From assembly GCA_009911715.1 (NCBI GenBank), contig CP047880.1, forward strand, positions 1,674,001-1,738,000: 64,000 nt of DNA. Direction: 5' to 3'. The notes under the pieces are model-generated. The model was not told the origin of the DNA, made no database searches, and was given only the letters and a program-made list of their open reading frames with translations. The position numbers and the translations under genes were made by a program. Below, piece by piece: positions 1 through 64,000 of the stretch (the first letter of the stretch is position 1; each line of letters opens with the position of its first letter). This DNA comes from Methanomassiliicoccaceae archaeon DOK. Lineage in GTDB: Archaea; Thermoplasmatota; Thermoplasmata; Methanomassiliicoccales; Methanomethylophilaceae.

Positions 1-18
1 ACCCATCGGCAGCGACCC

Positions 19-486
19 TCATCTCTCGCCGAGGATCGGCGGGATGTAGGAGAACGGATCCTTCTTGATGTTCAGGATCACCGACGTGTTGGTCTTGTGG
101 ACATCGGGTATCTTGTTGATCTCCTTCACGACGTCGGAGAACTCGTCCCTGTCGAGGCAGGCGATCCACGCCACGCAGTCGCTTTCCCCGGTCACGTCGA
201 AAACCGAGATGACCTGCGGGATCTTTATGATCTCGTCCTGTACCGTCGTCACGTTGTCCGCGTAGATGCTGACCAGGCCCATGTACTCGAAGCCCAGCCT
301 CATGTAGTCCACACTGGCACGGTACCCCTGGATGACGCCCTTGGCCTCCAGGTTCTTCACCCTCTGGATGAGTGTGGTGGGGTGGACGTCCAACTGCTTC
401 GCGAGCTGCCTGTAGGAGCCCTGACTGGACCTGCAAAGAAGTTCGATTATACGTTTGTCCAGTTCGTCGTAGTCGGAGAGCGACAT
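19..486 (-). CDS. Lrp/AsnC family transcriptional regulator
   Basis: A 155-residue protein with the two-part Lrp/AsnC layout. An N-terminal winged helix-turn-helix (about residues 5-55, including QLAKQLDVHPTTLIQRVKNL) binds DNA, and a C-terminal RAM/ACT-like effector domain (about 70-145) is expected to oligomerise and sense an amino acid or similar small molecule. Length is normal for the family. It is divergent from the alanyl-tRNA editing gene across a 74-bp AT-richer spacer, so it may control that gene, itself, or both. The effector cannot be read from the sequence. It stops with TGA. Confidence 0.93.
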   Translation of the reverse strand: MSLSDYDELDKRIIELLCRSSQGSYRQLAKQLDVHPTTLIQRVKNLEAKGVIQGYRASVDYMRLGFEYMGLVSIYADNVTTVQDEIIKIPQVISVFDVTGESDCVAWIACLDRDEFSDVVKEINKIPDVHKTNTSVILNIKKDPFSYIPPILGER

Positions 487-560
487 TTGAATCCCTTTCC
501 CTACAAATTCCTAAAGACATTTATTAAGGTTCTGAATAACTGGAGGGGTCGGACGATACC

Positions 561-1751
561 ATGACGGACGAGATATTCAGACACGACGGATATGTCTTCG
601 AGTTCGAGGCCAACGTCGTCTCCGTTAACGGGGACGAGGTCATCCTGGACAGCACTGCGTTCTACCCCGGGGGAGGGGGGCAGGTCTGCGACACCGGAGC
701 CATTCGCGGAATACCCGTCACGGGGGCATTCTACAACAAGAACGGGGACATCGTCCACAGAGCGCCCGGGAACGACCTGCAGCCCGGCGAGAGGGTGTGG
801 TGTAGCGTCGACTGGGACAGGCGCTACGGCCTGATGCAGGGGCACACGGGGGAGCACCTCCTGTTCTGCTCCCTGAAGAGGCAGTGCCCTGACCTGACCA
901 TAACGAAGATCATGATCTCCCCCGAGAGCAAGTACGTCATCGTGAACCACGACCTGACCTGGGAGCAGATAAGGGACGCCCAGAGGTTCGCCAACCAGGC
1001 CATCGTCGACAACCTCGCCGTGACCAAGAGCATCATGGACAGGGACGACCCGGACCTGGAGAAGGTCAGGATCAAACTCGACAGGATTCCCGAGGATGAG
1101 GAGATCTCCGTCGTCGCTATCGGCGACATAGACCTGTCCGCTTGCAGCGGGGTGCACGTGATGGAGACCTCCGAGCTGGAGATGCTCATCGTCGACAGGA
1201 AGGTCTCCGCCGGCAAGGACGGCATCGCGATCCACTTCAAGGTCGGACAGGAGGCCAAGGACGCCGCCGCGGACCTGGCCAACATCGCACTGGAGATCGT
1301 CGACGGAATCGGATGCAAGACGGAGGACTCTGTCAGGGCTGTGGCCAACATGAGGCACGACCTGGACCTGGAGGGGAGGCTGCTGCGCAGGGCCGCCAAG
1401 GAGCTCGCGGCGTCCATCGTGCCGGAGGACGTCTGCGGCACGAAGGTGCTCTGCGCCGTGCTCCCGGGCACCGACCGCGCGGTCCTGACCGACGCCGCGG
1501 AATCGGTCAAATCCGATGGAGGCGTGGCGCTCATCGTGGGCGTCACCGACACCTTGGCGGTCATCATGGCCTCCGGAAACCCCGCGGTAGACTGCAGGAA
1601 GCTGCTCCCGGAGGTGCTCAGGCAGTTCAACGGAAGGGGAGGAGGCAAGCCAGACTTCGCACAGGGAGGGGTGACCGACCCGGCTCTGGCAGACGAGGTC
1701 CTAAAGGCCATGAGGTCCGCGGTGGAGAAATCGCTTTCTTCAAGTAGTTAA
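561..1751 (+). CDS. alaX: Alanyl-tRNA editing protein, AlaX-L type with C-terminal DHHA1 domain
   Basis: A free-standing relative of the editing half of alanyl-tRNA synthetase, predicted to hydrolyse Ser- or Gly-tRNA(Ala) in trans. The zinc/catalytic set is intact: HxxxH at His95/His99 (GHTGEHLL) and CxxxH at Cys195/His199 (CSGVHV). The glycine-rich patch near residues 35-41 (FYPGGGG) is typical of the editing core. Residues about 300-390 form a DHHA1 domain with the hallmark RGGGKPDFAQGG. There is no aminoacylation domain, and 396 residues fits AlaX-L. A GGAGG lies 13 nt before the ATG, further than usual. The gene ends with TAA, 17 bp before the NAC gene, so the two are probably cotranscribed. 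Confidence 0.93.
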   Translation: MTDEIFRHDGYVFEFEANVVSVNGDEVILDSTAFYPGGGGQVCDTGAIRGIPVTGAFYNKNGDIVHRAPGNDLQPGERVWCSVDWDRRYGLMQGHTGEHLLFCSLKRQCPDLTITKIMISPESKYVIVNHDLTWEQIRDAQRFANQAIVDNLAVTKSIMDRDDPDLEKVRIKLDRIPEDEEISVVAIGDIDLSACSGVHVMETSELEMLIVDRKVSAGKDGIAIHFKVGQEAKDAAADLANIALEIVDGIGCKTEDSVRAVANMRHDLDLEGRLLRRAAKELAASIVPEDVCGTKVLCAVLPGTDRAVLTDAAESVKSDGGVALIVGVTDTLAVIMASGNPAVDCRKLLPEVLRQFNGRGGGKPDFAQGGVTDPALADEVLKAMRSAVEKSLSSSS

Positions 1752-1768
1752 AGGGGGATGGCGAGGAT

Positions 1769-2134
1769 ATGCCTGGAATGAGGATGAACGACCGTCAGAT
1801 GAAACAGGCCATGAAGAAGATGGGCATCAAACAGAGCTCCATCGACAACGTGACCGAGGTCATCATCAGGACGAACGAGAAGGAGATCGTCATCAGGAAC
1901 GCCGAGGTGATCTGCGTCGAGATGGGAGGCTCCAAGAGCTACCAGGTCTCGGGAATCGAAGAGGAGCGCATGCTCGGATCGGCACCCGAGGGGGAGGCCA
2001 AGGTCTCGTTCCCCCAGGAGGACGTCGAGCTCGTCATGTCCCAGACCGGATGCGACGCTCAGAAGGCTGTGGCGGCCCTGGAGGCCGTGGACGGACAGCC
2101 CGCAGAGGCGATCATCAAGATAATGTCGGAGTGA
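1769..2134 (+). CDS. nac: Nascent polypeptide-associated complex protein (archaeal NAC)
   Basis: A 121-residue archaeal NAC alpha homologue, a ribosome-bound chaperone that contacts emerging nascent chains and works as a homodimer. The beta-barrel NAC domain spans about residues 15-75. A UBA domain fills the C-terminus (about 83-121, with VMSQTGCDAQKAVAALEA). The Met/Lys-rich N-terminus is usual for archaeal NAC. It follows the alaX gene closely and precedes hypC by 5 bp, so alaX, nac and hypC look like one transcript. Confidence 0.95.
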   Translation: MPGMRMNDRQMKQAMKKMGIKQSSIDNVTEVIIRTNEKEIVIRNAEVICVEMGGSKSYQVSGIEEERMLGSAPEGEAKVSFPQEDVELVMSQTGCDAQKAVAALEAVDGQPAEAIIKIMSE

Positions 2135-2139
2135 TCGAG

Positions 2140-2370
2140 ATGTGTCTAGCAGTTCCCGGAAAGATTGTCAGCATCGAGGGCGACATGGGCGATGTGGACT
2201 TCGGCGGGGTCACCAGGAAGGCGAACCTCTCCATGGTCGACGCCAACGTCGGCGACTGGGCCGTCGTCCACGCGGGATTCGCGATCCAGATCATGGACGA
2301 GGAGGACGCCCAGGAGACCCTCAGGCTCTGGAACGAGGTCCTCGACAGCGACGTCGTCACATATAACTGA
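2140..2370 (+). CDS. hypC: HypC/HupF family [NiFe]-hydrogenase assembly chaperone
   Basis: A 76-residue HypC with the invariant N-terminal MCLAVPGK, whose Cys2 binds the Fe(CN)2CO precursor and hands it to the hydrogenase large subunit together with HypD. The start is fixed by that motif: the Cys must follow the initiator Met. The upstream continuation of the frame overlaps nac and is a shadow. No other hyp genes lie in the window, so the maturation set is dispersed. Its likely client here is EchE (28101-29180). A strong GC hairpin follows the stop. Confidence 0.95.
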   Translation: MCLAVPGKIVSIEGDMGDVDFGGVTRKANLSMVDANVGDWAVVHAGFAIQIMDEEDAQETLRLWNEVLDSDVVTYN

Positions 2371-2375
2371 TCCGA

Positions 2376-2395
2376 CCGGGCCCCGAGGGGCCCGG
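2376..2395. terminator. GC-rich hairpin between convergent hypC and DUF2188 genes
   Basis: A perfect 9-bp inverted repeat (CCGGGCCCC / GGGGCCCGG) with a 2-nt centre starts 5 bp after the hypC stop and is followed by CCTTCTTAT. It lies between convergent genes and could terminate both. Confidence 0.6.
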
Positions 2396-2408
2396 CCTTC
2401 TTATCCCA

Positions 2409-2678
2409 TCACTTCTTCTTCTGGATCTTCCCATCCTTCTTCTGCCTGACCACGGTTGTCCCCTGGTTGGCCGCGACCTGCTTGGCGTAGGCCTCCGCCT
2501 CAGCCTTGGTCTTGAACTTCTTGAGGGCCTTCTGGGCGTTGGCCTTCTTCACCTGCCAGCCCCCGTCCGGATGCGGCGACACGAAGTATGCTCCGTTCTT
2601 CTGCTTCACCGCCTGCTCGTCCATGGATTCCTCGGATTTCGCGGTCTCCCCTTCTGTCTTCTTCTTGAGAATCGGCAT
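2409..2678 (-). CDS. DUF2188 domain protein
   Basis: A small basic 89-residue protein. Its central part (about residues 30-75) has the DUF2188 pattern, with YFVSPHPDGGWQVKK followed by a Lys/Ala-rich helix and AEAYAKQVAANQG. Flanking Lys-rich tails (KKK at both ends) suggest nucleic-acid contact, but no function is established for the family. A TATA-like TTATAAAT (minus strand, about 2709-2718) lies 30-40 bp before the ATG, giving a very short leader. It is convergent with hypC. Confidence 0.8.
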   Translation of the reverse strand: MPILKKKTEGETAKSEESMDEQAVKQKNGAYFVSPHPDGGWQVKKANAQKALKKFKTKAEAEAYAKQVAANQGTTVVRQKKDGKIQKKK

Positions 2679-2814
2679 GTGTATCCCGGTTTCGTATCGT
2701 CCTGGCCGATTTATAATTGGGTCGCCGAAGCGACTCTGACCGCGCTTGATCGTATGGCTTTGGTTCCTCTGGGAACGATATCCCTGTGACGACGGAATCG
2801 TGTGTATAGAAAGT

Positions 2815-2824
2815 ATTATATACT
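2815..2824 (+). promoter_or_regulatory. TATA box of the 5S rRNA gene
   Basis: ATTATATACT is centred about 28 bp before the mature 5S 5' end, the standard archaeal TATA-to-start distance. Confidence 0.65.
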
Positions 2825-2846
2825 ATTCGGTTATCCCATGTTTCGG

Positions 2847-2968
2847 TATGACGGCCAAAGCGGCGGGGTCACACCCGGTCCCATTCCGAACCCGGCAGTA
2901 AAGTCCGCCCGCGTATCTGTCTGTACTGTAGTGCGCAAGCCTACGGGAACTCAGACACGCTGTCAACC
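2847..2968 (+). rRNA. rrf: 5S ribosomal RNA
   Basis: About 122 nt with the universal 5S core: GGTCACACCCGGTCCCATTC followed by CGAACCCGGCAGTAAAG, then the loop E and helix IV region. Helix I closes by seven pairs between TGACGGC (2849-2855) and GCTGTCA (2959-2965). A pyrimidine-rich ACTTTTCCTCTCC follows and probably ends transcription. No 16S or 23S gene is nearby, so 5S is an isolated transcription unit. The exact ends are uncertain by a few nucleotides. Confidence 0.93.
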
Positions 2969-3051
2969 ACTTTTCCTCTCCTATCTTGTGGCCGAGAGGC
3001 CGTTCTCCATTCCGCTCAATCATAATATACATTAACCCTCATGCTCCAACG

Positions 3052-3822
3052 ATGATACTGATCAAACTTGGCGGGAGCGTCATCACCGACAAGTCCCAGT
3101 TCAAGAAGTTCGACCGCGAGCAGGCGTCCAGGCTGTGCGGCGAGATCGCCGAGTCGGGCAAGGACGTCATCGTCGTCCACGGTGCCGGGTCCTTCGGCCA
3201 TGTCCTGGCTAAGAAGTACTCCATACAGAACGGCCTGGTCGACGAGGGGCAGATACCCGCCGCAGCCCAGGTTCACCACGACGCCATGGAGCTGGGCCTC
3301 CTGATGACCCAGACGCTCATCGACAGCGGCATCCCCGCGGCATCCGTCGCACCCGGGAGCTGCTTCGTCATGGACGACGGCAGGATCGTACCCGACAACC
3401 TGGAGGCCATCAGAGCCCTTCAGGACATGGGCATCATGCCGGTGACGTTCGGCGATGTGGTCATGGACCGCTCGAAGGGGTTCGGCATAGTCTCCGGCGA
3501 CCAGATGATGGAGGTCATGGCCGACCTGTACAAGCCGGAACGCGTCGTGTTCGTCTCGGACATAGACGGACTCTACACCGCCAACCCCAAGACGGACCCT
3601 GACGCGGAGCTCATCCCCGAGTTCGACGCCGGGACACTAGACCGCATCTCCTCCGAGTCCGACGTCGACGACGTCACCGGCGGAGTGCGCAACAAGATGG
3701 AGGCAATGCTCCGCATGTGCGACGGGGACAGGGACTGCGTCCTCGTCAACGGCACCGTCCCCGGAAGGCTTCTCTCCCTGCTCAGGGGCGAGAAGGTCAC
3801 CTGCACGGTCGCCAGGATGTGA
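3052..3822 (+). CDS. ipk: Isopentenyl phosphate kinase
   Basis: A 256-residue amino-acid-kinase-fold enzyme that phosphorylates isopentenyl phosphate to IPP, the last step of the archaeal alternative mevalonate route. The N-terminal nucleotide loop [10 protein letters not shown] and the HGAGSFGH segment with the catalytic His are present, as is [11 protein letters not shown] near the ATP site. The ATG at 3052 is chosen because a TATA-like CATAATATAC sits about 28 bp upstream, giving a nearly leaderless mRNA. The longer reading frame starts inside that promoter. It is first in a tight operon with IDI2 and GGPP synthase, which consume its product. Confidence 0.95.
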
Positions 3823-3827
3823 TTTTC

Positions 3828-4883
3828 ATGACACAGATCAGAGAGAGGAAGGCGGACCACATCGACATCTGCGTGAACGAAAGGACCGCCCCCGGATACT
3901 GCTACTGGGACGACGTGAGGTTCGTCCACAACGCGCTCCCCGAGATAGACGCCGACGACATCGACACCACGTGCTGGCTGTTCGGCAAGAAGCTGGAGTT
4001 CCCGCTCATCGTGACCGCCATCACCGGCGGGTTCAAGGGCGCCGAGAAGATCAACTCGAACATCGCGGAGGCCTGCGCAGAACTCGGCATCGGCATGGGT
4101 GTCGGGAGCGAGAGGGCGGGGGTCACGGGCACCTGCCCCGAGAGCTACTCCGTCATCAAGGAGTTCGACGTCCCCCTGGTCATAGGCAACGTGGGGGCGC
4201 CGCAGCTGGTCCCGCAGAAGAGCAAGGACCTGTTCAGCGCCGAGATGGTCGGACAGGCCAAGGACCTCATCGACGCCGATGTGGTCGCCATACACCTGAA
4301 CTACCTCCAGGAGGTCGTGCAGCCCGAAGGCGACACCAACGCCAAAGGCGTCCGCGATGCCATAAGGTCCCTGGCCAGGGAGTACCCCATAATGGTCAAG
4401 GAGACCGGCGCCGGGATCTCCCGCGACGTCGCCGACAGGCTGAAGGGCATAGGGATCCTGGGGATGGACATCGCGGGGATGGGCGGGACGAGCTTCTCGG
4501 CCGTGGAGCTGTACAGGGCCATGAAGGTCGAGGACGACGTCAGGACCAGCATGGGCGAGACGTTCTTCGATTGGGGGATCCCCTCCCCGGTCTCGCTGCA
4601 CGAGTGCCGCGGCTGCGGACTCCCGCTGATCGCATCCGGCGGGATCCTCGACGGCATTCATGTGGCGGCATCCGTCGCGATGGGCGCAACCTGCGCCGGC
4701 GTCGCGAACGCCGTGCTCAGGGAGGCCACCGAGTCCGCCCAGGCGGTCATCGACAAACTCACGATTATCAAGGAGGAGCTGAGGGCGGCGATGCTCCTCA
4801 CCGGGTCCGCGGACCTGGCAGCCCTCTCCAAGGCAAGACACGTGGTCCTAGGTGAGACCAGACAATGGATTGATGCACTATGA
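3828..4883 (+). CDS. fni: Type 2 isopentenyl-diphosphate delta-isomerase (FMN-dependent)
   Basis: A 351-residue TIM-barrel flavoprotein that interconverts IPP and DMAPP using reduced FMN. Family signatures seen are TAITGGFKGAEKIN, GVGSERAG, the HLNYLQE segment with its Asn and Gln/Glu, and the C-terminal phosphate-binding IASGGILDG. It starts 5 bp after ipk, and its TGA overlaps the ATG of the next gene (ATGA), so translation is probably coupled. DMAPP from this enzyme primes chain elongation by the downstream synthase. Confidence 0.95.
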   Translation: MTQIRERKADHIDICVNERTAPGYCYWDDVRFVHNALPEIDADDIDTTCWLFGKKLEFPLIVTAITGGFKGAEKINSNIAEACAELGIGMGVGSERAGVTGTCPESYSVIKEFDVPLVIGNVGAPQLVPQKSKDLFSAEMVGQAKDLIDADVVAIHLNYLQEVVQPEGDTNAKGVRDAIRSLAREYPIMVKETGAGISRDVADRLKGIGILGMDIAGMGGTSFSAVELYRAMKVEDDVRTSMGETFFDWGIPSPVSLHECRGCGLPLIASGGILDGIHVAASVAMGATCAGVANAVLREATESAQAVIDKLTIIKEELRAAMLLTGSADLAALSKARHVVLGETRQWIDAL

Positions 4884-5866
4884 TAGACGCCAAAGAGTAC
4901 CTGAAGAAGATGTCCGCCGAACTCGACGGACCGATCAAGAGCTACATCGGAGACGAGGAGCCCAAGAAGCTCATGGACGCCTCCAAGCAGTACCCGTACG
5001 CCGGAGGGAAGAGGATGCGCCCGGCGATGGCCGTCGCGTGCTGCGGCGCCGTCGGAGGCGACAAAAGCAAAGCGGTCCCCCTCGCGGTCGCCGTGGAGTA
5101 CATCCACAACTTCACCCTGATACACGACGACCTCATGGACGGTGACGAGGTCCGCAGGGGCATGCCCACAATCCACGTCGGATACGGCGCCCCCACAGCC
5201 ATCCTGGCCGGAGACGCCCTGTTCGCCAAGGCGTTCCAGATCATCTGCGACCTCGATGTCCCCGCCGAGAGGATGAGGGACGCCCTGAGGTACATCAGCC
5301 AGGCGGTCTGGGACCTCGCCCGCGGACAGCAGATGGACGTCAACAACGAGGGGCAGCTGGTCACGGAGGAGGTCTACCTCGAGACCATCAGGCTGAAGAC
5401 CAGCGTCCTCTTCGCGGCCGCGGCGGCCGGAGGCGCGATCGTCGGAGGCGCAGACGAGAAGACCGTCAGGGCAATCAACGAGTACGCCATCGAGCTTGGG
5501 CTCGGGTTCCAGATGTTCGACGACTACCTCGGAGTCGCCGGTGACCCCGCCAAGACCGGGAAGTCCGTGGGCAACGACATCCGCAAGGGCAAGTGCACAT
5601 GCATGGTCATCCACGCCCTGAACAACATCAAGGACCCCGAGGAGCTCGAGGAGTTCAAGTCCGTCCTCGGAAACCTTGAGGCGACAGACGAGCAGTGCGT
5701 CCGCGCCAAGGACATCATGGAGAGGGCCGGGTCCATCGAGTACGGCCTCAACCTCGCCAGGCAGAAGGTGGACATCGCGAAGTCCAAGATCGCCTTCCTC
5801 CCCGACACCGAGGAGAAGGAGTTCATGCTCGCGCTGGCAGACTACTCCATAAACAGAGAGGTCTGA
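4880..5866 (+). CDS. idsA: Polyprenyl (geranylgeranyl) diphosphate synthase
   Basis: A 328-residue trans-prenyltransferase that condenses IPP with allylic diphosphates to make the C20 chain of archaeal ether lipids, with FPP as an intermediate. The first aspartate-rich motif is DDLMDGD (Asp83/Asp84) and the second is the DDYLG form common in archaeal GGPP synthases. GGKRMRP near residue 42 binds IPP. Product length cannot be fixed from sequence alone. It ends the isoprenoid operon and is followed by a hairpin before convergent radB. Confidence 0.93.
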   Translation: MIDAKEYLKKMSAELDGPIKSYIGDEEPKKLMDASKQYPYAGGKRMRPAMAVACCGAVGGDKSKAVPLAVAVEYIHNFTLIHDDLMDGDEVRRGMPTIHVGYGAPTAILAGDALFAKAFQIICDLDVPAERMRDALRYISQAVWDLARGQQMDVNNEGQLVTEEVYLETIRLKTSVLFAAAAAGGAIVGGADEKTVRAINEYAIELGLGFQMFDDYLGVAGDPAKTGKSVGNDIRKGKCTCMVIHALNNIKDPEELEEFKSVLGNLEATDEQCVRAKDIMERAGSIEYGLNLARQKVDIAKSKIAFLPDTEEKEFMLALADYSINREV

Positions 5867-5878
5867 GGGCCTCGAACC

Positions 5879-5902
5879 CCCGGGCCGATACAATGGCCCG
5901 GG
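5879..5902. terminator. Hairpin between convergent idsA and radB
   Basis: A perfect 8-bp inverted repeat CCCGGGCC / GGCCCGGG with an 8-nt loop lies 12 bp after the idsA stop and is followed by ATCCCATTCTTC. Confidence 0.5.
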
Positions 5903-5943
5903 ATCCCATTCTTCATCGTACGACGGATGCGGGACGTCTGACC

Positions 5944-6603
5944 TCAGACATCCTCTATGCCCGTCTCGGTGATCCTGTACTGGGCCTTCCTTCCCTCCGG
6001 AAGGCTCCTGTGCTTCATTATGACCGCCTCGCGCCTGCCGTCGAAACGCTTGTCCAACCTGATGATCGTCTTGGCGTTGTGATGCAGGGCGTGTCCTCCG
6101 AGGAACTCGACGCCGCCTGTGTTCAGGTTCGAGTACACCTGCGACGTCACCAGTATCGCGATCTCGTGCTGGCGCGCGGTGTTGAGAAGGACCTCCGTCT
6201 GCCTGATGAACTCGTTCCTCGTGCGGGAATCATCGTGATTGAGACGGTAGAACATCGTGAGAGAGTCGATCACCACGAGCGATATCGATCCGGCCGCGGC
6301 GAGCTTCTCGATCTTGTCTATGCGGTCGGACTGCTCCTCGAAGCTGTGGACCTGGAAAATCAGGAGGTTCTTGATGTTCTCCTCCTGGCCTACGAACACC
6401 TGGCTCAGCCTGTCGGATGATAGGCCCTCGGTGTCTATGTACGCGACCTTCTCACCCTTGGACGCTATGTTGCGGGCGATCTGGAGACAGACGTTGGTCT
6501 TCCCTGCACCTGCCTCCCCGTAAAGCAGCGTAACGCTGCCGGTCTCTATCCCGCCGCCCAGAAGACGGTCGAACTGGGAGCAACCCAGCGGTATCCTGTC
6601 CAC
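5944..6603 (-). CDS. radB: DNA repair and recombination protein RadB
   Basis: A 219-residue euryarchaeal RadA/Rad51 paralogue made only of the RecA-type ATPase core, without the N-terminal helix-hairpin-helix domain. Walker A is GEAGAGKT (about residue 30) and Walker B is LVVIDSL. It is thought to assist RadA recombinase rather than exchange strands itself. The start is a GTG. An ATTTATC element about 25 bp upstream suggests a leaderless message. It is downstream of, and in line with, the DUF5714 gene, but probably has its own promoter. Confidence 0.93.
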   Translation of the reverse strand: MDRIPLGCSQFDRLLGGGIETGSVTLLYGEAGAGKTNVCLQIARNIASKGEKVAYIDTEGLSSDRLSQVFVGQEENIKNLLIFQVHSFEEQSDRIDKIEKLAAAGSISLVVIDSLTMFYRLNHDDSRTRNEFIRQTEVLLNTARQHEIAILVTSQVYSNLNTGGVEFLGGHALHHNAKTIIRLDKRFDGRREAVIMKHRSLPEGRKAQYRITETGIEDV

Positions 6604-6630
6604 GATGGGTTAAACGCGCGGGGCGATAAA

Positions 6631-7326
6631 TCAGTTCGCGTGGAACGGGCATTCGTCACCCTTGCACTGGGGATTCATGGAAGAGAAGCCGCAGACCGGG
6701 TCCCCCACGGGGATGTCCACACCGAGTGTCTCCCCGATGTAGGCGGATGCCGCGATGAGTGCCGCATACGAATCCCTCTTGCAGCACCTCGGACCTCCCA
6801 GGGATCCGATGGCCTCCAGGCACCTGGACGTCATGATGTTGCATCTTCCCCACGACTCTCCCGACAGCGGGGTGGAACCGGTGATTATGCTGTACGCCAT
6901 CCCGCAGCTCACCGCGGCGCCGCAGTTGCCCCACAGACCGCAGACTCCTCCCGGCAGCTGCCTCCCGCGCCCTGCCATCTCTTCGAGAGCGGACTCCAGG
7001 TCGATGTCCCCTCCGCAGTTGCGGTACGTTGTGAGAAGTGCGGAGCCGACAGCCACATGGTGCTCCGGACCGTGCATGTGCATCCCGGGAAGACGCATCA
7101 GACGGGTCACCAGCTCAACCGGGTCCCTCGACTCGGATGCAAGGCAGACCTCGGGGATCATGGACAGCCCGTCGGAGTGGCAGGAGTCGCATACGAAATG
7201 GCCGTTCACGCACTCCGTGTTACTCATGAAACTCCCTCCGCAGACGGAGCATTCCATGCTCCTGCGCTTCTCATGATACTCCAGGGGAGCACCGCATATC
7301 ACACAACCGGAAACGAACCCCGACAT
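6631..7326 (-). CDS. DUF5714 domain protein with N-terminal zinc-ribbon-like cysteines
   Basis: A 231-residue Cys-rich soluble protein. The first 50 residues carry four CxxC-type knuckles (CVIC, CSVC, then CVNGHFVCDSC), likely binding zinc. The rest matches the DUF5714 pattern: a His-rich MHMHGPEHHVAVG, a GGVCGLWGNCGAAVSCG segment, GRCNIMTSRCLE, and a C-terminal Cys cluster (CGFSSMNPQCKGDECPF). DUF5714 is frequent in methanogens and anaerobes. No reaction is established, but the paired Cys/His patches suggest a metal or cluster site. It sits head to tail with radB across 27 bp. Confidence 0.82.
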   Translation of the reverse strand: MSGFVSGCVICGAPLEYHEKRRSMECSVCGGSFMSNTECVNGHFVCDSCHSDGLSMIPEVCLASESRDPVELVTRLMRLPGMHMHGPEHHVAVGSALLTTYRNCGGDIDLESALEEMAGRGRQLPGGVCGLWGNCGAAVSCGMAYSIITGSTPLSGESWGRCNIMTSRCLEAIGSLGGPRCCKRDSYAALIAASAYIGETLGVDIPVGDPVCGFSSMNPQCKGDECPFHAN

Positions 7327-7373
7327 GACAACCGCATGAAGGGGGTTTGGGAAATAGTTTTCATTGGAGCGCC

Positions 7374-7703
7374 TCAGCGCTCCTCGTCCTTGGAGTCCTT
7401 GCCCTTGACGGGCTCGACGTCGTCGAGACTGTAGTCGACACCCTCCTGGTACTGCTCGCCCTTGTAGGCGTACATCGGCAGGGCCATCAGAGCCATGGCG
7501 ATGTACCCTATCACAATCAGGGCGACCGCCACGACGGCTATGATCGCGACTATGGTCACCAGCGACTCCAGCACTCCCGGCTGCATCAGGGCGTACGCTA
7601 TCGCCGCGACGATGACGATGATCATCAGGACGATGACCGCTATCCCCACCGCGGACTTCCCGGTCCCGGCTTTCCTCTGATTAGTTACCTGTGGCTTGTC
7701 CAT
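7374..7703 (-). CDS. Small membrane protein of unknown function
   Basis: I do not recognise this 109-residue protein. It has a short polar N-terminus, two strongly hydrophobic segments (about residues 18-40 and 47-75, nearly all Ile/Val/Ala/Met), then a charged tail rich in Glu, Asp and Lys (VEPVKGKDSKDEER). The ATG at 7703 is preferred over a GTG nine bases upstream because GAGGTGA is then 5 nt before the start. It directly follows the AIM24-like gene and should be cotranscribed with it. Confidence 0.7.
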   Translation of the reverse strand: MDKPQVTNQRKAGTGKSAVGIAVIVLMIIVIVAAIAYALMQPGVLESLVTIVAIIAVVAVALIVIGYIAMALMALPMYAYKGEQYQEGVDYSLDDVEPVKGKDSKDEER

Positions 7704-7713
7704 AATGATCACC

Positions 7714-8394
7714 TCAGCTGCTCTGCTGCGGCAGATACGGGATGAGGGACTCTGCCAGGTCCCCGAGGGTCATGGACTGGATGACGATCTTCCCCGGCCC
7801 GGTCAGCGTGGTCACGAACAGACCTTCGCCACTGAACAGGGCAGTCTTGATCCCTCCGACTGCGGAGATGTCGTAGGAAACCGTGTCCTCCCATGCCACG
7901 GCGTTGGCGGTGGAGACCTTGTACTGCTCACCCGGCGCCAGGTCGACCACGTTAAGGTCCCCGCAGGCGTGGATGAACGCACGTCCGGTGCCGGAGAGCC
8001 TCTGGAGGATCAGTCCCTCCCCTCCGAACATCATGGAGCCCAGCCTCTTCTGCAGAGCCATGTCGAGGTTCACCGTGATCTCGGAACCGAGGTACCCGGT
8101 CTTCTGGACGATCCAGGATCCGAGCCCCACATCGATGTCCAGGACCTTCCCCGGCGCCTTCCCGGCGAGACCCACAGTGCCCACTCCGCCCTGAGGGGCG
8201 TACCTCAGGAGGAACAGTGAAGCACCGGACAGGGAGCGCTTGAGGCCCGCCATGAGGCCGCCCTCCATCTTCGACTCCATCCTCATGTTCCCGCTCATGT
8301 ATGCCATCGCGCCGGCCACGGAGTTGAACTCCTCGCCCGGCTGCAGCTCGACGTTGACGAACTGCAGGTTGTCTCCTGTGATGGTGTACTTCAT
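7714..8394 (-). CDS. AIM24/TIGR00266 family protein
   Basis: A 226-residue protein of the AIM24 (TIGR00266) family, a beta-helical fold found in bacteria, archaea and yeast mitochondria. Typical elements are the opening YTITGDNLQFVNVELQPGEE, the glycine-rich GAMAYMSGNMRMESK, and AFIHACGDLNVVDLAPGE. The role is unclear, though membrane- or protein-quality functions have been suggested. The start at 8394 matches the family start (MKY-I-GDNLQ) better than the ATG 18 nt upstream. A small membrane protein gene follows immediately. Confidence 0.85.
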   Translation of the reverse strand: MKYTITGDNLQFVNVELQPGEEFNSVAGAMAYMSGNMRMESKMEGGLMAGLKRSLSGASLFLLRYAPQGGVGTVGLAGKAPGKVLDIDVGLGSWIVQKTGYLGSEITVNLDMALQKRLGSMMFGGEGLILQRLSGTGRAFIHACGDLNVVDLAPGEQYKVSTANAVAWEDTVSYDISAVGGIKTALFSGEGLFVTTLTGPGKIVIQSMTLGDLAESLIPYLPQQSS

Positions 8395-8486
8395 CGTAAA
8401 ACCCAGATGCACATCGCGCTCTGACGATTTAACCGATTCCCACCGGGAACCACACGTATCTATACTGGACGGGGGATTCTCGGACC

Positions 8487-9113
8487 ATGTCCCATGACGG
8501 TTCCGAATGCGCGCAGGGCGCCGAAGCGGTGATCACCGAGACCGAGTACCTCGGTCGCGACGCCGTCGTCAAGTACAGGCCCCCGAAGACCTACAGGCTC
8601 CCAGAGCTGGACGCCCACATCAGATCTTCCCGCACAAGGAACGAGGCACGCATCATGCACGAGGCGAGGGACGCCGGCGTCAGGACCCCCTGCGTCTACG
8701 ACATAGACCTGAAGCAGTGCTCCATCACCATGGAGCGCATCCGCGGGGAGATGGTCAAGGACCACCTGGACACGCACCCGGAGGATGCCGAGAGGGTCTG
8801 CAGGATGGTGGGTGAGTGCATCGCGAAGCTCCACACCGCCCACATATGCCACGGGGACCTGACGACGTCCAACATGATCCTGACAGATGACGGGCACATC
8901 TGCCTCATCGACCTGTCCATGGGCTGCACCAGGGCGGAGACGGAGGACATCGGCGTGGACCTGAGGCTCCTCGAGAGGGCCTTCACATCCGCACATATCG
9001 ACCTTATGCCGGCCTACGACGCCATGATGGAGACATACTACTCGATCGTCCCAGAGCCCAAGGCGATCATGAGGAAGGTCGAGGACATCAAGAACAGGGG
9101 GAGATACACATGA
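8487..9113 (+). CDS. bud32: KEOPS complex kinase/ATPase Bud32
   Basis: A 208-residue small kinase of the Bud32/PRPK family, the KEOPS subunit that supports Kae1 in making t6A37 in ANN-decoding tRNAs. The catalytic loop HGDLTTSNMIL and the metal-binding LIDLSMG (an Asp-Leu-Ser in place of kinase DFG) are intact. A Lys in AVVKYRPPK takes the ATP-Lys position. In many archaea Bud32 is fused to Kae1; here it is free-standing and Kae1 is not in the window. Its TGA overlaps the rdgB ATG. Confidence 0.93.
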   Translation: MSHDGSECAQGAEAVITETEYLGRDAVVKYRPPKTYRLPELDAHIRSSRTRNEARIMHEARDAGVRTPCVYDIDLKQCSITMERIRGEMVKDHLDTHPEDAERVCRMVGECIAKLHTAHICHGDLTTSNMILTDDGHICLIDLSMGCTRAETEDIGVDLRLLERAFTSAHIDLMPAYDAMMETYYSIVPEPKAIMRKVEDIKNRGRYT

Positions 9114-9667
9114 AGCTGAAGGTCATCACATCGAATCCGGGCAAGGTCGCGGAGTACCAGAAGGAGCTCTCCGGTTACGGGATCGAGATGGAGCATGTCA
9201 GGCTCCCCTACGACGAGGTCCAGACGTCGGACCTGGAGGAGGTCGTGAACAAGGGCATGGACGCGATCATCGCCAAGGGCGTCAGAGACTTCATCATCGA
9301 CGACTCCGGGCTGTTCGTGGACGCCCTGAAGGGATTCCCCGGCGTATGGTCCGCCTACGCCCAGAAGACGATCGGGAACCCCGGGATCCTGAGGCTCATG
9401 GAGGGCGTCGCGGACAGGGGCGCCGAGTTCAGGTGCTGCATCGGATGCGACGTGAACGGCGAGAGGATCGTCGTCACCGGCAGATGCAGAGGCGTCATCA
9501 CCGAGAGCGAGCAGGGCGACGGAGGGTTCGGATTCGACCCCGTGTTCTCCCATGACGGCGTGAGGACGTTCGCCGAGATACCCATGGACGAGAAGAACTC
9601 GGTCTCGCACAGGGGGAACGCGGTGAGACTCCTCATCGATGCACTGAAGTCGAAGGGCCTGATCTGA
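9110..9667 (+). CDS. rdgB: XTP/dITP diphosphatase (RdgB/HAM1 family)
   Basis: A 185-residue house-cleaning pyrophosphatase that hydrolyses ITP, dITP and XTP to monophosphates, keeping deaminated purines out of nucleic acids. Family marks are the opening ITSNPGKVAEYQ (the phosphate-binding S-N-x-x-K), DDSGLFVDALKGFPGVWSA, the GDGGFGFDPVF loop and the C-terminal SHRGNAV. Translation is coupled to bud32 by the ATGA overlap, an arrangement also seen in other archaea. Confidence 0.95.
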   Translation: MKLKVITSNPGKVAEYQKELSGYGIEMEHVRLPYDEVQTSDLEEVVNKGMDAIIAKGVRDFIIDDSGLFVDALKGFPGVWSAYAQKTIGNPGILRLMEGVADRGAEFRCCIGCDVNGERIVVTGRCRGVITESEQGDGGFGFDPVFSHDGVRTFAEIPMDEKNSVSHRGNAVRLLIDALKSKGLI

Positions 9668-9696
9668 CCGCGTCGAACGACTGCGACGCGTCGGTC
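9666..9696 (+). terminator. Possible imperfect hairpin at the rdgB end
   Basis: Two stacked 5-bp stems, GACCG/CGGTC and CGTCG/CGACG, with a 3-nt bulge overlap the stop codon. There is no clear T-run. This is a weak candidate. Confidence 0.3.
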
Positions 9697-9780
9697 CTGA
9701 ACACCGATGAGGGGATGTCCGACAGAAACATCGATGCCGTAGAGGATTCTGAAGAAGGAAGGGTATTTGGGAAAGGCGTT

Positions 9781-10152
9781 TCACAGGATGCTCGCGAAGG
9801 GCTCGTTGATGAACAGGATGCAGATTCCCAGAGCGAGCATCAGGAACAGCAGGTAGTTCCCGAGCATCGACTTCATCTCGAGCATGTCGACCCTGAACTT
9901 CAGGGCTCCGAGGATCTTTGTGAGCAGAGCGCACACGACGAACGATATGATCGTGGCGAGCCACCACCAGCCGGTGTGGTTGCAGATGACCGCACCGACG
10001 ATTCCCACGATGATGGCGAGGACCGCGATGACCATGAAGACCTTCGTCATGTAGATGTCCTTGAGGATGAACTCCCTCTCGTTGAACTCGGTCGGGGTGA
10101 ACTCGTACTCCTCCTGGGGCTCCTCCACCAACCGTCTCTTCTTCTTTGCCAT
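9781..10152 (-). CDS. Small membrane protein of unknown function
   Basis: Not recognised. It has 123 residues: a basic start (MAKKKRRLVEE), a polar stretch to about residue 35, then hydrophobic segments at about 37-58 (VFMVIAVLAIIVGIVGAVI), 62-84 and 98-117. That gives three predicted membrane helices and no enzymatic motif. Both codon use and start are ordinary. It lies downstream of, and in line with, pgk. Confidence 0.7.
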   Translation of the reverse strand: MAKKKRRLVEEPQEEYEFTPTEFNEREFILKDIYMTKVFMVIAVLAIIVGIVGAVICNHTGWWWLATIISFVVCALLTKILGALKFRVDMLEMKSMLGNYLLFLMLALGICILFINEPFASIL

Positions 10153-10207
10153 CGGAACCGCATCCTGATACCACTTAAAAAGGTTGCTCCGGAATGTCTC
10201 CGGACTC

Positions 10208-11443
10208 TCATTCCTCCATGAACTCCTTCCTGGAGTACTTCAGAGCCTCGACCACGGGCAACGGCTCGCCGAGCAGGAACGTCTCGAGGGCGCCTCCTCC
10301 GGTGCTCACGTAGGAGAACCTGTCGGCCAGGTCGAACCTCTCCGCGGCCCCTCCGGTGTGTCCGCCTCCGATGACGGACTGGCCCCCGCTGTCGACCATG
10401 GCGGTCATGATGATCCTGGTTCCGATCTCGAAGCCGTCCTTCTCGATCATGCCGGCGGGACCGGACATGAAGCATGTCTTGGACGAGGCGACGACCTTGC
10501 GGAACTTCTCCGCGGAAGCGTCCCCTATGTCGAGCGCCGGCTCGGCGGTGGGCATGTCCCCGATGTTGACGGAGACCCTCTGGCCGTCCCTCTCGACAGC
10601 GACGTCCACCGGCAGAAGGACCCTCTGGCCGTACTTGGCCAGGATGTCCTTGGCCGCCTGGAGGTTCTCCGGGGTGAGCTCCTCGGACAGCACCTTCATG
10701 CTGGCCTCTCCGATGTCGACGCCCCTGGCGTACAGGTACGCGTTGCCCGCCAGACCGACCAGGATGACGGTGTCGGCCATGCCGTTGCCGAGGACGCGGT
10801 CGATCATCTCGGACGCGTCGCCGAACTTGGCCCCTCCGAGGATGAACACGCAGGGCCTGCGGGGGTTCCCGAAGATGGCGTTGAGCGCGAACAGCTCCTT
10901 GGCCATGAGCCTGCCTGATGCGGACGGGACCTTGAGGGGGAACCCGACCAGGGAGCACTGCGACCTGTGCGCCGCTCCGAAGGCGTCGCAGACGTAGTAG
11001 TCCACCAGCGGGGCGAGCCTCTCGACGATCTCGCCCTCCGCCTGCTTGAACATGTCGCCCTTTGCGGTCTCGCTGTCAAGCGACCTGACGTTGCCCAGCA
11101 GGAGAACCTCTCCCGATCCGAGGGATCCGATCGCGTCGACGGCACTGTCGCCGATGACGTCGTCGACGTACCTCACGGGCATGCCCAGATGCTTGGACAG
11201 ATGCTCCGCGTGCTGCTCGAGCGGGATGAAGTCCCAGCTCCCCTTGCGGCTCTGATGGGCGAGGATGACGACCTTGGCCCTCTTCCCGACGAGCTCCCTG
11301 ATGGTGGGAACCACCCTCCTGATCCTGGCGTCGTTGACGATCTGCAGGGTCTTCTTGTCCAGGGGGCAGTTGATGTCCACTCTCAGGAGGACCGTCTTGT
11401 CCCTGAAGTTGAAGTCCTCGAGGGTGTTGAAGTCCTTGGCCAT
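10208..11443 (-). CDS. pgk: Phosphoglycerate kinase
   Basis: A 411-residue enzyme that transfers phosphate between 1,3-bisphosphoglycerate and ADP. It carries the N-domain substrate motif LLRVDINCPL and the basic-patch HQSRKGSWDF. In the C-domain it has ILGGAKFGDA and the closing GGGHTGGAAERF and STGGGALETFL. Length matches archaeal PGK. It is 9 bp downstream of the GAPDH gene in the same direction, so gap-pgk is an operon; in a methanogen this pair mainly serves gluconeogenesis. Confidence 0.96.
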   Translation of the reverse strand: MAKDFNTLEDFNFRDKTVLLRVDINCPLDKKTLQIVNDARIRRVVPTIRELVGKRAKVVILAHQSRKGSWDFIPLEQHAEHLSKHLGMPVRYVDDVIGDSAVDAIGSLGSGEVLLLGNVRSLDSETAKGDMFKQAEGEIVERLAPLVDYYVCDAFGAAHRSQCSLVGFPLKVPSASGRLMAKELFALNAIFGNPRRPCVFILGGAKFGDASEMIDRVLGNGMADTVILVGLAGNAYLYARGVDIGEASMKVLSEELTPENLQAAKDILAKYGQRVLLPVDVAVERDGQRVSVNIGDMPTAEPALDIGDASAEKFRKVVASSKTCFMSGPAGMIEKDGFEIGTRIIMTAMVDSGGQSVIGGGHTGGAAERFDLADRFSYVSTGGGALETFLLGEPLPVVEALKYSRKEFMEE

Positions 11444-11452
11444 CGGACCGCC

Positions 11453-12475
11453 TCACTCCTTGTTGGGGATCCCGAGGGCGTCGTTCGTCTTCCTGACGGA
11501 TGCGGCGGGGTCCTGCTCCATCTTGCACATGGACCTGATGCAGTCGATGTTCTCGGGGATGACGTCGGACTCCTGGTGGACCGCCTGGTAGTAGTACAGC
11601 GTGTTGCCGACGACCTTGATCCCGTCCTCCCAGACGACGATCTCGTACATGTCGGAGCGGTCACGGCCGATGTCCCTGGCCATCTCCATGATCTGGGCCG
11701 TCGTCTTGATGCCGTCCTTGCTGCTGACAAGCCTGACACGGGGCGCCTTCCTGAGCACGTCGATGACGTCGGCCGTGGTGACCTCGGATCCGAGCTCGGC
11801 GACGACCGTGTGCACGTGCATGAGCGTGGTGGACGCCTTGACCGCCATCGTGCTGATGTCGAGCCAGGGCATGATGCTCTGGACGTCGGGGCCGTGGTGC
11901 GTGGGCAGCTTGACGGAGGGCTCGAGTCCGTTGATGGGCCCGTTCTTGCTGTCGCCGGGATCGGCGGCACGGCGGACGATGGTGACGAAGGCCTTCTTGA
12001 CCTTGAACTCCCTGTCGATGGGGTTAAGGGTCCTCAGCAGTCCGGTCGTGTTGCAGGAGACGACGCGGGAGAGCTGCGCCCCCCAGGACTCCGAGTAGTT
12101 GGCGGTCGAGTTGAAGGAGATGCCTGTGAGACTGTGGTCCTCCCCTCCCTGGAATATGGCCTTGACGCCGGCGGCCTTGTACTGGTCCCTGTACATCTCG
12201 CCGACGTTCCCGGGAGTGCAGTCGACGACGATGTCGACCTTCCCGTACATGTCCTTCAGGGTTCCGGCTATGGGGACTCCTGCGGCGTTGAACGCCTCGA
12301 CGCTCTCGTCGGGGACGTATATGTCGTATCCCTTGGCCAGTGCGGCCTGGGCCTCGAAGTTCGGTCTCGTCTTGGTGACTCCGACGAGCTCCATGTCGTC
12401 CTGTTTGGCGACCGCGGACGCCACTCTCTTTCCGATGGTCCCGTATCCGTTGACTGCAACCCTGACTTTTGCCAT
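11453..12475 (-). CDS. gap: Archaeal type II glyceraldehyde-3-phosphate dehydrogenase
   Basis: A 340-residue phosphorylating GAPDH of the archaeal class. The N-terminal Rossmann loop is VNGYGTIGKRVA, and the catalytic Cys141 is in SCNTTGL. GEDHSLTGISFNS and DCTPGNVG are typical of the archaeal form. A TATA-like ATAAATATTAAA (minus strand, 12511-12522) should start transcription near 12487, giving a short leader. It is first gene of the gap-pgk operon and divergent from the CNNM gene. Confidence 0.96.
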   Translation of the reverse strand: MAKVRVAVNGYGTIGKRVASAVAKQDDMELVGVTKTRPNFEAQAALAKGYDIYVPDESVEAFNAAGVPIAGTLKDMYGKVDIVVDCTPGNVGEMYRDQYKAAGVKAIFQGGEDHSLTGISFNSTANYSESWGAQLSRVVSCNTTGLLRTLNPIDREFKVKKAFVTIVRRAADPGDSKNGPINGLEPSVKLPTHHGPDVQSIMPWLDISTMAVKASTTLMHVHTVVAELGSEVTTADVIDVLRKAPRVRLVSSKDGIKTTAQIMEMARDIGRDRSDMYEIVVWEDGIKVVGNTLYYYQAVHQESDVIPENIDCIRSMCKMEQDPAASVRKTNDALGIPNKE

Positions 12476-12658
12476 GTTGTCTACCTGGTGGAACGGATTG
12501 CCTGCGCTTCTTTAATATTTATGGCGCGGGGGCTGGGACCGAAGACGTTGGATGCCGCAAGGTTCGGTTTGACTCCATAACGGAGGTTTAATATTGTGGG
12601 ACGATGATGGGATTGCGATTCAAGTGTCACATAATTGTAACGGAATCGGTGCGTGAAC

Positions 12659-13906
12659 ATGGACAGTATGCTCATCGTTTACGCTTGTATCATTGTTGTA
12701 TTGGTGGTCTGCTCGGCGTTCTTCTCGCTGACCGAGACCGCGTTCACCGGTGCGAACCGTGTGAGGCTGAAGAAGCTCGCCAACGACGGCGACAGGAAGG
12801 CCGCGAAGGCCCTGGACATGCTCGAGGACTACGACAAGTTCCTCACGACGAACCTGATCGGGGTCAATGTCGTCAACATCGCGTCCAGCACCATCGCGAC
12901 GGTCATGTTCGTCGCGATATTCGCCGACCTGGGGAGCATAGTGAACATCGTCGTGATGACCCTCGTCTCACTGACGTTCTGCGAGATCATCCCCAAGTCC
13001 GTCGCCAAGAAGAACCCCGTGAAGTGGTGCATCAAGACGGTCAACGTCTTCGCGGTCCTCATCAAGATCCTCTCCCCCGTCTCCTGGCTGTTCACCAAGC
13101 TGACCAAGGCCATCGGGGAGACCGACGACGAGACCATGAGCGACGAGGAGCTCGAGGTCCTCATCGACGAGTGCGAGGAGGGCGGATCCCTGGACACCGA
13201 CGCCAGCGAGCTGATCAAGTCCGCCATAAGGTTCGACGACATAGAGGTCGGGACCCTCTGCGTCCCCAGGATGGACGTCACGGCGGTCAGCCAGGACGCG
13301 TCCGCCAAGGAGCTCTCCGACATCCTGGCCGAGTCCGGTTTCTCCAGGATCCCCGTTTACAGGGGCACGATCGACGACATCGTCGGGGTGGTCTACTCCA
13401 AGGACTACTTCACCAGGGCCCACAAGGGCCTCCCGTGCGACATCGCCTCGATCATGAAGCCCGTCAAGTACGTGCCTGAGAGCATGACGGCGTCCGACCT
13501 GCTCAGCGACTTCCAGAAGACCAAGGTCCACATGGCCGTGGTCCTGGACTCCTACGGCGGCACCATCGGCATCATCACCATGGAGGACGTCCTCGAGGCG
13601 CTCGTCGGCGAGATATGGGACGAGAGTGACGAGGTCTCGGAGGACATCGTCACCAACGTGGACGGCTCCCTGACGGTCAAGGGGTCCACCGACGTGTACG
13701 ACATCATGGACGCCATCGGCAGGGACTTCGACCTCCAGGGCTACGAGGAGCACACCGTCAACGGGCTCCTGATGCACATCCTGGGCCGCACCCCCGTCGG
13801 AGGCGACGAGGTCAACACCGACGACGTCTCCATCAGGGTCGTCAGCATGGACGGCCGCAGGGCGAAGGAGTGCAGGGTCATAGACCACCGCGCCCCTCCC
13901 GCCTGA
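12659..13906 (+). CDS. CNNM/CorC-type membrane protein with CBS pair
   Basis: A 415-residue membrane protein of the CNNM/CorB (DUF21) family linked to Mg2+ or Co2+ efflux. N-terminal membrane helices (about 5-27, 60-85, 88-112 and a re-entrant part near 125) include SLTETAFTGAN and LTFCEIIPKSVAKK. A CBS pair follows (about 195-310, with VPRMDV, GFSRIPVYRG and VLDSYGGTIGIITMEDVLE). The C-terminal CorC/HlyC domain covers about 330-410. The ATG at 12659 is used; a GTG two codons upstream is also possible. A TTTAATATT element at 12587-12595 may be its promoter. Confidence 0.88.
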   Translation: MDSMLIVYACIIVVLVVCSAFFSLTETAFTGANRVRLKKLANDGDRKAAKALDMLEDYDKFLTTNLIGVNVVNIASSTIATVMFVAIFADLGSIVNIVVMTLVSLTFCEIIPKSVAKKNPVKWCIKTVNVFAVLIKILSPVSWLFTKLTKAIGETDDETMSDEELEVLIDECEEGGSLDTDASELIKSAIRFDDIEVGTLCVPRMDVTAVSQDASAKELSDILAESGFSRIPVYRGTIDDIVGVVYSKDYFTRAHKGLPCDIASIMKPVKYVPESMTASDLLSDFQKTKVHMAVVLDSYGGTIGIITMEDVLEALVGEIWDESDEVSEDIVTNVDGSLTVKGSTDVYDIMDAIGRDFDLQGYEEHTVNGLLMHILGRTPVGGDEVNTDDVSIRVVSMDGRRAKECRVIDHRAPPA

Positions 13907-13913
13907 CGGCACC

Positions 13914-13931
13914 CCCGGCCGAAGGGCCGGG
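13914..13931 (+). terminator. Hairpin after the CNNM gene
   Basis: CCCGGCC / GGCCGGG with a GAAG loop begins 8 bp past the stop. It is followed by CCCCAAAC rather than a T-run. Confidence 0.45.
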
Positions 13932-14028
13932 CCCCAAACACCCTTCCACCACTTACATCCCTTCATATCGCGGCCGTCTGGGTCAATTCTTTTATGGTGT
14001 ACGGAGTTCCACCGTCAGAGGTTTCGAC

Positions 14029-15693
14029 ATGAGAGGGACCAAGGCACTGCTGAGCATGCTTGAGAAGAAGGGCGTCGACACCGTCTTCGGATATCCCGGG
14101 GGCAGCGTCATATCCGTCTACGACGAGCTTGTGGACTCGTCCATCAGGCACGTGCTAGTAAGGCACGAGCAGTGCGCCGCCCACATGGCCGACGGGTACG
14201 CCCGCGCCAAGAACCAGCCGGGCGTCTGCATCGCCACCAGCGGACCGGGCGCCACCAACCTCGTCACCGGGATCGCCACCGCGTACGCGGACTCGTCCCC
14301 GATCATCGCCCTCACGGGGCAGGTCGCCGCCGGGTCTCTGGGACAGGGCGCGTTCCAGGAGGTCGACGCGTACAGCCTGCTCATGCCGATCACCAAGCAC
14401 AGCTACAGGGTCCTGGACGTCAACAGGCTCCCCCATGCGGTGAGCGAGGCCTGGGAGATATGCCAGATGGGAAGGAAGGGGCCGGTCCACATCGACCTGC
14501 CCATCGACCAGATGAACGCGGACATAGACGAGTCGCTCCTCGACGGGAGGTTCGGCGTCAAGCCGCTGACGGAGGACCTGTCCGGACTGCACGAGGCCGT
14601 CCAGTGGATCCGCGAGTCCCAGCGCCCCCTGATCCTCGTGGGCGGAGGCGCGATCGACGCCTCCGAGGAGGTCATGGAGCTCGCCCGCATCATGAGAGCG
14701 CCGGTCGTCAGCACCCTCATGGGAATGGGCGTCGTCCCGTCGTCCTACGATCTCAACATGGGGCCGCTGGGCCTCCACGGCAGGCTGTCCGCGCTGGAGA
14801 TGTCCACCGAGGCCGACCTCATCATATCCGTGGGCAGCAGGTTCTCCGACAGGACGTACAGCCCCCACGACCGCATGAGGGACCCGCTGGGAAGGGTCAT
14901 CCACATCGACATCGACGCCACGGAGTTCAGCAAGCACAGGCATCAGTGCGTCAACCTGCAGGCGGATGCCAGGAAGGCGCTGAGGTCACTCATATGCGCC
15001 ATGGGTTCGACGCCTGTCCAGCGGCCGGGATGGACGGAGCGCGCCCTGCAGGTCAAGGCGAGCCACGTCCGCGACGACGACAGGGACTGCGTCCCCATAG
15101 CCCCCCAGAGGGTCATGCGCGAGATCAACAGGCTGATCGACGACGATGTGATCATCACCACCGACGTGGGCCAGAACCAGATGTGGGCCATGCACTACCT
15201 GGACATCGAGCACCCCAGACAGTTCCTCACCTCCGGGACGTTCGGGACCATGGGGTTCGGACTGCCGGCGGCGATAGGCGCCAAGGCTGCCCTGCCGGAG
15301 AAGAAGGTCATGACGGTCACCGGCGACGGAGGGCTCCAGATGGTCATCCAGGAGCTCGCCACCTCGGTCGCGGAGGACCTGCCCGTCACGGTCGTCCTCC
15401 TGAACAACGGCTGCCTGGGCATGATAAAGCAGATGCAGAAGTACTACTGGAACGGCCGCTACTCCGCCATGGAGCTCGGGGACGACCCGGACTTCGTCAC
15501 GGTCGCGAAGGGATTCAGGTGCAACGGCATCCGCGTGGAGAGGCCGGAGGAGATCGGCGACGCGCTGAAACAGGCGATGGAGTCCGACGTCACCACGATC
15601 GTCGAGATCATGGTGGATCCAGAGGCGGACATCCTCCCCATGCTGCCCATGAATCCGAACATACCCATCATCAAGGGCGACTGCCGGTTCTGA
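14029..15693 (+). CDS. ilvB: Acetolactate synthase large subunit, copy 1
   Basis: A 554-residue ThDP enzyme that joins two pyruvates (or pyruvate and 2-oxobutyrate) in the first common step of branched-chain amino acid synthesis. The catalytic Glu lies in LVRHEQCAAHMADGYA. The FAD/acceptor region has GAFQEVDAYS, and the ThDP/Mg motif runs from GDGGLQM to LNNG. The start at 14029 is set by homology to copy 2; the longer frame runs back through the upstream hairpin. A TTTTATGGT element lies about 35 bp upstream. Copy 2 follows within 70 bp. No small regulatory subunit (ilvN) is in the window. Confidence 0.93.
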   Translation: MRGTKALLSMLEKKGVDTVFGYPGGSVISVYDELVDSSIRHVLVRHEQCAAHMADGYARAKNQPGVCIATSGPGATNLVTGIATAYADSSPIIALTGQVAAGSLGQGAFQEVDAYSLLMPITKHSYRVLDVNRLPHAVSEAWEICQMGRKGPVHIDLPIDQMNADIDESLLDGRFGVKPLTEDLSGLHEAVQWIRESQRPLILVGGGAIDASEEVMELARIMRAPVVSTLMGMGVVPSSYDLNMGPLGLHGRLSALEMSTEADLIISVGSRFSDRTYSPHDRMRDPLGRVIHIDIDATEFSKHRHQCVNLQADARKALRSLICAMGSTPVQRPGWTERALQVKASHVRDDDRDCVPIAPQRVMREINRLIDDDVIITTDVGQNQMWAMHYLDIEHPRQFLTSGTFGTMGFGLPAAIGAKAALPEKKVMTVTGDGGLQMVIQELATSVAEDLPVTVVLLNNGCLGMIKQMQKYYWNGRYSAMELGDDPDFVTVAKGFRCNGIRVERPEEIGDALKQAMESDVTTIVEIMVDPEADILPMLPMNPNIPIIKGDCRF

Positions 15694-15694
15694 T

Positions 15695-15716
15695 GCGAGG
15701 GGGCACACCCCCTCGC
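15695..15716 (+). terminator. Hairpin between the two acetolactate synthase genes
   Basis: A perfect 9-bp stem GCGAGGGGG / CCCCCTCGC with a CACA loop starts 1 bp past the stop and is followed by GATTCGTTTAATT. It separates copy 1 from copy 2, which has its own TTTAATTAAAA element at 15722-15732. Confidence 0.6.
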
Positions 15717-15763
15717 GATTCGTTTAATTAAAATGGCGGGATACGAGCCTCGAAGGCATGCAC

Positions 15764-17434
15764 ATGAAAGGCACGAAGGCACTGGTAACAATGCTCGAGA
15801 GGAAGGGCGTCGACACGCTCTTCGGATACCCCGGCGGAAGCGTCATCCCCATCTACGATGAGCTATACGACGCGAACCTGAGGCACATCCTCGTAAGGCA
15901 CGAGCAGTGCGCCGCGCACATGGCGGACGGATACGCCAGGGCCTCCGGAAGACCCGGGGTGTGCCTGGCGACCAGCGGCCCCGGGGCCACCAACCTGGTC
16001 ACCGGCGTCGCCACGGCATTCGCCGACTCCGTCCCGATGCTGGCGTTCACCGGCCAGGTGGGGACAGGCTCCCTCGGCCTGGGCGCCTTCCAGGAGGTCG
16101 ACGCGTACAGCGTCATGATGCCCATCACCAAGCACAACTTCAGGGTCCTGGACGTGAACAGGCTCCCCCATGCGGTGAGCGAGGCCTGGGAGATATGCCA
16201 GACCGGACGCCCCGGCCCGGTCCACATCGACCTGCCCGTGGACCAGATGAACTCCCAGGTGGATGAGTCCGTCCTCGACGAGGAGTACGGCATCAAGCCC
16301 CTGTGCGAGGACCTCTCCGGATTCGAGGAGGCAGTCCAGTGGATCAGGGCCGCGAACCGCCCGATAATCCTTGTCGGTGGCGGCGCCGTGAACGCGTACA
16401 GGGAGGTCATGGAGCTCTCGGAACTCCTACAGGCTCCGGTGGACACGACCCTCATGAGCATGGGCGTGGTCCCGTCCACGTACGACCTCTGCATGGGCCC
16501 GCTGGGGATGCACGGCAGGATGTCGGCCCTCCACGCCATGAACGAGGCCGACCTGATCATATCCGTGGGCAGCAGGTTCTCCGACAGGACGTACAGCCAG
16601 AAGAGCCGCATGAGGAGCCCGGACGGCAGGGTCGTCCACATAGACCTGGACGCCACGGAGTTCGGCAAGCACAGGCACCCCGCGGTGAACCTCCAGTGCG
16701 ACTCCGCCAAGGCGGTGCGCATGCTCATCGAGGCGCTGAGGCCCTCGTACACCCCCAGCATGGACTGGGCGGACAGGGCCAGACTGTTCAAGAAGCACTG
16801 TGCCTGTGACCCGGACTTCGGGTGCACGCCCATCGTCCCCCAGAAGGTCATGCACGAGATCAACAGGTTCATCGGAGACGACACCATCGTCACCACCGAC
16901 GTGGGCCAGAACCAGATGTGGGCCATGCACTTCCTCGACATCGAGAAGCCGCGCAGGTTCCTTTCCTCGGGCACGTTCGGAACCATGGGCTACGGACTGC
17001 CGGCGGCGATCGGGGCCAAGGCCGCGAAGCCGGACATGGACGTCATGGCGATCACGGGCGACGGCGGACTGCAGATGGTCATGCAGGAGCTGGCGACATC
17101 CCTCGCCGAGGACCTGCCCGTCACCGTGGTGCTCCTGAACAACGGGACCCTGGGCATGGTCAGGCAGTGGCAGAAGCTGTTCTGGAACGAGCGCTACTCC
17201 GCCACCACCCTGAGGTGCGACCCGGACTTCGTGAAGCTGGCCGAATCCTTCGGCGCCAAGGGCATCAGGGTCGAGAGGCCCGGCGAGATCGCCGACGCGC
17301 TGAAGGAGGCCCGCGACTGCGGAAGGACCTGCATCGTCGACATCACCGTGGACCCGGACGAGCACGTGCTCCCCATGATACCCGCCGACCCCAAGGAGGA
17401 CATCGTCATGGGCCGTTGCGGGTTCAGGATCTGA
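15764..17434 (+). CDS. ilvB: Acetolactate synthase large subunit, copy 2
   Basis: A 556-residue paralogue of the preceding gene, roughly 70% identical by eye over its whole length. All catalytic elements are kept: the Glu in RHEQCAAHM, GAFQEVDAYS, and GDGGLQM followed by LNNG. The two differ most in the N-terminal surface and the C-terminal third (for example LGMVRQWQKLFWNE here against LGMIKQMQKYYWNG). The ATG at 15764 matches the copy 1 start; an ATG two codons upstream cannot be excluded. One copy may be anabolic and the other catabolic or differently feedback-regulated, but the sequence alone does not say which. Confidence 0.92.
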   Translation: MKGTKALVTMLERKGVDTLFGYPGGSVIPIYDELYDANLRHILVRHEQCAAHMADGYARASGRPGVCLATSGPGATNLVTGVATAFADSVPMLAFTGQVGTGSLGLGAFQEVDAYSVMMPITKHNFRVLDVNRLPHAVSEAWEICQTGRPGPVHIDLPVDQMNSQVDESVLDEEYGIKPLCEDLSGFEEAVQWIRAANRPIILVGGGAVNAYREVMELSELLQAPVDTTLMSMGVVPSTYDLCMGPLGMHGRMSALHAMNEADLIISVGSRFSDRTYSQKSRMRSPDGRVVHIDLDATEFGKHRHPAVNLQCDSAKAVRMLIEALRPSYTPSMDWADRARLFKKHCACDPDFGCTPIVPQKVMHEINRFIGDDTIVTTDVGQNQMWAMHFLDIEKPRRFLSSGTFGTMGYGLPAAIGAKAAKPDMDVMAITGDGGLQMVMQELATSLAEDLPVTVVLLNNGTLGMVRQWQKLFWNERYSATTLRCDPDFVKLAESFGAKGIRVERPGEIADALKEARDCGRTCIVDITVDPDEHVLPMIPADPKEDIVMGRCGFRI

Positions 17435-17437
17435 GCA

Positions 17438-17458
17438 CGGGGGCGGACCACGCCCCCG
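17438..17458 (+). terminator. Hairpin after acetolactate synthase copy 2
   Basis: An 8-bp stem CGGGGGCG / CGCCCCCG with a 5-nt loop lies 3 bp past the stop and is followed by CAAACAATCTTTC. Confidence 0.55.
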
Positions 17459-17507
17459 CAAACAATCTTTCATCACCATTATATCGTTCCCCGATGTTCG
17501 CCGACGC

Positions 17508-18827
17508 ATGGACCTCGAACAGAGCGTGCTGGAAAGGATAGTACCCTCCCCCGACGTCGTCGCCTCCATCCAGGAGCGCGCGGACCGCCTGAAGAGCATC
17601 GTGGAGGAGTACATCGCATCCCACGGCATCGAGGTCGAGGCCAGGTTCGCCGGGTCCTTCTCCAAGGGGACGTTCCTGTCCGATCCGGACCTGGACCTGT
17701 TCCTGATGTTCCCGGACACGGTGTCCGAGCAGGAGATGAGGCTCATCGGCCTGCAGGCCGGGGAGGACATACTCCACGGGACCCGCATGTTCTCCGACCA
17801 TCCGTACACCAGGGGGAACTTCGAGGGGCTGGACGTGGACATGGTGCCGTGCTTCAGGATCGACAGCACGGCCCACCTCAAGAGCGCGGTCGACCGCACG
17901 CCGTTCCACACGGAGTTCATCAACTCGCACCTGGACGACGGCGGCAGGGACCAGGTCCGTCTGCTGAAGAAATTCATGAAGGGGATAGGGACCTATGGCG
18001 CGGAACAGGACTCCAGGGGGTTCTCGGGATACCTGTGCGAGCTCCTCGTCGTGAGGTTCGGATCGTTCCGCGGCGTGCTGGAGGCGGCATCCCACTGGAG
18101 GGACGGGACCGTCATCTCCGTCAAGGGCAGCGGACCTGAGATCGTGGCGCCGCTGGTCGTCTACGACCCCGTGGACCCGAAGAGGAACGTGGCATCCGCG
18201 GTACACCTGGACACCCTGTCCCTGCTCATCGTGGCCGCCAGGGCGTACCTCTCCGAGCCGAGATTGGAGTTCTTCTTCCCCAACCGCAGAGCTCCCATGA
18301 CCGCCGGAGCGCTTCGCGACACCGTCGCCGGACACGGCAGCAGACTCGTCTCCGCGACGTTCGACAGGCCCGACGCCATAGAGGACAACCTCCACTCCCA
18401 GCTCTGGAAGACGCAGACCGCCTTCGCGAAGAAGCTTGACGACTTCGGCTTCGGGGTGATCCGCGCGGTGCACAGGATGGACGGGGACGGGATGACAGTG
18501 GTGTTCGAGATCGAGCGCGACGTCCTTCCGAAGACGTTCAGGCACGAGGGTCCGCCCGCATGGGTGAACTCCGACTCGTTCATGGCCAAGTGGAGGGGCA
18601 GTCCCTTCGGCGACCCGTTCATAGAGGACGGAAGGTGGAGGGTCGTGTCAGAGCGCCAGTACACCGTCGCCGCCGACATGCTCAGGAACGAGGCGCCGAT
18701 GGCCGGGATAGGGAAGGAACTGGACCTCGGCACAATGCATGTGATGGATCACGAGGGGACCCTCTCGGGGATCGACCCGCTGCTCCTGACGGAGCTGCTG
18801 GACCCCAAGATGCCCTGGGAGGTCTGA
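17508..18827 (+). CDS. cca: Archaeal class I CCA-adding tRNA nucleotidyltransferase
   Basis: A 439-residue enzyme that builds or repairs the 3' CCA of tRNAs. The polymerase-beta-type head domain has the GS motif FAGSFSKGTFL followed by the carboxylates DPDLDLFL, and the third Asp is in LDVDMVPCF. Neck, body and tail domains follow with normal family length. A TATA-like ATTATATC at 17476-17483 sits 25-30 bp before the ATG, suggesting a leaderless transcript. It lies just upstream of a tRNA gene that already encodes CCA, so here it would mainly serve repair and other tRNAs. Confidence 0.95.
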   Translation: MDLEQSVLERIVPSPDVVASIQERADRLKSIVEEYIASHGIEVEARFAGSFSKGTFLSDPDLDLFLMFPDTVSEQEMRLIGLQAGEDILHGTRMFSDHPYTRGNFEGLDVDMVPCFRIDSTAHLKSAVDRTPFHTEFINSHLDDGGRDQVRLLKKFMKGIGTYGAEQDSRGFSGYLCELLVVRFGSFRGVLEAASHWRDGTVISVKGSGPEIVAPLVVYDPVDPKRNVASAVHLDTLSLLIVAARAYLSEPRLEFFFPNRRAPMTAGALRDTVAGHGSRLVSATFDRPDAIEDNLHSQLWKTQTAFAKKLDDFGFGVIRAVHRMDGDGMTVVFEIERDVLPKTFRHEGPPAWVNSDSFMAKWRGSPFGDPFIEDGRWRVVSERQYTVAADMLRNEAPMAGIGKELDLGTMHVMDHEGTLSGIDPLLLTELLDPKMPWEV

Positions 18828-18885
18828 GGTCCTTCCGAACCCATCAAAAAGAACTTTAACTCCCGGAGGATACGCCTCCTCCAGT

Positions 18886-18961
18886 GGGCCTGTGGGTTAG
18901 CTTGGTATACTTGCGGCTTTGGGAGCCGTTGACCCCGGTTCAAATCCGGGCTGGCCCACCA
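18886..18961 (+). tRNA. tRNA-Pro (anticodon TGG), CCA encoded
   Basis: A 76-nt cloverleaf. The anticodon stem GCGGC/GCCGT holds the loop TTTGGGA (anticodon TGG), and the T arm is CCCGG-TTCAAAT-CCGGG. The acceptor GGGCCTG/CTGGCCC has one T-T mismatch at the sixth pair. The discriminator is A, and CCA is in the DNA (18959-18961). No intron is seen. An ACTTTAAC element about 30 bp upstream may be its TATA box. Confidence 0.93.
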
Positions 18962-19215
18962 TCTACTTTATCCGATGTGTTTTTGGATTCCTGCGGATGG
19001 ATGTACGTTCCGATGCTTCGAATCCAGACCGACTACACAGTACCCTTCCATCGGTCAGGAGCATTCGGGATGGAACAACACTCTGCATCATGTTCCAAGA
19101 CTCTTTGCATGTTTTTCGGACCCATACGGAAAGTGCCAGACATCCGATGCGATGCCTGGATGTTCGGCCATCTCCCCCTGCAACGCTCTTAAAATCGACC
19201 TGGAATCGGTCCAAT

Positions 19216-19809
19216 ATGAGCGCATCCGAAACCGAGATAATGGACACCATCGAGAGATCCGTGGCGGAACTGGACCTGGCCCTCGGGAGGAGGGTGTCGG
19301 CGACCGTGATCTCAGGTCGCACCATCCCGCCCCGGCGCGGGGTCAGGACACAGGAGAGCCCCCAGTTCCTCACCTCCAGAGCGCTCGTGGTCCCGATGGC
19401 CCGCACTCTTGGATATAGCGACATTACCCTGTCATACGGGATGCTCGAGCGCGCCCCCGGACTGGTCATCTCGATAACCGCGGCAAACCATCCTCTCAGA
19501 GAGGCCTCCGAGAACCTCGTCAGGACAATGAAGTCCGAGGGAGCGGCCCTCGGCATGGCCACGGACGGGATCAGATGGATCATGGCCGAGAGGTACGGCA
19601 GATGGCCCAAGGTCGTGTGCATGTCCGACCTCAGGCCGTACTACCTGGAGGCCCTGGACCGTGACAGGTTCAGGACCGCCGTCCAGGAGGACAGGCGCAA
19701 CCTTCGCCTGTTCTCCAGCCTCTTCTCCAAGAGGACTCAGGACGAGGGCTGTCCGCAGGGCGGGTCGTCCGGGGACCCGACGGCGATGTCAGCCACCACC
19801 GAGGAGTAA
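19216..19809 (+). CDS. Unknown protein, faintly like a type I restriction R-subunit N-terminal fold
   Basis: A 197-residue protein I cannot name with confidence. The middle (about residues 50-135) follows the order of the HsdR_N/PD-(D/E)XK fold: a domain-entry helix (RALVVPMARTLGYSD), a core strand (GLVISITA), a helix (LREASENLVRTMKSEGAAL) and GMATDGIRWIMAE. The catalytic D, E-x-K residues are absent, so it would be an inactive relative. TCTTAAAATC about 25 bp upstream suggests a leaderless mRNA from the ATG at 19216. The 3' end overlaps the convergent CoA disulfide reductase gene by 73 bp. The upstream 254 bp after tRNA-Pro (18962-19215) shows nothing recognisable. Confidence 0.6.
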   Translation: MSASETEIMDTIERSVAELDLALGRRVSATVISGRTIPPRRGVRTQESPQFLTSRALVVPMARTLGYSDITLSYGMLERAPGLVISITAANHPLREASENLVRTMKSEGAALGMATDGIRWIMAERYGRWPKVVCMSDLRPYYLEALDRDRFRTAVQEDRRNLRLFSSLFSKRTQDEGCPQGGSSGDPTAMSATTEE

Positions 19810-21431
19810 AGACGGAACCCTCCCGCGAGATGGCTGCACTCGTATCCGCTCTGGGACAGCATCCTCGCCGCGATGTAGCTGCGGAGGGCGCTGTGACATA
19901 TCAGGCGGATGCTCCTGTCCCTGGGGATCTCCGCCATCCTCTCCCTCATCTCGTCCACCGGTATGTTCACGGAGCCCTCTATGTGCCCACGGGCGAACTC
20001 CTCGGGGGTGCGGACGTCCACGAACAGGTTGGACGGGTCCTCCCTAAGCGAGGAGACGTCGTCCCAGAAGAACTGCCTGACCCTGCCTGACACCACGTTG
20101 TCTATCACGAATCCCGCCATGTTCACGGGATCCTTCGCGGACGAGTACGGGGGAGCGTATGCCAGATCGAGCTCCTCCAGGAGCCTGTAGTCCCCTCCCG
20201 CGCGTATCGCGGTGGCGATGACGTCGATCCTCTTGTCGGTCCCCTCGTAGCCGACGATCTGCGCTCCCAGGATCCTCCCGGTGCCCCTCTCGAACAGCGT
20301 CTTCACGGACATGTTCCGGGCTCCTGGATAGTAGGTAGCATGGGATGCTGAGTAGGTGTAGACCTTGTCGTAGTCGATGCCTGCGGCCTTCGCGGTCTTC
20401 TCGTTGAGTCCCGTAGTGGCGACGGTCATGTCGAACACCTTAATCACCGACGAACCCTGGGAACCCCTGTACTCGCTGGGAATCCCGCAGATGTTGTCCG
20501 CCGCTATCCTGCCCTGCCTGTTCGCGGGCCCGGCGAGCGAGATGACAGCGTCCGTCCCGGAGACGAACTCCCTGACCTGCACCGCATCTCCGACGGCGTA
20601 GATGCTCGGGTCGGAGGTGCGCATGTGCGTGTCCGTGACGACAGCCCCCTTGATACCTGTCTCCAGGCCGGCGTCTGACGCCAGATGGGACTCCGGCACC
20701 ACGCCCAGGGCGACCACGGCCATGTCCGCGTCCAGCGTGCGCCCGCTCCTCAGGTTCACCCTCAGGGGGCCGTCGGTGACGAACCCTGTGACCGCCTCGG
20801 ACAGCAGGAGCCTGATCCCGTTGGCCCTGAGGCAGTGGTGCACGTCGGCGGCCATGTCCCTGTCCAGTGGCGGCAGGACGTGGTCGGGGCGCTGGACGAG
20901 CGTGACCTCCACGCCCATCCCGGCGAGGTTCTCGGCGACCTCCAGACCTATGTATCCTCCTCCGGCCACCACCGCGCTGCGCGGTCTGTTGGCGATGACG
21001 AAGTCGCGCATGGCCAGCGTGTCCTCCACCGTGCGCATGGTCATCACCCTCGGATCGTCCGTCCCCGACATATCCGGCATCAGGGGCTTCGCACCGGGAG
21101 ACAGGATCAGGACATCGTACGGCTCATCGTACTCGGAGCCGTCGTCCAGCCTCCTGACCCTGACCGTCTTGGAATCCCTGTCGATAGACAGGGCCTCGTT
21201 GCGGACCCTGACGTCGATGCCGAAGCGCCTCCGGAACGACTCCGGGGTCTGCAGGGTCAGCTTGCCCCTCTCGGTGATCACCCCTCCGACGTAGTACGGG
21301 AGTCCGCAGTTGGCGTAAGACACGTACCCTGTGCGCTCCAGGATCACGATCTCCGCATCCTCGTCCAGCCTCCTGAGCCTCGCGGCCGCGGATGCCCCGC
21401 CGGCCACCCCACCGATGATCAGAACCTTCAT
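19737..21431 (-). CDS. CoA disulfide reductase-like FAD oxidoreductase with C-terminal rhodanese domain
   Basis: A 564-residue fusion. The N-terminal two thirds is a flavin disulfide reductase of the CoA disulfide/polysulfide (Npsr, NADH oxidase) type, with FAD loop IIGGVAGGASAAARL and the single redox Cys42 in SYANCGLPYYVGG. The NAD(P) loop is VVAGGGYIGLEVAE, and ATGLNEKTAK and the YYPGA region mark the dimer domain. Residues about 460-545 are a rhodanese domain with active-site Cys512 (ICHSALRS). Likely roles are reducing CoA-disulfides, persulfides or polysulfide in an anaerobe. It is last of a minus-strand run ATPase-glpK-this gene, 33 bp after glpK. Confidence 0.9.
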   Translation of the reverse strand: MKVLIIGGVAGGASAAARLRRLDEDAEIVILERTGYVSYANCGLPYYVGGVITERGKLTLQTPESFRRRFGIDVRVRNEALSIDRDSKTVRVRRLDDGSEYDEPYDVLILSPGAKPLMPDMSGTDDPRVMTMRTVEDTLAMRDFVIANRPRSAVVAGGGYIGLEVAENLAGMGVEVTLVQRPDHVLPPLDRDMAADVHHCLRANGIRLLLSEAVTGFVTDGPLRVNLRSGRTLDADMAVVALGVVPESHLASDAGLETGIKGAVVTDTHMRTSDPSIYAVGDAVQVREFVSGTDAVISLAGPANRQGRIAADNICGIPSEYRGSQGSSVIKVFDMTVATTGLNEKTAKAAGIDYDKVYTYSASHATYYPGARNMSVKTLFERGTGRILGAQIVGYEGTDKRIDVIATAIRAGGDYRLLEELDLAYAPPYSSAKDPVNMAGFVIDNVVSGRVRQFFWDDVSSLREDPSNLFVDVRTPEEFARGHIEGSVNIPVDEMRERMAEIPRDRSIRLICHSALRSYIAARMLSQSGYECSHLAGGFRLYSSVVADIAVGSPDDPPCGQPSS

Positions 21432-21464
21432 GTGAATCGGAGAAGTAAACGCCGATAAGATATT

Positions 21465-22973
21465 TTAACACTGTGAATTGTCTGTTTCCGACCACAGTCT
21501 GGCACATCTGACCGCACGGTTCCAGCCGTTGATGTGCTCCTGCCGCTCTGCCTCGTCCATCTGCGGCACGAACCTCCTGTCCAGGGACCAGTTATCCCTG
21601 AGATCGTCCTCGCCGTCCCAGAAGCCGACCGTCAGCCCGGCCATGTACGCAGCGCCGAGCGCGGTGGACTCTATGCAACGGGGGCGCTCTACCTCCATGC
21701 CTGTGATGTCCGCGAGGAACTGGCACAGGAAGTTGTTCGCGCTCGCACCGCCGTCGACCTTCACTGAGTGGATACGGGTCCCGGAATCGGCCTCCATCGC
21801 CCTTATGACGTCGTTGGCCTGGAAGGCTATCGACTCCAGCGATGCACGGGCGATGTGGCAGCGGTTGGTGCCCCTGGTCAGACCCATGATGATCCCCCTG
21901 GCGTTCTGGTCCCAGTGCGGCGCACCGAGGCCGACGAACGCAGGGACCACGTAGCATCCGCAGGTGTCCTCGACGCTCTCGGCCATCCTCTCGGTCTCGG
22001 CGGACTCCTCGACGATCTGGAGCTCGTCCCTCAGCCATTGCACTGCCGCACCCGCGATGTATATGGATCCTTCTAGCGCGTACTCCGTGGCTCCCCCTGT
22101 GTTCCAGGCGACGGTCGTCAGGAGGCCCCTGCTCGTGATCCTGGGATCCCCGCCGATGTTCATCAGCAGGAACCCGCCTGTGCCGAAGGTTATCTTCACA
22201 TCGCCGCGGTCGAAGCAGGTCTGACCGAAAAGAGCCGCCTGCTGGTCCCCGAGGGCCGAGGCTATCGGCACCGACACCCCGATGACGGAGGGATCGGTGA
22301 TGCCGAACACATGTCCCGGCGGGCACGACGTCGGCAGCATGGCCTCCGGGATCCCGAGGATCTCCAGGAGTTCGAAGTCCCATGCGAGGTCGGTTATGTT
22401 GAACATCATCGTGCGGGCCGCGTTGGAATAGTCGGTCGCATGGACCTTTCCCCCGGTGAGGCACCACATCAGCCACGACTCCACGGTCCCGAAGAGGACG
22501 TCGCCACTCTCCGCCCCGTCCCGGGCGCCTGGCACGTTCTCGAGGATCCATCTCAACTTGGTCCCGGAGAAGTAGGCATCCACCTGGAGTCCCGTCTTGG
22601 ACAGGACGGTCTCCCCGAGACCGCGGTCCCTGAGCTCCTGGCAGAAGGCGTGGGTCCTGCGGTCCTGCCATACGATCGCGTTGCACAGAGGCTCCCCCGT
22701 GCGCGCATCCCAGACGACGGTGGTCTCCCTCTGGTTGGTTATGCCCATGGCGACGCACTCGCCGGGATCTATGCCCGGCCTAGACAGGCAGTCGCGTATG
22801 ACGCCCACGCAGGAATCCCTGATCTCGGCCGGGTCGTGCTCCACCATCCCCAGACCCGGGTAGATCTGCCTCAGAGCCCTCTGGGACACCGCGAGGACCT
22901 CTCCCCGACGGCCGAACAGCATGCAGCGGACGCTCGTTGTCCCGGCGTCCAGGGCGAGGACGAATCCGGTCAT
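21465..22973 (-). CDS. glpK: Glycerol kinase
   Basis: A 502-residue FGGY kinase that makes sn-glycerol 3-phosphate from glycerol and ATP. Family marks are LALDAGTTSVRC, the substrate loop GITNQRETTVVWD, GDQQAALFGQ, and the C-terminal VDGGASANNFLCQ. Length is typical. It ends in TAA. It starts 4 bp after the upstream ATPase gene and is followed by the CoA disulfide reductase. No glycerol facilitator or G3P dehydrogenase is adjacent, so whether glycerol feeds lipids or catabolism is unclear. Confidence 0.95.
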   Translation of the reverse strand: MTGFVLALDAGTTSVRCMLFGRRGEVLAVSQRALRQIYPGLGMVEHDPAEIRDSCVGVIRDCLSRPGIDPGECVAMGITNQRETTVVWDARTGEPLCNAIVWQDRRTHAFCQELRDRGLGETVLSKTGLQVDAYFSGTKLRWILENVPGARDGAESGDVLFGTVESWLMWCLTGGKVHATDYSNAARTMMFNITDLAWDFELLEILGIPEAMLPTSCPPGHVFGITDPSVIGVSVPIASALGDQQAALFGQTCFDRGDVKITFGTGGFLLMNIGGDPRITSRGLLTTVAWNTGGATEYALEGSIYIAGAAVQWLRDELQIVEESAETERMAESVEDTCGCYVVPAFVGLGAPHWDQNARGIIMGLTRGTNRCHIARASLESIAFQANDVIRAMEADSGTRIHSVKVDGGASANNFLCQFLADITGMEVERPRCIESTALGAAYMAGLTVGFWDGEDDLRDNWSLDRRFVPQMDEAERQEHINGWNRAVRCARLWSETDNSQC

Positions 22974-22977
22974 GCGA

Positions 22978-24297
22978 TCATCCGCGGTAGATGTCGTCCA
23001 GGCTGAGAAGGAGGACGTTCACGCTCCCCTTGGCGTAGTCGGTCAGGTCGCTGTCGAAACCCGCCCCGGAGAACATGACGAACATCTTGTTCGACCCCTC
23101 GATCTTCCTGGAGCGGTCCATCAGCTCGTCCAGGTCCTTCCTGGAGAAGGGCGCTCCGTGGAGCCTGCACCTGGCGGTCATGATCCTCCTGACGTCGTTC
23201 GCGTTGACGGACGCCACGAAGTCGATTATGGAGTCGCTGGTGTCGTCCTTCTTGCGGAGCTTCCCTATGAAGGAGTACTCGTACGTGTGGGTCACGTAGT
23301 CCATGCACACGGACTTGAACCCGCGCTCCACGTAGGCGTCGATGTCGTCCCTGGCAAGCTCGAACGAGTCCGTGGGGGACTCGAACTCCACATGATGGGT
23401 GTACCTGTAGACGACCTCGTAGAAGAAGCGTATGATGTTGCTGCCGATCGTGTACACCGCCCTGCGGGACATCCCGGAAGACACCTCCTTCTGGACGAGC
23501 CCCTTGTGCTCCATGTCCTCCAGCATCTTCGAGCAGTACGACGCGCTTATGTCGGCCCTGTCGGCGATGTCCCTCACGTTCTGAGCTCCCGACGCCATGG
23601 CAGACAGCACCTTGACGCAGGCGGAGCTGACCTCCGTCTCCGCGGCCACGAGACCCTCCGCCTCCAGCGAGTAGACGGACATGTGGTCGAAGAACTGGTC
23701 GCGGATCACCTCCTCTGGCTTCCCCACGAACAGCCTCTGGTACGCGGGCGTCCCCCCGACGATGCTGTACGCGGTCAGATGCTCCAGCGGCGTGTAGTCG
23801 GGATGGAAGCCCTTGCACTCCAGATACGTCATGGGCTTCAGGTCCAGGGTGTAGTAGAACCTGCCGAAGATGGAGCTGTCGTTGTCGCAGACCATGAGCA
23901 TCATCTTGGTTCCCGGCAACTCGCGGTTCATGAAGGTGCGGAGGTACGAGTTGAACTCCGGGAAGTTGTAGACCAGGTCGCTGTAGCGGTCGATGATGAC
24001 CACGACCCTCCTCTTCCCGCAGAGGCTCTTCAGAGCCGGGAAGAGGTCCATGATGTCCTCGAAGTGGACGTCCCTGCCTGCGAACCTCGAGATGTTGCGG
24101 CACATCTCCTCGATGTTGTCCGACTTCAGGCCCGGCACGCCGGTCAAATACACGTGCGGTTTGTCCGCGCAGAACGCGCGCAACAGCGTGGTCTTCCCCA
24201 GATGGCGGCGACCGCATATGGCGCACGCTACAGGCACCTTCTCATACACACCCTCCAGGTACTTCAGCTCCTCAGAGCGACCCACGCATCCATCCAT
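22978..24297 (-). CDS. Archaeal P-loop ATPase (Pfam ATPase_2/DUF234-like)
   Basis: A 439-residue member of the large archaeal STAND-like ATPase family. The N-terminal opening CVGRSEELKYLEGVYEK and Walker A CGRRHLGKTTLL are followed by Walker B VVVIIDRYSDL, a winged-helix part near residues 245-305, and a C-terminal region where relatives have a PD-(D/E)XK nuclease. The E-x-K equivalent reads as TAR here (MTARCRLHG), so that domain looks inactive. The ATG at 24297 is chosen because TTTAATTAT (minus strand, about 24322-24331) would start transcription near 24300, after the earlier possible starts. It leads the operon with glpK. Confidence 0.82.
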   Translation of the reverse strand: MDGCVGRSEELKYLEGVYEKVPVACAICGRRHLGKTTLLRAFCADKPHVYLTGVPGLKSDNIEEMCRNISRFAGRDVHFEDIMDLFPALKSLCGKRRVVVIIDRYSDLVYNFPEFNSYLRTFMNRELPGTKMMLMVCDNDSSIFGRFYYTLDLKPMTYLECKGFHPDYTPLEHLTAYSIVGGTPAYQRLFVGKPEEVIRDQFFDHMSVYSLEAEGLVAAETEVSSACVKVLSAMASGAQNVRDIADRADISASYCSKMLEDMEHKGLVQKEVSSGMSRRAVYTIGSNIIRFFYEVVYRYTHHVEFESPTDSFELARDDIDAYVERGFKSVCMDYVTHTYEYSFIGKLRKKDDTSDSIIDFVASVNANDVRRIMTARCRLHGAPFSRKDLDELMDRSRKIEGSNKMFVMFSGAGFDSDLTDYAKGSVNVLLLSLDDIYRG

Positions 24298-24451
24298 AGT
24301 CCCGTATTCCATTGGAACATAATTAAAGAACACGTTTTGGACCTCGGACCTTCACCCGGAGACAGGGCTGGCATGCCTCTCGGACATCGGGTCGGAATCC
24401 TTCGGATACGAACGAAACTTCGTCGATGTCTGAATGATATCTGAAGTTTCA

Positions 24452-24460
24452 TTTATATAC
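24452..24460 (+). promoter_or_regulatory. TATA box of the ech operon
   Basis: TTTATATAC lies 31-39 bp before the echA ATG at 24491, which rules out the earlier in-frame start at 24434. Confidence 0.65.
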
Positions 24461-24490
24461 CACGACCTTCGGGAAATCAGGTGTCGGCTC

Positions 24491-26410
24491 ATGAATGATA
24501 TCCTGTTCATGATGGTCGTACCGTTCATCGCGGCATGCCTACTCCTGGTCGTCAGGAACGACAGGGCCAGGGCGGCGATTGCCGAGGTCGCGGCGGCGAT
24601 CATCATCCTGTCATCGGTCTGGGTGGCGTACAGCTACTTGGGTGAGCCCCAGACGTTCGGGTTCCACAGCGAGACGATAGGCACCCTCATGTTCGTCGTC
24701 GAGGTCATCCTGGGACTCGTCATAATCTATCTGGGAATAAAGCACAAGAAATACGCGGCATCGGCCCTGGGACTGGTGCAGCTCTGCATGTCATTGTACT
24801 TCGAGTTCGCCCTGAAGGAGGGCATCGAGGTCGAGAAAGCACTGTACATAGACGACCTGTCCATCATAATGGTGCTGATCATCGGAATAATCGGCAGCCT
24901 GATCTGCGTATATGCGGTCGGCTACATGAGGGACTTCCAGGAGCACCACAAGGACGAGAAGGACCGCAGGCCGTGGTTCTTCTTCCTGCTGTACACTTTC
25001 CTTAGCGCGATGTACGGCATCGTCCTGTCCAATGACCTCGTCTGGATGTTCTTCTTCTGGGAGATCACCACACTGTGCTCCTTCGCCCTCATCGGCTACA
25101 CGAAGACGGAGGAGGCGGTCAACAACTCGTTCAGACAGCTGATATTCAACCTCGTGGGCGGGATCTGTTTCCTCGCGGCCCTCATGGTGCTCGCGTCCGA
25201 GTACGGTTACCTCGACATGGAGTCACTCCTCGCCGGCGACAGCGGCGAGCAGTGGCTGCTCCTGGTCGTTGGCCTGCTCTGCGTGGCAGGGATGGTCAAG
25301 GCGGCCCAGATGCCCGTGCACACGTGGCTCCTCGGCGCCATGGTCGCGCCCACCCCCACATCCGCTCTCCTGCACTCGTCCACCATGGTCAAGGCGGGAG
25401 TGTTCATGGTCCTGAAGCTCTCCCCGCTGATGATGACCGACGGCGATCCCAACCTGGTCGGCTACATGGTGATGTCCGTCGGAGGCCTCACGTTCCTCCT
25501 GGCGTCCATGGCGGCGATCTCGCAGTCCAATGCCAAGAGGGTCCTCGCGTACTCCACCATCGCCAACCTCGGTCTGATCGTGGCGTGCGCCGGTGTCGGA
25601 ACGCCCGAGGCGGTCTGGGCCGGAATCATGCTGATGGTGTTCCACGCGATAACCAAGTCCATGATGTTCCTCTGCGTCGGTACGGCCGAGCACCACATAG
25701 GCAGCAGGGACATAGAGGACATGGACGGACTGTTCGTCAGGATGCCGAAGCTGGCCATCATGATGATGATCGGAATCGCCGGCATGTTCCTCGCCCCGTT
25801 CGGTATGCTCATATCCAAGTGGGCGGCGATGACGTCATTCGTCGACAGCGAGTACATCGTCCTCATCGCCTGCATCGTGTTCGGAAGCGCGGTCACATCG
25901 TTCTACTGGACCAAGTGGCTGGGCAAGCTCGCGTGCACCGCATCCAATGCGGAGAACTGCGAGGAGACCGTCCGCAAGCAGGAGTGGTTCGTGCTCGGAT
26001 GCCTCGCCATCCTCACCATCGCGGTCTGTGTCCTCTATCCGGTCATGTCATCGGAGGCCATCGTTCCCTACCTCGAGGGTGTGTTCGATGTCGGATCCGG
26101 CGCACTGGTGCCGCTGCTGGAGTCCAACAACATGTACATCGTCATCCTCATGGTCATCGTGCTCGTCCTCCTGCCCCTGCCCTTCTTCGGCAGGACCAAG
26201 AAGAAGATCGTGCCCAACTACATGGCAGGAGTGGGGATCGACGACCAGTCCTACGTCGGATCGATGGGGGCGACGGTCGATGTCAGCCTCAGGAACTGGT
26301 ACATGAACCCCTGGTTCGGCGAGAGCCGTGTCGGGAGGATAGGCGAGGTCGTGACGGCGGTTGTCATCGTCATCGTCATTCTCGCCATCATCGGAGGTGT
26401 TTCCATATGA
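24491..26410 (+). CDS. echA: Energy-converting hydrogenase Ech, subunit A (NuoL/antiporter-like)
   Basis: A 639-residue integral membrane subunit related to NuoL/HyfB and Mrp antiporters, with about 16 predicted helices. The proton-channel core is recognisable: the Glu in FFFWEITTLCSF, the Lys in MVKAAQMPVHTWLLGAM, HSSTMVKAGVF, and the downstream Lys in ISQSNAKRVLAYSTI. It would carry H+ or Na+ coupled to electron flow between ferredoxin and H2. The start follows the TATA box. Its TGA overlaps the echB ATG. It is first of six ech genes in the canonical order A-F. Confidence 0.94.
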   Translation: MNDILFMMVVPFIAACLLLVVRNDRARAAIAEVAAAIIILSSVWVAYSYLGEPQTFGFHSETIGTLMFVVEVILGLVIIYLGIKHKKYAASALGLVQLCMSLYFEFALKEGIEVEKALYIDDLSIIMVLIIGIIGSLICVYAVGYMRDFQEHHKDEKDRRPWFFFLLYTFLSAMYGIVLSNDLVWMFFFWEITTLCSFALIGYTKTEEAVNNSFRQLIFNLVGGICFLAALMVLASEYGYLDMESLLAGDSGEQWLLLVVGLLCVAGMVKAAQMPVHTWLLGAMVAPTPTSALLHSSTMVKAGVFMVLKLSPLMMTDGDPNLVGYMVMSVGGLTFLLASMAAISQSNAKRVLAYSTIANLGLIVACAGVGTPEAVWAGIMLMVFHAITKSMMFLCVGTAEHHIGSRDIEDMDGLFVRMPKLAIMMMIGIAGMFLAPFGMLISKWAAMTSFVDSEYIVLIACIVFGSAVTSFYWTKWLGKLACTASNAENCEETVRKQEWFVLGCLAILTIAVCVLYPVMSSEAIVPYLEGVFDVGSGALVPLLESNNMYIVILMVIVLVLLPLPFFGRTKKKIVPNYMAGVGIDDQSYVGSMGATVDVSLRNWYMNPWFGESRVGRIGEVVTAVVIVIVILAIIGGVSI

Positions 26411-27276
26411 GTGACTGGATTTGGATCGTTGCGGGGATCTTGTTCATCGTCATCGGACCCCTCATAGGATGCATCCTCGCGGGAATAGACAGGAAGATCG
26501 CCGCCAGGATGCAGAGCCGCAAGGGGCCGCCTGTGCTCCAGCCGTGGTACGATGTGAAGAAGTTCCTCGCCAAGGAGCAGGTCACGCCCAACAAGGTGCA
26601 GGACTTCTACGTCATGGTGTTCCTGCTGTTCACGATAGTCACTGGAGTCCTGTTCTTCACCGGGCAGGACCTGCTGCTGATCATCTTCACCCTGACGCTG
26701 TCCGAAACTTTCCTGGTCCTGGCCGCGTACTCCTCGGGTTCCGTCTACGCCCAGATCGGGGCACAGAGGGAGCTGTACGTCGCCATGGCCTACGAGCCGA
26801 TCATCCTGCTGATGGCCATCTGCTACTACCTGGAGACGGGCAGCTTCAATGTGGCTGACATCGCGGAGAGCGGGTCGATGGCGTTCGTCCCGCTGCTCGG
26901 TGTGTTCCTGGCGTTCCTGTTCGGACTGACGATGAAGCTCAGGAAGTCCCCGTTCGACCTCAGCCTCTCCCACCACGCCCACCAGGACATCGTGAGGGGA
27001 ATGGCGACCGAGTTCAGCGGAAGGACCTACGCGTCCCTCGAGATCGCCCACTGGTACGAGTCGATCATGCTCCTGGGCATGATGGCCCTGTTCTTCGCGG
27101 ACGGCACATGGGTCGGAGCGGTTGTCGGAATAATCATCGCCCTGCTGGCATGGATCCTGGAGACCTGGATAGACAACGGTTTCGCCAGGATGAAGTGGCA
27201 GACCGCACTGAAGAGCGGATGGGTGATCGGACTGATACTCGGAGTCGGCAACGTGGCCGTGCTCCTTCTGATATGA
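26407..27276 (+). CDS. echB: Energy-converting hydrogenase Ech, subunit B (NuoH-like)
   Basis: A 289-residue membrane subunit of the NuoH/HycD family that anchors the hydrophilic arm and helps form the ion path. The opening DRKIAARMQSRKGPPVLQPW is the conserved loop that contacts the small subunit. LRKSPFDLSLSHHAHQDIVRG corresponds to the NuoH Glu/Asp-rich loop. About eight helices are predicted. It overlaps echA by 4 bp and precedes echC by 10 bp. Confidence 0.94.
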   Translation: MSDWIWIVAGILFIVIGPLIGCILAGIDRKIAARMQSRKGPPVLQPWYDVKKFLAKEQVTPNKVQDFYVMVFLLFTIVTGVLFFTGQDLLLIIFTLTLSETFLVLAAYSSGSVYAQIGAQRELYVAMAYEPIILLMAICYYLETGSFNVADIAESGSMAFVPLLGVFLAFLFGLTMKLRKSPFDLSLSHHAHQDIVRGMATEFSGRTYASLEIAHWYESIMLLGMMALFFADGTWVGAVVGIIIALLAWILETWIDNGFARMKWQTALKSGWVIGLILGVGNVAVLLLI

Positions 27277-27286
27277 GGCGATCTGT

Positions 27287-27730
27287 ATGTCTGGAACAAC
27301 GAAATCACCATGGATAATGCACTACGACGCCTCGAGCTGCAACGGATGCGACATCGAGGTGCTCGCCTGCCTCACCCCCGTCTACGACGTGGAGAGGTTC
27401 GGCGTGATCAACACCGGCGATCCCAAGCAGGCGGACATATTCCTGATCACGGGTGCCGTGAACGACCAGAACAAGGAGGTCGTGAAACAGCTCTACGACC
27501 AGATGCCCGAGCCCAAGGTCGTCGTCGCGGTCGGCATCTGCGCCTGCTCCGGCGGGATCTTCAGGGACTGCTACAACATAATCGGAGGGGTCGACAAGAT
27601 CATCCCGGTGGATGTCTACGTCCCCGGGTGCGCCGCCAGGCCCGAAGCGATCATAGACGGGGTCGTCAAGGGACTCGACGTCCTCGAGAAGAAACGCCTT
27701 AAGCTCCGCGAGAAGGAGGGGAAGAAATGA
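27287..27730 (+). CDS. echC: Ech hydrogenase small subunit C (NuoB-like)
   Basis: A 147-residue electron-transfer subunit that holds the proximal [4Fe-4S] cluster next to the NiFe site. Its likely ligands are Cys18 and Cys21 (SSCNGCDIEV), one of Cys85/Cys87 (GICACSGG), and Cys115 (VPGCAARPE), the usual NuoB-family pattern. It lacks the extra clusters of classical uptake-hydrogenase small subunits, as expected for group 4. Its TGA overlaps the echD start. Confidence 0.95.
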   Translation: MSGTTKSPWIMHYDASSCNGCDIEVLACLTPVYDVERFGVINTGDPKQADIFLITGAVNDQNKEVVKQLYDQMPEPKVVVAVGICACSGGIFRDCYNIIGGVDKIIPVDVYVPGCAARPEAIIDGVVKGLDVLEKKRLKLREKEGKK

Positions 27731-28101
27731 CCGAAGAAACCAAACAGACGTTCGAGACGGTCTCCCCCGAGGACATCCCGGGGATGGCTGAGAATCTGAA
27801 GTCCGAGGGATACAGACTGGTGCAGCTCTGCGGAGTGACCAAGGAGGGCCACACGGAGATCCTGTACAGCTTCGACAAGGATTTCGCCATCAGGAACCTG
27901 AAGGTTGCCGTCCCGTTCGGACAGACCGTTGGAAGCATCACGCCCTGGTACTGGGCCGCGTTCGTATACGAGAACGAGGTCCACGACCTCTTCGACGTCG
28001 AGTTCACCGACAGCAAGCTGGACTACAAGGGCAACTTCTTCCGCATGAGCTGCAAGGCTCCGTGGAAGGGGCCCGAGGCCGCACCGAAGGAGGGATCCTG
28101 A
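27727..28101 (+). CDS. echD: Ech hydrogenase subunit D (NuoC-like)
   Basis: A 124-residue subunit equivalent to NuoC (30-kDa subunit). The recognisable segment is the middle-to-end VGSITPWYWAAFVYENEVHD followed by LFDVEF and LDYKGNFFR. It carries no cofactor and packs against EchE. The last base of its stop is the first base of the echE start, so translation is coupled. Confidence 0.9.
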   Translation: MTEETKQTFETVSPEDIPGMAENLKSEGYRLVQLCGVTKEGHTEILYSFDKDFAIRNLKVAVPFGQTVGSITPWYWAAFVYENEVHDLFDVEFTDSKLDYKGNFFRMSCKAPWKGPEAAPKEGS

Positions 28102-29180
28102 TGGGAAAGAGAACGATCGTCCCGTTCGGCCCTCAGCACCCCGCACTCCCCGAACCGGTCCACCTGGACCTGGAGCTCGAGGATGAGACCGTCGTGCGCG
28201 CCATCCCCTCGATAGGGTACGTGCACCGCGGACTCGAGAAGCTGGCTGAGAAGAGGGACTACAACGACATGATCTACGTCATGGAGAGGGTCTGCGGGAT
28301 CTGCAGCTTCGGCCACGGCTGGGGCTACGCCGGAGCCGTGGAGGGCCTGATGAGCGTCCAGATCCCGGACAGGGCCGAATGCCTGAGGATCATGTTCCAT
28401 GAGCTGTCCAGGGTCCACAGCCATCTGCTGTGGCTGGGACTCCTGGCCGACGGACTCGGGTTCGACAGCCTGTTCATGCACTGCTGGAGAATCAGGGAGA
28501 GGGTCCTGGACGTCTTCGAGGCAATCACCGGCGGAAGGGTGGTCATGTCCTTCTGCAAGGTCGGCGGGGTCAGGAAGGACCTCACACCGGAGATGCTCAA
28601 GATGGTCAAGGACACCTGCGACATGATCGAGGACGAGATGAGGAAAACCGGCCTGGTGTTCATGAAGGACACATCAGTCAGGAACAGGCTGTGTGGAACC
28701 GGCGTCCTGAGCCGCGAGGACATCATAGACCTGAGCGCCGTCGGTCCCGTCGCCAGAGGATCCGGCGTCAACAACGACGTCAGGTCCGCCAACCCCATGT
28801 ACAGGGACCTGGGATTCTCCCCTGTCCTGTACGACGACGGCGACTGCTGGTCCAGGTGCATGGTCAGGGTGGACGAGATCATGCAGTCCCTCGACATGAT
28901 CAGGAACGCTGTCAGAGACCTGCCCGACGGCGATGTGTCCGTTCCCGTCAAGGGCAACGCGCCCGTGGGAGACTATGTCTTCCGCGTGGAGCAGCCCCGC
29001 GGGGAGGGATTCTACTACGTGCAGGGCAACGGATCCAAGTTCCTGAGCCGTGCGAGGGTCAGAACACCCACGAACATCAACATCCCCGCCATGACGAGGA
29101 TGCTGCAGGGATGCAACCTCCAGGACGTGTCCATGCTGGTCATCACCATAGATCCCTGCATCAGCTGCACGGAGCGCTGA
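28101..29180 (+). CDS. echE: Ech [NiFe]-hydrogenase large subunit E (NuoD-like)
   Basis: A 359-residue catalytic subunit. The four Ni ligands form the two canonical motifs: Cys65/Cys68 in ERVCGICSFGH and Cys353/Cys356 in DPCISCTER. The protein ends three residues after the last Cys, so there is no C-terminal extension for a maturation protease to remove. FGPQHPALPEP and RGLEKLAEKRDY match NuoD-type large subunits. It would exchange electrons with ferredoxin through EchF/EchC and couple H2 evolution or uptake to ion transport. HypC at 2140 is the likely insertion chaperone. Confidence 0.96.
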   Translation: MGKRTIVPFGPQHPALPEPVHLDLELEDETVVRAIPSIGYVHRGLEKLAEKRDYNDMIYVMERVCGICSFGHGWGYAGAVEGLMSVQIPDRAECLRIMFHELSRVHSHLLWLGLLADGLGFDSLFMHCWRIRERVLDVFEAITGGRVVMSFCKVGGVRKDLTPEMLKMVKDTCDMIEDEMRKTGLVFMKDTSVRNRLCGTGVLSREDIIDLSAVGPVARGSGVNNDVRSANPMYRDLGFSPVLYDDGDCWSRCMVRVDEIMQSLDMIRNAVRDLPDGDVSVPVKGNAPVGDYVFRVEQPRGEGFYYVQGNGSKFLSRARVRTPTNINIPAMTRMLQGCNLQDVSMLVITIDPCISCTER

Positions 29181-29184
29181 TAGC

Positions 29185-29547
29185 ATGGCCGTGATGAAGT
29201 TCGGCGGCAGGCTGATCCGCAACCTGTTCTCCAAGCCGGAGACCAGGTTGTACCCGTCGGTTCCCAGGGAGTATCCCGAGAGGAGCAGGGGGCACATCGA
29301 GTTCGACCCCTCCAACTGCATAACGTGCAACATCTGCGGGAAGAAGTGCCCCACCGATGCGATCAAGGTCGATAAGGGGGCCAGGACACTGACGATAGAC
29401 AGGATGAGCTGCATACAGTGCGGTTACTGCGTCGAGTCCTGTCCGAAGAAGTGCCTGAGCATCCTTCCGGGATACACGGCCCCCAGTGCCGAGAAGGTCA
29501 TCGAGACGTTCCCAATCCCGGAGAAACCGAAGGAAGAAAACCAGTGA
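29185..29547 (+). CDS. echF: Ech hydrogenase subunit F, 2x[4Fe-4S] ferredoxin (NuoI-like)
   Basis: A 120-residue polyferredoxin-like subunit with two CxxCxxCxxxCP motifs (CITCNICGKKCP and CIQCGYCVESCP). It connects soluble ferredoxin with EchC. The N-terminal basic and amphipathic stretch probably lies against the membrane part. It is last of the ech operon, 4 bp after echE, and is followed by a hairpin and T-run. Confidence 0.95.
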   Translation: MAVMKFGGRLIRNLFSKPETRLYPSVPREYPERSRGHIEFDPSNCITCNICGKKCPTDAIKVDKGARTLTIDRMSCIQCGYCVESCPKKCLSILPGYTAPSAEKVIETFPIPEKPKEENQ

Positions 29548-29554
29548 ACAAACA

Positions 29555-29574
29555 GGGGGTCCGCGAGGACCTCC
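29555..29574 (+). terminator. Terminator of the ech operon
   Basis: An 8-bp stem GGGGGTCC / GGACCTCC with one G-T pair and a GCGA loop is followed by TTTCC, 7 bp past the echF stop. It marks the edge of the AT-rich island. Confidence 0.6.
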
Positions 29575-29661
29575 TTTCCACACTATATCTTGGTCCATGC
29601 GATTTGGTTCCAAACCACGAGTTTTGTCCGCAAACCCTCAGAACTCTGCTTCATTTTAGAA

Positions 29662-29748
29662 TAGGTGTATTTTCAATAGAGATTGTTATCACTATAGGTG
29701 TAACGTTCATTGATAAAATTTTTAAAATAGGTGTTGTTATTTAACAAC
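29662..29748 (+). promoter_or_regulatory. Repeat-rich promoter of the AT-rich ATPase gene
   Basis: Three direct copies of ATAGGTGT start at 29662, 29695 and 29727 (spacing 33 and 32 bp). A TATA-like TTTTTAAAAT lies at 29719-29728, and a palindrome GTTGTTATTTAACAAC (7-bp arms, 29733-29748) sits over the expected transcription start, 8 bp before the ATG at 29757. This looks like an operator region. Confidence 0.5.
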
Positions 29749-29756
29749 TAAATATC

Positions 29757-31103
29757 ATGGCGGCATTCAGAAGGAAGATATACACAAAAATGCTGGATTG
29801 GAAAGACAGATACAGCAACAAATATGCGCTACTCATCGAAGGCGCTCGTCGCGTCGGTAAAACAACGATAGTCGAGGAGTTTGCAAAAAAAGAGTATGAG
29901 AGCTACCTCCTGATTGACTTCACCACAGCCACTGATGAGACCAAACAGTGGTTCAAAGACTATTCAGACGACCTTGACACCCTGTTCCGCCAGCTTCAAT
30001 TCAGATACAGCACAGCGTTGAAAAAAGGAAAGAGCGTCGTCATATTCGATGAGGTACAGGCATTCCCACCCGCCAGACAGCTCATCAAGCACCTTGTCAA
30101 GGATGGACGTTACAGCTACATTGAGACAGGTTCTCTCATATCGTTTAAACAGAACGTAGAAGGAATCCTCATCCCATCTGAAGAGATGCGCATACAGATG
30201 CATCCGTTGGACTTTGAAGAATTCCTGTGGGCTCAGGGAGACGTCACGACGGTAGACCTCCTTAGAGAATCGTTCATGTCCCTCACTCCTCTGGGGAACT
30301 CGGTACACAAACATCTGATGAGGAAGTACACCACGTACATGTTGGTCGGAGGCATGCCTCAGGCGGTAGAGGCGTTCGTTGAAAGCAACAATTTCGATGA
30401 AGTCGAAACCGTGAAAAGGACGATCATTGACCTGTACAGGGATGATACTGTCAAATTCAAATCGGACAAAGGCTCTAAAGCAAGACGCATTTTGGACCGT
30501 ATACCCGCACTTCTGTCCAAGCATGACAAACGCTTCTCACCATCGCAATTGAAAAAGGGCTCCAGAACCCGCGAATACTTCGACTCAGTGGTATGGCTCG
30601 GAGAATCAAAGATGGTGAACGTCTGCCATGACGTGTCCGATCCAGGACCGGCCATGGGACTGAGCATCAATGATCACTCCTTCAAGCTGTACATGCTTGA
30701 TACGGGGCTTCTGATCTCTGCATCATTTCTGTCTAACGTAGACACCTACTCAGAACTCTACGACATGATGTTGAGAGGAAAGCTGAATGTCAACAAAGGG
30801 ATGCTGCTGGAAAACATGGTTGCACAGGAACTCGTGGCAAAGAACTACGAACTTCTATTCTGCAGATTCCTGGTGGAGGAGACAAACAACCCACAGGAGG
30901 TAGATTTCCTTCTTGTGAAGGATGGCAAAGTCCTGCCGGTAGAGGTCAAATCTGGGGCAAGCTCGACAAGCCACATATCCCTGGACAGATTCCTCACCAA
31001 ATACAAGTCTGTCGCAGACCATGCCTATGTGATTCACACCAAAGACCTCCGTGTCGACGGGAACATCACATATCTACCAGCATACATGACCATGTTCATC
31101 TAA
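29757..31103 (+). CDS. P-loop ATPase with DUF4143-type C-terminal domain
   Basis: A 448-residue AAA-type ATPase of the AAA_14/DUF4143 family. Walker A is EGARRVGKTT, Walker B is VVIFDEVQ, and IETGSLISF is a sensor-like strand; winged-helix and DUF4143 parts follow. A complete PD-(D/E)XK-like core lies near the end (PQEVDFLLVKD, then LPVEVKSGA). The gene is clearly richer in A/T, and in AAA, ATA and GAA codons, than its neighbours, which suggests recent acquisition. It has its own repeat-rich promoter and ends in TAA. Cellular role is unknown; many relatives occur as variable, patchily distributed genes. Confidence 0.85.
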   Translation: MAAFRRKIYTKMLDWKDRYSNKYALLIEGARRVGKTTIVEEFAKKEYESYLLIDFTTATDETKQWFKDYSDDLDTLFRQLQFRYSTALKKGKSVVIFDEVQAFPPARQLIKHLVKDGRYSYIETGSLISFKQNVEGILIPSEEMRIQMHPLDFEEFLWAQGDVTTVDLLRESFMSLTPLGNSVHKHLMRKYTTYMLVGGMPQAVEAFVESNNFDEVETVKRTIIDLYRDDTVKFKSDKGSKARRILDRIPALLSKHDKRFSPSQLKKGSRTREYFDSVVWLGESKMVNVCHDVSDPGPAMGLSINDHSFKLYMLDTGLLISASFLSNVDTYSELYDMMLRGKLNVNKGMLLENMVAQELVAKNYELLFCRFLVEETNNPQEVDFLLVKDGKVLPVEVKSGASSTSHISLDRFLTKYKSVADHAYVIHTKDLRVDGNITYLPAYMTMFI

Positions 31104-31106
31104 TTA

Positions 31107-31151
31107 TTAGGTATTCCTAAACTATAAATACTCAGTTTAGGTTATCCTAAA
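31107..31151. promoter_or_regulatory. Two DtxR/IdeR-like iron boxes flanking the flavodoxin TATA box
   Basis: TTAGGTATTCCTAA (31107-31120) and TTTAGGTTATCCTAAA (31136-31151) are palindromes with identical TTAGG/CCTAA arms, like DtxR/IdeR-family operators. A TATA box CTATAAAT (31122-31129) lies between them. The second box ends 2 bp before the flavodoxin ATG, so a bound repressor would cover both TATA and start site. Confidence 0.72.
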
Positions 31152-31153
31152 TT

Positions 31154-31579
31154 ATGTCGAACGTAGCAGTCGTCTATTGGAGCGACACCGGGAACACCGA
31201 AGCCATGGCCAAATTCGTGGCCGAGGGAATCCAGTCGGCCGGTGGCAGTGCAGAGATCATCACCGCGGACAACTTCGGACCCGACAGGGTGTCCGCCTAC
31301 GACGCGATAGCGTTCGGGTGCCCCGCTATGGGCGACGAGATCCTCGAGGAGGACATCTTCGAACCCATGTTCACAGCTGTGGAGGGACTGCTCTTCGGCA
31401 AGAAGGTCGGGATCTTCGGATCCTATGACTGGGGCGACGGACAGTGGATGAGGGACTGGGCGGACAGATGCAGGGCCGCCGGCGCGGACCTCGCGAACGA
31501 CGGCGTCATCGCCAACCTCTATCCGAACGATACGGAAGCCGAGGACTGCAGAAAGCTCGGAGCCATGATGTGCTCATGA
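31154..31579 (+). CDS. Flavodoxin
   Basis: A 141-residue short-chain flavodoxin that binds FMN and can replace ferredoxin as a one- or two-electron carrier. The phosphate loop WSDTGNTEAMA, the first aromatic loop near GCPAMGDE and the second near GSYDWGDGQW are in the expected order. The iron-box-like palindromes around its promoter fit induction under iron starvation, when [4Fe-4S] ferredoxin is limiting. This is relevant beside a ferredoxin-linked Ech hydrogenase. The transcript is probably nearly leaderless. Confidence 0.94.
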   Translation: MSNVAVVYWSDTGNTEAMAKFVAEGIQSAGGSAEIITADNFGPDRVSAYDAIAFGCPAMGDEILEEDIFEPMFTAVEGLLFGKKVGIFGSYDWGDGQWMRDWADRCRAAGADLANDGVIANLYPNDTEAEDCRKLGAMMCS

Positions 31580-31689
31580 CACTAGACATTCGCCAGCTGG
31601 CGAGAGGAAAGGGGATGTCGGCGGACTACGACATGCCCGAGGATGGGAAGAACGAGGAACTGAGGGAGGTGGACATAAGGAGACTGTGA
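31576..31689 (+). CDS. 37-residue protein coupled to flavodoxin
   Basis: A short frame whose ATG overlaps the flavodoxin stop (ATGA). It encodes MTLDIRQLARGKGMSADYDM and then a charged tail ending in VDIRRL, and stops with TGA. The charged composition and overlap suggest a real coupled peptide, but there is no family match I recognise. It could also be a chance extension. Confidence 0.4.
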   Translation: MTLDIRQLARGKGMSADYDMPEDGKNEELREVDIRRL

Positions 31690-31717
31690 AACAAGCAAGC
31701 CGATACTCACATCACTC

Positions 31718-31766
31718 GCACCCGGCCACAATCATTGCCGTTACCTAGTATCACCCGGCCGGGTGC
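31718..31766. repeat. Long inverted repeat with an internal palindrome
   Basis: GCACCCGGCC (31718-31727) is matched by a perfect inverted copy GGCCGGGTGC (31757-31766). The second arm is itself part of the palindrome ACCCGGCCGGGT (31753-31764). It lies between convergent flavodoxin and nitrilase genes, so it is a terminator or a protein-binding site. Confidence 0.5.
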
Positions 31767-31788
31767 AACACCTGATGTCCCCCAAACC

Positions 31789-32595
31789 TCATCTGAAGTA
31801 GATCTCCGGACGCCTTTTGTCCAGGAAGTACACATCCTTCATAGACACGTACCCCTCCGCCCTGATTACCTCCAGCGGCTCCGGATCGAGATCCGCGGTC
31901 ACGATGCACTCGCCGGAGAAGTCCTCCGCGAGCTTGTTGCCCCTGGCGTCGTAGATGATGGCTCCTCCACCCAGTTCCGTGCCGGACCCCGTGGGGCCGT
32001 ATCCGTTGCACGCCCCCACATAGACCGTGTTGTCGTAGGCCCTCGCGGGCAGGATCCTGTCCCATGACGACCTCCTGCGCTCGCCTCCGAGATTGGACGC
32101 GAAGGGCATGAGGATTATGTCCGCTCCCTTCAGCGCGTATGTGCATGAGATCTCCGGAAAATGCGCCTCCCAGCAGATCTGCACTCCCAGAACCGCCTTC
32201 GACGTGCGGATGACATCGAGTCTGTCTCCCGAGACCATGACTCCTGCCTCCCTCTCTCCGAGATGGGTCTTGCGGTACACGCCCAGGACCCTTCCGCCCT
32301 CGACGACCGCCTGAGCTATGCTGGGCCCATGGTCCACGAACCCGAAGCAGATGCAGACGCCTGACTCACGGGATTTGTCCACCACCGCTCCGACCGCGGG
32401 GGAATCGATAGACATGACCGCATCGGCGCTGCCTGGCATGGAGTATCCGGATAGGCAGAGTTCCGGGAAGCAGACGATGTCGGCACCCCCGGACACGGCG
32501 GAGTCGCATAGTGCCAACATCCTCGAGAGGTTGCCCTCGGCATCCCCAAGGGCCGAGTTCATCGACACCATGGAGAGGCGCACAGGCTCCATCAT
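31789..32595 (-). CDS. Carbon-nitrogen hydrolase (nitrilase superfamily)
   Basis: A 268-residue amidase-type enzyme with the full Glu-Lys-Cys triad: Glu45 in [10 protein letters not shown], Lys109 in [10 protein letters not shown], and Cys141 in [12 protein letters not shown]. The substrate cannot be read; candidates are N-carbamoyl or omega-amide compounds. The C-terminus IYFR is short but the fold is complete. Its start overlaps the stop of the upstream hexapeptide acetyltransferase by 4 bp, so the two may act on one metabolite or a modified polyamine-like substrate. Confidence 0.9.
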
Positions 32596-33149
32596 ACCGC
32601 CCCTATGCTCCTGGCGGGGACACCGACGTATGTCTCCCCGGCCGGAACGTCCTTCGTCACCACCGCGCCGGCGCCGATGATGGCGCCTTCACCGATGGTG
32701 ACTCCTGGGAGGACTATTGCGCCGGCACCGATCCAGACGTCATCCCCTATCACGATCTTCTCGGCACGTGTGACTATGTTCCGCCTCATATCCGGAGAGA
32801 ACTTGTGACTCGGGGTTACTATGCAGACCTTTGGACCTATCAGGACATGGTCCCCGATGACGACCTCGGCGCTGTCCAGGATGACGCAGTCGAAGTTGAT
32901 CAGGACGCCCCTGCCGAAGGTTATGTTCCTGCCGACGTCGCACCTGAACGTCGGATACACGGCGACATCGTCCAGCTCCTGCCCGAACAGCTCCTCCAGT
33001 ATCTCCTTCCTCCTGTCGGAGGGGGTCTGGGGGGTGTTGAACATCTCGCACAAGGTGTGAGCCCTGTTCACGGCCTCCATGAAGACACCGATGTCCTCGT
33101 CGGTCTTGCTCGTGACCATGCCGCGACGGCTGCGTTCCAGAAAATCCAT
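32592..33149 (-). CDS. Hexapeptide-repeat O-acetyltransferase (maltose/galactoside type)
   Basis: A 185-residue left-handed beta-helix acetyltransferase of the LacA/Maa/NodL group. An N-terminal helical Mac domain (about residues 1-55) is followed by hexapeptide turns and the coenzyme-binding [20 protein letters not shown] then [11 protein letters not shown]. The catalytic His is in TPSHKF. The ATG at 33149 ([11 protein letters not shown]) is chosen because it matches the start of the paralogue at 59766 (MDFDEF). An upstream ATG would add an unsupported 14-residue leader. It is translationally coupled to the nitrilase and lies downstream of the MarR-regulated efflux gene. Confidence 0.88.
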
Positions 33150-33212
33150 GAGGATGTGAAAGGGGTTTGGATAGAAAATGGGAAGGGTCACCCCTCCCGG
33201 TTTCCGTGGGGA

Positions 33213-34775
33213 TCACTCCTCACCGCTCTCGATCTTGTGCTTGACCGCCTCGAACTCGGGATCCTCCTCCGGCTTCTGGGCCTTGAAGAAGATTCCGACG
33301 ATCACGAGGATCAGGATAATGCATCCTCCGGCGAGGAAGGAGAAGTCGACACTGTTGCTGAACGCCGACAGGATCTGCGGCGCGTACTGGGGATACGAGA
33401 CGATGGCCTCGAGGACACCAGTGTCGTGGGGGATGCTGTTGAAGACCTCCTCGGGAAGGTAGTCGGGAACGAAGTTCATCAGCTCCCCACTGATGCGTCC
33501 GTTGATGATCATGGTGAAGATCGCGGTACCCATGGTCGTTCCGATCGACCTGATGAGGTTGACGGACGATGTCGTCATTCCCATCTCGGTGGGCTTGGAG
33601 CTGTTCTGGACTGCGGACATCACGACGGACATCATGCATCCCAGACCGAGTCCGAGGATGAAGGTTCCGATGAGGTATCTGGTCATGTACAGCTCCTGGA
33701 GGTAGTCCGCGTTACCGGCCATCTGCAGGACCATGTCGGGATCGACGGTCATGCCCGAGAGGTAGAACAGTCCCAGGAAGCACAGTATGGGTCCGACGAT
33801 GAGCCAGGGCTTGTACCCGGTCCTCTCGACGAGGGCTCCGGAGGAGATGGATGTGATCATCATTCCGGCGACCATGGCCAGGGACCATATTCCGGCTTCG
33901 AGCGTGGTCAGTCCGAAGACACCCACTGCGAGCATGTTCGTGAACATCATGGCGCCTATCATTCCGATTCCGAAGATCGCCATGAAGATGGCCGCCATGA
34001 TGACTGTCTTGTTGTGTATCAGATGGGGTGCGAGGATGGGGTCGATGGCCTTGTGCTCGACCTTCACGAACACGACGACGAGGACGATGGCGATGATGAC
34101 CATAGCGGCCGTCTCGATGCTCGCCCACTCGAACTCCTTTCCTCCGAACTCGATCAGGAGCAGGACGTCCAGGAGCAGCAGCGAGAGGAAGGCGATTCCC
34201 TTGACGTCGATGTGCTTCTCACCGTCGTTGACAGGTGTGGGGAACTTCTTGATGGTGAGGATGAACGCGATGAGCGCGAGAGGGATGTTGATGTAGAAGC
34301 ACCAGTGCCAGCTTATGGCACCCTCGATGTACCCTCCGATGAGGGGTCCGATTCCGCTTCCGACACCGAATATGGCACCGAGAATACCCTGCATCCTGGC
34401 CCTCTCACGGGGGGAGTACAGGTCCGCGACGGCAGCCGTGGCGACGGGGATCAGGATACCTCCGCCGACTCCCTGGACGGCACGGCAGACGATGAACATC
34501 TCCATGTTGGAGGACAGACCGGCGCACACAGAACCGACAGCGAAGAGCCCGAGACCGATGAGGAACAGGGGCTTCCTACCGTAGATATCAGAAAGCTTTC
34601 CCGCGATGGGGATCATGATCGTCTCGCAGAGGAGGTACGCCGTGGTCATCCAGGCATACAGGCTGAGACCGCCCAGGTCCTCCGCCAGTTTGGTTCCGAT
34701 GGTACCGACGATCGTACCGTCGAAACACGCCCCGAGCATGGCTACGCACAGACCAATCATGATGGTGTTGCGCAC
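33213..34775 (-). CDS. EmrB/QacA-type MFS multidrug efflux transporter
   Basis: A 520-residue 14-helix drug:proton antiporter of the DHA2 family. TM1 begins at NTIMIGLCVAML and has the acidic GACFDGTIV. Motif A-like GKLSDIYGRKPLF and motif C-like GVGSGIGPLIGGYI are present. The start is uncertain: the GTG at 34775 is conservative, but the frame stays open upstream, and GGGAGGG stands before a possible ATA start at 34817, adding 14 residues. A MarR regulator lies directly upstream and palindromic operators fill the spacer, so drug-inducible derepression is likely. Confidence 0.9.
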   Translation of the reverse strand: MRNTIMIGLCVAMLGACFDGTIVGTIGTKLAEDLGGLSLYAWMTTAYLLCETIMIPIAGKLSDIYGRKPLFLIGLGLFAVGSVCAGLSSNMEMFIVCRAVQGVGGGILIPVATAAVADLYSPRERARMQGILGAIFGVGSGIGPLIGGYIEGAISWHWCFYINIPLALIAFILTIKKFPTPVNDGEKHIDVKGIAFLSLLLLDVLLLIEFGGKEFEWASIETAAMVIIAIVLVVVFVKVEHKAIDPILAPHLIHNKTVIMAAIFMAIFGIGMIGAMMFTNMLAVGVFGLTTLEAGIWSLAMVAGMMITSISSGALVERTGYKPWLIVGPILCFLGLFYLSGMTVDPDMVLQMAGNADYLQELYMTRYLIGTFILGLGLGCMMSVVMSAVQNSSKPTEMGMTTSSVNLIRSIGTTMGTAIFTMIINGRISGELMNFVPDYLPEEVFNSIPHDTGVLEAIVSYPQYAPQILSAFSNSVDFSFLAGGCIILILVIVGIFFKAQKPEEDPEFEAVKHKIESGEE

Positions 34776-34865
34776 CTTCGGGTCGATGTTCTTGTATGTG
34801 ATTTGTTCGGCTGCTATAGGAATCCCTCCCAGGATTCTTGACAGAAATACCCTTGAGCAAGATGT

Positions 34866-34875
34866 TGTATAAGTA
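34866..34875 (-). promoter_or_regulatory. TATA-like element of the efflux pump gene
   Basis: On the minus strand this reads CTTATACAAC, giving a start near 34845, followed by the GGGAGGG ribosome site at about 34824-34830. One candidate operator abuts it upstream. Confidence 0.4.
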
Positions 34876-34881
34876 CGTTTT

Positions 34882-34899
34882 GAATTGTGAAATCAACTA
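34882..34899. promoter_or_regulatory. Candidate MarR operator, imperfect copy
   Basis: GAATTG-N6-CAACTA shares the half-site and 6-bp spacing of the perfect site at 35004-35021 and lies just upstream of the efflux TATA element. Confidence 0.45.
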
Positions 34900-34933
34900 A
34901 AATGATGATGCACGTCCGTACAATGGGTTTGAT

Positions 34934-34953
34934 TTTCACGGTTTTTTGTGAAA
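34934..34953. promoter_or_regulatory. Inverted repeat TTTCAC-N8-GTGAAA in the marR-efflux spacer
   Basis: Perfect 6-bp arms lie beside a second AT-rich TATATAATT stretch. It may be another regulator site; the binding protein is unknown. Confidence 0.3.
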
Positions 34954-35003
34954 TGTATATAATTGGTTTGAAAACAAGACGATGTTTGTCCTGTTTGTAA
35001 AAA

Positions 35004-35021
35004 TAGTTGTATTGTCAACTA
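35004..35021. promoter_or_regulatory. Candidate MarR operator, perfect copy
   Basis: TAGTTG-TATTGT-CAACTA has perfect 6-bp arms and a 6-bp spacer, 6 bp past the marR stop. It has the size and AT-rich form of MarR-family operators. Confidence 0.55.
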
Positions 35022-35027
35022 CAGTCC

Positions 35028-35486
35028 TTATCCCTTGGTCAGACTCTCCATTATGCGGTCCGCCCTGTCGTCGAGCTTCCTCATGATCTCGGCGAGAACC
35101 TCCTTCTCCTCGTCCGTCAGAACGTCGAACAGGTTCCTGTCCAGGAGTTCGAACATCATGCGGCTCATCGCGAATATGTCACGGCCCTGGTCGGTGAGAT
35201 GGAGACTGTGGAGCTTCCCGGAGCTGTCGTTGTACACCAGGCCGAGGTCTATGAGGTCATGGACCATCGTGGAGATGTACGACTTGTCGTACGGGACCTC
35301 GTCGATGAGCTCCTTCTGTGACAGTCCGTCCCTCTTCCCTATATGGAAGATGAGGATGAGGTATGGGGGTTTGATGCGTGTGTCCCTCAGGTACTTGTCC
35401 GCATAGCCCTTCATGCACAGGTTCATCTTCTTCGGGAAGGACACGACCAGACGGATCGCGTCGTCCCCTCTGTCATCCGTATCCAT
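35028..35486 (-). CDS. MarR family transcriptional regulator of the efflux pump
   Basis: A 152-residue winged-helix repressor. The DNA-binding core is about residues 45-115 (LSQKELIDEVPYDKSYISTMVHDLIDLGLV, shown here only as landmarks LSQKELID and ISTMVHDL), with the wing near LTDQGRDIF. Dimer helices flank it. It is just upstream of, and in line with, the EmrB-type transporter, and two matching palindromes lie in the spacer. This supports control of the pump and perhaps itself. It ends in TAA. The SNF symporter gene lies upstream, in line, 11 bp away, so marR may be the last part of that transcript. Confidence 0.9.
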   Translation of the reverse strand: MDTDDRGDDAIRLVVSFPKKMNLCMKGYADKYLRDTRIKPPYLILIFHIGKRDGLSQKELIDEVPYDKSYISTMVHDLIDLGLVYNDSSGKLHSLHLTDQGRDIFAMSRMMFELLDRNLFDVLTDEEKEVLAEIMRKLDDRADRIMESLTKG

Positions 35487-35497
35487 TCGAGATCACC

Positions 35498-36865
35498 TCA
35501 GATAGTGTATATTCCGAAATAGTCGAGAAGGCCCGTCACCAGTATGATGGCCATGAACAGCGGGCAGACGACCATGATGAGTGCGTTGTAGATGGGCTTC
35601 AGCCTGAACCGTCCGGACGACTCGATCTCCTCCGTCACGAACTTCGTCTTGACGAAGTAACCGATGATGATGCAGGTCACTATCGCCGCTATCGGCATCA
35701 GCACGGAGTTCGTGATGAAGTCGAAGAACTCCAGGAACGTCATGCCCAAGATGGTGATGCCGCTGAGCGGGCCGAATCCCAGACAGGACAGTATCCCAAG
35801 ACCGAGTATGAGCACCAGACATGCGATGCAGGCCATGGAACGCCGCCACTTCCATCTGTCCCTGAAGATGGAGACTGCCGTCTCGGACAGCGATATCGAA
35901 GACGTCCATGCGGCGAACATCGCCAACAGGAAGAAGACGGCGCCGACGATGTGCCCTGCGGGCATGGTCTCGAACACGAGGGGCATGGTCTCGAACATCA
36001 GACCGAACCCGTCCCCCATCCCGGGGCCTATGAACACGACGACCGCGGGGACGATCATCAGACCGGAGAGGAACGCCACGCAGGTGTCCATCAGGCATAT
36101 CGTGTAAGCCGACTTCTCGATGTCCACGTTCTTCCTCATGTACGAACCGTATGTGATCATTATTCCCATCGCCAGAGACAGGGAATAGAACAGCTGCCCC
36201 ATCGCACCGAGGACAGTCTTCATGGAGAAGTCGTCGAAGTTGGGGACGATGTAATACGAGAGCCCCTCGGTGATGCCATCAACCGTCAGCATGTACAGGC
36301 AGATCCCCACGAGGAGCACCAGCAGCCCGGGGAGGAGGATCTTGCTCATCCTCTCCACGCCCTTCTGAACCCCGAAGGCGACGACCGCCACGGTCAGGAC
36401 CGCGTAGATCGCGAACCACGTGACGGGGCTGTCGAAGACCCCGGTCATGGATGCGGACATGAAATCGCCGAAGAATGACCCGTTGGCCAGTTCTGATCCC
36501 ATCCCCGCCATGTACTCCACGAAGTACTTGGTGACCCATCCGCCGATGACGCAGTAATAGGGGACGATGATCAGCGGGATGATGGCGATTATCCATCCGA
36601 CGACCTTGTACTTCTCGCCGAGATCCAGGAAGGCGTCGATGCAGGACTTTCCGGTACGACGACCGATTGCGATCTCGGTGATCATCAGAGCGACGCCGAA
36701 GGTCACCACGAGGATGATGTACGTTACAAGGAAGGCACCGCCTCCGTAGTGTTCGGCAAGATACGGGAAGCGCCACAGGTTCCCGAGACCAACCGCCGAC
36801 CCGGCGGCAGCCAGGATGAAACCCAGCCTCCCCGAGAAGCTGCCGCGCGATGCAGCATGCTCCAT
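35498..36865 (-). CDS. SNF family sodium-dependent transporter, copy 1
   Basis: A 455-residue LeuT-fold neurotransmitter:sodium symporter homologue. TM1 carries the family signature AAAGSAVGLGNLWRFPYL. Asn and Gly residues around the unwound helices and the TM6 region (YSLSLAMGIMITYGSY) match the substrate and sodium sites. About 11-12 helices are predicted, and prokaryotic members usually import amino acids. The ATG at 36865 is preferred to a TTG four codons upstream. ATTATAATAATT (about 36888-36899) may be its promoter. A close paralogue lies immediately upstream. Confidence 0.92.
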   Translation of the reverse strand: MEHAASRGSFSGRLGFILAAAGSAVGLGNLWRFPYLAEHYGGGAFLVTYIILVVTFGVALMITEIAIGRRTGKSCIDAFLDLGEKYKVVGWIIAIIPLIIVPYYCVIGGWVTKYFVEYMAGMGSELANGSFFGDFMSASMTGVFDSPVTWFAIYAVLTVAVVAFGVQKGVERMSKILLPGLLVLLVGICLYMLTVDGITEGLSYYIVPNFDDFSMKTVLGAMGQLFYSLSLAMGIMITYGSYMRKNVDIEKSAYTICLMDTCVAFLSGLMIVPAVVVFIGPGMGDGFGLMFETMPLVFETMPAGHIVGAVFFLLAMFAAWTSSISLSETAVSIFRDRWKWRRSMACIACLVLILGLGILSCLGFGPLSGITILGMTFLEFFDFITNSVLMPIAAIVTCIIIGYFVKTKFVTEEIESSGRFRLKPIYNALIMVVCPLFMAIILVTGLLDYFGIYTI

Positions 36866-36949
36866 ATCTCCGTCCAAGTGTTGGAGATTATAATAATTTC
36901 GGCTCTTCGAAGGAACGGCGACAGGCCTGGGAGATGGGATTCGACCGCA

Positions 36950-38323
36950 TCAGATGGTGTAGATGCCCATGCCTCCGAGCACTCCCACGACGAGGATTAT
37001 CACTAGGATCACAGGGCACACGTACTTGATCATGTACGGATAGATCGTCTTGATCCTGAACTCGCATCCAGACGACTCCACCTCGTCGATGACGTACCTG
37101 GACTTCACGACGTATCCGATCAGGATGCACGTTATCAGCGCGACTATCGGCATCATCACGGAGTTGGTGATGAAATCGAAGAACTCGAGGAAGCTCATAC
37201 CGAACGGCGCCACGGCGCTGAGCGGTCCGAATCCCAGGCACGACAGCAGCCCCAGGATCAGTATCCCTATGGACACTATCACGCATGCACGGAAGCGGGT
37301 CATGTGCCAATGGTCCCTGAGGACGGACACCACCGCCTCCATGAGGGCGATGGACGACGTGAGTGCGGCGAACATGGCGAGCAGGAAGAACGCGATTCCC
37401 ACGACCTCCCCTCCCGGCATGGTGCCGAAAACCTGAGGCATGGTGGTGAAGAGGAGCCCGAAGCCGCTTGTCATGTCGGTGCTCCCGGAGAACAGGACGA
37501 ATGCGGGGACGATCATGAGACCGGACAGGAACGCCACCGTGGTGTCTGTGAGGGCCACGGTGTAGGCGGACTTCTCTATGTTGTCCTGCTTGCGCATGTA
37601 CGACCCGTAGGCGATGGTTATGCCCATGGCGATGGACAGGGAATAGAACAGCTGGCTGACCGCTCCCGCGAGAGTGGAGAAGGACAGCTTGTCGAAGTCG
37701 GGGACGAGGTAGTACTTCAGCCCCTCGGAGATCCCGTCGATGGTCAACATGTACACGCAGATGGCGATCAGCAGGACGAAGAGGGCGGGCATGAGGATCT
37801 TGCTCATCCTCTCGATGCCCTTCTCCACGCCGAACACGACGACCACGATGGTCAGGAACGCGTAGATCAGGAACCAGGGGAGCGGGCTGTCGAAGACCCC
37901 TCCGAGGTCCATGGAGATGAACTGGTCGAAGAATCCGGCTCCGGCGAGGTCCGACCCGGCACCGACGGCGTAGTCGGCGAAGTACTTGGTGACCCATCCG
38001 CCGATGACGCAGTAGTACGGGACTATGATCATCGGCACCAGCATGGCGATCCACCCGATGATCGGGTACTTGTCGCAGAGGTCCATGAGGGCGTCGAAAC
38101 AGGACTTGCCGGTGCGCCTGCCTATGGCCAGCTCGGTGATGACCATGACCACGCCGAACGTTACCACTAGTATGAGGTAGACTAGGAGGAATATCCCTCC
38201 GCCGTACTGTTCGGCCAGATATGGGAAGCGCCACAGGTTCCCGAGTCCTACGGCGGCTCCGGCAGTGGCCAGGATAAAACCCAGCCTGCCCGAGAACCCG
38301 CCACGCTTTTCGACGGTCTCCAT
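36950..38323 (-). CDS. SNF family sodium-dependent transporter, copy 2
   Basis: A 457-residue paralogue of copy 1 with the same TM1 signature (TAGAAVGLGNLWRFPYL), the same TM6 element (YSLSIAMGITIAYGSYMRK) and the same C-terminal ending (GIYTI). About 11-12 helices. Likely imports an amino acid with Na+. Differences cluster in extracellular loops, hinting at different substrates. The ATG at 38323 is used; a GTG three codons upstream is possible. It is divergent from ilvC. Confidence 0.92.
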   Translation of the reverse strand: METVEKRGGFSGRLGFILATAGAAVGLGNLWRFPYLAEQYGGGIFLLVYLILVVTFGVVMVITELAIGRRTGKSCFDALMDLCDKYPIIGWIAMLVPMIIVPYYCVIGGWVTKYFADYAVGAGSDLAGAGFFDQFISMDLGGVFDSPLPWFLIYAFLTIVVVVFGVEKGIERMSKILMPALFVLLIAICVYMLTIDGISEGLKYYLVPDFDKLSFSTLAGAVSQLFYSLSIAMGITIAYGSYMRKQDNIEKSAYTVALTDTTVAFLSGLMIVPAFVLFSGSTDMTSGFGLLFTTMPQVFGTMPGGEVVGIAFFLLAMFAALTSSIALMEAVVSVLRDHWHMTRFRACVIVSIGILILGLLSCLGFGPLSAVAPFGMSFLEFFDFITNSVMMPIVALITCILIGYVVKSRYVIDEVESSGCEFRIKTIYPYMIKYVCPVILVIILVVGVLGGMGIYTI

Positions 38324-38436
38324 CGCGGTCACGACGACTCATGCGATATTTGATGTTTTGCGACACGGAGGAGACTGTCCAGCGTTCCGGGCCTTGACTG
38401 TACAAGCATCTACGCGTCGGCGGATGCCGTAAACAA

Positions 38437-38446
38437 GGTATAAATC
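38437..38446 (+). promoter_or_regulatory. TATA box of ilvC
   Basis: GGTATAAATC predicts initiation near 38467, so the in-frame ATG at 38449 would lie before the transcript starts. This supports the start at 38482. Confidence 0.6.
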
Positions 38447-38481
38447 GGATGTCAGAGTACGCACCCACAGGTGTGAAAACC

Positions 38482-39468
38482 ATGCAGCTTTATCACGATA
38501 AAGATGCGGACCTGAAAGTCCTCGACGGCAAGAAAGTCGCCGTCCTGGGATACGGGTCCCAGGGAAGGGCCCAGGCTCTGTGCTTCAACGACTCCGGGAT
38601 CGATGTGACGATCGGAGTCAGGAAGGACGGAAAGTCCTGGAACAAGGCCAAGGAGGACGGCCTCAAGGTCGCGGAGTTCGCTGACGCCGTCAAGGACGCA
38701 GATGTCGTCATGATGCTCCTGCCTGACGAGGTCCAGCCCGACATCTACAAGGAGTACGTCGAGCCCAACTTGAAGAAGGGCGCCGCACTCGAGTTCGCAC
38801 ACGGCTTCGCCATCACCTACAAGCTGATCCAGCCCCCGGCGGATGTCGACGTTATCATGATGGCGCCCAAGGCCCCCGGAGACATGGAGAGGCTCGTCTT
38901 CACCGAGGGATTCGGAGTCCCCGCCCTCATATGCATCCACCAGGATGTCACCGGCAACGCCAAGAAGATCGCCCTTGCACTCGCGAAGGGACTCGGATCC
39001 ACCCGCGCCGGAGTCTTCGAGACCACCTTCGACAACGAGACGTACACCGACCTCTTCGGAGAGCAGTCCGTCCTCTGCGGAGGACTCACGGCCCTGATCA
39101 GGCAGGGATTCAAGACCCTGACTGATGCGGGATATCCTCCCGAGATGGCCTACTTCGAGGTCCTCCACGAGACCAAGCTCATCGACGACCTCATCATCAA
39201 GGGCGGCTTCGAGCTCATGTGGAACGTCGTCTCCAACACCGCCGAGTACGGCGGAATGACCAGGAGGGACAGGGTCATCACCGAGCAGTCCGCCGAGGGC
39301 ATGAAATCCATCCTCGAGGAGATCGAGAACGGCAAGTTCAAGGACGAGTGGAGGGCCGAGTGGGCCGCAGGACTCGTCAACCTCAAGAAGATGGAAGAGG
39401 ACGAGAAGAAGCTGCAGCTCGAGATCACCGGAAAGGAGATCCGCCAGCTCTTCGAGAGGAAGAACTGA
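38482..39468 (+). CDS. ilvC: Ketol-acid reductoisomerase
   Basis: A 328-residue class I KARI that converts acetolactate and acetohydroxybutyrate to dihydroxy acids with NADPH and Mg2+. The N-terminal YHDKDADL start is the family's, the Rossmann loop is VLGYGSQGRAQAL, and the specificity loop follows as VRKDGKSWNKAKEDG. Metal ligands fall in FGEQSVLCGG and in the C-terminal FEVLHETKLI. It acts directly after the two acetolactate synthases at 14029 and 15764 but is unlinked. The start is fixed by homology and promoter position. The cyclophilin-like gene follows 23 bp later. Confidence 0.96.
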   Translation: MQLYHDKDADLKVLDGKKVAVLGYGSQGRAQALCFNDSGIDVTIGVRKDGKSWNKAKEDGLKVAEFADAVKDADVVMMLLPDEVQPDIYKEYVEPNLKKGAALEFAHGFAITYKLIQPPADVDVIMMAPKAPGDMERLVFTEGFGVPALICIHQDVTGNAKKIALALAKGLGSTRAGVFETTFDNETYTDLFGEQSVLCGGLTALIRQGFKTLTDAGYPPEMAYFEVLHETKLIDDLIIKGGFELMWNVVSNTAEYGGMTRRDRVITEQSAEGMKSILEEIENGKFKDEWRAEWAAGLVNLKKMEEDEKKLQLEITGKEIRQLFERKN

Positions 39469-39491
39469 AACCCTACAGGCCAGGTGGCGAG

Positions 39492-39872
39492 ATGAGCAGG
39501 ATGATCGTCAGGACGAGAAACGGGGACTTCCTCGGGGACCTGGACGGGTCGGACATCTCAAACGCCATCTGGCTCTCACTCCCGCTCAGCATGGACATCA
39601 ACATGCTGGGCGGGATGATCTACTGCGAATGCCCCCTCTACGCGATCCAGCCCAAGGAGGGGCGCACCACGCAGCTCGAGGTCGGGGACATCGCCTACTG
39701 GCCCGGCCCCGGCGCGTTCTGCATTTTCTACGGGCCGACCCCTCTGAGCGGCGAGGATGGGAAGCCGGTCGCACCCTACCCGGTCATCAAGATCGGCAGG
39801 ATGGTCGGCGACTGCTCCGGACTGGAAGCCGCCGGTGACAGGCAGAAGCTCACACTGGTCCCGCCCTACTGA
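39492..39872 (+). CDS. Cyclophilin-like fold protein (DUF369/Cyclophil_like family)
   Basis: A 126-residue beta-barrel protein with the small archaeal/bacterial cyclophilin-like pattern, including the barrel segment YWPGPGAFCIFYGPTPLS and the VGDIAYWPG turn. It shows no obvious proline-isomerase active-site set, and the family has no firm function. It starts 23 bp after ilvC on the same strand and is probably read through from it. It is convergent with the DUF6440 gene. Confidence 0.82.
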   Translation: MSRMIVRTRNGDFLGDLDGSDISNAIWLSLPLSMDINMLGGMIYCECPLYAIQPKEGRTTQLEVGDIAYWPGPGAFCIFYGPTPLSGEDGKPVAPYPVIKIGRMVGDCSGLEAAGDRQKLTLVPPY

Positions 39873-39884
39873 TTTATTGATGCA

Positions 39885-40115
39885 TCATCGTGCTCGGCTC
39901 CGTCTGGATGCAGACTGATGTGTACCGGATCCTCGGCCCTTCTTAACCAGAGGTCTCCCGTCGGCATCCAGGAGGGGTGTTAGCCCACCCCCGTTGCCGC
40001 TCCAGAGCCAGAGATAGCACACTCCCGTCTCCCTGTCCCTCAGGACCATCCTTATCCCGGCATCCGCCAGGGCACCGCCCTCACGGTGGATGACCTCGAA
40101 CCTGTCCTCGGTCAT
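39885..40115 (-). CDS. DUF6440 family protein
   Basis: A 76-residue protein with the compact DUF6440 pattern: RFEVIHREGG, then VLRDRETGVCYLWLWSG, then GGLTPLLDADGRPL. A Ser/Arg-rich tail after residue 57 is longer than usual. Function is unknown. It starts 9 bp after the rubredoxin-glutamate synthase gene stop, on the same strand. Confidence 0.75.
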   Translation of the reverse strand: MTEDRFEVIHREGGALADAGIRMVLRDRETGVCYLWLWSGNGGGLTPLLDADGRPLVKKGRGSGTHQSASRRSRAR

Positions 40116-40124
40116 GTCACCGCC

Positions 40125-41540
40125 TCAGGCATGCCTGATCCCCGCGTTCTCGGAGATCTCCGAGCTCACGGTGCACAGGTCGTCGAGGGACAGCTCGGAG
40201 ATGTCACCGTGACCGGACGCCCTCAGGAACGCCCTGAGCTCGTCCGCCAGGGCGCGGAGGTAGTTGCCGACGCGCACGGCTCCTGCCTCCTGGTCCAGCC
40301 TGGACTCCAGCTCGGGATCCTGCGTGGCTATCCCCATGGGGCACTTCCCGGTGTTGCATGCCCTGTACCTCTGGCATCCCAGCGCCATGAGCGGGGCGGA
40401 CGCCATGGCGACGGCGTCGGCGCCCATCGCGAGGGCCTTGATGCAGTCCCCGCTTGTGCGGAACCCGCCGGTGATGACCAGCTCCTGCCCCATGCCGTGC
40501 TCGTCCATATACCTCCTGGCCCTGGACAGGGCGTAGACGGTGGGCACGGATGTGGCATCCTTGAGGAACTTCGGGGACGAGCCGGTAGCGCCTCCCCTGC
40601 CGTCTATCGTGATGAAGTCGCATCCGGATTGGGATATGAACTCGAGGTCCTCCTCGATGCGGCCCGCCGCGATCTTCACGCCTATGGGAAGCCCGCCGGA
40701 CCTGCTGCGGAGCATGTCGACCATCGCCTTCAGGTCCTCCGGGGTGTCGATGCCGGGGAACTTCGACGGACTGAGTATGTCCTCGCCACGGCGCTTGCCC
40801 CTCATCGTGGCTATGACCTCCGTGACCTTCTCCCCGGGCAGATGACCGCCCATCCCGGGCTTGGTGCCCTGGCCGATCTTGATCTCGATCGCGTCGCAGT
40901 GCTCCAGCGTCATGTCGTTGAAGCTGTACTGGTTGGGGATGTACTCGAAGATGTACCTGTGCGCGGCGATCATCTCGTCCCACAGGGCGCCCCCCTCCCC
41001 GCTGCACATGGCGGTCCCTGCTATCGCGCTACCTTTGGACAGGGCGACCTTCGCCCTCCCCGACAACGCTCCGAAGCTCATGTGACTGATGTAAACTGGC
41101 ATCTCGAGCTCCATCGGCCTCTTCGATCCCTTGCCTATGACAGTGCGGATGGAGACCTCCTCCCATTTGTCCTTGGGTGCCCTGGCGAGCTGGGCGCCCA
41201 GGAACAGGATGTCGTCGAAATTCGGAACCGGGATCGTGGTGTCCATCGCACTGTCGATGCTCCTCCCTGTGAGAGCCATCTCATGGATGTCGTCCATGAC
41301 TCCGCCGTCGTGTCTCTTCAGGTTCTGGGGAACGTCGATTCCGCCCTCCGGGACAGGTTCCGACGGTTTCTCGGGAGTCTCAGGAACCGGGGATCCCCCG
41401 TCATCGTCCATGAGCACGAAAGCGGATTTGGGGGAATGGCAGAGAGGGCACACCCAGTCATCGGGCAGGTCCTCGAACCTCACACCCTCATCCTCTTCAT
41501 CGTAAATCTCGCCGCAAACGGAGCATCTGTAGCGTGCCAT
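40125..41540 (-). CDS. gltB: Rubredoxin-glutamate synthase (FMN domain) fusion
   Basis: A 471-residue fusion. Residues 1-45 are a rubredoxin with its two knuckles (CSVCGE and CPLCHSPK) binding one iron. The rest is the FMN/central domain of glutamate synthase: the substrate/FMN barrel ([30 protein letters not shown]), the flavin phosphate loop and the 3Fe-4S cysteines in [12 protein letters not shown]. The glutaminase domain and the NAD(P)H subunit are absent, so ammonia or glutamine domains must come from elsewhere, and electrons may enter through the rubredoxin. The ATG at 41540 starts the rubredoxin directly. Confidence 0.9.
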
Positions 41541-41584
41541 AGTGCACATATCGGGACACGGCGTTATAACGGTCTGGGTCGTCC

Positions 41585-42865
41585 TCACGGACCCAACGCA
41601 GTTATGGGTACGACATATACACCATCTTCACGCTGGTACGCGTACGATGACATGCCTACCAACACGCACAGGAACGATGGTGGCCTGCGACTGCTGCTCC
41701 TGAACCTCTCGCTGAGATTCAGCAACTTCTCGGATGCCTCATCCACCTGGTTCATCCCGAGTTTGATTTCGAATGCTCCCCAACGACCATCACCCAGCTC
41801 TACAACCGCATCCATCTCGTTACCAGCACTGTCCCTATAGTGCTTCACGGTGCCACCATGGGTCGCGGCGTATACCGCCAGATCCCGTTCGCACATCCCT
41901 TCGAAAAGAAAACCGTAGGTGTTCAGATCATTGAGAAGACCATCCACAGAGGCGTTCATCGATGCGGCAGACAGAGATGGATCCGTAAGATGCCGCTTTG
42001 GACTTTTACCCACCCTGTATGATGACCTCAGCCCTGGATTGAAGGCATACTGGTACTCTGTGAGGAACATGCGATCCAGAATCCCCAGATAGTCAGCCAC
42101 GGTATCCGGATCCATTTTATCGTCATCGTATTCCTCAATGTCTTTCAATATGGTCCTGTTTGAGACAACGGTGCTTTCGTTACGTCCTAGAGAGGTGATG
42201 ACTCTTCTCACCCTCTCTGCATCGCGCTTTTTCCCGTCTATCTTGACGAAATCCTCATCGCGAATCGACTGAAGGTAGTTCCTACTCAGGATTGTTACCT
42301 TGTCAATATCCACTCCTATGGATTGTGGCCAACCTCCACGGAGGGTCAAATAAATGAGTTTGCGCAATGTGACGTCGTCTATTGTCCTTGTCTTCATTTT
42401 GCTCTCGAAAAGATCGGATACAGACACGGCCCCGGACGAGTCACCGGATTCGAATAGAGACATCGTACGCATGCGCACCGTTGCTATACGCCCCGCACCA
42501 CTGTGCATTATTCCTTTGCGTACAGGAGTCGATGATCCTGTTAACACAAATGCCCCCTTAAGACTGTCAGAGGATACGGTCGTACGAACTGCGTCCCAGA
42601 CCTTGGGCACATCCTGCCACTCATCGATCATGCGGGGCCTTGCTCCGTTGAGCGCTTCATACACATCGACCTCGGCCAGTTTTTTGTTGGCGAAATCGTT
42701 CTTGGAATCGGACAGATCGATAACACTCTCGGAGTGATTCAGCCCCGTCCATGTTTTTCCGCACCACTTCGGCCCCTCTATGCATACTGCCCCCATCGTT
42801 TCAAGTGTAAGGGAGATGTTCCTATCCACGAGTCTCGCACGGTACCCGTTCTTGGTCAGAACCAT
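41585..42865 (-). CDS. P-loop ATPase with DUF4143-type C-terminal domain
   Basis: A 426-residue AAA_14/DUF4143 ATPase. Walker A is GPKWCGKTW, the Walker B-like strand is PRMIDEWQ, and VLTGSSTP is a sensor-like element. A PD-(D/E)XK-like core is kept near the end ([13 protein letters not shown], then AFEIKLGMN). It is only distantly related to the ATPase at 29757. Codon use is A/T-richer than its neighbours, consistent with transfer. Its promoter has ATAATAAATTATC (minus strand, about 42885-42897), and the 23-bp tandem repeats lie immediately upstream of that. Cellular role is unknown. Confidence 0.85.
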
Positions 42866-42901
42866 GATATGATGACAATTTGATAATTTATTATGTTTTC
42901 G

Positions 42902-43010
42902 ATTCCGTGGTTTTCAAAGGTTTCATTCCGTGGTTTTCAAAGGTTTCATTCCGTGGTTTTCAAAGGTTTCATTCCGTGGTTTTCAAAGGTTTCATTCCGT
43001 GGTTTTCAAA
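42902..43010. repeat. 23-bp tandem minisatellite upstream of the DUF4143-type ATPase
   Basis: Four identical 23-bp units begin at 42902, 42925, 42948 and 42971, and a fifth copy of 17 bp begins at 42994. Each unit starts ATTCCGTGGTTTTC and ends AAAGGTTTC. There are no spacers. The array lies between the pmbA stop (43039) and the ATPase promoter, and 23 is not a multiple of three, so it is not coding. Confidence 0.95.
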
Positions 43011-43038
43011 AATGATAAAAGGTTTGGAACGGGGCCGG

Positions 43039-44364
43039 TCAGTTTCCGACCAGCTCCGTCCTGGAGAAACTCATGGTCGGTACAGTGACGACACCCATCT
43101 GACAGAGGTCGTTGCCTATCAGCTCCACGTTCCTGACCGCCTCCAGCATGTTGCCCATCAGGAGGGCGTTGTTGATCGTGTCCACGATCTCCCCGTTCCT
43201 GATGATGTAGCCGCATCTGACGTTCAGTCCGAACCTGCCCGTCATCTCGTCGGCCTCCGGCCACGCGAACCTCTCGACGAAGATTCCACGGTCCGTCTGC
43301 TCGATTATCTGCTCAGGTGTGTACCTGCCGGGCTTCGCGGTGACGTTCAGAGCCTTGATGACGGGGGTGCGCTCGTACGCGCCCTGGGCCTCTACGCTAG
43401 ATCTGCGCATCCCGTTGCCGGTGCTGTCCCCGCAGAACGAGTCCCTGAGGAACGACCTGAGTACGCCGTCCTCGATGACGACCCTCCTCTCCGTCGGTGT
43501 CCCCTCGTCGTCGAACACGCAAGACAGCGGCGCGGATACCGTCGGGTCGTCCACGACCGTGAACTGCTCCGAGGCCACCTGCTGTCCGAGGGAGTCCTTC
43601 CACATGCTCCTGCCGTACTTCACGTTCTCCCCGTTGACCGCCGCGACGACGGACGAGTTCATCATGTCGCCCAGCTGACCGGGCGGCAGTATCATGCTCA
43701 GCCTCTCGGAGCCCCTGAACTCGTGGCTGGCCGCGGCATTGTTGGCCTGGCGGGCGAGGGATTCGCCGATGGCGGGCAGGTCGATGTCGAGGTGCGTCCC
43801 GTGGAACGTCTCCATCCCCTCGCCGGGATGCTCCTTCGTAGTCATGGATGTGAAGTGTCCGTAGACGAGCGTGCTCCTGTGTGCGCAGTCCACCCCGTTG
43901 CCATTCATGACCCTGCAGTCGTTGGTCGAGACCCTGATCTGCGCCCTCGGGATGTTGACGGGACAGCTGTCGATGAGCAACTTGGCCATCTCCCTGAGGT
44001 CGTCGGGAGTCACGTCCTCGACCTTCCTGTCCCACACGTCCGGAAGGGCGATCCTCGCCTGCCCGGGCTGGGCGTACCCTTTGAACTCGGTGCTCTCCGG
44101 GGAGTACCTGAGGACGGACTCGGCCATCGACATGCACTCGCGGACCGACTGCTCGCCGTTGAGGGTGACTGATGCCTTCCCCTGCCTGCCTCCGTCCGCA
44201 ACGCGGACCATCAGGCCCGCGTCGAGCTTGGTCTCGATGTTGCTGATCTTGGAATCGTCGATGTAAACCGTGTTTATGACGGCCTCGGAGACGTATACCT
44301 CCGACTGCCCGTACCCCCTGGCGGCCTCCATCGCCTTCTCCGCGTAGTATCCGATGTCGCTCAC
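43039..44364 (-). CDS. pmbA: TldD/PmbA family protein, PmbA (TldE) subunit
   Basis: A 441-residue PmbA/TldE homologue, the non-catalytic partner of TldD in a heterodimeric metalloprotease that trims unstructured peptides. PmbA-type features are the N-terminal SEVYVSEAVINT and GYAQPGQARI, and the C-terminal barrel with FVERFAWPEADEMTGRFG. It lacks the HExxxH motif of TldD. The GTG start at 44364 overlaps the tldD TGA (GTGA) and has GGGGGGAGG before it; the longer frame runs into tldD. It is second of the tldD-pmbA pair. Confidence 0.92.
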   Translation of the reverse strand: MSDIGYYAEKAMEAARGYGQSEVYVSEAVINTVYIDDSKISNIETKLDAGLMVRVADGGRQGKASVTLNGEQSVRECMSMAESVLRYSPESTEFKGYAQPGQARIALPDVWDRKVEDVTPDDLREMAKLLIDSCPVNIPRAQIRVSTNDCRVMNGNGVDCAHRSTLVYGHFTSMTTKEHPGEGMETFHGTHLDIDLPAIGESLARQANNAAASHEFRGSERLSMILPPGQLGDMMNSSVVAAVNGENVKYGRSMWKDSLGQQVASEQFTVVDDPTVSAPLSCVFDDEGTPTERRVVIEDGVLRSFLRDSFCGDSTGNGMRRSSVEAQGAYERTPVIKALNVTAKPGRYTPEQIIEQTDRGIFVERFAWPEADEMTGRFGLNVRCGYIIRNGEIVDTINNALLMGNMLEAVRNVELIGNDLCQMGVVTVPTMSFSRTELVGN

Positions 44365-45770
44365 TGTCCTCCCCCCACGATCATCCTGGCGCGCATGTAC
44401 GGGCCTCCCGACGAGACCCTGACCCAGTCCTCGATTCCCTTGCCGCACATCCCGCCGTCCAGGACTACCTCCTTCGACAGGGCGTCCGCCGAGGACAGGA
44501 TGTCCACGGACCTGCCGGTGAGGGTGAACGACTGAAGGGGCTTGACGATCTCACCGTTCCTGATGAGGAAGCCCCTGAGGCACTTGGCCTCGAAGCATCC
44601 GCCCACGGGGTCCTCCATTCCGTTGACCATCTTGTCGCACAGGATCCCGTCCCTGGTGTCGGCGATGATCTCGTCGCGGTCCCACTCGCCGGGTCCGAAG
44701 TAGGTGTTGGTCATCCTGACCCAGACCCTCTTCCCGTAGTTCTCCGCCCTGCCGTTCCCGGTGGGCCTGACACCCAGTTGGGATGCTGTCTCCAGACTGT
44801 GCATGTACCCCTGGTATACACCGTGGTCGATTATGGTGGTGCATGACGACGGGGTCCCCTCGTCGTCGAACGGGACCGATCCGTGGGCTCCACGCACCGT
44901 GCCGTTGTCGTACATGGAGATTATGTCCGATGCGACCTTCCTTCCCACCGCGCCCGTGAGGAAGGACCTCCTCTTGGTGATCTCGTCGCCCTCCGACGCG
45001 TGGCCCATGGCCTCATGTGCCAGCAGACCGGAGACCATGGGGTCGGATATGACAGTCAGATTGCCCGACGGGGCCCTGTCTGCCTTGAGAGTCTCGATTG
45101 CCTCCCTCGCCGTGACCCTTCCGAGCTCCTCCAGATCGGCGTCCCTCACGACCTCGTACCCGAGCGTGCTGTCGGGCCCGTCGTAGTAGCGCTCCATCCT
45201 CTGGCCGTCCGCCGCGACAGACATGGCCCTGCACAGTGTGCGGACCTCCTCCCAGCTCAGGTCAGAACCGGCGGAGTTCACCAGCGCGTTGGTCTTGACC
45301 TCCTCGGAGTAGGAGCCGACGCGGTTGATGATGCGGTCATCGACGGCCTGGGCCCTGTCCAGGTCCTGGGCGGCGGCGATCTTCTCCGACAGGTCCACAG
45401 AATCGGGATGGATGCGTACGTCCGCCCTCCTGTGCTCCCTGACCGTGGCGGGCTCCAGCATCAGGTCCGATTTCCTCTCCCCCGATGCGTTCCGGACCGC
45501 CTGCTCCGCGGCCCTCATCACATCCTCGCGGTCGAATGACGTGGCGGTGCCGTAGCCCCACCTCCCGCCGGCCCATGCCCTGAGACACACCCCTCCGGTG
45601 CTCTTCTGAACCAGCTGGCGGATGTCCCCGTTCATCGAGCTCACTCCGGTGACCCTCACCGTCTGGGACCTCGCGTCCGAGAACTCCGCGCCGAGGTCCT
45701 GCATCCTGTCCACCGCCTTGTGCAGGATGTCCTGGGCCTGCTCGGCCTTCATGATGACCGCCTGCATCAT
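44361..45770 (-). CDS. tldD: TldD metalloprotease, catalytic subunit
   Basis: A 469-residue zinc metalloprotease. The active-site helix is LLAHEAMGHASEGDE, with HExxxH binding zinc, and a later Cys near the C-terminus (GMCGKGIEDWVRVSSGGP) completes the usual arrangement. It works with PmbA on small peptides or peptide modifications. The start at 45770 is chosen because its ATG overlaps the TGA of the upstream M24 peptidase gene (ATGA). The three genes form one operon. Confidence 0.94.
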   Translation of the reverse strand: MMQAVIMKAEQAQDILHKAVDRMQDLGAEFSDARSQTVRVTGVSSMNGDIRQLVQKSTGGVCLRAWAGGRWGYGTATSFDREDVMRAAEQAVRNASGERKSDLMLEPATVREHRRADVRIHPDSVDLSEKIAAAQDLDRAQAVDDRIINRVGSYSEEVKTNALVNSAGSDLSWEEVRTLCRAMSVAADGQRMERYYDGPDSTLGYEVVRDADLEELGRVTAREAIETLKADRAPSGNLTVISDPMVSGLLAHEAMGHASEGDEITKRRSFLTGAVGRKVASDIISMYDNGTVRGAHGSVPFDDEGTPSSCTTIIDHGVYQGYMHSLETASQLGVRPTGNGRAENYGKRVWVRMTNTYFGPGEWDRDEIIADTRDGILCDKMVNGMEDPVGGCFEAKCLRGFLIRNGEIVKPLQSFTLTGRSVDILSSADALSKEVVLDGGMCGKGIEDWVRVSSGGPYMRARMIVGGGQ

Positions 45771-46855
45771 ACCACCGTGAAGGAGTGGTCGAAGGAGGTC
45801 AGGACCTCGCACCCGTCCTCGGTTATGAGACAGGTGTCCTCGATCCTGATTCCGCCCACGCCGGGTATGTAGATGCCGGGCTCCGCGGAGACCACGTTGC
45901 CCGCGCGGAGGATCTGATCCGACTTGGAGTAGATGGAGATGTCCTGATGGACGTCCATGCCTATGCCGTGGCCGAACGTATGGATGAACTTCCCCTTGAA
46001 CTCGGACTCGTCGATGATCCTCCTGGCTGCGATGTCGGCCACGCTGGCGCTGGCACCGTCGCGGTACTCCGCGATGCCCGCCCTCTGCGCCTCCAGGACG
46101 ACCTCGTAGGCCCTCTCCAGGATCTCGGGGGGCTTCCCGAAGAAGACGGTGCGCGTCATGTCGGAGCAGTAGCGGTCGTACTTCGTTCCGAAATCGAACA
46201 GCGCCGTGTCACCCTTCCTGAGCCTGTAGTCGCAGGGCATGTGATGGGGCTGTGAGGAGTATGCTCCGAATGCCGCGATGGTGTCGAACGCGTTGCCCGT
46301 CCCGCCGAGCTCCCTCATGCGCGCGTCCATCCTGGCCGCGACCTCCTTCTCGGAGACGCCCTCCGACAGCATGTCCGGGATCTCCCCCGCTACGACGGAG
46401 GATATCCTGCAGGCCTCCCTGGTCGCTGCTATCTCCTTCTCGTCCTTGACGGAGACCGTCGCGGAGATGGCCTTGCCGGCGTTGACCACCTCTATGCCCT
46501 CGGCGACCTTCTTCACATACTCCACCGCGGCATAGGTGGCTGAGTTGACGTTGAACCCGACCTTCGTGCAGCCCTTCAGCGCGTCCCTGATGAACGCCTC
46601 GCGCTCGGCACGGTCGTGGTAGACGCAAATGTTCCCGGCCCCCTCGCGGGCGCCCTCCTCCTCCAGGATGCTCACCAGGACGTCCATGGAACCGTCGGAC
46701 TTCACGATGGCGAAAGACCCCTCGAAGGTGCCGGAGTTCTGCTCCGTGAGGTACCAGAACGTGGAATCGAGGAACGGCTCGCCGTCGTTGGCTATGACTA
46801 CGGCGTCCATACCCTCTGCATTGGAAATGAGCCTCTCGGCCCTTGTTTTAGGCAT
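45767..46855 (-). CDS. pepQ: M24 family Xaa-Pro aminopeptidase
   Basis: A 362-residue pita-bread metallopeptidase that removes N-terminal residues before proline. The two-metal ligand set is complete: the two Asp in LFDFGTKYDRYCSDMTRT, His in HTFGHGIGMDVHQ, Glu in AEPGIYIPG and Glu in RIEDTCLI. An N-terminal creatinase-like domain covers about 1-125. It starts a peptidase operon with tldD and pmbA, pointing to shared peptide turnover. Confidence 0.93.
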   Translation of the reverse strand: MPKTRAERLISNAEGMDAVVIANDGEPFLDSTFWYLTEQNSGTFEGSFAIVKSDGSMDVLVSILEEEGAREGAGNICVYHDRAEREAFIRDALKGCTKVGFNVNSATYAAVEYVKKVAEGIEVVNAGKAISATVSVKDEKEIAATREACRISSVVAGEIPDMLSEGVSEKEVAARMDARMRELGGTGNAFDTIAAFGAYSSQPHHMPCDYRLRKGDTALFDFGTKYDRYCSDMTRTVFFGKPPEILERAYEVVLEAQRAGIAEYRDGASASVADIAARRIIDESEFKGKFIHTFGHGIGMDVHQDISIYSKSDQILRAGNVVSAEPGIYIPGVGGIRIEDTCLITEDGCEVLTSFDHSFTVV

Positions 46856-46936
46856 GCCTGTGTATCATACAGATTCTATTTTGGGTTTTGTCTCGCAAGA
46901 GATGGAAAGTCGGGAGGAGGGGTTGCCCCCGCCCCC

Positions 46937-47743
46937 TCAGATACCGATCCACTCGTTCCTGACGATCCTCTTCAGGGCTGAGATCGCGGACATCGCGGCG
47001 AGATAGGACGTCTTGGGATTGTCCGGGGACGGCACGTTGTAGGTGTGGCAGGTCATCTGCCCGAACTCGCCCTTGACCCTGAGCTCGTGGGAGTTGCTGT
47101 GTATGGACGGGTCCACGACGATCGTTACCTTCGTCTTGTCGAATCCCACCCCCAGGAGGGATACGGTGGCTGCGACGTTGATGTTCTTGGGGAACAGCTT
47201 GACCGCGTCCCTGGCGGTGCCCGAGAACACGGTCGTGGGTTCCGTGAGCGTGTCGACGTCGATCCCGTGGTCCTCAATCCAGTCGACGCCCTCCAGGCTC
47301 TTGGGTCCCTTGGTGGTAATCAGCTCCACCTCGTCCAGCTCGCCCACGGCGGACGAGCGGAGGCCGTCGGTACCGCAGACCGCTCCGGACGGGATGAAGA
47401 TCTTGGCCTCGGACTGGATGGCCTTCTCCTTCACCATCTCCCTGAACTCGTCGTCCACCAGGGCTCCGACGGACATGATCATTATGTCCACGCCTCTGGC
47501 GACCACCTTGGGGACGATGGCCGTGGCGGCCTTCTGGGAGGCGGCCTCTATGACCAGGTCGGTGTGGTAGAGCTCCTCCTCCACATCGTTGATGACGATG
47601 GCCTTGTTCAGGGCCTCCGCGAGTTTCTCCGCCCTGGGATGGTCCTCGTCCATGAGGTAGATCCTCTTGACCTCTGCCATCTCGTCGGCGGCCTTCGCGA
47701 GCTTGGATCCGATGGATCCGCACCCCACTATTGTTATGCGCAT
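46937..47743 (-). CDS. nadX: L-aspartate dehydrogenase (NadX type)
   Basis: A 268-residue NAD(P)-dependent enzyme that oxidises aspartate to iminoaspartate, which feeds quinolinate and NAD synthesis in many archaea. The Rossmann loop is ITIVGCGSIGSKL. The catalytic region shows VGALVDDEF, IPSGAVCGTDGL and NINVAATVSL, with the conserved His in CHTYNVPSP. The ATG at 47743 begins the Rossmann strand; a start five codons earlier is less likely. NadA and NadC are not nearby. Confidence 0.93.
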   Translation of the reverse strand: MRITIVGCGSIGSKLAKAADEMAEVKRIYLMDEDHPRAEKLAEALNKAIVINDVEEELYHTDLVIEAASQKAATAIVPKVVARGVDIMIMSVGALVDDEFREMVKEKAIQSEAKIFIPSGAVCGTDGLRSSAVGELDEVELITTKGPKSLEGVDWIEDHGIDVDTLTEPTTVFSGTARDAVKLFPKNINVAATVSLLGVGFDKTKVTIVVDPSIHSNSHELRVKGEFGQMTCHTYNVPSPDNPKTSYLAAMSAISALKRIVRNEWIGI

Positions 47744-47848
47744 GAAGGGGCGTACCAAAATCCGCTGTATATTAGACTTGGTGACAATTCTGATGGAAAA
47801 TTCCTGTTTTTCTACGTATTCCGCAATTATTCTGCGTTAATCGTAGAA

Positions 47849-47867
47849 AGGCGGGTGAGACCCGCCT
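47849..47867 (-). terminator. Terminator of hcp
   Basis: On the minus strand an 8-bp stem AGGCGGGT / ACCCGCCT with a 3-nt loop is followed by TTCTACG, 10 bp past the hcp stop at 47878. Confidence 0.6.
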
Positions 47868-47877
47868 GTGTTTGACC

Positions 47878-49422
47878 TCAGTCCCTCCCGAGCATCGCAT
47901 CCATGTCGGCGTCGACGTCCGAGATCGGATGGATGTCGTAGTTGTCCACCAGGACCTTCAGCACACCCGGGGATACGAACGCCGGCAGGGAGGGGCCGAG
48001 GTAGATGCCCCTCACACCGAGGTACAGTAGGGTCAGCAGGATGCAGACGGCCTTCTGCTCGTACCAGGAGAGCACCATGGAGAGCGGCAGGTCGTTGACA
48101 CCGCACCCGAACGCGTCGGCAAGGGCCAGAGCGACTTTGATGGCGCCATAGGCGTCGTTGCACTGCCCCATGTCCAGGAGCCTGGGTATGCCGCCGATGT
48201 CCCCGAGGTCCAGGTCGTTGAAGCGGAACTTGCCGCATGCGAGCATGAGCACCACGGAGTCCGAGGGCGTCTTCTCCACGAACTCCCTGAAGTAGCTCCT
48301 CCCGGGCTTCGCCCCGTCGCATCCGCCCACCAGGAAGAAGTGGCTGATGGCGCCGGACCTGACGCCTTCCACGATGGCCTCCGCGTTGGACAGGACGGCC
48401 TCCCTCCCGAATCCCGTGGTGTACTCCACTGTGCCGGCACGGTCCTCCGAGAACCCTCCGAGGGACAACGCCCTGTCGATCAGCGGAGTGAAGTCCCCGT
48501 CGTCTATGTGGACCGTCCCGGGGTAGCGGACGGGGCCCGAGGTGAAAACATTGCCCTTGTAGCCGTCCTTCGGAGGCATGAGGCAGTTGGTCGTGAAGAG
48601 CACGGGAACGTCGATCCCGTCGAACTCGGACCTCTGGTTCTGCCAGGCGGTGCCGTAATGCCCTTTGAGATGGCCGAACTTGGACAGCTAGGGGTAGGCA
48701 TGGGCCGGCAGCATCTCACCGTGTGTGTAGATGGAGATCCCCTTGCCCTCGGTCTGCTCGAGGAGGGCCTTCAGGTCCCCGAGGTCGTGGCCCGTGACTA
48801 TGATCGCCGGACCCTTCCCGATGTCGGTGGAGACCTTCACGGGCGACGGCACACCGAACGCCTCGCGGTTGGCCTCGTCCAGCATCTCCATGCATCTCAG
48901 GTTGGACTTCCCGACCTCCAGGACCATAGCCAGAAGCTCGTCCGACCCCGCGTCGGACCCGACGGCCCTCAGCCCACGGTACATCGTGTCGACGACCTCT
49001 CCGTCCGTCCTGCCCAGGACCGCCGCGTGGTATGCGTATGCCGCCATACCGCGTATCCCGAACAGGATCAGCGACTTCAGCGAACGGACGTCCTCCTGCG
49101 CATTCCAGACGGATCCCATGTCGTACGCGGGAACTCCGCCCGAGAGGGCGACGATCTCTGAGATCTGGTCTCTGATGTCTTCGGCGTCGAAGTCGACATT
49201 GGTCAATGTGGCGAACAGCGCCTTCATGACGGCGAAGTCGGCATCCCCGCCGAGCCCTTCGAGAGCCGGCGACGACGCGAGTCCCACGAGAGCGCCCGTG
49301 AGCTCGTCCTGGAGCGCCGCGACCTCGCTGGTCTTGCCGCAGACTCCGCTCCTCCCCTTGCAGCCGGCGCCTCCCGCCGTCTGCTCGCACTGGAAACAGA
49401 ACATAGGTATCTCGGATTCCAT
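47878..49422 (-). CDS. hcp: Hybrid-cluster protein with an in-frame UAG codon (candidate pyrrolysine protein)
   Basis: A 514-residue Hcp if the TAG at 48688-48690 (codon 245) is read as an amino acid. Cys9, Cys12, Cys21 and Cys28 bind the [4Fe-4S] cubane. The hybrid-cluster ligands are His212 and Glu236 before the TAG, and Cys280 (TTNCLMPP), Cys368 (GGCDG), Cys396 (LACGKF), Cys421 (GQCND), Glu455 and Lys457 (WYEQK) after it. All spacings are as in canonical Hcp and nothing is frameshifted. Hcp reduces hydroxylamine and, as now viewed, nitric oxide. The ATG at 49422 has a GGAG 8 nt upstream. A divergent Crp/Fnr gene faces it. If UAG stops translation, only a cluster-less 244-residue fragment is made. 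Confidence 0.85.
48688..48690 (-). other. In-frame UAG (amber) codon of hcp
   Basis: It is CTA on the plus strand. The context is AHAYP-UAG-LSKFGH, where Hcp relatives carry an ordinary residue (often Glu, Lys or Ala) in a helix nine residues after the Glu236 ligand. The frame continues open for 269 codons. Confidence 0.9.
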
Positions 49423-49465
49423 GAGTTCAACTCCACGAATCATCGTGTGCTTCCTCATCTGAATG

Positions 49466-49498
49466 TTATAAATATAATCAAAACGTTGTTTTTACAAC
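49466..49498. promoter_or_regulatory. Shared hcp/Crp-Fnr promoter and operator
   Basis: TTATAAATATAAT (49466-49478) can serve as a TATA box in both directions: toward hcp (start near 49440) and toward the regulator (start near 49500). Next to it GTTGT-TTTT-ACAAC (49485-49498) is a perfect 5-bp inverted repeat that would overlap the regulator's start site. Confidence 0.5.
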
Positions 49499-49505
49499 TG
49501 ATATC

Positions 49506-50162
49506 ATGAGAGGCAGGAGTCAGATCCTCAGGAACACGGGGCTGTTCGAGGGAATAGAGGACGGTGAGATGGAGACCATGCTGAAGTGCCTCGGCGCGTT
49601 CACCCGCAGATACGCCAAGGACGAGTTCCTATTCCGTCGCGGGGACCGCACAGAATGCCTCGGCGTGGTACTCGCAGGGAACGTGAGAGTCGTACGCGAG
49701 GACTGGTGGGGGAACAGGACGGTTCTCGGCGATGTAGGCGCGGGGATGCCGATCTGCACCGAGTACGCCTGCACCTCCGACCCTCTGGACGTCAGCATCG
49801 TCGCGAGCGAGCCCACAGAGGTCATGTTCCTCGATGTGGGAAGGGCGGCGAACGTCTGCAACTCCTCGTGCGAGTTCCACAACCGCCTGGTCAAGAACCT
49901 GATGAGGAACCTCGCCGGGACGTCCATGGTGATGAACCGCCGCCTGGACCAGCTGGCTAAGAGGTCCACCAGGGAGAAGATCTGCGCATTCCTATCGGAT
50001 CAGGCTAGAGCGGCCGGATCCAGCGACTTCATGATCGGCATGAACCGCCAGGAGATGGCCGACTACCTGGGTGTCGACAGGAGCGCCATGTCCACCGAAC
50101 TGGGGAAGATGCAGCGCGAGGGCATCATAGAGTTCCAGAAGAACCACTTCGTGCTGAAATGA
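49506..50162 (+). CDS. Crp/Fnr family transcriptional regulator (HcpR-like by context)
   Basis: A 218-residue regulator with an N-terminal cyclic-nucleotide-type beta-roll (about residues 10-125) and a C-terminal winged helix (about 150-215, with RQEMADYLGVDRSAMSTE as recognition region). No Fnr-type N-terminal iron-sulfur Cys cluster is seen; internal Cys residues (EYACTS and NVCNSSCE) are not in that layout, so the signal could be haem, nitrosative stress or a nucleotide. It is divergent from hcp, a pairing common for nitrosative-stress regulators such as HcpR. Control of hcp is inferred from position and the palindrome. Confidence 0.88.
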   Translation: MRGRSQILRNTGLFEGIEDGEMETMLKCLGAFTRRYAKDEFLFRRGDRTECLGVVLAGNVRVVREDWWGNRTVLGDVGAGMPICTEYACTSDPLDVSIVASEPTEVMFLDVGRAANVCNSSCEFHNRLVKNLMRNLAGTSMVMNRRLDQLAKRSTREKICAFLSDQARAAGSSDFMIGMNRQEMADYLGVDRSAMSTELGKMQREGIIEFQKNHFVLK

Positions 50163-50801
50163 TCACCTGGAACCATCCCATTCGGCCATGAACTCGTCCA
50201 GGAACCCGACCATGTACTCATGGCGGGCAGTGGCCATGCGCTTCGCCGCCCCGGTGTTAATGGAATCCTTAAGCAGGAGCAGCTTCTCGTAGAAGTGGTT
50301 GACCGTGGTGCCCCTGTTGGCATGGTACTGCTCCGCGTCCATACCCGTCCTGGGCTCCTCGCCCGGAACGTGCATGGCGCGTCCGCGGCTGCCCCCGTAG
50401 GCGAACGCCCTGGCGATGCCGATCGCCCCGATGGCGTCCATCCTGTCCGCGTCCTGGACTATCCTGCCCTCGAGTGTGTCGGGGACGACGGAATCGGTGC
50501 CCCTGAACGAGATCTGCGAGATGATGCGGATGACCTCGTCCTGCGTCTCCGCCGGGATCCCCTCGGATTCCATGAAGCGGCGGGCGTTGGCGTAACCGTT
50601 GTCGCCGAACAGCTTCCTGTCGTCGGCGTCGTGCAGTAGCGCGGCCAGCCTCACGACGCCCATGTCGCCTCCCTCCTCACGGCAGATCGCCACCGCCATG
50701 TCATGCACGCGAATGGTGTGCCAGATGTCGTGGCCGCCGCTGTCGCCCTCGAAGAGGGACTCCAGGAAGCCGCGTGCGTTCGCGAATACGGACTCGTCCA
50801 T
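50163..50801 (-). CDS. HD domain phosphohydrolase
   Basis: A 212-residue metal-dependent HD hydrolase of the YedJ-like group. The ligands are spread in order: His in GGHDIWHTIRVHDMA, the HD pair in LAALLHDADDRKL, and the later Asp in VQDADRMDAIGAIG. The substrate is unknown; relatives act on nucleotides or are uncharacterised. It is convergent with the Crp/Fnr gene, with stop codons adjacent. Confidence 0.88.
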   Translation of the reverse strand: MDESVFANARGFLESLFEGDSGGHDIWHTIRVHDMAVAICREEGGDMGVVRLAALLHDADDRKLFGDNGYANARRFMESEGIPAETQDEVIRIISQISFRGTDSVVPDTLEGRIVQDADRMDAIGAIGIARAFAYGGSRGRAMHVPGEEPRTGMDAEQYHANRGTTVNHFYEKLLLLKDSINTGAAKRMATARHEYMVGFLDEFMAEWDGSR

Positions 50802-50883
50802 GCACCCTCATGTGTGTCCCTGACTTCAACCCGCCCCTGCGGCATTGGTCGCATTCATAAGCGGGAACGCCTTAACCGTGCCC

Positions 50884-51294
50884 ATGGAACGCTACGTCCT
50901 CGTGGACCACACGGCAGACATGATGGTCAGGGCATTCGGAGAGACCCTGGAGGAATGCTTCGCCAACGCCGGCTACGCCCTCTTCGACCAGACGGTGGAC
51001 CTCTCCGGCATCGGGACATCCGAGGAGACGGACATCAGGGTCAGCGGCATCGACGACGAGGACCGCCTGTACTCGTTCCTGTCCGAGCTCCTCTTCATAG
51101 AGGACTGCGACAACCTGATCCTGAAGGAGTTCGACGTGCGCTTCGAGGGCGACGACGTGGTCTGCCACGCCAGGGGCGAGACCCTGGACAGGACCCGCCA
51201 CAGGGTCAGGTCGGAGGTGAAGGCTGTGACCTACCACATGATGGAGATCGACCGCGACACGCCGTCGGTCACCGTCCTGTTCGACGTCCGATGA
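50884..51294 (+). CDS. Archease
   Basis: A 136-residue archease, the small cofactor that activates the RNA ligase RtcB for tRNA splicing and repair and lets it use other nucleotides. Hallmarks are the N-terminal VDHTADMMVRAFGET with the metal-binding Asp, the FLSELLFIED helix, and the ending VLFDV. The ATG at 50884 begins directly at the conserved core; an earlier frame is unsupported. The stop overlaps the start of the formyltransferase-like gene (ATGA). RtcB is not in this window. Confidence 0.94.
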   Translation: MERYVLVDHTADMMVRAFGETLEECFANAGYALFDQTVDLSGIGTSEETDIRVSGIDDEDRLYSFLSELLFIEDCDNLILKEFDVRFEGDDVVCHARGETLDRTRHRVRSEVKAVTYHMMEIDRDTPSVTVLFDVR

Positions 51295-52154
51295 CGCACA
51301 ATTCAATTATTATAGAGGACATTCCGCGGGACATGCTCAGACTAGGCTGGTTCTCCACCGGAAGGGGCCCCGGATCCCGCAATCTCCTGAAAGCCGTCAT
51401 GGACAAGAAGGAGCAGGGCGAGCTCGACATCGAGATCTCGTTCGTGTTCTGCAACTGGGACAACGACGAGGAGGACAACCCCAAGAGGGAGCAGAGGCAG
51501 ATCTTCTTCGACATGGTGAAAGGCTACGGCATCCCGCTGGTGACCCTCTCCTGGAAGAGATTCATGCCGGAGCTCTGGAAGGAGGACCAGACCGCCTGGA
51601 GGAACGAGTACGGGAAGGAGCTCAGGAGGCTCACCGGCCAGTACCCGTTCGACCTTGGGATACTCGCTGGATACATGCTCTGGATGGACGACGAGACCTG
51701 CAGGGAGTACGACATGCTGAACCTGCATCCCGCGCTCCCGGACGGGCCCAAGGGCACTTGGCAGGAGGTCATATGGCAGCTCATCTCCGAGGACGCGGAG
51801 AGGCAGGGCGCCATGATGCACATATGCACCGAGGAATGGGACCGCGGAGCCGCCATCACCTACTGCGGCTTCCCCATCAGGGGCGGGGACTACGACGCCC
51901 TCTGGGACAGGATGCACGCGAAGCTTGGAGCCAGCACGCTCGACCAGATCAAGACCGAGGAGGGCCAGGACGAGCCGCTGTTCAAGAGGATCAGGGAGGA
52001 CGGCGCGAAGCGCGAGCTCCCCCTGATAGTCGCGACCATCGGCGCCTTCGCCGACGGCAGGGTCAGGATCGAGGACAAGAATCTGTACGCCGGCGACAGG
52101 AGGCTGGACGGTCCCTACGACCTGTCGGAGCAGGTCGACGCCGCGCTGGAGTGA
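51291..52154 (+). CDS. Formyltransferase-fold protein (GAR transformylase-like, PurN family)
   Basis: A 287-residue protein whose first two thirds has the formyl-transferase N-terminal fold: WFSTGRGPGSRNLLKAV, FDLGILAGYMLW, and the catalytic-loop-like NLHPALPDGPKGTW with Asn, His and Pro of the N-x-H-P-A pattern. The C-terminal third (about residues 200-287) has no clear match. A GAR transformylase in purine synthesis is likely, but the extended form is uncommon. It overlaps the archease gene by 4 bp and is followed 4 bp later by the HAD-like gene. An internal ATG at 51333 is a possible alternative start. Confidence 0.8.
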   Translation: MTHNSIIIEDIPRDMLRLGWFSTGRGPGSRNLLKAVMDKKEQGELDIEISFVFCNWDNDEEDNPKREQRQIFFDMVKGYGIPLVTLSWKRFMPELWKEDQTAWRNEYGKELRRLTGQYPFDLGILAGYMLWMDDETCREYDMLNLHPALPDGPKGTWQEVIWQLISEDAERQGAMMHICTEEWDRGAAITYCGFPIRGGDYDALWDRMHAKLGASTLDQIKTEEGQDEPLFKRIREDGAKRELPLIVATIGAFADGRVRIEDKNLYAGDRRLDGPYDLSEQVDAALE

Positions 52155-52158
52155 TCGC

Positions 52159-53268
52159 ATGCCAGGAGAGTTCGATCCCGCGGAGGAGCTGGGCCTGTTC
52201 CCGGACAGGATATTCGTCTGCAACTGCCGCGGATTCATCACCAAGAACAACTACCTGCGGGACCTCTGCGCCAGGTTCATCCGCAACGGGGCCCACTTCT
52301 TCGACGTGCTGGTCAGATACGACGAGCTCACCGCCTACGTCCTGGGCAGGGAGGAGGCCACAGCGGGCAACTTCGTCAAGTGGGTCGTCCCGTTCCTCAA
52401 GGCAAACGGGGCCACGGACCATCTCATCGACAGGTTCGGCATGGAGGACATGCAGCTCATGCCCGGCGCGACCATGGCAGTCCGCTACATCGCCAGCCAG
52501 ATGCCTTCTTTCATCAACACGTCCCTCTACGAGCACGGCATGATGAGGGTGTCCGAGCAGCTCGACACGCCCCTCTGCGAGTCGTTCTGCACAAAGATGG
52601 AGGTCGACAACGTCCAGTTCAGCAGGGCGGAGTCCAGGAAGCTGAGGGAGATGGCGGAGACCATATCCGCGCTGAGGATCCCCAAGGTCGAATACGAGCT
52701 CAACGTCCCCATGGAGGTCGACGCCGCGGACGTCAAGATAATCAGGACCATGGACGACATCATCCAGGAGCAGATCCCGGGGCTCAACGCCATGAGCCTC
52801 ATGGAGTCGGTGGTCCCCGTGACATCTCACAAGAAGGCGTACCAGCTGCTCGACATCAGGCGTCAGACCAACATCGACCTGGACAGCACCTTCTACATCG
52901 GCAGCGACAACACCGACTTCCAGTCCCTCGACCTGGTCAGGGACGCCGGAGGCGTGTCCGTCGCGTTCAACGGAACAGACTTCGCGGTCAGGGGCAGCAC
53001 CATCGCGATCCTCTCCAAGGACTCCACCGTCGGGGCGGTGTTCGCCGAGCAGTTCTTCAACCGCGGCATCGAGGCCGTCCTGGACCTGGCCCGCAACTGG
53101 GACAGGAAGTACCTGAAGGAGGCCGAGTTCCCGGACAGGAACCTGGTCGACGCCATGCTGGCCGCGCACCCGAGGAAGCTCCCCGAAGTGTACATCGTCG
53201 ACAGGAAGAACGTGGACGAGATCGCCGCGAAGAGCGCCGAGTACAGGAAAAAGACCCTCGGAGCCTGA
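52159..53268 (+). CDS. HAD-superfamily protein of the archaeal COG4030 type, possibly inactive
   Basis: A 369-residue protein resembling archaeal COG4030 HAD proteins. The cap region is recognisable (FFDVLVRYDEL, WVVPFLKANGATD). Motif III/IV-like FYIGSDNTDFQSLDLVRDAGG with VAFNGTDFAVR matches the HAD acidic site. Motif I, which should hold the nucleophile Asp as DxxG, reads FVCNCRGF, with Asn and Arg in place of the acids, so phosphatase activity is doubtful. It lies 4 bp after the formyltransferase-like gene, and the three genes from archease on probably share a transcript. Confidence 0.75.
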   Translation: MPGEFDPAEELGLFPDRIFVCNCRGFITKNNYLRDLCARFIRNGAHFFDVLVRYDELTAYVLGREEATAGNFVKWVVPFLKANGATDHLIDRFGMEDMQLMPGATMAVRYIASQMPSFINTSLYEHGMMRVSEQLDTPLCESFCTKMEVDNVQFSRAESRKLREMAETISALRIPKVEYELNVPMEVDAADVKIIRTMDDIIQEQIPGLNAMSLMESVVPVTSHKKAYQLLDIRRQTNIDLDSTFYIGSDNTDFQSLDLVRDAGGVSVAFNGTDFAVRGSTIAILSKDSTVGAVFAEQFFNRGIEAVLDLARNWDRKYLKEAEFPDRNLVDAMLAAHPRKLPEVYIVDRKNVDEIAAKSAEYRKKTLGA

Positions 53269-53402
53269 TGACGCACCAGACCGGCAGTAGTTGTCAAAAT
53301 GGTTTGTTCCGCTAAAGTCTCGAGATTGATCGTTCTAAAGATTCGACCCCTTCGGGAGCCGTCACGTTCCTGAAGGAAATGATTGAAGATTGGAAGAAAC
53401 CA

Positions 53403-53478
53403 TGGTGCTCTGGTCGGGATTCGAACCCGAGTGTCGGCCTCGAAAGGGCCGAATGATTGGCCGCTACACTACCAGAGC
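53403..53478 (-). tRNA. tRNA-Glu (anticodon TTC), CCA encoded
   Basis: 76 nt on the minus strand. Acceptor GCTCTGG/CCAGAGC, discriminator A, and CCA present in the DNA (53403-53405). The anticodon stem TCGGCC/GGCCGA holds the loop CTTTCGA (TTC), and the T arm is TCGGG-TTCGAAT-CCCGA. No intron. Confidence 0.96.
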
Positions 53479-53631
53479 GTAGACAGAGCCATCGCGACCT
53501 TGTTTATAAGCGTATTGCCGGGGGAAGCGGTCGCGGACATGAGTTGGACGCGGCTGCAGTACGAAAAGCTCCACGGCGAAAGCTTTTTAATGTGTTGCCT
53601 TTAATAGCGCTTTATTATCGGAGTGATATAA

Positions 53632-53961
53632 ATGGCCGACAACGAACCGCTGGAGAGCCCGGATGAGGACGTAACACGTGTACGTCTTCCCAATATCAAG
53701 GAAGGTGAGATGTTCGGGATAGCGGATCAGCTTCTCGGTGCATCCAAGATAAAGGTCATGTGCGAGGACGGAGTCTCCCGCGTGGGACGCATCCCCGGCA
53801 AGATCAAGAAGAGGATGTGGATAAGGGAGGGTGACCTCCTGATCATCTCCGTCTGGGACTTCCAGCCCGACAAATGCGACGTCAGGTTCAGGTACACGAA
53901 GACCCAGGCAGTCAACCTCAGCAAGAGGGGCAAGGTCCCGAAGAACCTTGACATATTCTGA
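53632..53961 (+). CDS. eif1A: Translation initiation factor aIF1A
   Basis: A 109-residue OB-fold (S1-like) factor that binds the A site of the small ribosomal subunit and helps select the start codon. Typical features are the polar N-terminal tail (PLESPDEDVTRVRLP), the OB core with MCEDGVSRVGRIPGKIKKRMW and IREGDLLIISVWDFQPDKCDV, and a C-terminal basic tail. TGATATAAATGG just before the start gives little room for a leader. It is 14 bp before rio1, a conserved archaeal neighbourhood. Confidence 0.96.
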   Translation: MADNEPLESPDEDVTRVRLPNIKEGEMFGIADQLLGASKIKVMCEDGVSRVGRIPGKIKKRMWIREGDLLIISVWDFQPDKCDVRFRYTKTQAVNLSKRGKVPKNLDIF

Positions 53962-53975
53962 GAGGGGAGCACCAC

Positions 53976-54782
53976 ATGACCTCCTACGAGGAGGCGTACG
54001 CATACCTCGAGAGGCATGTGGACGCCCTCAAAACCAACCGCACCGGCGACGAGCGTCAGACCGATGCGGAGGTCTTCGACAAGAAGACCCTTCTCACAAT
54101 CTACGACATGATGACCTCCGGGTACATCGACCTCGTCCACTACCCCGTGTCCACCGGCAAGGAGGGCAACGTGTTCTACGTCACGGACGAGGACGGCGAG
54201 GGCTTCGCCCTCAAGATCTTCCGCACATCCACCTCCACCTTCAAGAGGGTCTCCAAGTACGTGGAGGGCGACCCCAGGTTCAGGGGGGTCACCGGGAACA
54301 GGTGGAAGATGATCTACGCCTGGGTCAACAAGGAGTTCAAGAACCTCGCCAGGTACGCCGACGCCGGGATCCCGGTGCCGGAGCCGATCACGTTCGCCCA
54401 GAACTGCCTGCTTATGGAGTTCATCGGCGACGAGACGGGGCCCTGCCCCCAGCTGAGGGACGTGGTCCTGGAGGACCCGACCGACACCTACGACGAGGTG
54501 ATCTCGTTCATCATCGACGGGTGGCAGGAGGCGCACCTCGTCCACGGGGACCTGAGCGAGTACAACATCCTGATGCAGGACGGGCAGCCGATAATGATCG
54601 ACGTCGGCCAGGCCATGACCACGGACCACTACAACGCCAGGGAGCTGCTGGAGAGGGACATCAGGAACATCAACGCGTTCTTCAGGAAGAGGGGCGCGGA
54701 CGTCATCGACGACAAAGTGGTCTTCGACGAGACCGTCAACGGGACGGACGACGACGAGGACGAAGAGGAGGAAGAGGAATGA
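53976..54782 (+). CDS. rio1: RIO1 family atypical serine kinase
   Basis: A 268-residue RIO kinase needed for late small-subunit rRNA maturation. The flexible P-loop is STGKEGNVFY, the ATP-Lys is in EGFALKIFR, the catalytic loop is VHGDLSEYNIL, and the metal loop is MIDVGQAM. It ends in an acidic tail of Asp and Glu (about residues 255-268). Rio1 is normally found near aIF1A and the KH protein Dim2, as here. Its TGA overlaps the dim2 start. Confidence 0.94.
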   Translation: MTSYEEAYAYLERHVDALKTNRTGDERQTDAEVFDKKTLLTIYDMMTSGYIDLVHYPVSTGKEGNVFYVTDEDGEGFALKIFRTSTSTFKRVSKYVEGDPRFRGVTGNRWKMIYAWVNKEFKNLARYADAGIPVPEPITFAQNCLLMEFIGDETGPCPQLRDVVLEDPTDTYDEVISFIIDGWQEAHLVHGDLSEYNILMQDGQPIMIDVGQAMTTDHYNARELLERDIRNINAFFRKRGADVIDDKVVFDETVNGTDDDEDEEEEEE

Positions 54783-55327
54783 GATCCATTAGGATACCCG
54801 CAGACAGGGTGGGTACGCTCATCGGAAAGGGCGGGGAGACGAAGAAGACCCTCCAGGAGATTTCCGGAATCAAGCTCGATATCGACACCGAGGAGGGCGA
54901 GGTCCTGATTCACGACGACGTGGAGCTCGAGGATCCCGTCATGGCACTGAAGATCCAGGACGTCATCAAAGCCGTCGGGAGGGGGTTCAACCCCGAGAAG
55001 GCCATGAGACTGTTCGACGACGACGAGTACCTGGAGGTCGTCGACCTGAAGGAGTTCGTCGGCGAGAGGAGCAACCAGATCACCAGGATAAGAGGCAGGC
55101 TCATCGGCAAGGACGGTAAGACCCGCAGGATCATCGAGGACCTCACCGGGTGCGACATGATGATCTACGGGAACACGGTCTCGCTGATCGGCAACTCGAT
55201 CAGCCTCCCCGTCGCGAAGCACGCCGTCGAGCTGATCCTGCAGGGGAGCGAGCACGCCACCGTGTACCACTACCTGGAGAGCCAGCGCCCCAGGCTCAGG
55301 ATCGCCGAGATGGGATTCGACCTTTGA
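54779..55327 (+). CDS. KH-domain RNA-binding protein aDim2 (Pno1-like)
   Basis: A 182-residue protein with two KH domains, each with the GxxG loop: LIGKGGETKK near residue 15 and LIGKDGKTRR near residue 103. It corresponds to archaeal Dim2/Pno1, which binds the 3' end of 16S rRNA and assists late maturation and aIF2-related steps. Translation is coupled to rio1 by a 4-bp overlap, and pus10 starts 9 bp downstream, so this is a ribosome- and tRNA-maturation operon. Confidence 0.92.
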   Translation: MRSIRIPADRVGTLIGKGGETKKTLQEISGIKLDIDTEEGEVLIHDDVELEDPVMALKIQDVIKAVGRGFNPEKAMRLFDDDEYLEVVDLKEFVGERSNQITRIRGRLIGKDGKTRRIIEDLTGCDMMIYGNTVSLIGNSISLPVAKHAVELILQGSEHATVYHYLESQRPRLRIAEMGFDL

Positions 55328-55336
55328 GGTGACGGC

Positions 55337-56560
55337 ATGGAGGAGTGGATCTACGAGAACCGCGACAGCGCGAGGGCCCTGGCGGAGATGGGTCTGTGCG
55401 ACCACTGCCTCGGACGCATGTTCGGGAAGATAGGCACCGGCACCACCAACGTCAACAGGGGTCTAGACATCCGCGAGGCCCTGGCCGAGGAGGGCGTCGA
55501 GGCCCCGGCGGCCGAGTTCTGCCCCCTCTGCGAGAACGTGTTCGAGCTGCTGGACAGGTTCGCCGACGCCGCCGTGGAGGCGATGGACGGCATCGAGTCC
55601 GACAACTTCCTCATCGGCACCAGGGTGGAGCCTGAGATAGTCCAGAGGGAGAAGGAGCTGTGGGAGAGGTACGGCCTGGAGCAGGCGGAGCCCATCAAGG
55701 CCGAGCTCAACCGCGAGATCGGGAAGCTCGCCCTGCCTAGGATGCACCGCCCGGTGGAGTTCAAGAACCCCCAGGTCGTCGCCCTGGTGGACACGCGCTT
55801 CGCGGACGTCTCCGTGGACATCGCGCCGGTGTTCATCGCCGGACGCTACAACAAGTTCAGCCGCGAGATCCCCCAGACCATCTGGCCGTGCAGGGTGTGC
55901 CACGGAAAGGGATGCGACCACTGCCACGGCAAGGGGAAGATGTACGAGACGTCCGTGCAGGAGATCATAGGCGACGTCGCCCTGGAGATGACCGGCGGCA
56001 AGGAGCACTTCTTCCATGGCATGGGCAGGGAGGACATCGACGCCCGCATGCTGGGTGACGGAAGGCCCTTCGTGCTGGAGATCAGCAGCCCCAGGACCAG
56101 GCACATCGACCTCGACGAGCTCAAGAGGAGGTCGGACAACGAGCTGGCGGCGTTCAACGACCTGCACTACGTACAGCGCGAGGCGGTGGAGAGGTACAAG
56201 GAGGCCGCGGCGGACAAGGTTTACCGCGTGCATGTGCTCGCAGAGGGTAAAGTTAATAAAGAGGCAGTAATTGAGGTTGCCTTATCGTTCAAGAACGCCA
56301 ATATAGATCAGAGGACTCCACGCCGTGTCGAGCACAGAAGGGCCGACCTGGTGAGGAAGAGGATGATCCATTGGGTCGAGGCGGACGCGATAACAGACGA
56401 CTCATTCGATCTCGAACTGGAGACCGATTCGGGGACGTATGTGAAGGAATTCGTGTCCGGAGACGACGGACGCAGCACCCCGAGCTTCTCGGAGAGACTC
56501 GGCGTGCAGTGCAGGGTCGAGACCCTCGACGTGTTGGCGATCAACTATCACGAACCATGA
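55337..56560 (+). CDS. pus10: tRNA pseudouridine(54/55) synthase Pus10
   Basis: A 407-residue archaeal Pus10 that modifies U54 and U55 in the T loop. The N-terminal THUMP-like region has zinc knuckles (CDHCLGRMF and CPLCENVF). A second Cys cluster (CRVCHGKGCDHCHGKGKMYE) is typical of the family. The catalytic Asp lies in GREDIDARMLGDGRPF. It follows the KH gene closely and precedes the rpl21e-rpoF cluster by 9 bp. Confidence 0.93.
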   Translation: MEEWIYENRDSARALAEMGLCDHCLGRMFGKIGTGTTNVNRGLDIREALAEEGVEAPAAEFCPLCENVFELLDRFADAAVEAMDGIESDNFLIGTRVEPEIVQREKELWERYGLEQAEPIKAELNREIGKLALPRMHRPVEFKNPQVVALVDTRFADVSVDIAPVFIAGRYNKFSREIPQTIWPCRVCHGKGCDHCHGKGKMYETSVQEIIGDVALEMTGGKEHFFHGMGREDIDARMLGDGRPFVLEISSPRTRHIDLDELKRRSDNELAAFNDLHYVQREAVERYKEAAADKVYRVHVLAEGKVNKEAVIEVALSFKNANIDQRTPRRVEHRRADLVRKRMIHWVEADAITDDSFDLELETDSGTYVKEFVSGDDGRSTPSFSERLGVQCRVETLDVLAINYHEP

Positions 56561-56569
56561 GGGATTGAA

Positions 56570-56863
56570 ATGCAGAGATCCAGAGGAGCAAGGACGAAGA
56601 CCCGCAACGTCCTGAAGAAGAAGGTAAGGGCACGCGGCCTTTCACCCATCACCAAAGGCCTTCAGACATTCGAGGCCGGAGAGAAGGTCAACATCATCAT
56701 CGACCCCAGCATCCACAAGGGGATGCCGTTCTCCAGGTTCCACGGACTGACCGGTGTCATCATCGGCCCCAGGGGAAGCGCCTACGAGGTCAGCGTCAAG
56801 GACGGCAACAAGACCAAGATCGTCGTCGCCCGCCCCGAGCACCTTGTCAAGAACGTCAACTGA
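56570..56863 (+). CDS. rpl21e: 50S ribosomal protein L21e
   Basis: A 97-residue archaeal/eukaryotic-type L21e. It has the basic N-terminus (QRSRGARTKTRNVLKKK), VNIIIDPSIHKGMPFSRFHG, and the core TGVIIGPRGSAYEV. It heads the conserved archaeal cluster rpl21e-rpoF-DUF655-ksgA. The ATG is 9 bp after pus10, so transcription may continue from upstream. Confidence 0.96.
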   Translation: MQRSRGARTKTRNVLKKKVRARGLSPITKGLQTFEAGEKVNIIIDPSIHKGMPFSRFHGLTGVIIGPRGSAYEVSVKDGNKTKIVVARPEHLVKNVN

Positions 56864-56878
56864 AACGGGTGAATGGAC

Positions 56879-57205
56879 ATGTCTGAGCAGTACGTCACAC
56901 TGGCCCAAGTGAGGGAACTCCTCGAAGCTGAGGCTGAGATCAGGGGATACGACAACCTCCTCCAGTCGCAGAAGGCCGCACTGGACCATGCCCAGACGGT
57001 CTGCAGCATCTCCCTCGAACAGGCCAACGCCATCATCGACGAGGTCAAGCAGATCGACATCGTCAGCGATGCCGTTGCCCTGAAAATCGCGGACCTCCTC
57101 CCGAGATATCCGGAGGACGTCCGCGCTATCTTTTCCAAAGAGAGGGTCACACTCGAGCCTCAGCAGATCCAGCAGATAATCGACATCGTAGAGAAGCACA
57201 TCTGA
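56879..57205 (+). CDS. rpoF: DNA-directed RNA polymerase subunit F (Rpb4)
   Basis: A 108-residue Rpb4 homologue that pairs with RpoE to form the stalk of archaeal RNA polymerase. The C-terminal HRDC-like helical part includes IADLLPRYPEDVRAIF and QIQQIIDIVE. The ATG at 56879 is preferred to one two codons upstream because a GGTG lies 8 nt before it. It is third gene from the end of the conserved cluster with L21e, DUF655 and KsgA. Confidence 0.93.
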   Translation: MSEQYVTLAQVRELLEAEAEIRGYDNLLQSQKAALDHAQTVCSISLEQANAIIDEVKQIDIVSDAVALKIADLLPRYPEDVRAIFSKERVTLEPQQIQQIIDIVEKHI

Positions 57206-57219
57206 AGGGAGGGATCCCC

Positions 57220-57771
57220 TTGGAAGACTACGCATACATTCTAGATTATCTGCCACAGGGCGCCACCGGAGGAGGTTTCTCCAGGAGGGAGCCCGTCTGC
57301 TACGCCATCGGAGACGAGGAGTTCAAGCTTTTCGAGCTCGTCCCGAAGGCGGGGGTCCAGGTGGACATCGGAGTGAGGACCTACATCGGCAAGGACTCCG
57401 CGGAGGTCAAGCGCGACATCATCGACCATGTCAAGAGGCGCATCAACTACAACGACCTCACCAACAACGCGCAGGCCGAACTGGAGTACGCCATCAGCGA
57501 CATCGTCGTCGCGAAGCAGAGCCGCTTCATCAGGTTCTTCAACGAGGCCGAGGGCATCAGCATGCGCAAGCACATGCTCGAGGAGCTCCCCGGACTCGGA
57601 AAGAAGTCCATGACCGCCATCCTCGACGAGAGGAAGAAGGGCAACTTCAAGGACTTCGCCGACCTGGCCGAGAGGACGGGAGTCAAGAACCCCGAGAAGC
57701 TCATCGTCGCGCGCATCATGCTTGAGATCTCTGATCCCGAGAGGAAGCGCTACCTCTTCGTGTCGAGATGA
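57220..57771 (+). CDS. DUF655 family putative RNA-binding protein
   Basis: A 183-residue archaeal DUF655 protein. An OB-like N-terminal half (about 1-85) is followed by helices and a helix-hairpin-helix (LEELPGLGKKSM). The start is TTG, supported by a strong GGGAGGG about 6 nt upstream and by the family start EDYAYILDYLPQG. It lies between rpoF and ksgA, as in most euryarchaea, and its TGA overlaps the ksgA ATG. A role in rRNA or tRNA metabolism is inferred only from this context. Confidence 0.88.
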   Translation: MEDYAYILDYLPQGATGGGFSRREPVCYAIGDEEFKLFELVPKAGVQVDIGVRTYIGKDSAEVKRDIIDHVKRRINYNDLTNNAQAELEYAISDIVVAKQSRFIRFFNEAEGISMRKHMLEELPGLGKKSMTAILDERKKGNFKDFADLAERTGVKNPEKLIVARIMLEISDPERKRYLFVSR

Positions 57772-58550
57772 CCGATACTGGCAGGCTGATAGCCGAGACA
57801 GGCATCGTCCCGAAGAAGAGCAAGGGACAGAACTTCCTCATAGACGGCAGGGTGGCCGACAGGCACATAGCATACGCCGGGATCCGCGAGGGCGACCGCG
57901 TCCTCGAGGTCGGACCCGGACTCGGAATCCTCACCGAGAGGATGGCGGACCTGCCCTGCGAGCTGACCTGCATAGAGCTGGACGACATCTTGGCGGAATA
58001 CATCTCCCAGACGTTCGGCGACAGGCTGAGGCTCATCCACGGTGACGCCGTGAAGGTCGACTTCCCCGAGTTCGACGTGTTTGTGAGCAACCTCCCGTAC
58101 AGCGTCTCGACCCCCATAATATTCAAGCTCCTGGACCACAGGTTCAGGACCGCCGTCGTGATGGTGCAGAAGGAGTTCGCCGACCGCATGGTAGCCGATG
58201 TCGGGAGCCCCGACTACTCCAGGCTCACGGTCAACCTGTTCTACCGTGCCGACTGCGAGGTCATGGAGACCGTCCCCGCATCCAGGTTCAACCCCCGTCC
58301 GAAGGTGGACTCGGCCCTGGTGAGGATCACCCCCCGCAAGGCACCCTTCGACGTCATCGACGAGAGGCTCTTCTTCAAGGTCACGGAGATCACCTTCAAC
58401 CACCGCAGGAAGAAGATCGGCACATCCCTGAAGGCCGCCGGCCTCCTGAGACCGGAGTGGGACGTGCCCTACCTCGACGAGAGGGTGGAGAACCTGCGTC
58501 CCGCGGAGATCGCGGAGATCGCCGACGCCATACACACGGCCAGATTGTAA
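57768..58550 (+). CDS. ksgA: 16S rRNA dimethyladenosine methyltransferase KsgA (RsmA)
   Basis: A 260-residue SAM-dependent enzyme that dimethylates the two adenosines near the 3' end of 16S rRNA. Motifs are QNFLIDGRVADR, the SAM loop LEVGPGLGILTE, the acidic ELDDILAEY and the catalytic SNLPYSVSTP. Length is normal. It is coupled to DUF655 by a 4-bp overlap and ends in TAA. Confidence 0.95.
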   Translation: MTDTGRLIAETGIVPKKSKGQNFLIDGRVADRHIAYAGIREGDRVLEVGPGLGILTERMADLPCELTCIELDDILAEYISQTFGDRLRLIHGDAVKVDFPEFDVFVSNLPYSVSTPIIFKLLDHRFRTAVVMVQKEFADRMVADVGSPDYSRLTVNLFYRADCEVMETVPASRFNPRPKVDSALVRITPRKAPFDVIDERLFFKVTEITFNHRRKKIGTSLKAAGLLRPEWDVPYLDERVENLRPAEIAEIADAIHTARL

Positions 58551-58590
58551 GCCCCCGAACCATCGTCCGGACGCCCTTGGTTAGATTGAA

Positions 58591-58606
58591 ATACAATATC
58601 TTGTAT
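58591..58606. promoter_or_regulatory. Candidate MarR operator upstream of the DUF6198 gene
   Basis: ATACAA-TATC-TTGTAT has perfect 6-bp arms. It overlaps the AT-rich promoter and ends 14 bp before the ATG at 58621. A second overlapping repeat ATTG-N5-CAAT (58585-58597) lies beside it. The MarR gene downstream is the obvious candidate binder. Confidence 0.5.
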
Positions 58607-58620
58607 AATCGCGAAATATC

Positions 58621-59334
58621 ATGAAACACGACCACATAGTCAGGCGTATGCTGGTCTTCGCGATGGGCCTGCTAGTGATCTCCCTCAGCATAGGGTTCAT
58701 CACCAAAGCGTCCCTCGGCACCCCGCCCATCTCGTCCATCCCGTACAGCCTGTCTCTGATATTCCCATCCCTGACGCTGGGTAACTTCACCATCGTCTAC
58801 AGCCTGCTGCTCGTCTTCCTGCAGCTGGTCATCCTGGGAAAGCAGGCAGACAAGATCAACCTCGGACTCCAGGTCATCATCTCGTTCATTTTCGGATACT
58901 TCATAGACCTCGGGCTGATGGTCCTCGGCGACTTCTCGCCGAATGTCTACTGGGAGAGGATCGTGTGCGTCCTCATAGGATGCTGCGGACTGGCGTTCGG
59001 CGTGTACCTGCAAATCATCGCTGACTTCACCATGGTCCCCGGAGACGGATTCGCCTACGCCCTGTCGGTCAAGATAAAGAGGAAGCCCTACAGGGTCGTG
59101 CGTGTGGCGTCCGATGTGACGATGATCGTCATCGCCGCCATCCTGGGGTTCGTCGCCATGGGCAACACAGGCGGCGTCCGCGAGGGGACCGTCATATGCG
59201 CGCTCCTGATCGGCACGATAGCCGGAGTGTACTTCAGCAAGCTCGGATGGCTCACGACCAAGCTCATCCCGCAGCAGGCAGAGAAGCAGAAGACCACGAT
59301 CGATGGGACGGATGGTGCCGATGCAAGTCACTGA
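58621..59334 (+). CDS. DUF6198 (YczE/YitT-like) membrane protein
   Basis: A 237-residue membrane protein with about six hydrophobic helices. Family patterns include SLGTPPISSIPYSLS and LQIIADFTMVPGDGFAYALS. Substrate and function are unknown, though some relatives sit beside transporters or regulators. The ATG at 58621 follows the palindrome and promoter closely. Its 3' end overlaps the MarR gene. Confidence 0.83.
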   Translation: MKHDHIVRRMLVFAMGLLVISLSIGFITKASLGTPPISSIPYSLSLIFPSLTLGNFTIVYSLLLVFLQLVILGKQADKINLGLQVIISFIFGYFIDLGLMVLGDFSPNVYWERIVCVLIGCCGLAFGVYLQIIADFTMVPGDGFAYALSVKIKRKPYRVVRVASDVTMIVIAAILGFVAMGNTGGVREGTVICALLIGTIAGVYFSKLGWLTTKLIPQQAEKQKTTIDGTDGADASH

Positions 59335-59776
59335 TGACAGCTACCGCATAATCGTCCGGCAGTTCCAGAGAGTCGGACGCCTGATGATGCAGGGAAGGGA
59401 CAGAGACCTCGAGGACCTTGGACTCACCTCCATCCAGGCGGACGCCCTCCTGTTCTTCGACAGGTACCCGAACAGCCAGATCAACGGGTTGCGCGACCAC
59501 CTGGACGTGAGCCATCAGGCGGCCTGCGGGCTCGTGGACCGCATGAGGACCAAGGGCCTCCTTGACGTCGAGGTGTCCGGAGAGGATGCCAGGGCCAGGA
59601 CGGTGTCCCTCTCGAAGGTCGGCCGCAGGGTCTGCGACGACCTCAAGAGGAGAGGATCATCTGCGGGTCACGCGGCGTTCGACTGCCTCACTGCCGAAGA
59701 GATCGAGCGCCTGTCCGAGACACTGGACAAGATAGAGGCGCACATGAGGAAGGGAGCGGAGAAGGATGGACTTTGA
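59303..59776 (+). CDS. MarR family transcriptional regulator
   Basis: A 157-residue MarR-type repressor. The winged helix covers about residues 45-115 (INGLRDHLDVSHQAACGLVDRM as recognition part), followed by the wing (EDARARTVSLSKVG) and long dimer helices. Starts at 59312 and 59321 are also possible. It overlaps the membrane gene upstream and the acetyltransferase gene downstream, so the three form one operon, with the palindrome upstream of it as a likely autoregulatory site. Confidence 0.88.
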   Translation: MGRMVPMQVTDDSYRIIVRQFQRVGRLMMQGRDRDLEDLGLTSIQADALLFFDRYPNSQINGLRDHLDVSHQAACGLVDRMRTKGLLDVEVSGEDARARTVSLSKVGRRVCDDLKRRGSSAGHAAFDCLTAEEIERLSETLDKIEAHMRKGAEKDGL

Positions 59777-60341
59777 CGAATTCAGATCGTACATGGCCAG
59801 CGGGAGGCCGACGGGGGAGAACCCCGAGATGTTCCCGATGCTGAACGACCTCAACGACAGGGCCCGCAGGATAATGGGGGATCTCAACACGGGATACCAT
59901 CCGATGGACGAGATCCGCACCCTGTTCTCGAAGCTCATAGACCAGGAGGTGGACCCTCTCTTCAGGCTGTTCCCCCCGTTCTACACCGACTGCGGGATCA
60001 ACACAAGGGTCGGAAGGAACGTCTTCATCAACTCCGGATGCTGCTTCCAGGACCAGGGCGGCATAGAGATCGGGGACGACGTGCTCATCGGACACATGGT
60101 CGTGCTCGCCACACTGAACCACGAAATGGAGCCGTCCAGGCGCTCGAGCATAGTCTCGGCACCGATAAGGATAGGCAACAGAGTCTGGATCGGATCACAT
60201 TCGACGATTCTGCCAGGGGTGACCGTGGGCGACGGTGCGGTGGTCGCGGCCGGGGCGGTCGTGACGAAGGACGTCCCTCCGAACACCGTGGTGGCCGGGG
60301 TCCCTGCGAAGGTCGTCAAGACCATCGTTCCCGAACCGTGA
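59766..60341 (+). CDS. Hexapeptide-repeat O-acetyltransferase
   Basis: A 191-residue left-handed beta-helix acetyltransferase related to the one at 32592-33149. An N-terminal helical part (MDFDEFRSYMASG) precedes hexapeptide repeats with the catalytic His in ATLNHEM and the CoA-binding VWIGSHSTILPGVTVGDGAV. The acceptor could be a sugar, antibiotic or metabolite. It overlaps the MarR gene by 11 bp, which suggests induction together with the DUF6198 membrane protein. Confidence 0.88.
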   Translation: MDFDEFRSYMASGRPTGENPEMFPMLNDLNDRARRIMGDLNTGYHPMDEIRTLFSKLIDQEVDPLFRLFPPFYTDCGINTRVGRNVFINSGCCFQDQGGIEIGDDVLIGHMVVLATLNHEMEPSRRSSIVSAPIRIGNRVWIGSHSTILPGVTVGDGAVVAAGAVVTKDVPPNTVVAGVPAKVVKTIVPEP

Positions 60342-60381
60342 ACGGATTATATCCCAGAAGCCGATATGGCCCTCCGATTAC

Positions 60382-61569
60382 ATGCAGATTGGTATAGTAG
60401 GCAAGCCGAACGTCGGCAAATCCACGTTCTTCGGCGCGGCGACGATGGCGCCGGTCGAGATAGCCAACTACCCCTTCACAACCATCGAGCCCAACAAGGG
60501 CGTCGCCTATGTCCGCACCCCCTGCCCCTGCAGGGAGCTCGGCGTCACCTGCACGCCCCACAACTCCCTCTGCGTCGACGGGACCAGGATGGTGCCCGTC
60601 GAGCTCCTGGACGTCGCGGGACTCGTTCCCGACGCGTGGGAGGGCAAGGGACTGGGCAACAAGTTCCTGGACGACCTGAGACAGGCGGACGCGCTGATCA
60701 ACGTCGTCGACGTCAGCGGCTCCACCGACATCGAGGGGAACCCCGTGGACGTGGGCTCCCACGACCCCACGGAGGACATCCTGTTCCTCAGGAGGGAGAT
60801 CGAGTGCTGGATGAGGGAGATCATCAAGAACGGGTTCTCCAAGATCGCCAGACAGGCCAGGATGCAGGGGAGCAAACCCGAGATGATCCTCGCAGAGAGG
60901 CTCCAGGGCCTGAAGGTAACAGAGGCGCAGATAAAGGAGGCCCTCAGGGCTGCCCCCCTTCCCGAGGACCCCACGAAATGGGATGACGACATACTCCTGC
61001 AGCTCTGCGCCGAGATCAGGAAGCAGTCCAAACCCATGATCGCCGCGATGAACAAGGCGGACATCGCTCCCGAAGGCAACATCCAGAAGGTCGAGGCGAT
61101 CAACGACATCTGCGTGGCGACGATGGCCGAGACCGAGCTGGCACTGAAGAAGGCCGCCGCGGCAGGACTCATCGACTACACCCCCGGCGACGAGACGTTC
61201 ACGATCAGGGACGGGGCCAAGGTCAACGACGGCCAGAGGAAGGCCCTCGAGTACATGGCCGAGAAGATGAAGGCGAACGGAGGCACCGGGATCCAGAAAT
61301 GCATAGAGGAGGCGGCGTTCAAGATGCTGGACCTCATCACCGTGTACCCCGTCGAGGACGAGAACAAGTTCACGGACCACTTCGGAAGGGTGCTTCCCGA
61401 TGCCTTCCTGGTCCCGCGCGGCTCGACCGCCAGGGACCTCGCCTACAGGATCCACACGGACCTCGGGGAGAAGTTCATCCGCGCGGTCAACGCCAAGACC
61501 AAGCGCACCGTCGGAGCCGACTACGAGCTCCAGGACGGGGACGTTATAAGGATAGTCGCGAACAAGTGA
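60382..61569 (+). CDS. ychF: YchF/OLA1-family GTPase with TGS domain (archaeal type)
   Basis: A 395-residue Obg-type P-loop NTPase. G1 is GIVGKPNVGKST, G3 is LLDVAGLVPDAWEGKGLGN, and G4 is NKAD. A helical coiled-coil insert covers about residues 125-215, and a TGS domain follows near residue 315 to the end (LITVYPVEDENKF, ARDLAYRIHTDLGEKF). Archaeal YchF relatives bind ribosomes and nucleotides, but the precise role is unsettled. It is followed after 6 bp by polB. Confidence 0.92.
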   Translation: MQIGIVGKPNVGKSTFFGAATMAPVEIANYPFTTIEPNKGVAYVRTPCPCRELGVTCTPHNSLCVDGTRMVPVELLDVAGLVPDAWEGKGLGNKFLDDLRQADALINVVDVSGSTDIEGNPVDVGSHDPTEDILFLRREIECWMREIIKNGFSKIARQARMQGSKPEMILAERLQGLKVTEAQIKEALRAAPLPEDPTKWDDDILLQLCAEIRKQSKPMIAAMNKADIAPEGNIQKVEAINDICVATMAETELALKKAAAAGLIDYTPGDETFTIRDGAKVNDGQRKALEYMAEKMKANGGTGIQKCIEEAAFKMLDLITVYPVEDENKFTDHFGRVLPDAFLVPRGSTARDLAYRIHTDLGEKFIRAVNAKTKRTVGADYELQDGDVIRIVANK

Positions 61570-61575
61570 TCCGAC

Positions 61576-63987
61576 ATGGGCACCTGGGACGTCAGACTGA
61601 TCAGCGCCTCCTACGTCATGGAGGGGGACGAGCCGGTCGTGGAGCTCTACGGCAAGACGCGCGGCAAGGAATCCATCACCATCCTGGTCCACGGCTTCAG
61701 ACCGTACCTGTTCGCCGTGAACCCGACCGAGGCCCTGGAGAGGCAGCTCTCCGAGGACCAGGAGGTCGTGGGGACCGAGAAGGACACGCTGCTGTACCGT
61801 GCGACCGAGACGCCTGTCCTCAAGGTCACACTCAGGAGCCCCTGGAAGGTCTCGGAATACCGCAACAGGTTCAGGAGGATGGGGTTCGACACCCTGGCCG
61901 CGGACATTCCCCTTAACCACCGCTTCTTCTACGACACCGACATGGGGTCCTGCATCCGCGTCACCGGGGAAGCCGTGGGAAGCGACAGGTGCACGGACCT
62001 GACGGTGGACATGGAGTCGTTCGAGAACATCGACTCATTCGACCCCGGACTGAGGATACTGTCCTTCGACATCGAGAATAGCGTGGAGCACGAGTTCCTC
62101 TACTGCATATGCGCCGTTGTCGGAGAGGACGGCGAGATCCGCAGATGCGAGCCCATCCACGGGACGGAGAGGGACATCATCACCGGTTTCTCGGACCTGA
62201 TCCGCAGCGTGGACCCAGACGTCATCACAGGCTACAACATCGACAACTACGATATCAGAAAGATCCAGGAAAGGGCCAAGGCCAACAAGATGAAGGACGC
62301 CCTCCCCTGGGGCCGCGACGGAGGACAGCCCAGGGTAGTAAGCGAGAGGTTCTGGAGGGTCAAGGGGAGGCTCATCTGCGACGCCTGGTGGGCTGTGAGG
62401 AAGGAGCTCCGTCCCAAGCAGGAGACGCTGAACGCCGTGTCGATGCAGCTCCTCGGGGAGACGAAGATGGATGTCGACCCCCGGCACATGGACTCCGAGT
62501 GGAGCGAGAACAAGCAGAAGGTGCTGGAGTACTGCACCAAGGACGCGGAGCTGGCGCTGAGGATCCTCCTGGAGGTCGGAACGCTGAGGAAGGGCATGGA
62601 CCTCGCCACGGTCTCGAAGCTCACCGTCGAGGACGTCCTCACATCCGGGTCCTCCCAGCTGGCCGACTCCCTGCTGATACGCGCCGCGGACCGCGGCAAG
62701 ATCGCCGTCCCCAACATGGGACGCGCCGGCGCCTCCGACCAGATCGAGGGCGGTTACGTGCACGACATGGTGCCCGGGCTCTACCACTGGGTCTGCGTCC
62801 TCGACTTCAAGTCGATGTACCCGTCGCTGATCATCGCCAAGAACATCTGCTTCACTACCCTGTCCCCGGACGGGGAGATCGTCGCACCGTCCGGCGCCAG
62901 GTTCATGTCCAAGGAGAGGCGCGTGGGACTGCTCCCGACCATCCTCACCAACCTGATGGACCAGAGGGACAGCATAAAGAGGCTCATGAAGAACGCCTCG
63001 GACGCCCATGAGCACCAGTACCTGGACGGCCTCCAGGCGGCGGTCAAGGTTCTGATGAACACGTTCTACGGGGTGTTCGCCTCATCCTTCTACAGGTTCA
63101 CAGACAAGAGCATCGGCGCGGCGATAACGTCGTTCGCCAGGGCCAACGTCAAGAGCATCATCAGCGAGATAGAGTCCGAGGGCATCCATGCGATCTACTC
63201 GGACACCGACTCCGTGTTCATGCAGTCGCCCGCCCACGACCTGGAGGGGTCCGTGGAGTTCGGCACCAGGATGGCTGACAAGTACTCCCGCGACGGAGGG
63301 ACGCTGGAGTTCGAGAAGATCCTCGAGCCCATGTTCACACACGGGATGAAGAAGAGGTACGTCGGGAGGATCGTGTGGCCGGAGGCGCAGGACGAGCTCC
63401 TGGTCAGGGGATACGAGATACGCCGCTCCGACTCGTTCGACCTCCAGAGCAGACTGCTCACGGACCTTTTCGACAAGATCCTGGACGAGAAGAACGACGA
63501 GGCCCTGGCCCTCGTCAGGTCCACGGTGCAGGAGGTCCTGACCGGGAAGGTCGACCCGTCGGAGCTGGTGATATCCCGCACATGCAAGGGACTGGACGCG
63601 TACGAGAACCCCGACAGGATGGCCAACGTGCAGGCCGCGAAGAAACTCATCGAGATGGGATACGAGTTCATCCCCGGGATGAAGGTGTCATGGATCGTCA
63701 CGGACGGCAACTCCGCACCCCAGAAGGTGGAGCCGTACATCAGCGGGGTCCCCTTCACCGCGAAGCCTGACTACAGGTACTACGCCGAGCGCCTCGCCCA
63801 GATGGCTTCGAGGATCACCGAGGTCTTCGGATGGACCGAGAAGGATCTGATGCTCGGAAGCCAGCAGGCGACGCTGTTCAGCGGGGCCTTCAAGACTTCC
63901 GACGAGGGGCCGAAGAGGACGGAGGCCCCGGACAAGCCCAAGCCCAAGCCGAAACCCAAAGTCAGGAGCCTGGACGAGTTCTTCTGA
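61576..63987 (+). CDS. polB: Family B DNA polymerase
   Basis: An 803-residue replicative-type DNA polymerase. Exonuclease motifs are Exo I (SFDIENSVEHE), Exo II (ITGYNIDNYDIRK) and Exo III (YCTKDAELALR), so proofreading is retained. Polymerase motif A is LDFKSMYPSLI, motif B includes LMNTFYGVFAS, and motif C is YSDTDSVF. The very C-terminus VRSLDEFF resembles a PCNA-interacting box (Q replaced by V). No intein is seen, which is notable because PolB often has inteins in archaea. It starts 6 bp after ychF and ends close to the window edge. Confidence 0.96.
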   Translation: MGTWDVRLISASYVMEGDEPVVELYGKTRGKESITILVHGFRPYLFAVNPTEALERQLSEDQEVVGTEKDTLLYRATETPVLKVTLRSPWKVSEYRNRFRRMGFDTLAADIPLNHRFFYDTDMGSCIRVTGEAVGSDRCTDLTVDMESFENIDSFDPGLRILSFDIENSVEHEFLYCICAVVGEDGEIRRCEPIHGTERDIITGFSDLIRSVDPDVITGYNIDNYDIRKIQERAKANKMKDALPWGRDGGQPRVVSERFWRVKGRLICDAWWAVRKELRPKQETLNAVSMQLLGETKMDVDPRHMDSEWSENKQKVLEYCTKDAELALRILLEVGTLRKGMDLATVSKLTVEDVLTSGSSQLADSLLIRAADRGKIAVPNMGRAGASDQIEGGYVHDMVPGLYHWVCVLDFKSMYPSLIIAKNICFTTLSPDGEIVAPSGARFMSKERRVGLLPTILTNLMDQRDSIKRLMKNASDAHEHQYLDGLQAAVKVLMNTFYGVFASSFYRFTDKSIGAAITSFARANVKSIISEIESEGIHAIYSDTDSVFMQSPAHDLEGSVEFGTRMADKYSRDGGTLEFEKILEPMFTHGMKKRYVGRIVWPEAQDELLVRGYEIRRSDSFDLQSRLLTDLFDKILDEKNDEALALVRSTVQEVLTGKVDPSELVISRTCKGLDAYENPDRMANVQAAKKLIEMGYEFIPGMKVSWIVTDGNSAPQKVEPYISGVPFTAKPDYRYYAERLAQMASRITEVFGWTEKDLMLGSQQATLFSGAFKTSDEGPKRTEAPDKPKPKPKPKVRSLDEFF

Positions 63988-64000
63988 CATCCATCATCGG

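Follow-up and report, generated by a model that had tools for sequence, protein, structure and literature searches.

The window, the whole 64,000-nucleotide stretch of DNA that was analysed, carries on its minus strand a gene for a hybrid cluster protein (hcp) with an in-frame TAG near its middle, and beside it a divergently oriented regulator gene. The features of the locus are as follows.

47878-49422, minus strand: hcp, hybrid cluster protein/hydroxylamine reductase, matched by full-length Prismane and hydroxylamine reductase models
48688-48690, minus strand: in-frame UAG, codon 245 of hcp
48691-49422, minus strand: upstream half of hcp, with the four cubane cysteines, His212 and Glu236, under purifying selection
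47878-48687, minus strand: downstream half of hcp, with Cys280, Cys368, Cys396, Cys421, Glu455, Lys457 and the TGA end
49506-50162, plus strand: Crp/Fnr-type regulator (cNMP-binding and Crp helix-turn-helix), divergent from hcp

The hcp frame starts with ATG at 49422 (MESEIPMFCFQCEQ...) and closes with TGA at 47878, giving 515 codons including the stop and a product of 514 aa if the UAG is read as a residue. A second in-frame ATG lies upstream at 49458, and the UAG becomes residue 257 when counted from there. The plus strand reads cagctagggg at about 48685-48694, which places the TAG at 48690-48688 of the minus strand. The initial annotation had described a TAG at codon 245 of a 515-codon frame with neither a second stop nor a frameshift, and re-reading of the sequence agreed: the TAG is the sole internal stop and no frameshift was present. 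Coding potential is high on either side of the TAG and is restored at the very next codon. The gene is present as a single copy in the complete genome.

When read through the UAG, Hcp matched the Pfam Prismane model end to end (E 8e-149) and scored 697 and 637 bits against the NCBIfam hydroxylamine reductase equivalogs NF003658 and TIGR01703, whose cut-offs are 367 and 361 bits, respectively. All ligands of the hybrid cluster (one His, two Glu, four Cys and one Lys) were present with conserved spacing. His212, Glu236, Cys368, Cys396, Cys421, Glu455 and Lys457 were identical in 129/129 other rows of the Hcp alignment, one of which repeats the gene of the window itself, and Cys280 was conserved in 128 of these 129. 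The N-terminal four-cysteine motif was found at Cys 21, 24, 33 and 40 (numbering of window protein P0001), the first three of which were conserved in every alignment row covering them. This alignment agrees with the earlier claim that the ligands are intact in both halves at canonical spacing. The ligands, the cysteine motif and the full-length family model place the predicted product in the Hcp family, with a predicted activity as a hydroxylamine/NO reductase.

The hcp locus was syntenic with that of the nearest relative, including the divergent regulator, and the pairing of regulator and hcp was also kept in L056, L008, L009 and L057. Judged by its position, the Crp/Fnr-type protein encoded at 49506-50162 is probably the regulator of hcp. 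The downstream half of hcp was 86% identical to the orthologue of the nearest relative, and the neighbouring genes were 82-92% identical. In pairwise comparisons with the five nearest relatives, dN fell well short of dS before as well as after the UAG, and pN/pS was lower downstream (0.15-0.30) than upstream (0.32-0.38). In each half, the distance to the outgroup was about the same as that of the sister species. That both halves are under selection, as had been suggested from the first reading, is thus borne out by dN below dS on either side, an orthologue-like rate and synteny; the UAG of hcp is internal, with selected coding sequence both before and after it.

The chromosome to which the window belongs is a complete single contig of 1.889 Mb (99.8% complete). 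The search for pyl genes that the initial annotation had proposed recovered pylS, pylB, pylC, pylD and a tRNA-Pyl(CUA). Scores with the NCBIfam models were 270 bits for pylS, 440 for pylB, 315 for pylC and 204 for pylD (cut-offs of 178, 348, 248 and 150 bits), and the four genes lie side by side. At 1.27 Mb the order is mtbB and two mtmB-like genes, followed by pylS, pylB, pylC and pylD. An in-frame UAG was found in mtbB (TIGR02368, 701 bits) and in both mtmB-like genes, the latter being named from position and sequence, as the NCBIfam models gave no match. The tRNA lies at the head of the pyl genes.

L036:8689-8757, just before pylS: tRNA-Pyl, cloverleaf fold with CUA anticodon

Its variable loop is 3 nt long and its anticodon stem is imperfect; ARAGORN did not detect this tRNA before pylS. 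An imperfect anticodon stem of tRNA-Pyl has been described for Methanomassiliicoccales (PMC3941956), and 15 further genomes of the genus have the anticodon arm as well, mostly near pylS. The genome possesses what pyrrolysine decoding calls for, namely pylS, pylB, pylC, pylD, an amber tRNA-Pyl and UAG-bearing methylamine methyltransferases.

The stop codon of pylB itself (L036:9611-10666; G000:C1:1271610-1272665) is TAG. Across the genus, TAG ends 8 of 29 copies of pylB and TGA the remainder. Reading through this TAG would append 19-24 residues and run into pylC, and the stop may be a recurrent feedback point. A TAG stop in pylB is known from M. mazei, M. acetivorans and M. burtonii (PMC2933860).

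Internal UAGs were surveyed in 843 kb of sampled stretches, which amount to 45% of the ~1.89 Mb chromosome; in the coding-score scan, the many antisense or low-scoring TAG pairs were kept only where a family model supported them. Eleven of 550 strong coding segments in these 843 kb stopped at TAG, and they comprised four true ends, including pylB, and seven in which coding continued. TAG made up less than 1% of true stops, being the genuine end of 4 out of about 540 strong genes in this sample. Seven non-methyltransferase genes besides hcp had an internal UAG and family support in this sample.

L154:16932-17714: tRNA pseudouridine synthase TruA, internal UAG at codon 95
L254:16272-16871: sulfopyruvate decarboxylase beta-like (comE, coenzyme M synthesis), UAG at codon 69; best model match, just under cut-off
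L145:1385-3175: ABC exporter, one internal UAG
L255:1927-3231: CynX-type MFS transporter, one internal UAG
L152:16145-16675: PH-domain membrane protein, one internal UAG
L256:10639-11277: GNAT acetyltransferase, one internal UAG
L260:17347-17946: winged-helix regulator, one internal UAG; weak family match

TruA is a single-copy gene, and the closest relative has GAG at the UAG site; another species of the genus (G083) has a TruA UAG of its own at a different site, 154 (L175). Counting hcp, eight UAG genes in 45% of the genome extrapolate to roughly 18 genome-wide. The same sample held at least seven UAG-interrupted genes besides hcp versus one likely gene interrupted by TGA and none recognised with TAA. 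Weighted by mutational opportunity, this contrast is suggestive only, because UAG has more one-step codons. Near the UAG-bearing GNAT gene, a HipA-like frame broken by TGA (L256:9430-9918) is perhaps a true pseudogene. A UAG in a redox enzyme had initially been considered unexpected. This view is not supported, since unrelated genes of the same genome share internal UAGs, and lists of such in-frame UAGs in relatives date back to 2014 (PMC4153887, PMC5011839).

Codon 245 encodes Glu (GAG or GAA, mostly GAG) in 17 of 17 close archaeal relatives, and a single base change converts GAG to TAG. Across the Hcp family the site is occupied by Glu (79), Lys (17), Ala (14), Leu (5), Gly (5), Phe (3), Arg (2), Val (2) and Gln (1). 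The site is therefore less free within the close archaeal clade than across the family. The entropy of the UAG columns, averaged over the four sites tested, fell at the 71st percentile; as the overall test reached only P about 0.07 and the close-relative column of Hcp is itself invariant Glu, this result was given no weight. In the 108 genomes of the order that gave a match, no other UAG inside hcp was flagged, and only the species of the window has one. Five candidates from the order-wide search (G081, G037, G046, G114 and G015) were rejected, as the TAG in each hcp frame lay upstream of the start codon. The absence of UAG from the other hcp genes found in the order is what would be expected of a recent single-base change from GAG to TAG. 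The proposed check for recurrence thus turned up Glu in the close relatives instead of a second UAG, and the suggestion that the residue may be more than a passive replacement is not supported, given that many residues, including Lys, occur at site 245 family-wide and that the UAG is private.

The pyl system, the UAG-bearing methyltransferases, the single hcp and its functional-looking halves together make read-through as pyrrolysine the best reading, in keeping with the original proposal of a candidate pyrrolysine-containing Hcp. We assign a probability of about 0.82 to a full-length Hcp with pyrrolysine at 245 as a passive residue. According to this reading, a G-to-T change in one Methanomassiliicoccales lineage would have converted hcp GAG (Glu245) to TAG. 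Pyrrolysine would be made by PylB, PylC and PylD, and PylS would charge tRNA-Pyl(CUA) for insertion at the UAG. The ribosome would then continue past the UAG to complete a 514-residue Hcp, in which pyrrolysine 245 would have no special part in the chemistry and would be a substitution that the enzyme tolerates, at a position open to replacement. Pyrrolysine insertion into Hcp, the efficiency of insertion and the activity of the enzyme are predicted here from genome-wide evidence.

Alternatively, hcp may be a recently dead gene, in which translation stops at the UAG to leave a useless 244-residue fragment, with too little time so far for the downstream half to have decayed. The UAG is private to the species and so might be young, and no PYLIS match was found within 100 nt after the UAG of hcp, nor was any unusual fold found after it. 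However, PYLIS is reported not to be required for insertion (PMC8211752); in the same genome PYLIS_2 at mtbB scored above threshold and PYLIS_1 at mtmB below threshold. Amino-acid changes private to the window lineage exceeded those of its sisters in both Hcp halves by a crude count, which is biased by tree shape, but the outgroup distances do not bear out this excess. Hcp, TruA and the ABC exporter have all kept the evolutionary pace of their orthologues, and the 515-codon frame has no second lesion. Moreover, internal UAGs are carried by the methyltransferases and by single-copy housekeeping-type genes such as TruA, in which termination would be equally damaging. We consider the death of hcp unlikely. 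A restart of translation producing a separate second half (ORF 47878-48603) was set aside: a codon of the start type first recurs some 28 codons past the UAG, as a GTG, and the restarted half would be without the cubane cysteines, His212 and Glu236.

It has also to be considered that pyrrolysine 245 matters to the enzyme, either by tuning the active site near Glu236 or because UAG decoding couples the level of Hcp to the supply of pyrrolysine (methylamine). The site is only nine residues from the Glu236 ligand and is always Glu in the close archaeal relatives, and UAG decoding competes with termination in principle. However, conservation of the UAG among hcp orthologues, as functional need would predict, was not seen in any other hcp found in the order. 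Homologues use Ala, Lys, Leu, Gly, Phe or still other residues at this site, with Ala in the Desulfovibrio and Methanothermococcus enzymes whose structures are solved, and unrelated genes of the same genome have the same UAG pattern. A functional role of the residue is accordingly rated as improbable, even more so than a dead gene. The least probable explanation is a sequencing or assembly error, to which a change of one single base lends itself, but which fits poorly with a single-contig, 99.8% complete genome and, suggestively, with the surplus of UAG-interrupted over TGA- and TAA-interrupted genes in the sample.

The preferred reading, a passive pyrrolysine at 245, has parallels in known systems. 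In the methyltransferases MtmB, MtbB and MttB, as in hcp, decoding of the UAG as pyrrolysine presumably relies on one and the same tRNA and synthetase. The methyltransferases, however, use the residue in catalysis and keep the UAG from species to species, whereas the UAG of hcp is confined to one species and its residue can be replaced. Another parallel is offered by Thg1 (tRNA-His guanylyltransferase) of Methanosarcina acetivorans, in which an in-frame amber codon is read as pyrrolysine that is not essential for activity (PMC2933860). In both cases the amber codon is limited to a single species and interrupts a gene that has nothing to do with the use of methylamines. Thg1 is a different protein from another methanogen order, and pyrrolysine has been physically detected in it, while in Hcp it is deduced. 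The tolerance of the site across the family and the restriction of the UAG to one species are what a tolerated change would leave, as in Thg1.

Within the same order, 'Ca. Methanomethylophilus alvus' has 16 predicted pyrrolysine proteins, with TAG as 1.6% of stops (PMC4153887), and in ISO4-H5 in-frame amber codons occur in 46 genes (PMC5011839). Both resemble the genome of the window in that TAG stops are rare, UAGs are scattered in unrelated genes and orthologues are without UAG, and the 16 of M. alvus is close to the scaled figure of ~18. Efficient UAG suppression by tRNA-Pyl is held to make a new in-frame amber codon a stable mutation (PMC4153887). Hcp is absent from the M. alvus table and from the genes named in the ISO4-H5 text (PMC4153887, PMC5011839). 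A literature search combining pyrrolysine with hybrid cluster protein gave nothing, and one with hydroxylamine reductase gave passing mentions only; Hcp may therefore be unreported so far as a pyrrolysine protein. Some archaea have reportedly been argued in later work to read every TAG as pyrrolysine, in which case the novelty would be lower still.

The UAG of hcp seems to be an accident tolerated by a gut-type methanogen that is largely past using UAG as a stop, and not a new use of pyrrolysine; a new chemical role for this residue is not demonstrated by the hcp case. The proteins that seemingly depend on pyrrolysine decoding gain a single-copy metalloenzyme, a tRNA-modifying enzyme and a coenzyme M biosynthesis-like gene. 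This supports the view that UAG is drifting from a stop to an ordinary sense codon in such methanogens. With such a drift, the cells would need their pyl genes even when no methylamines are present, and standard annotation would truncate good genes.
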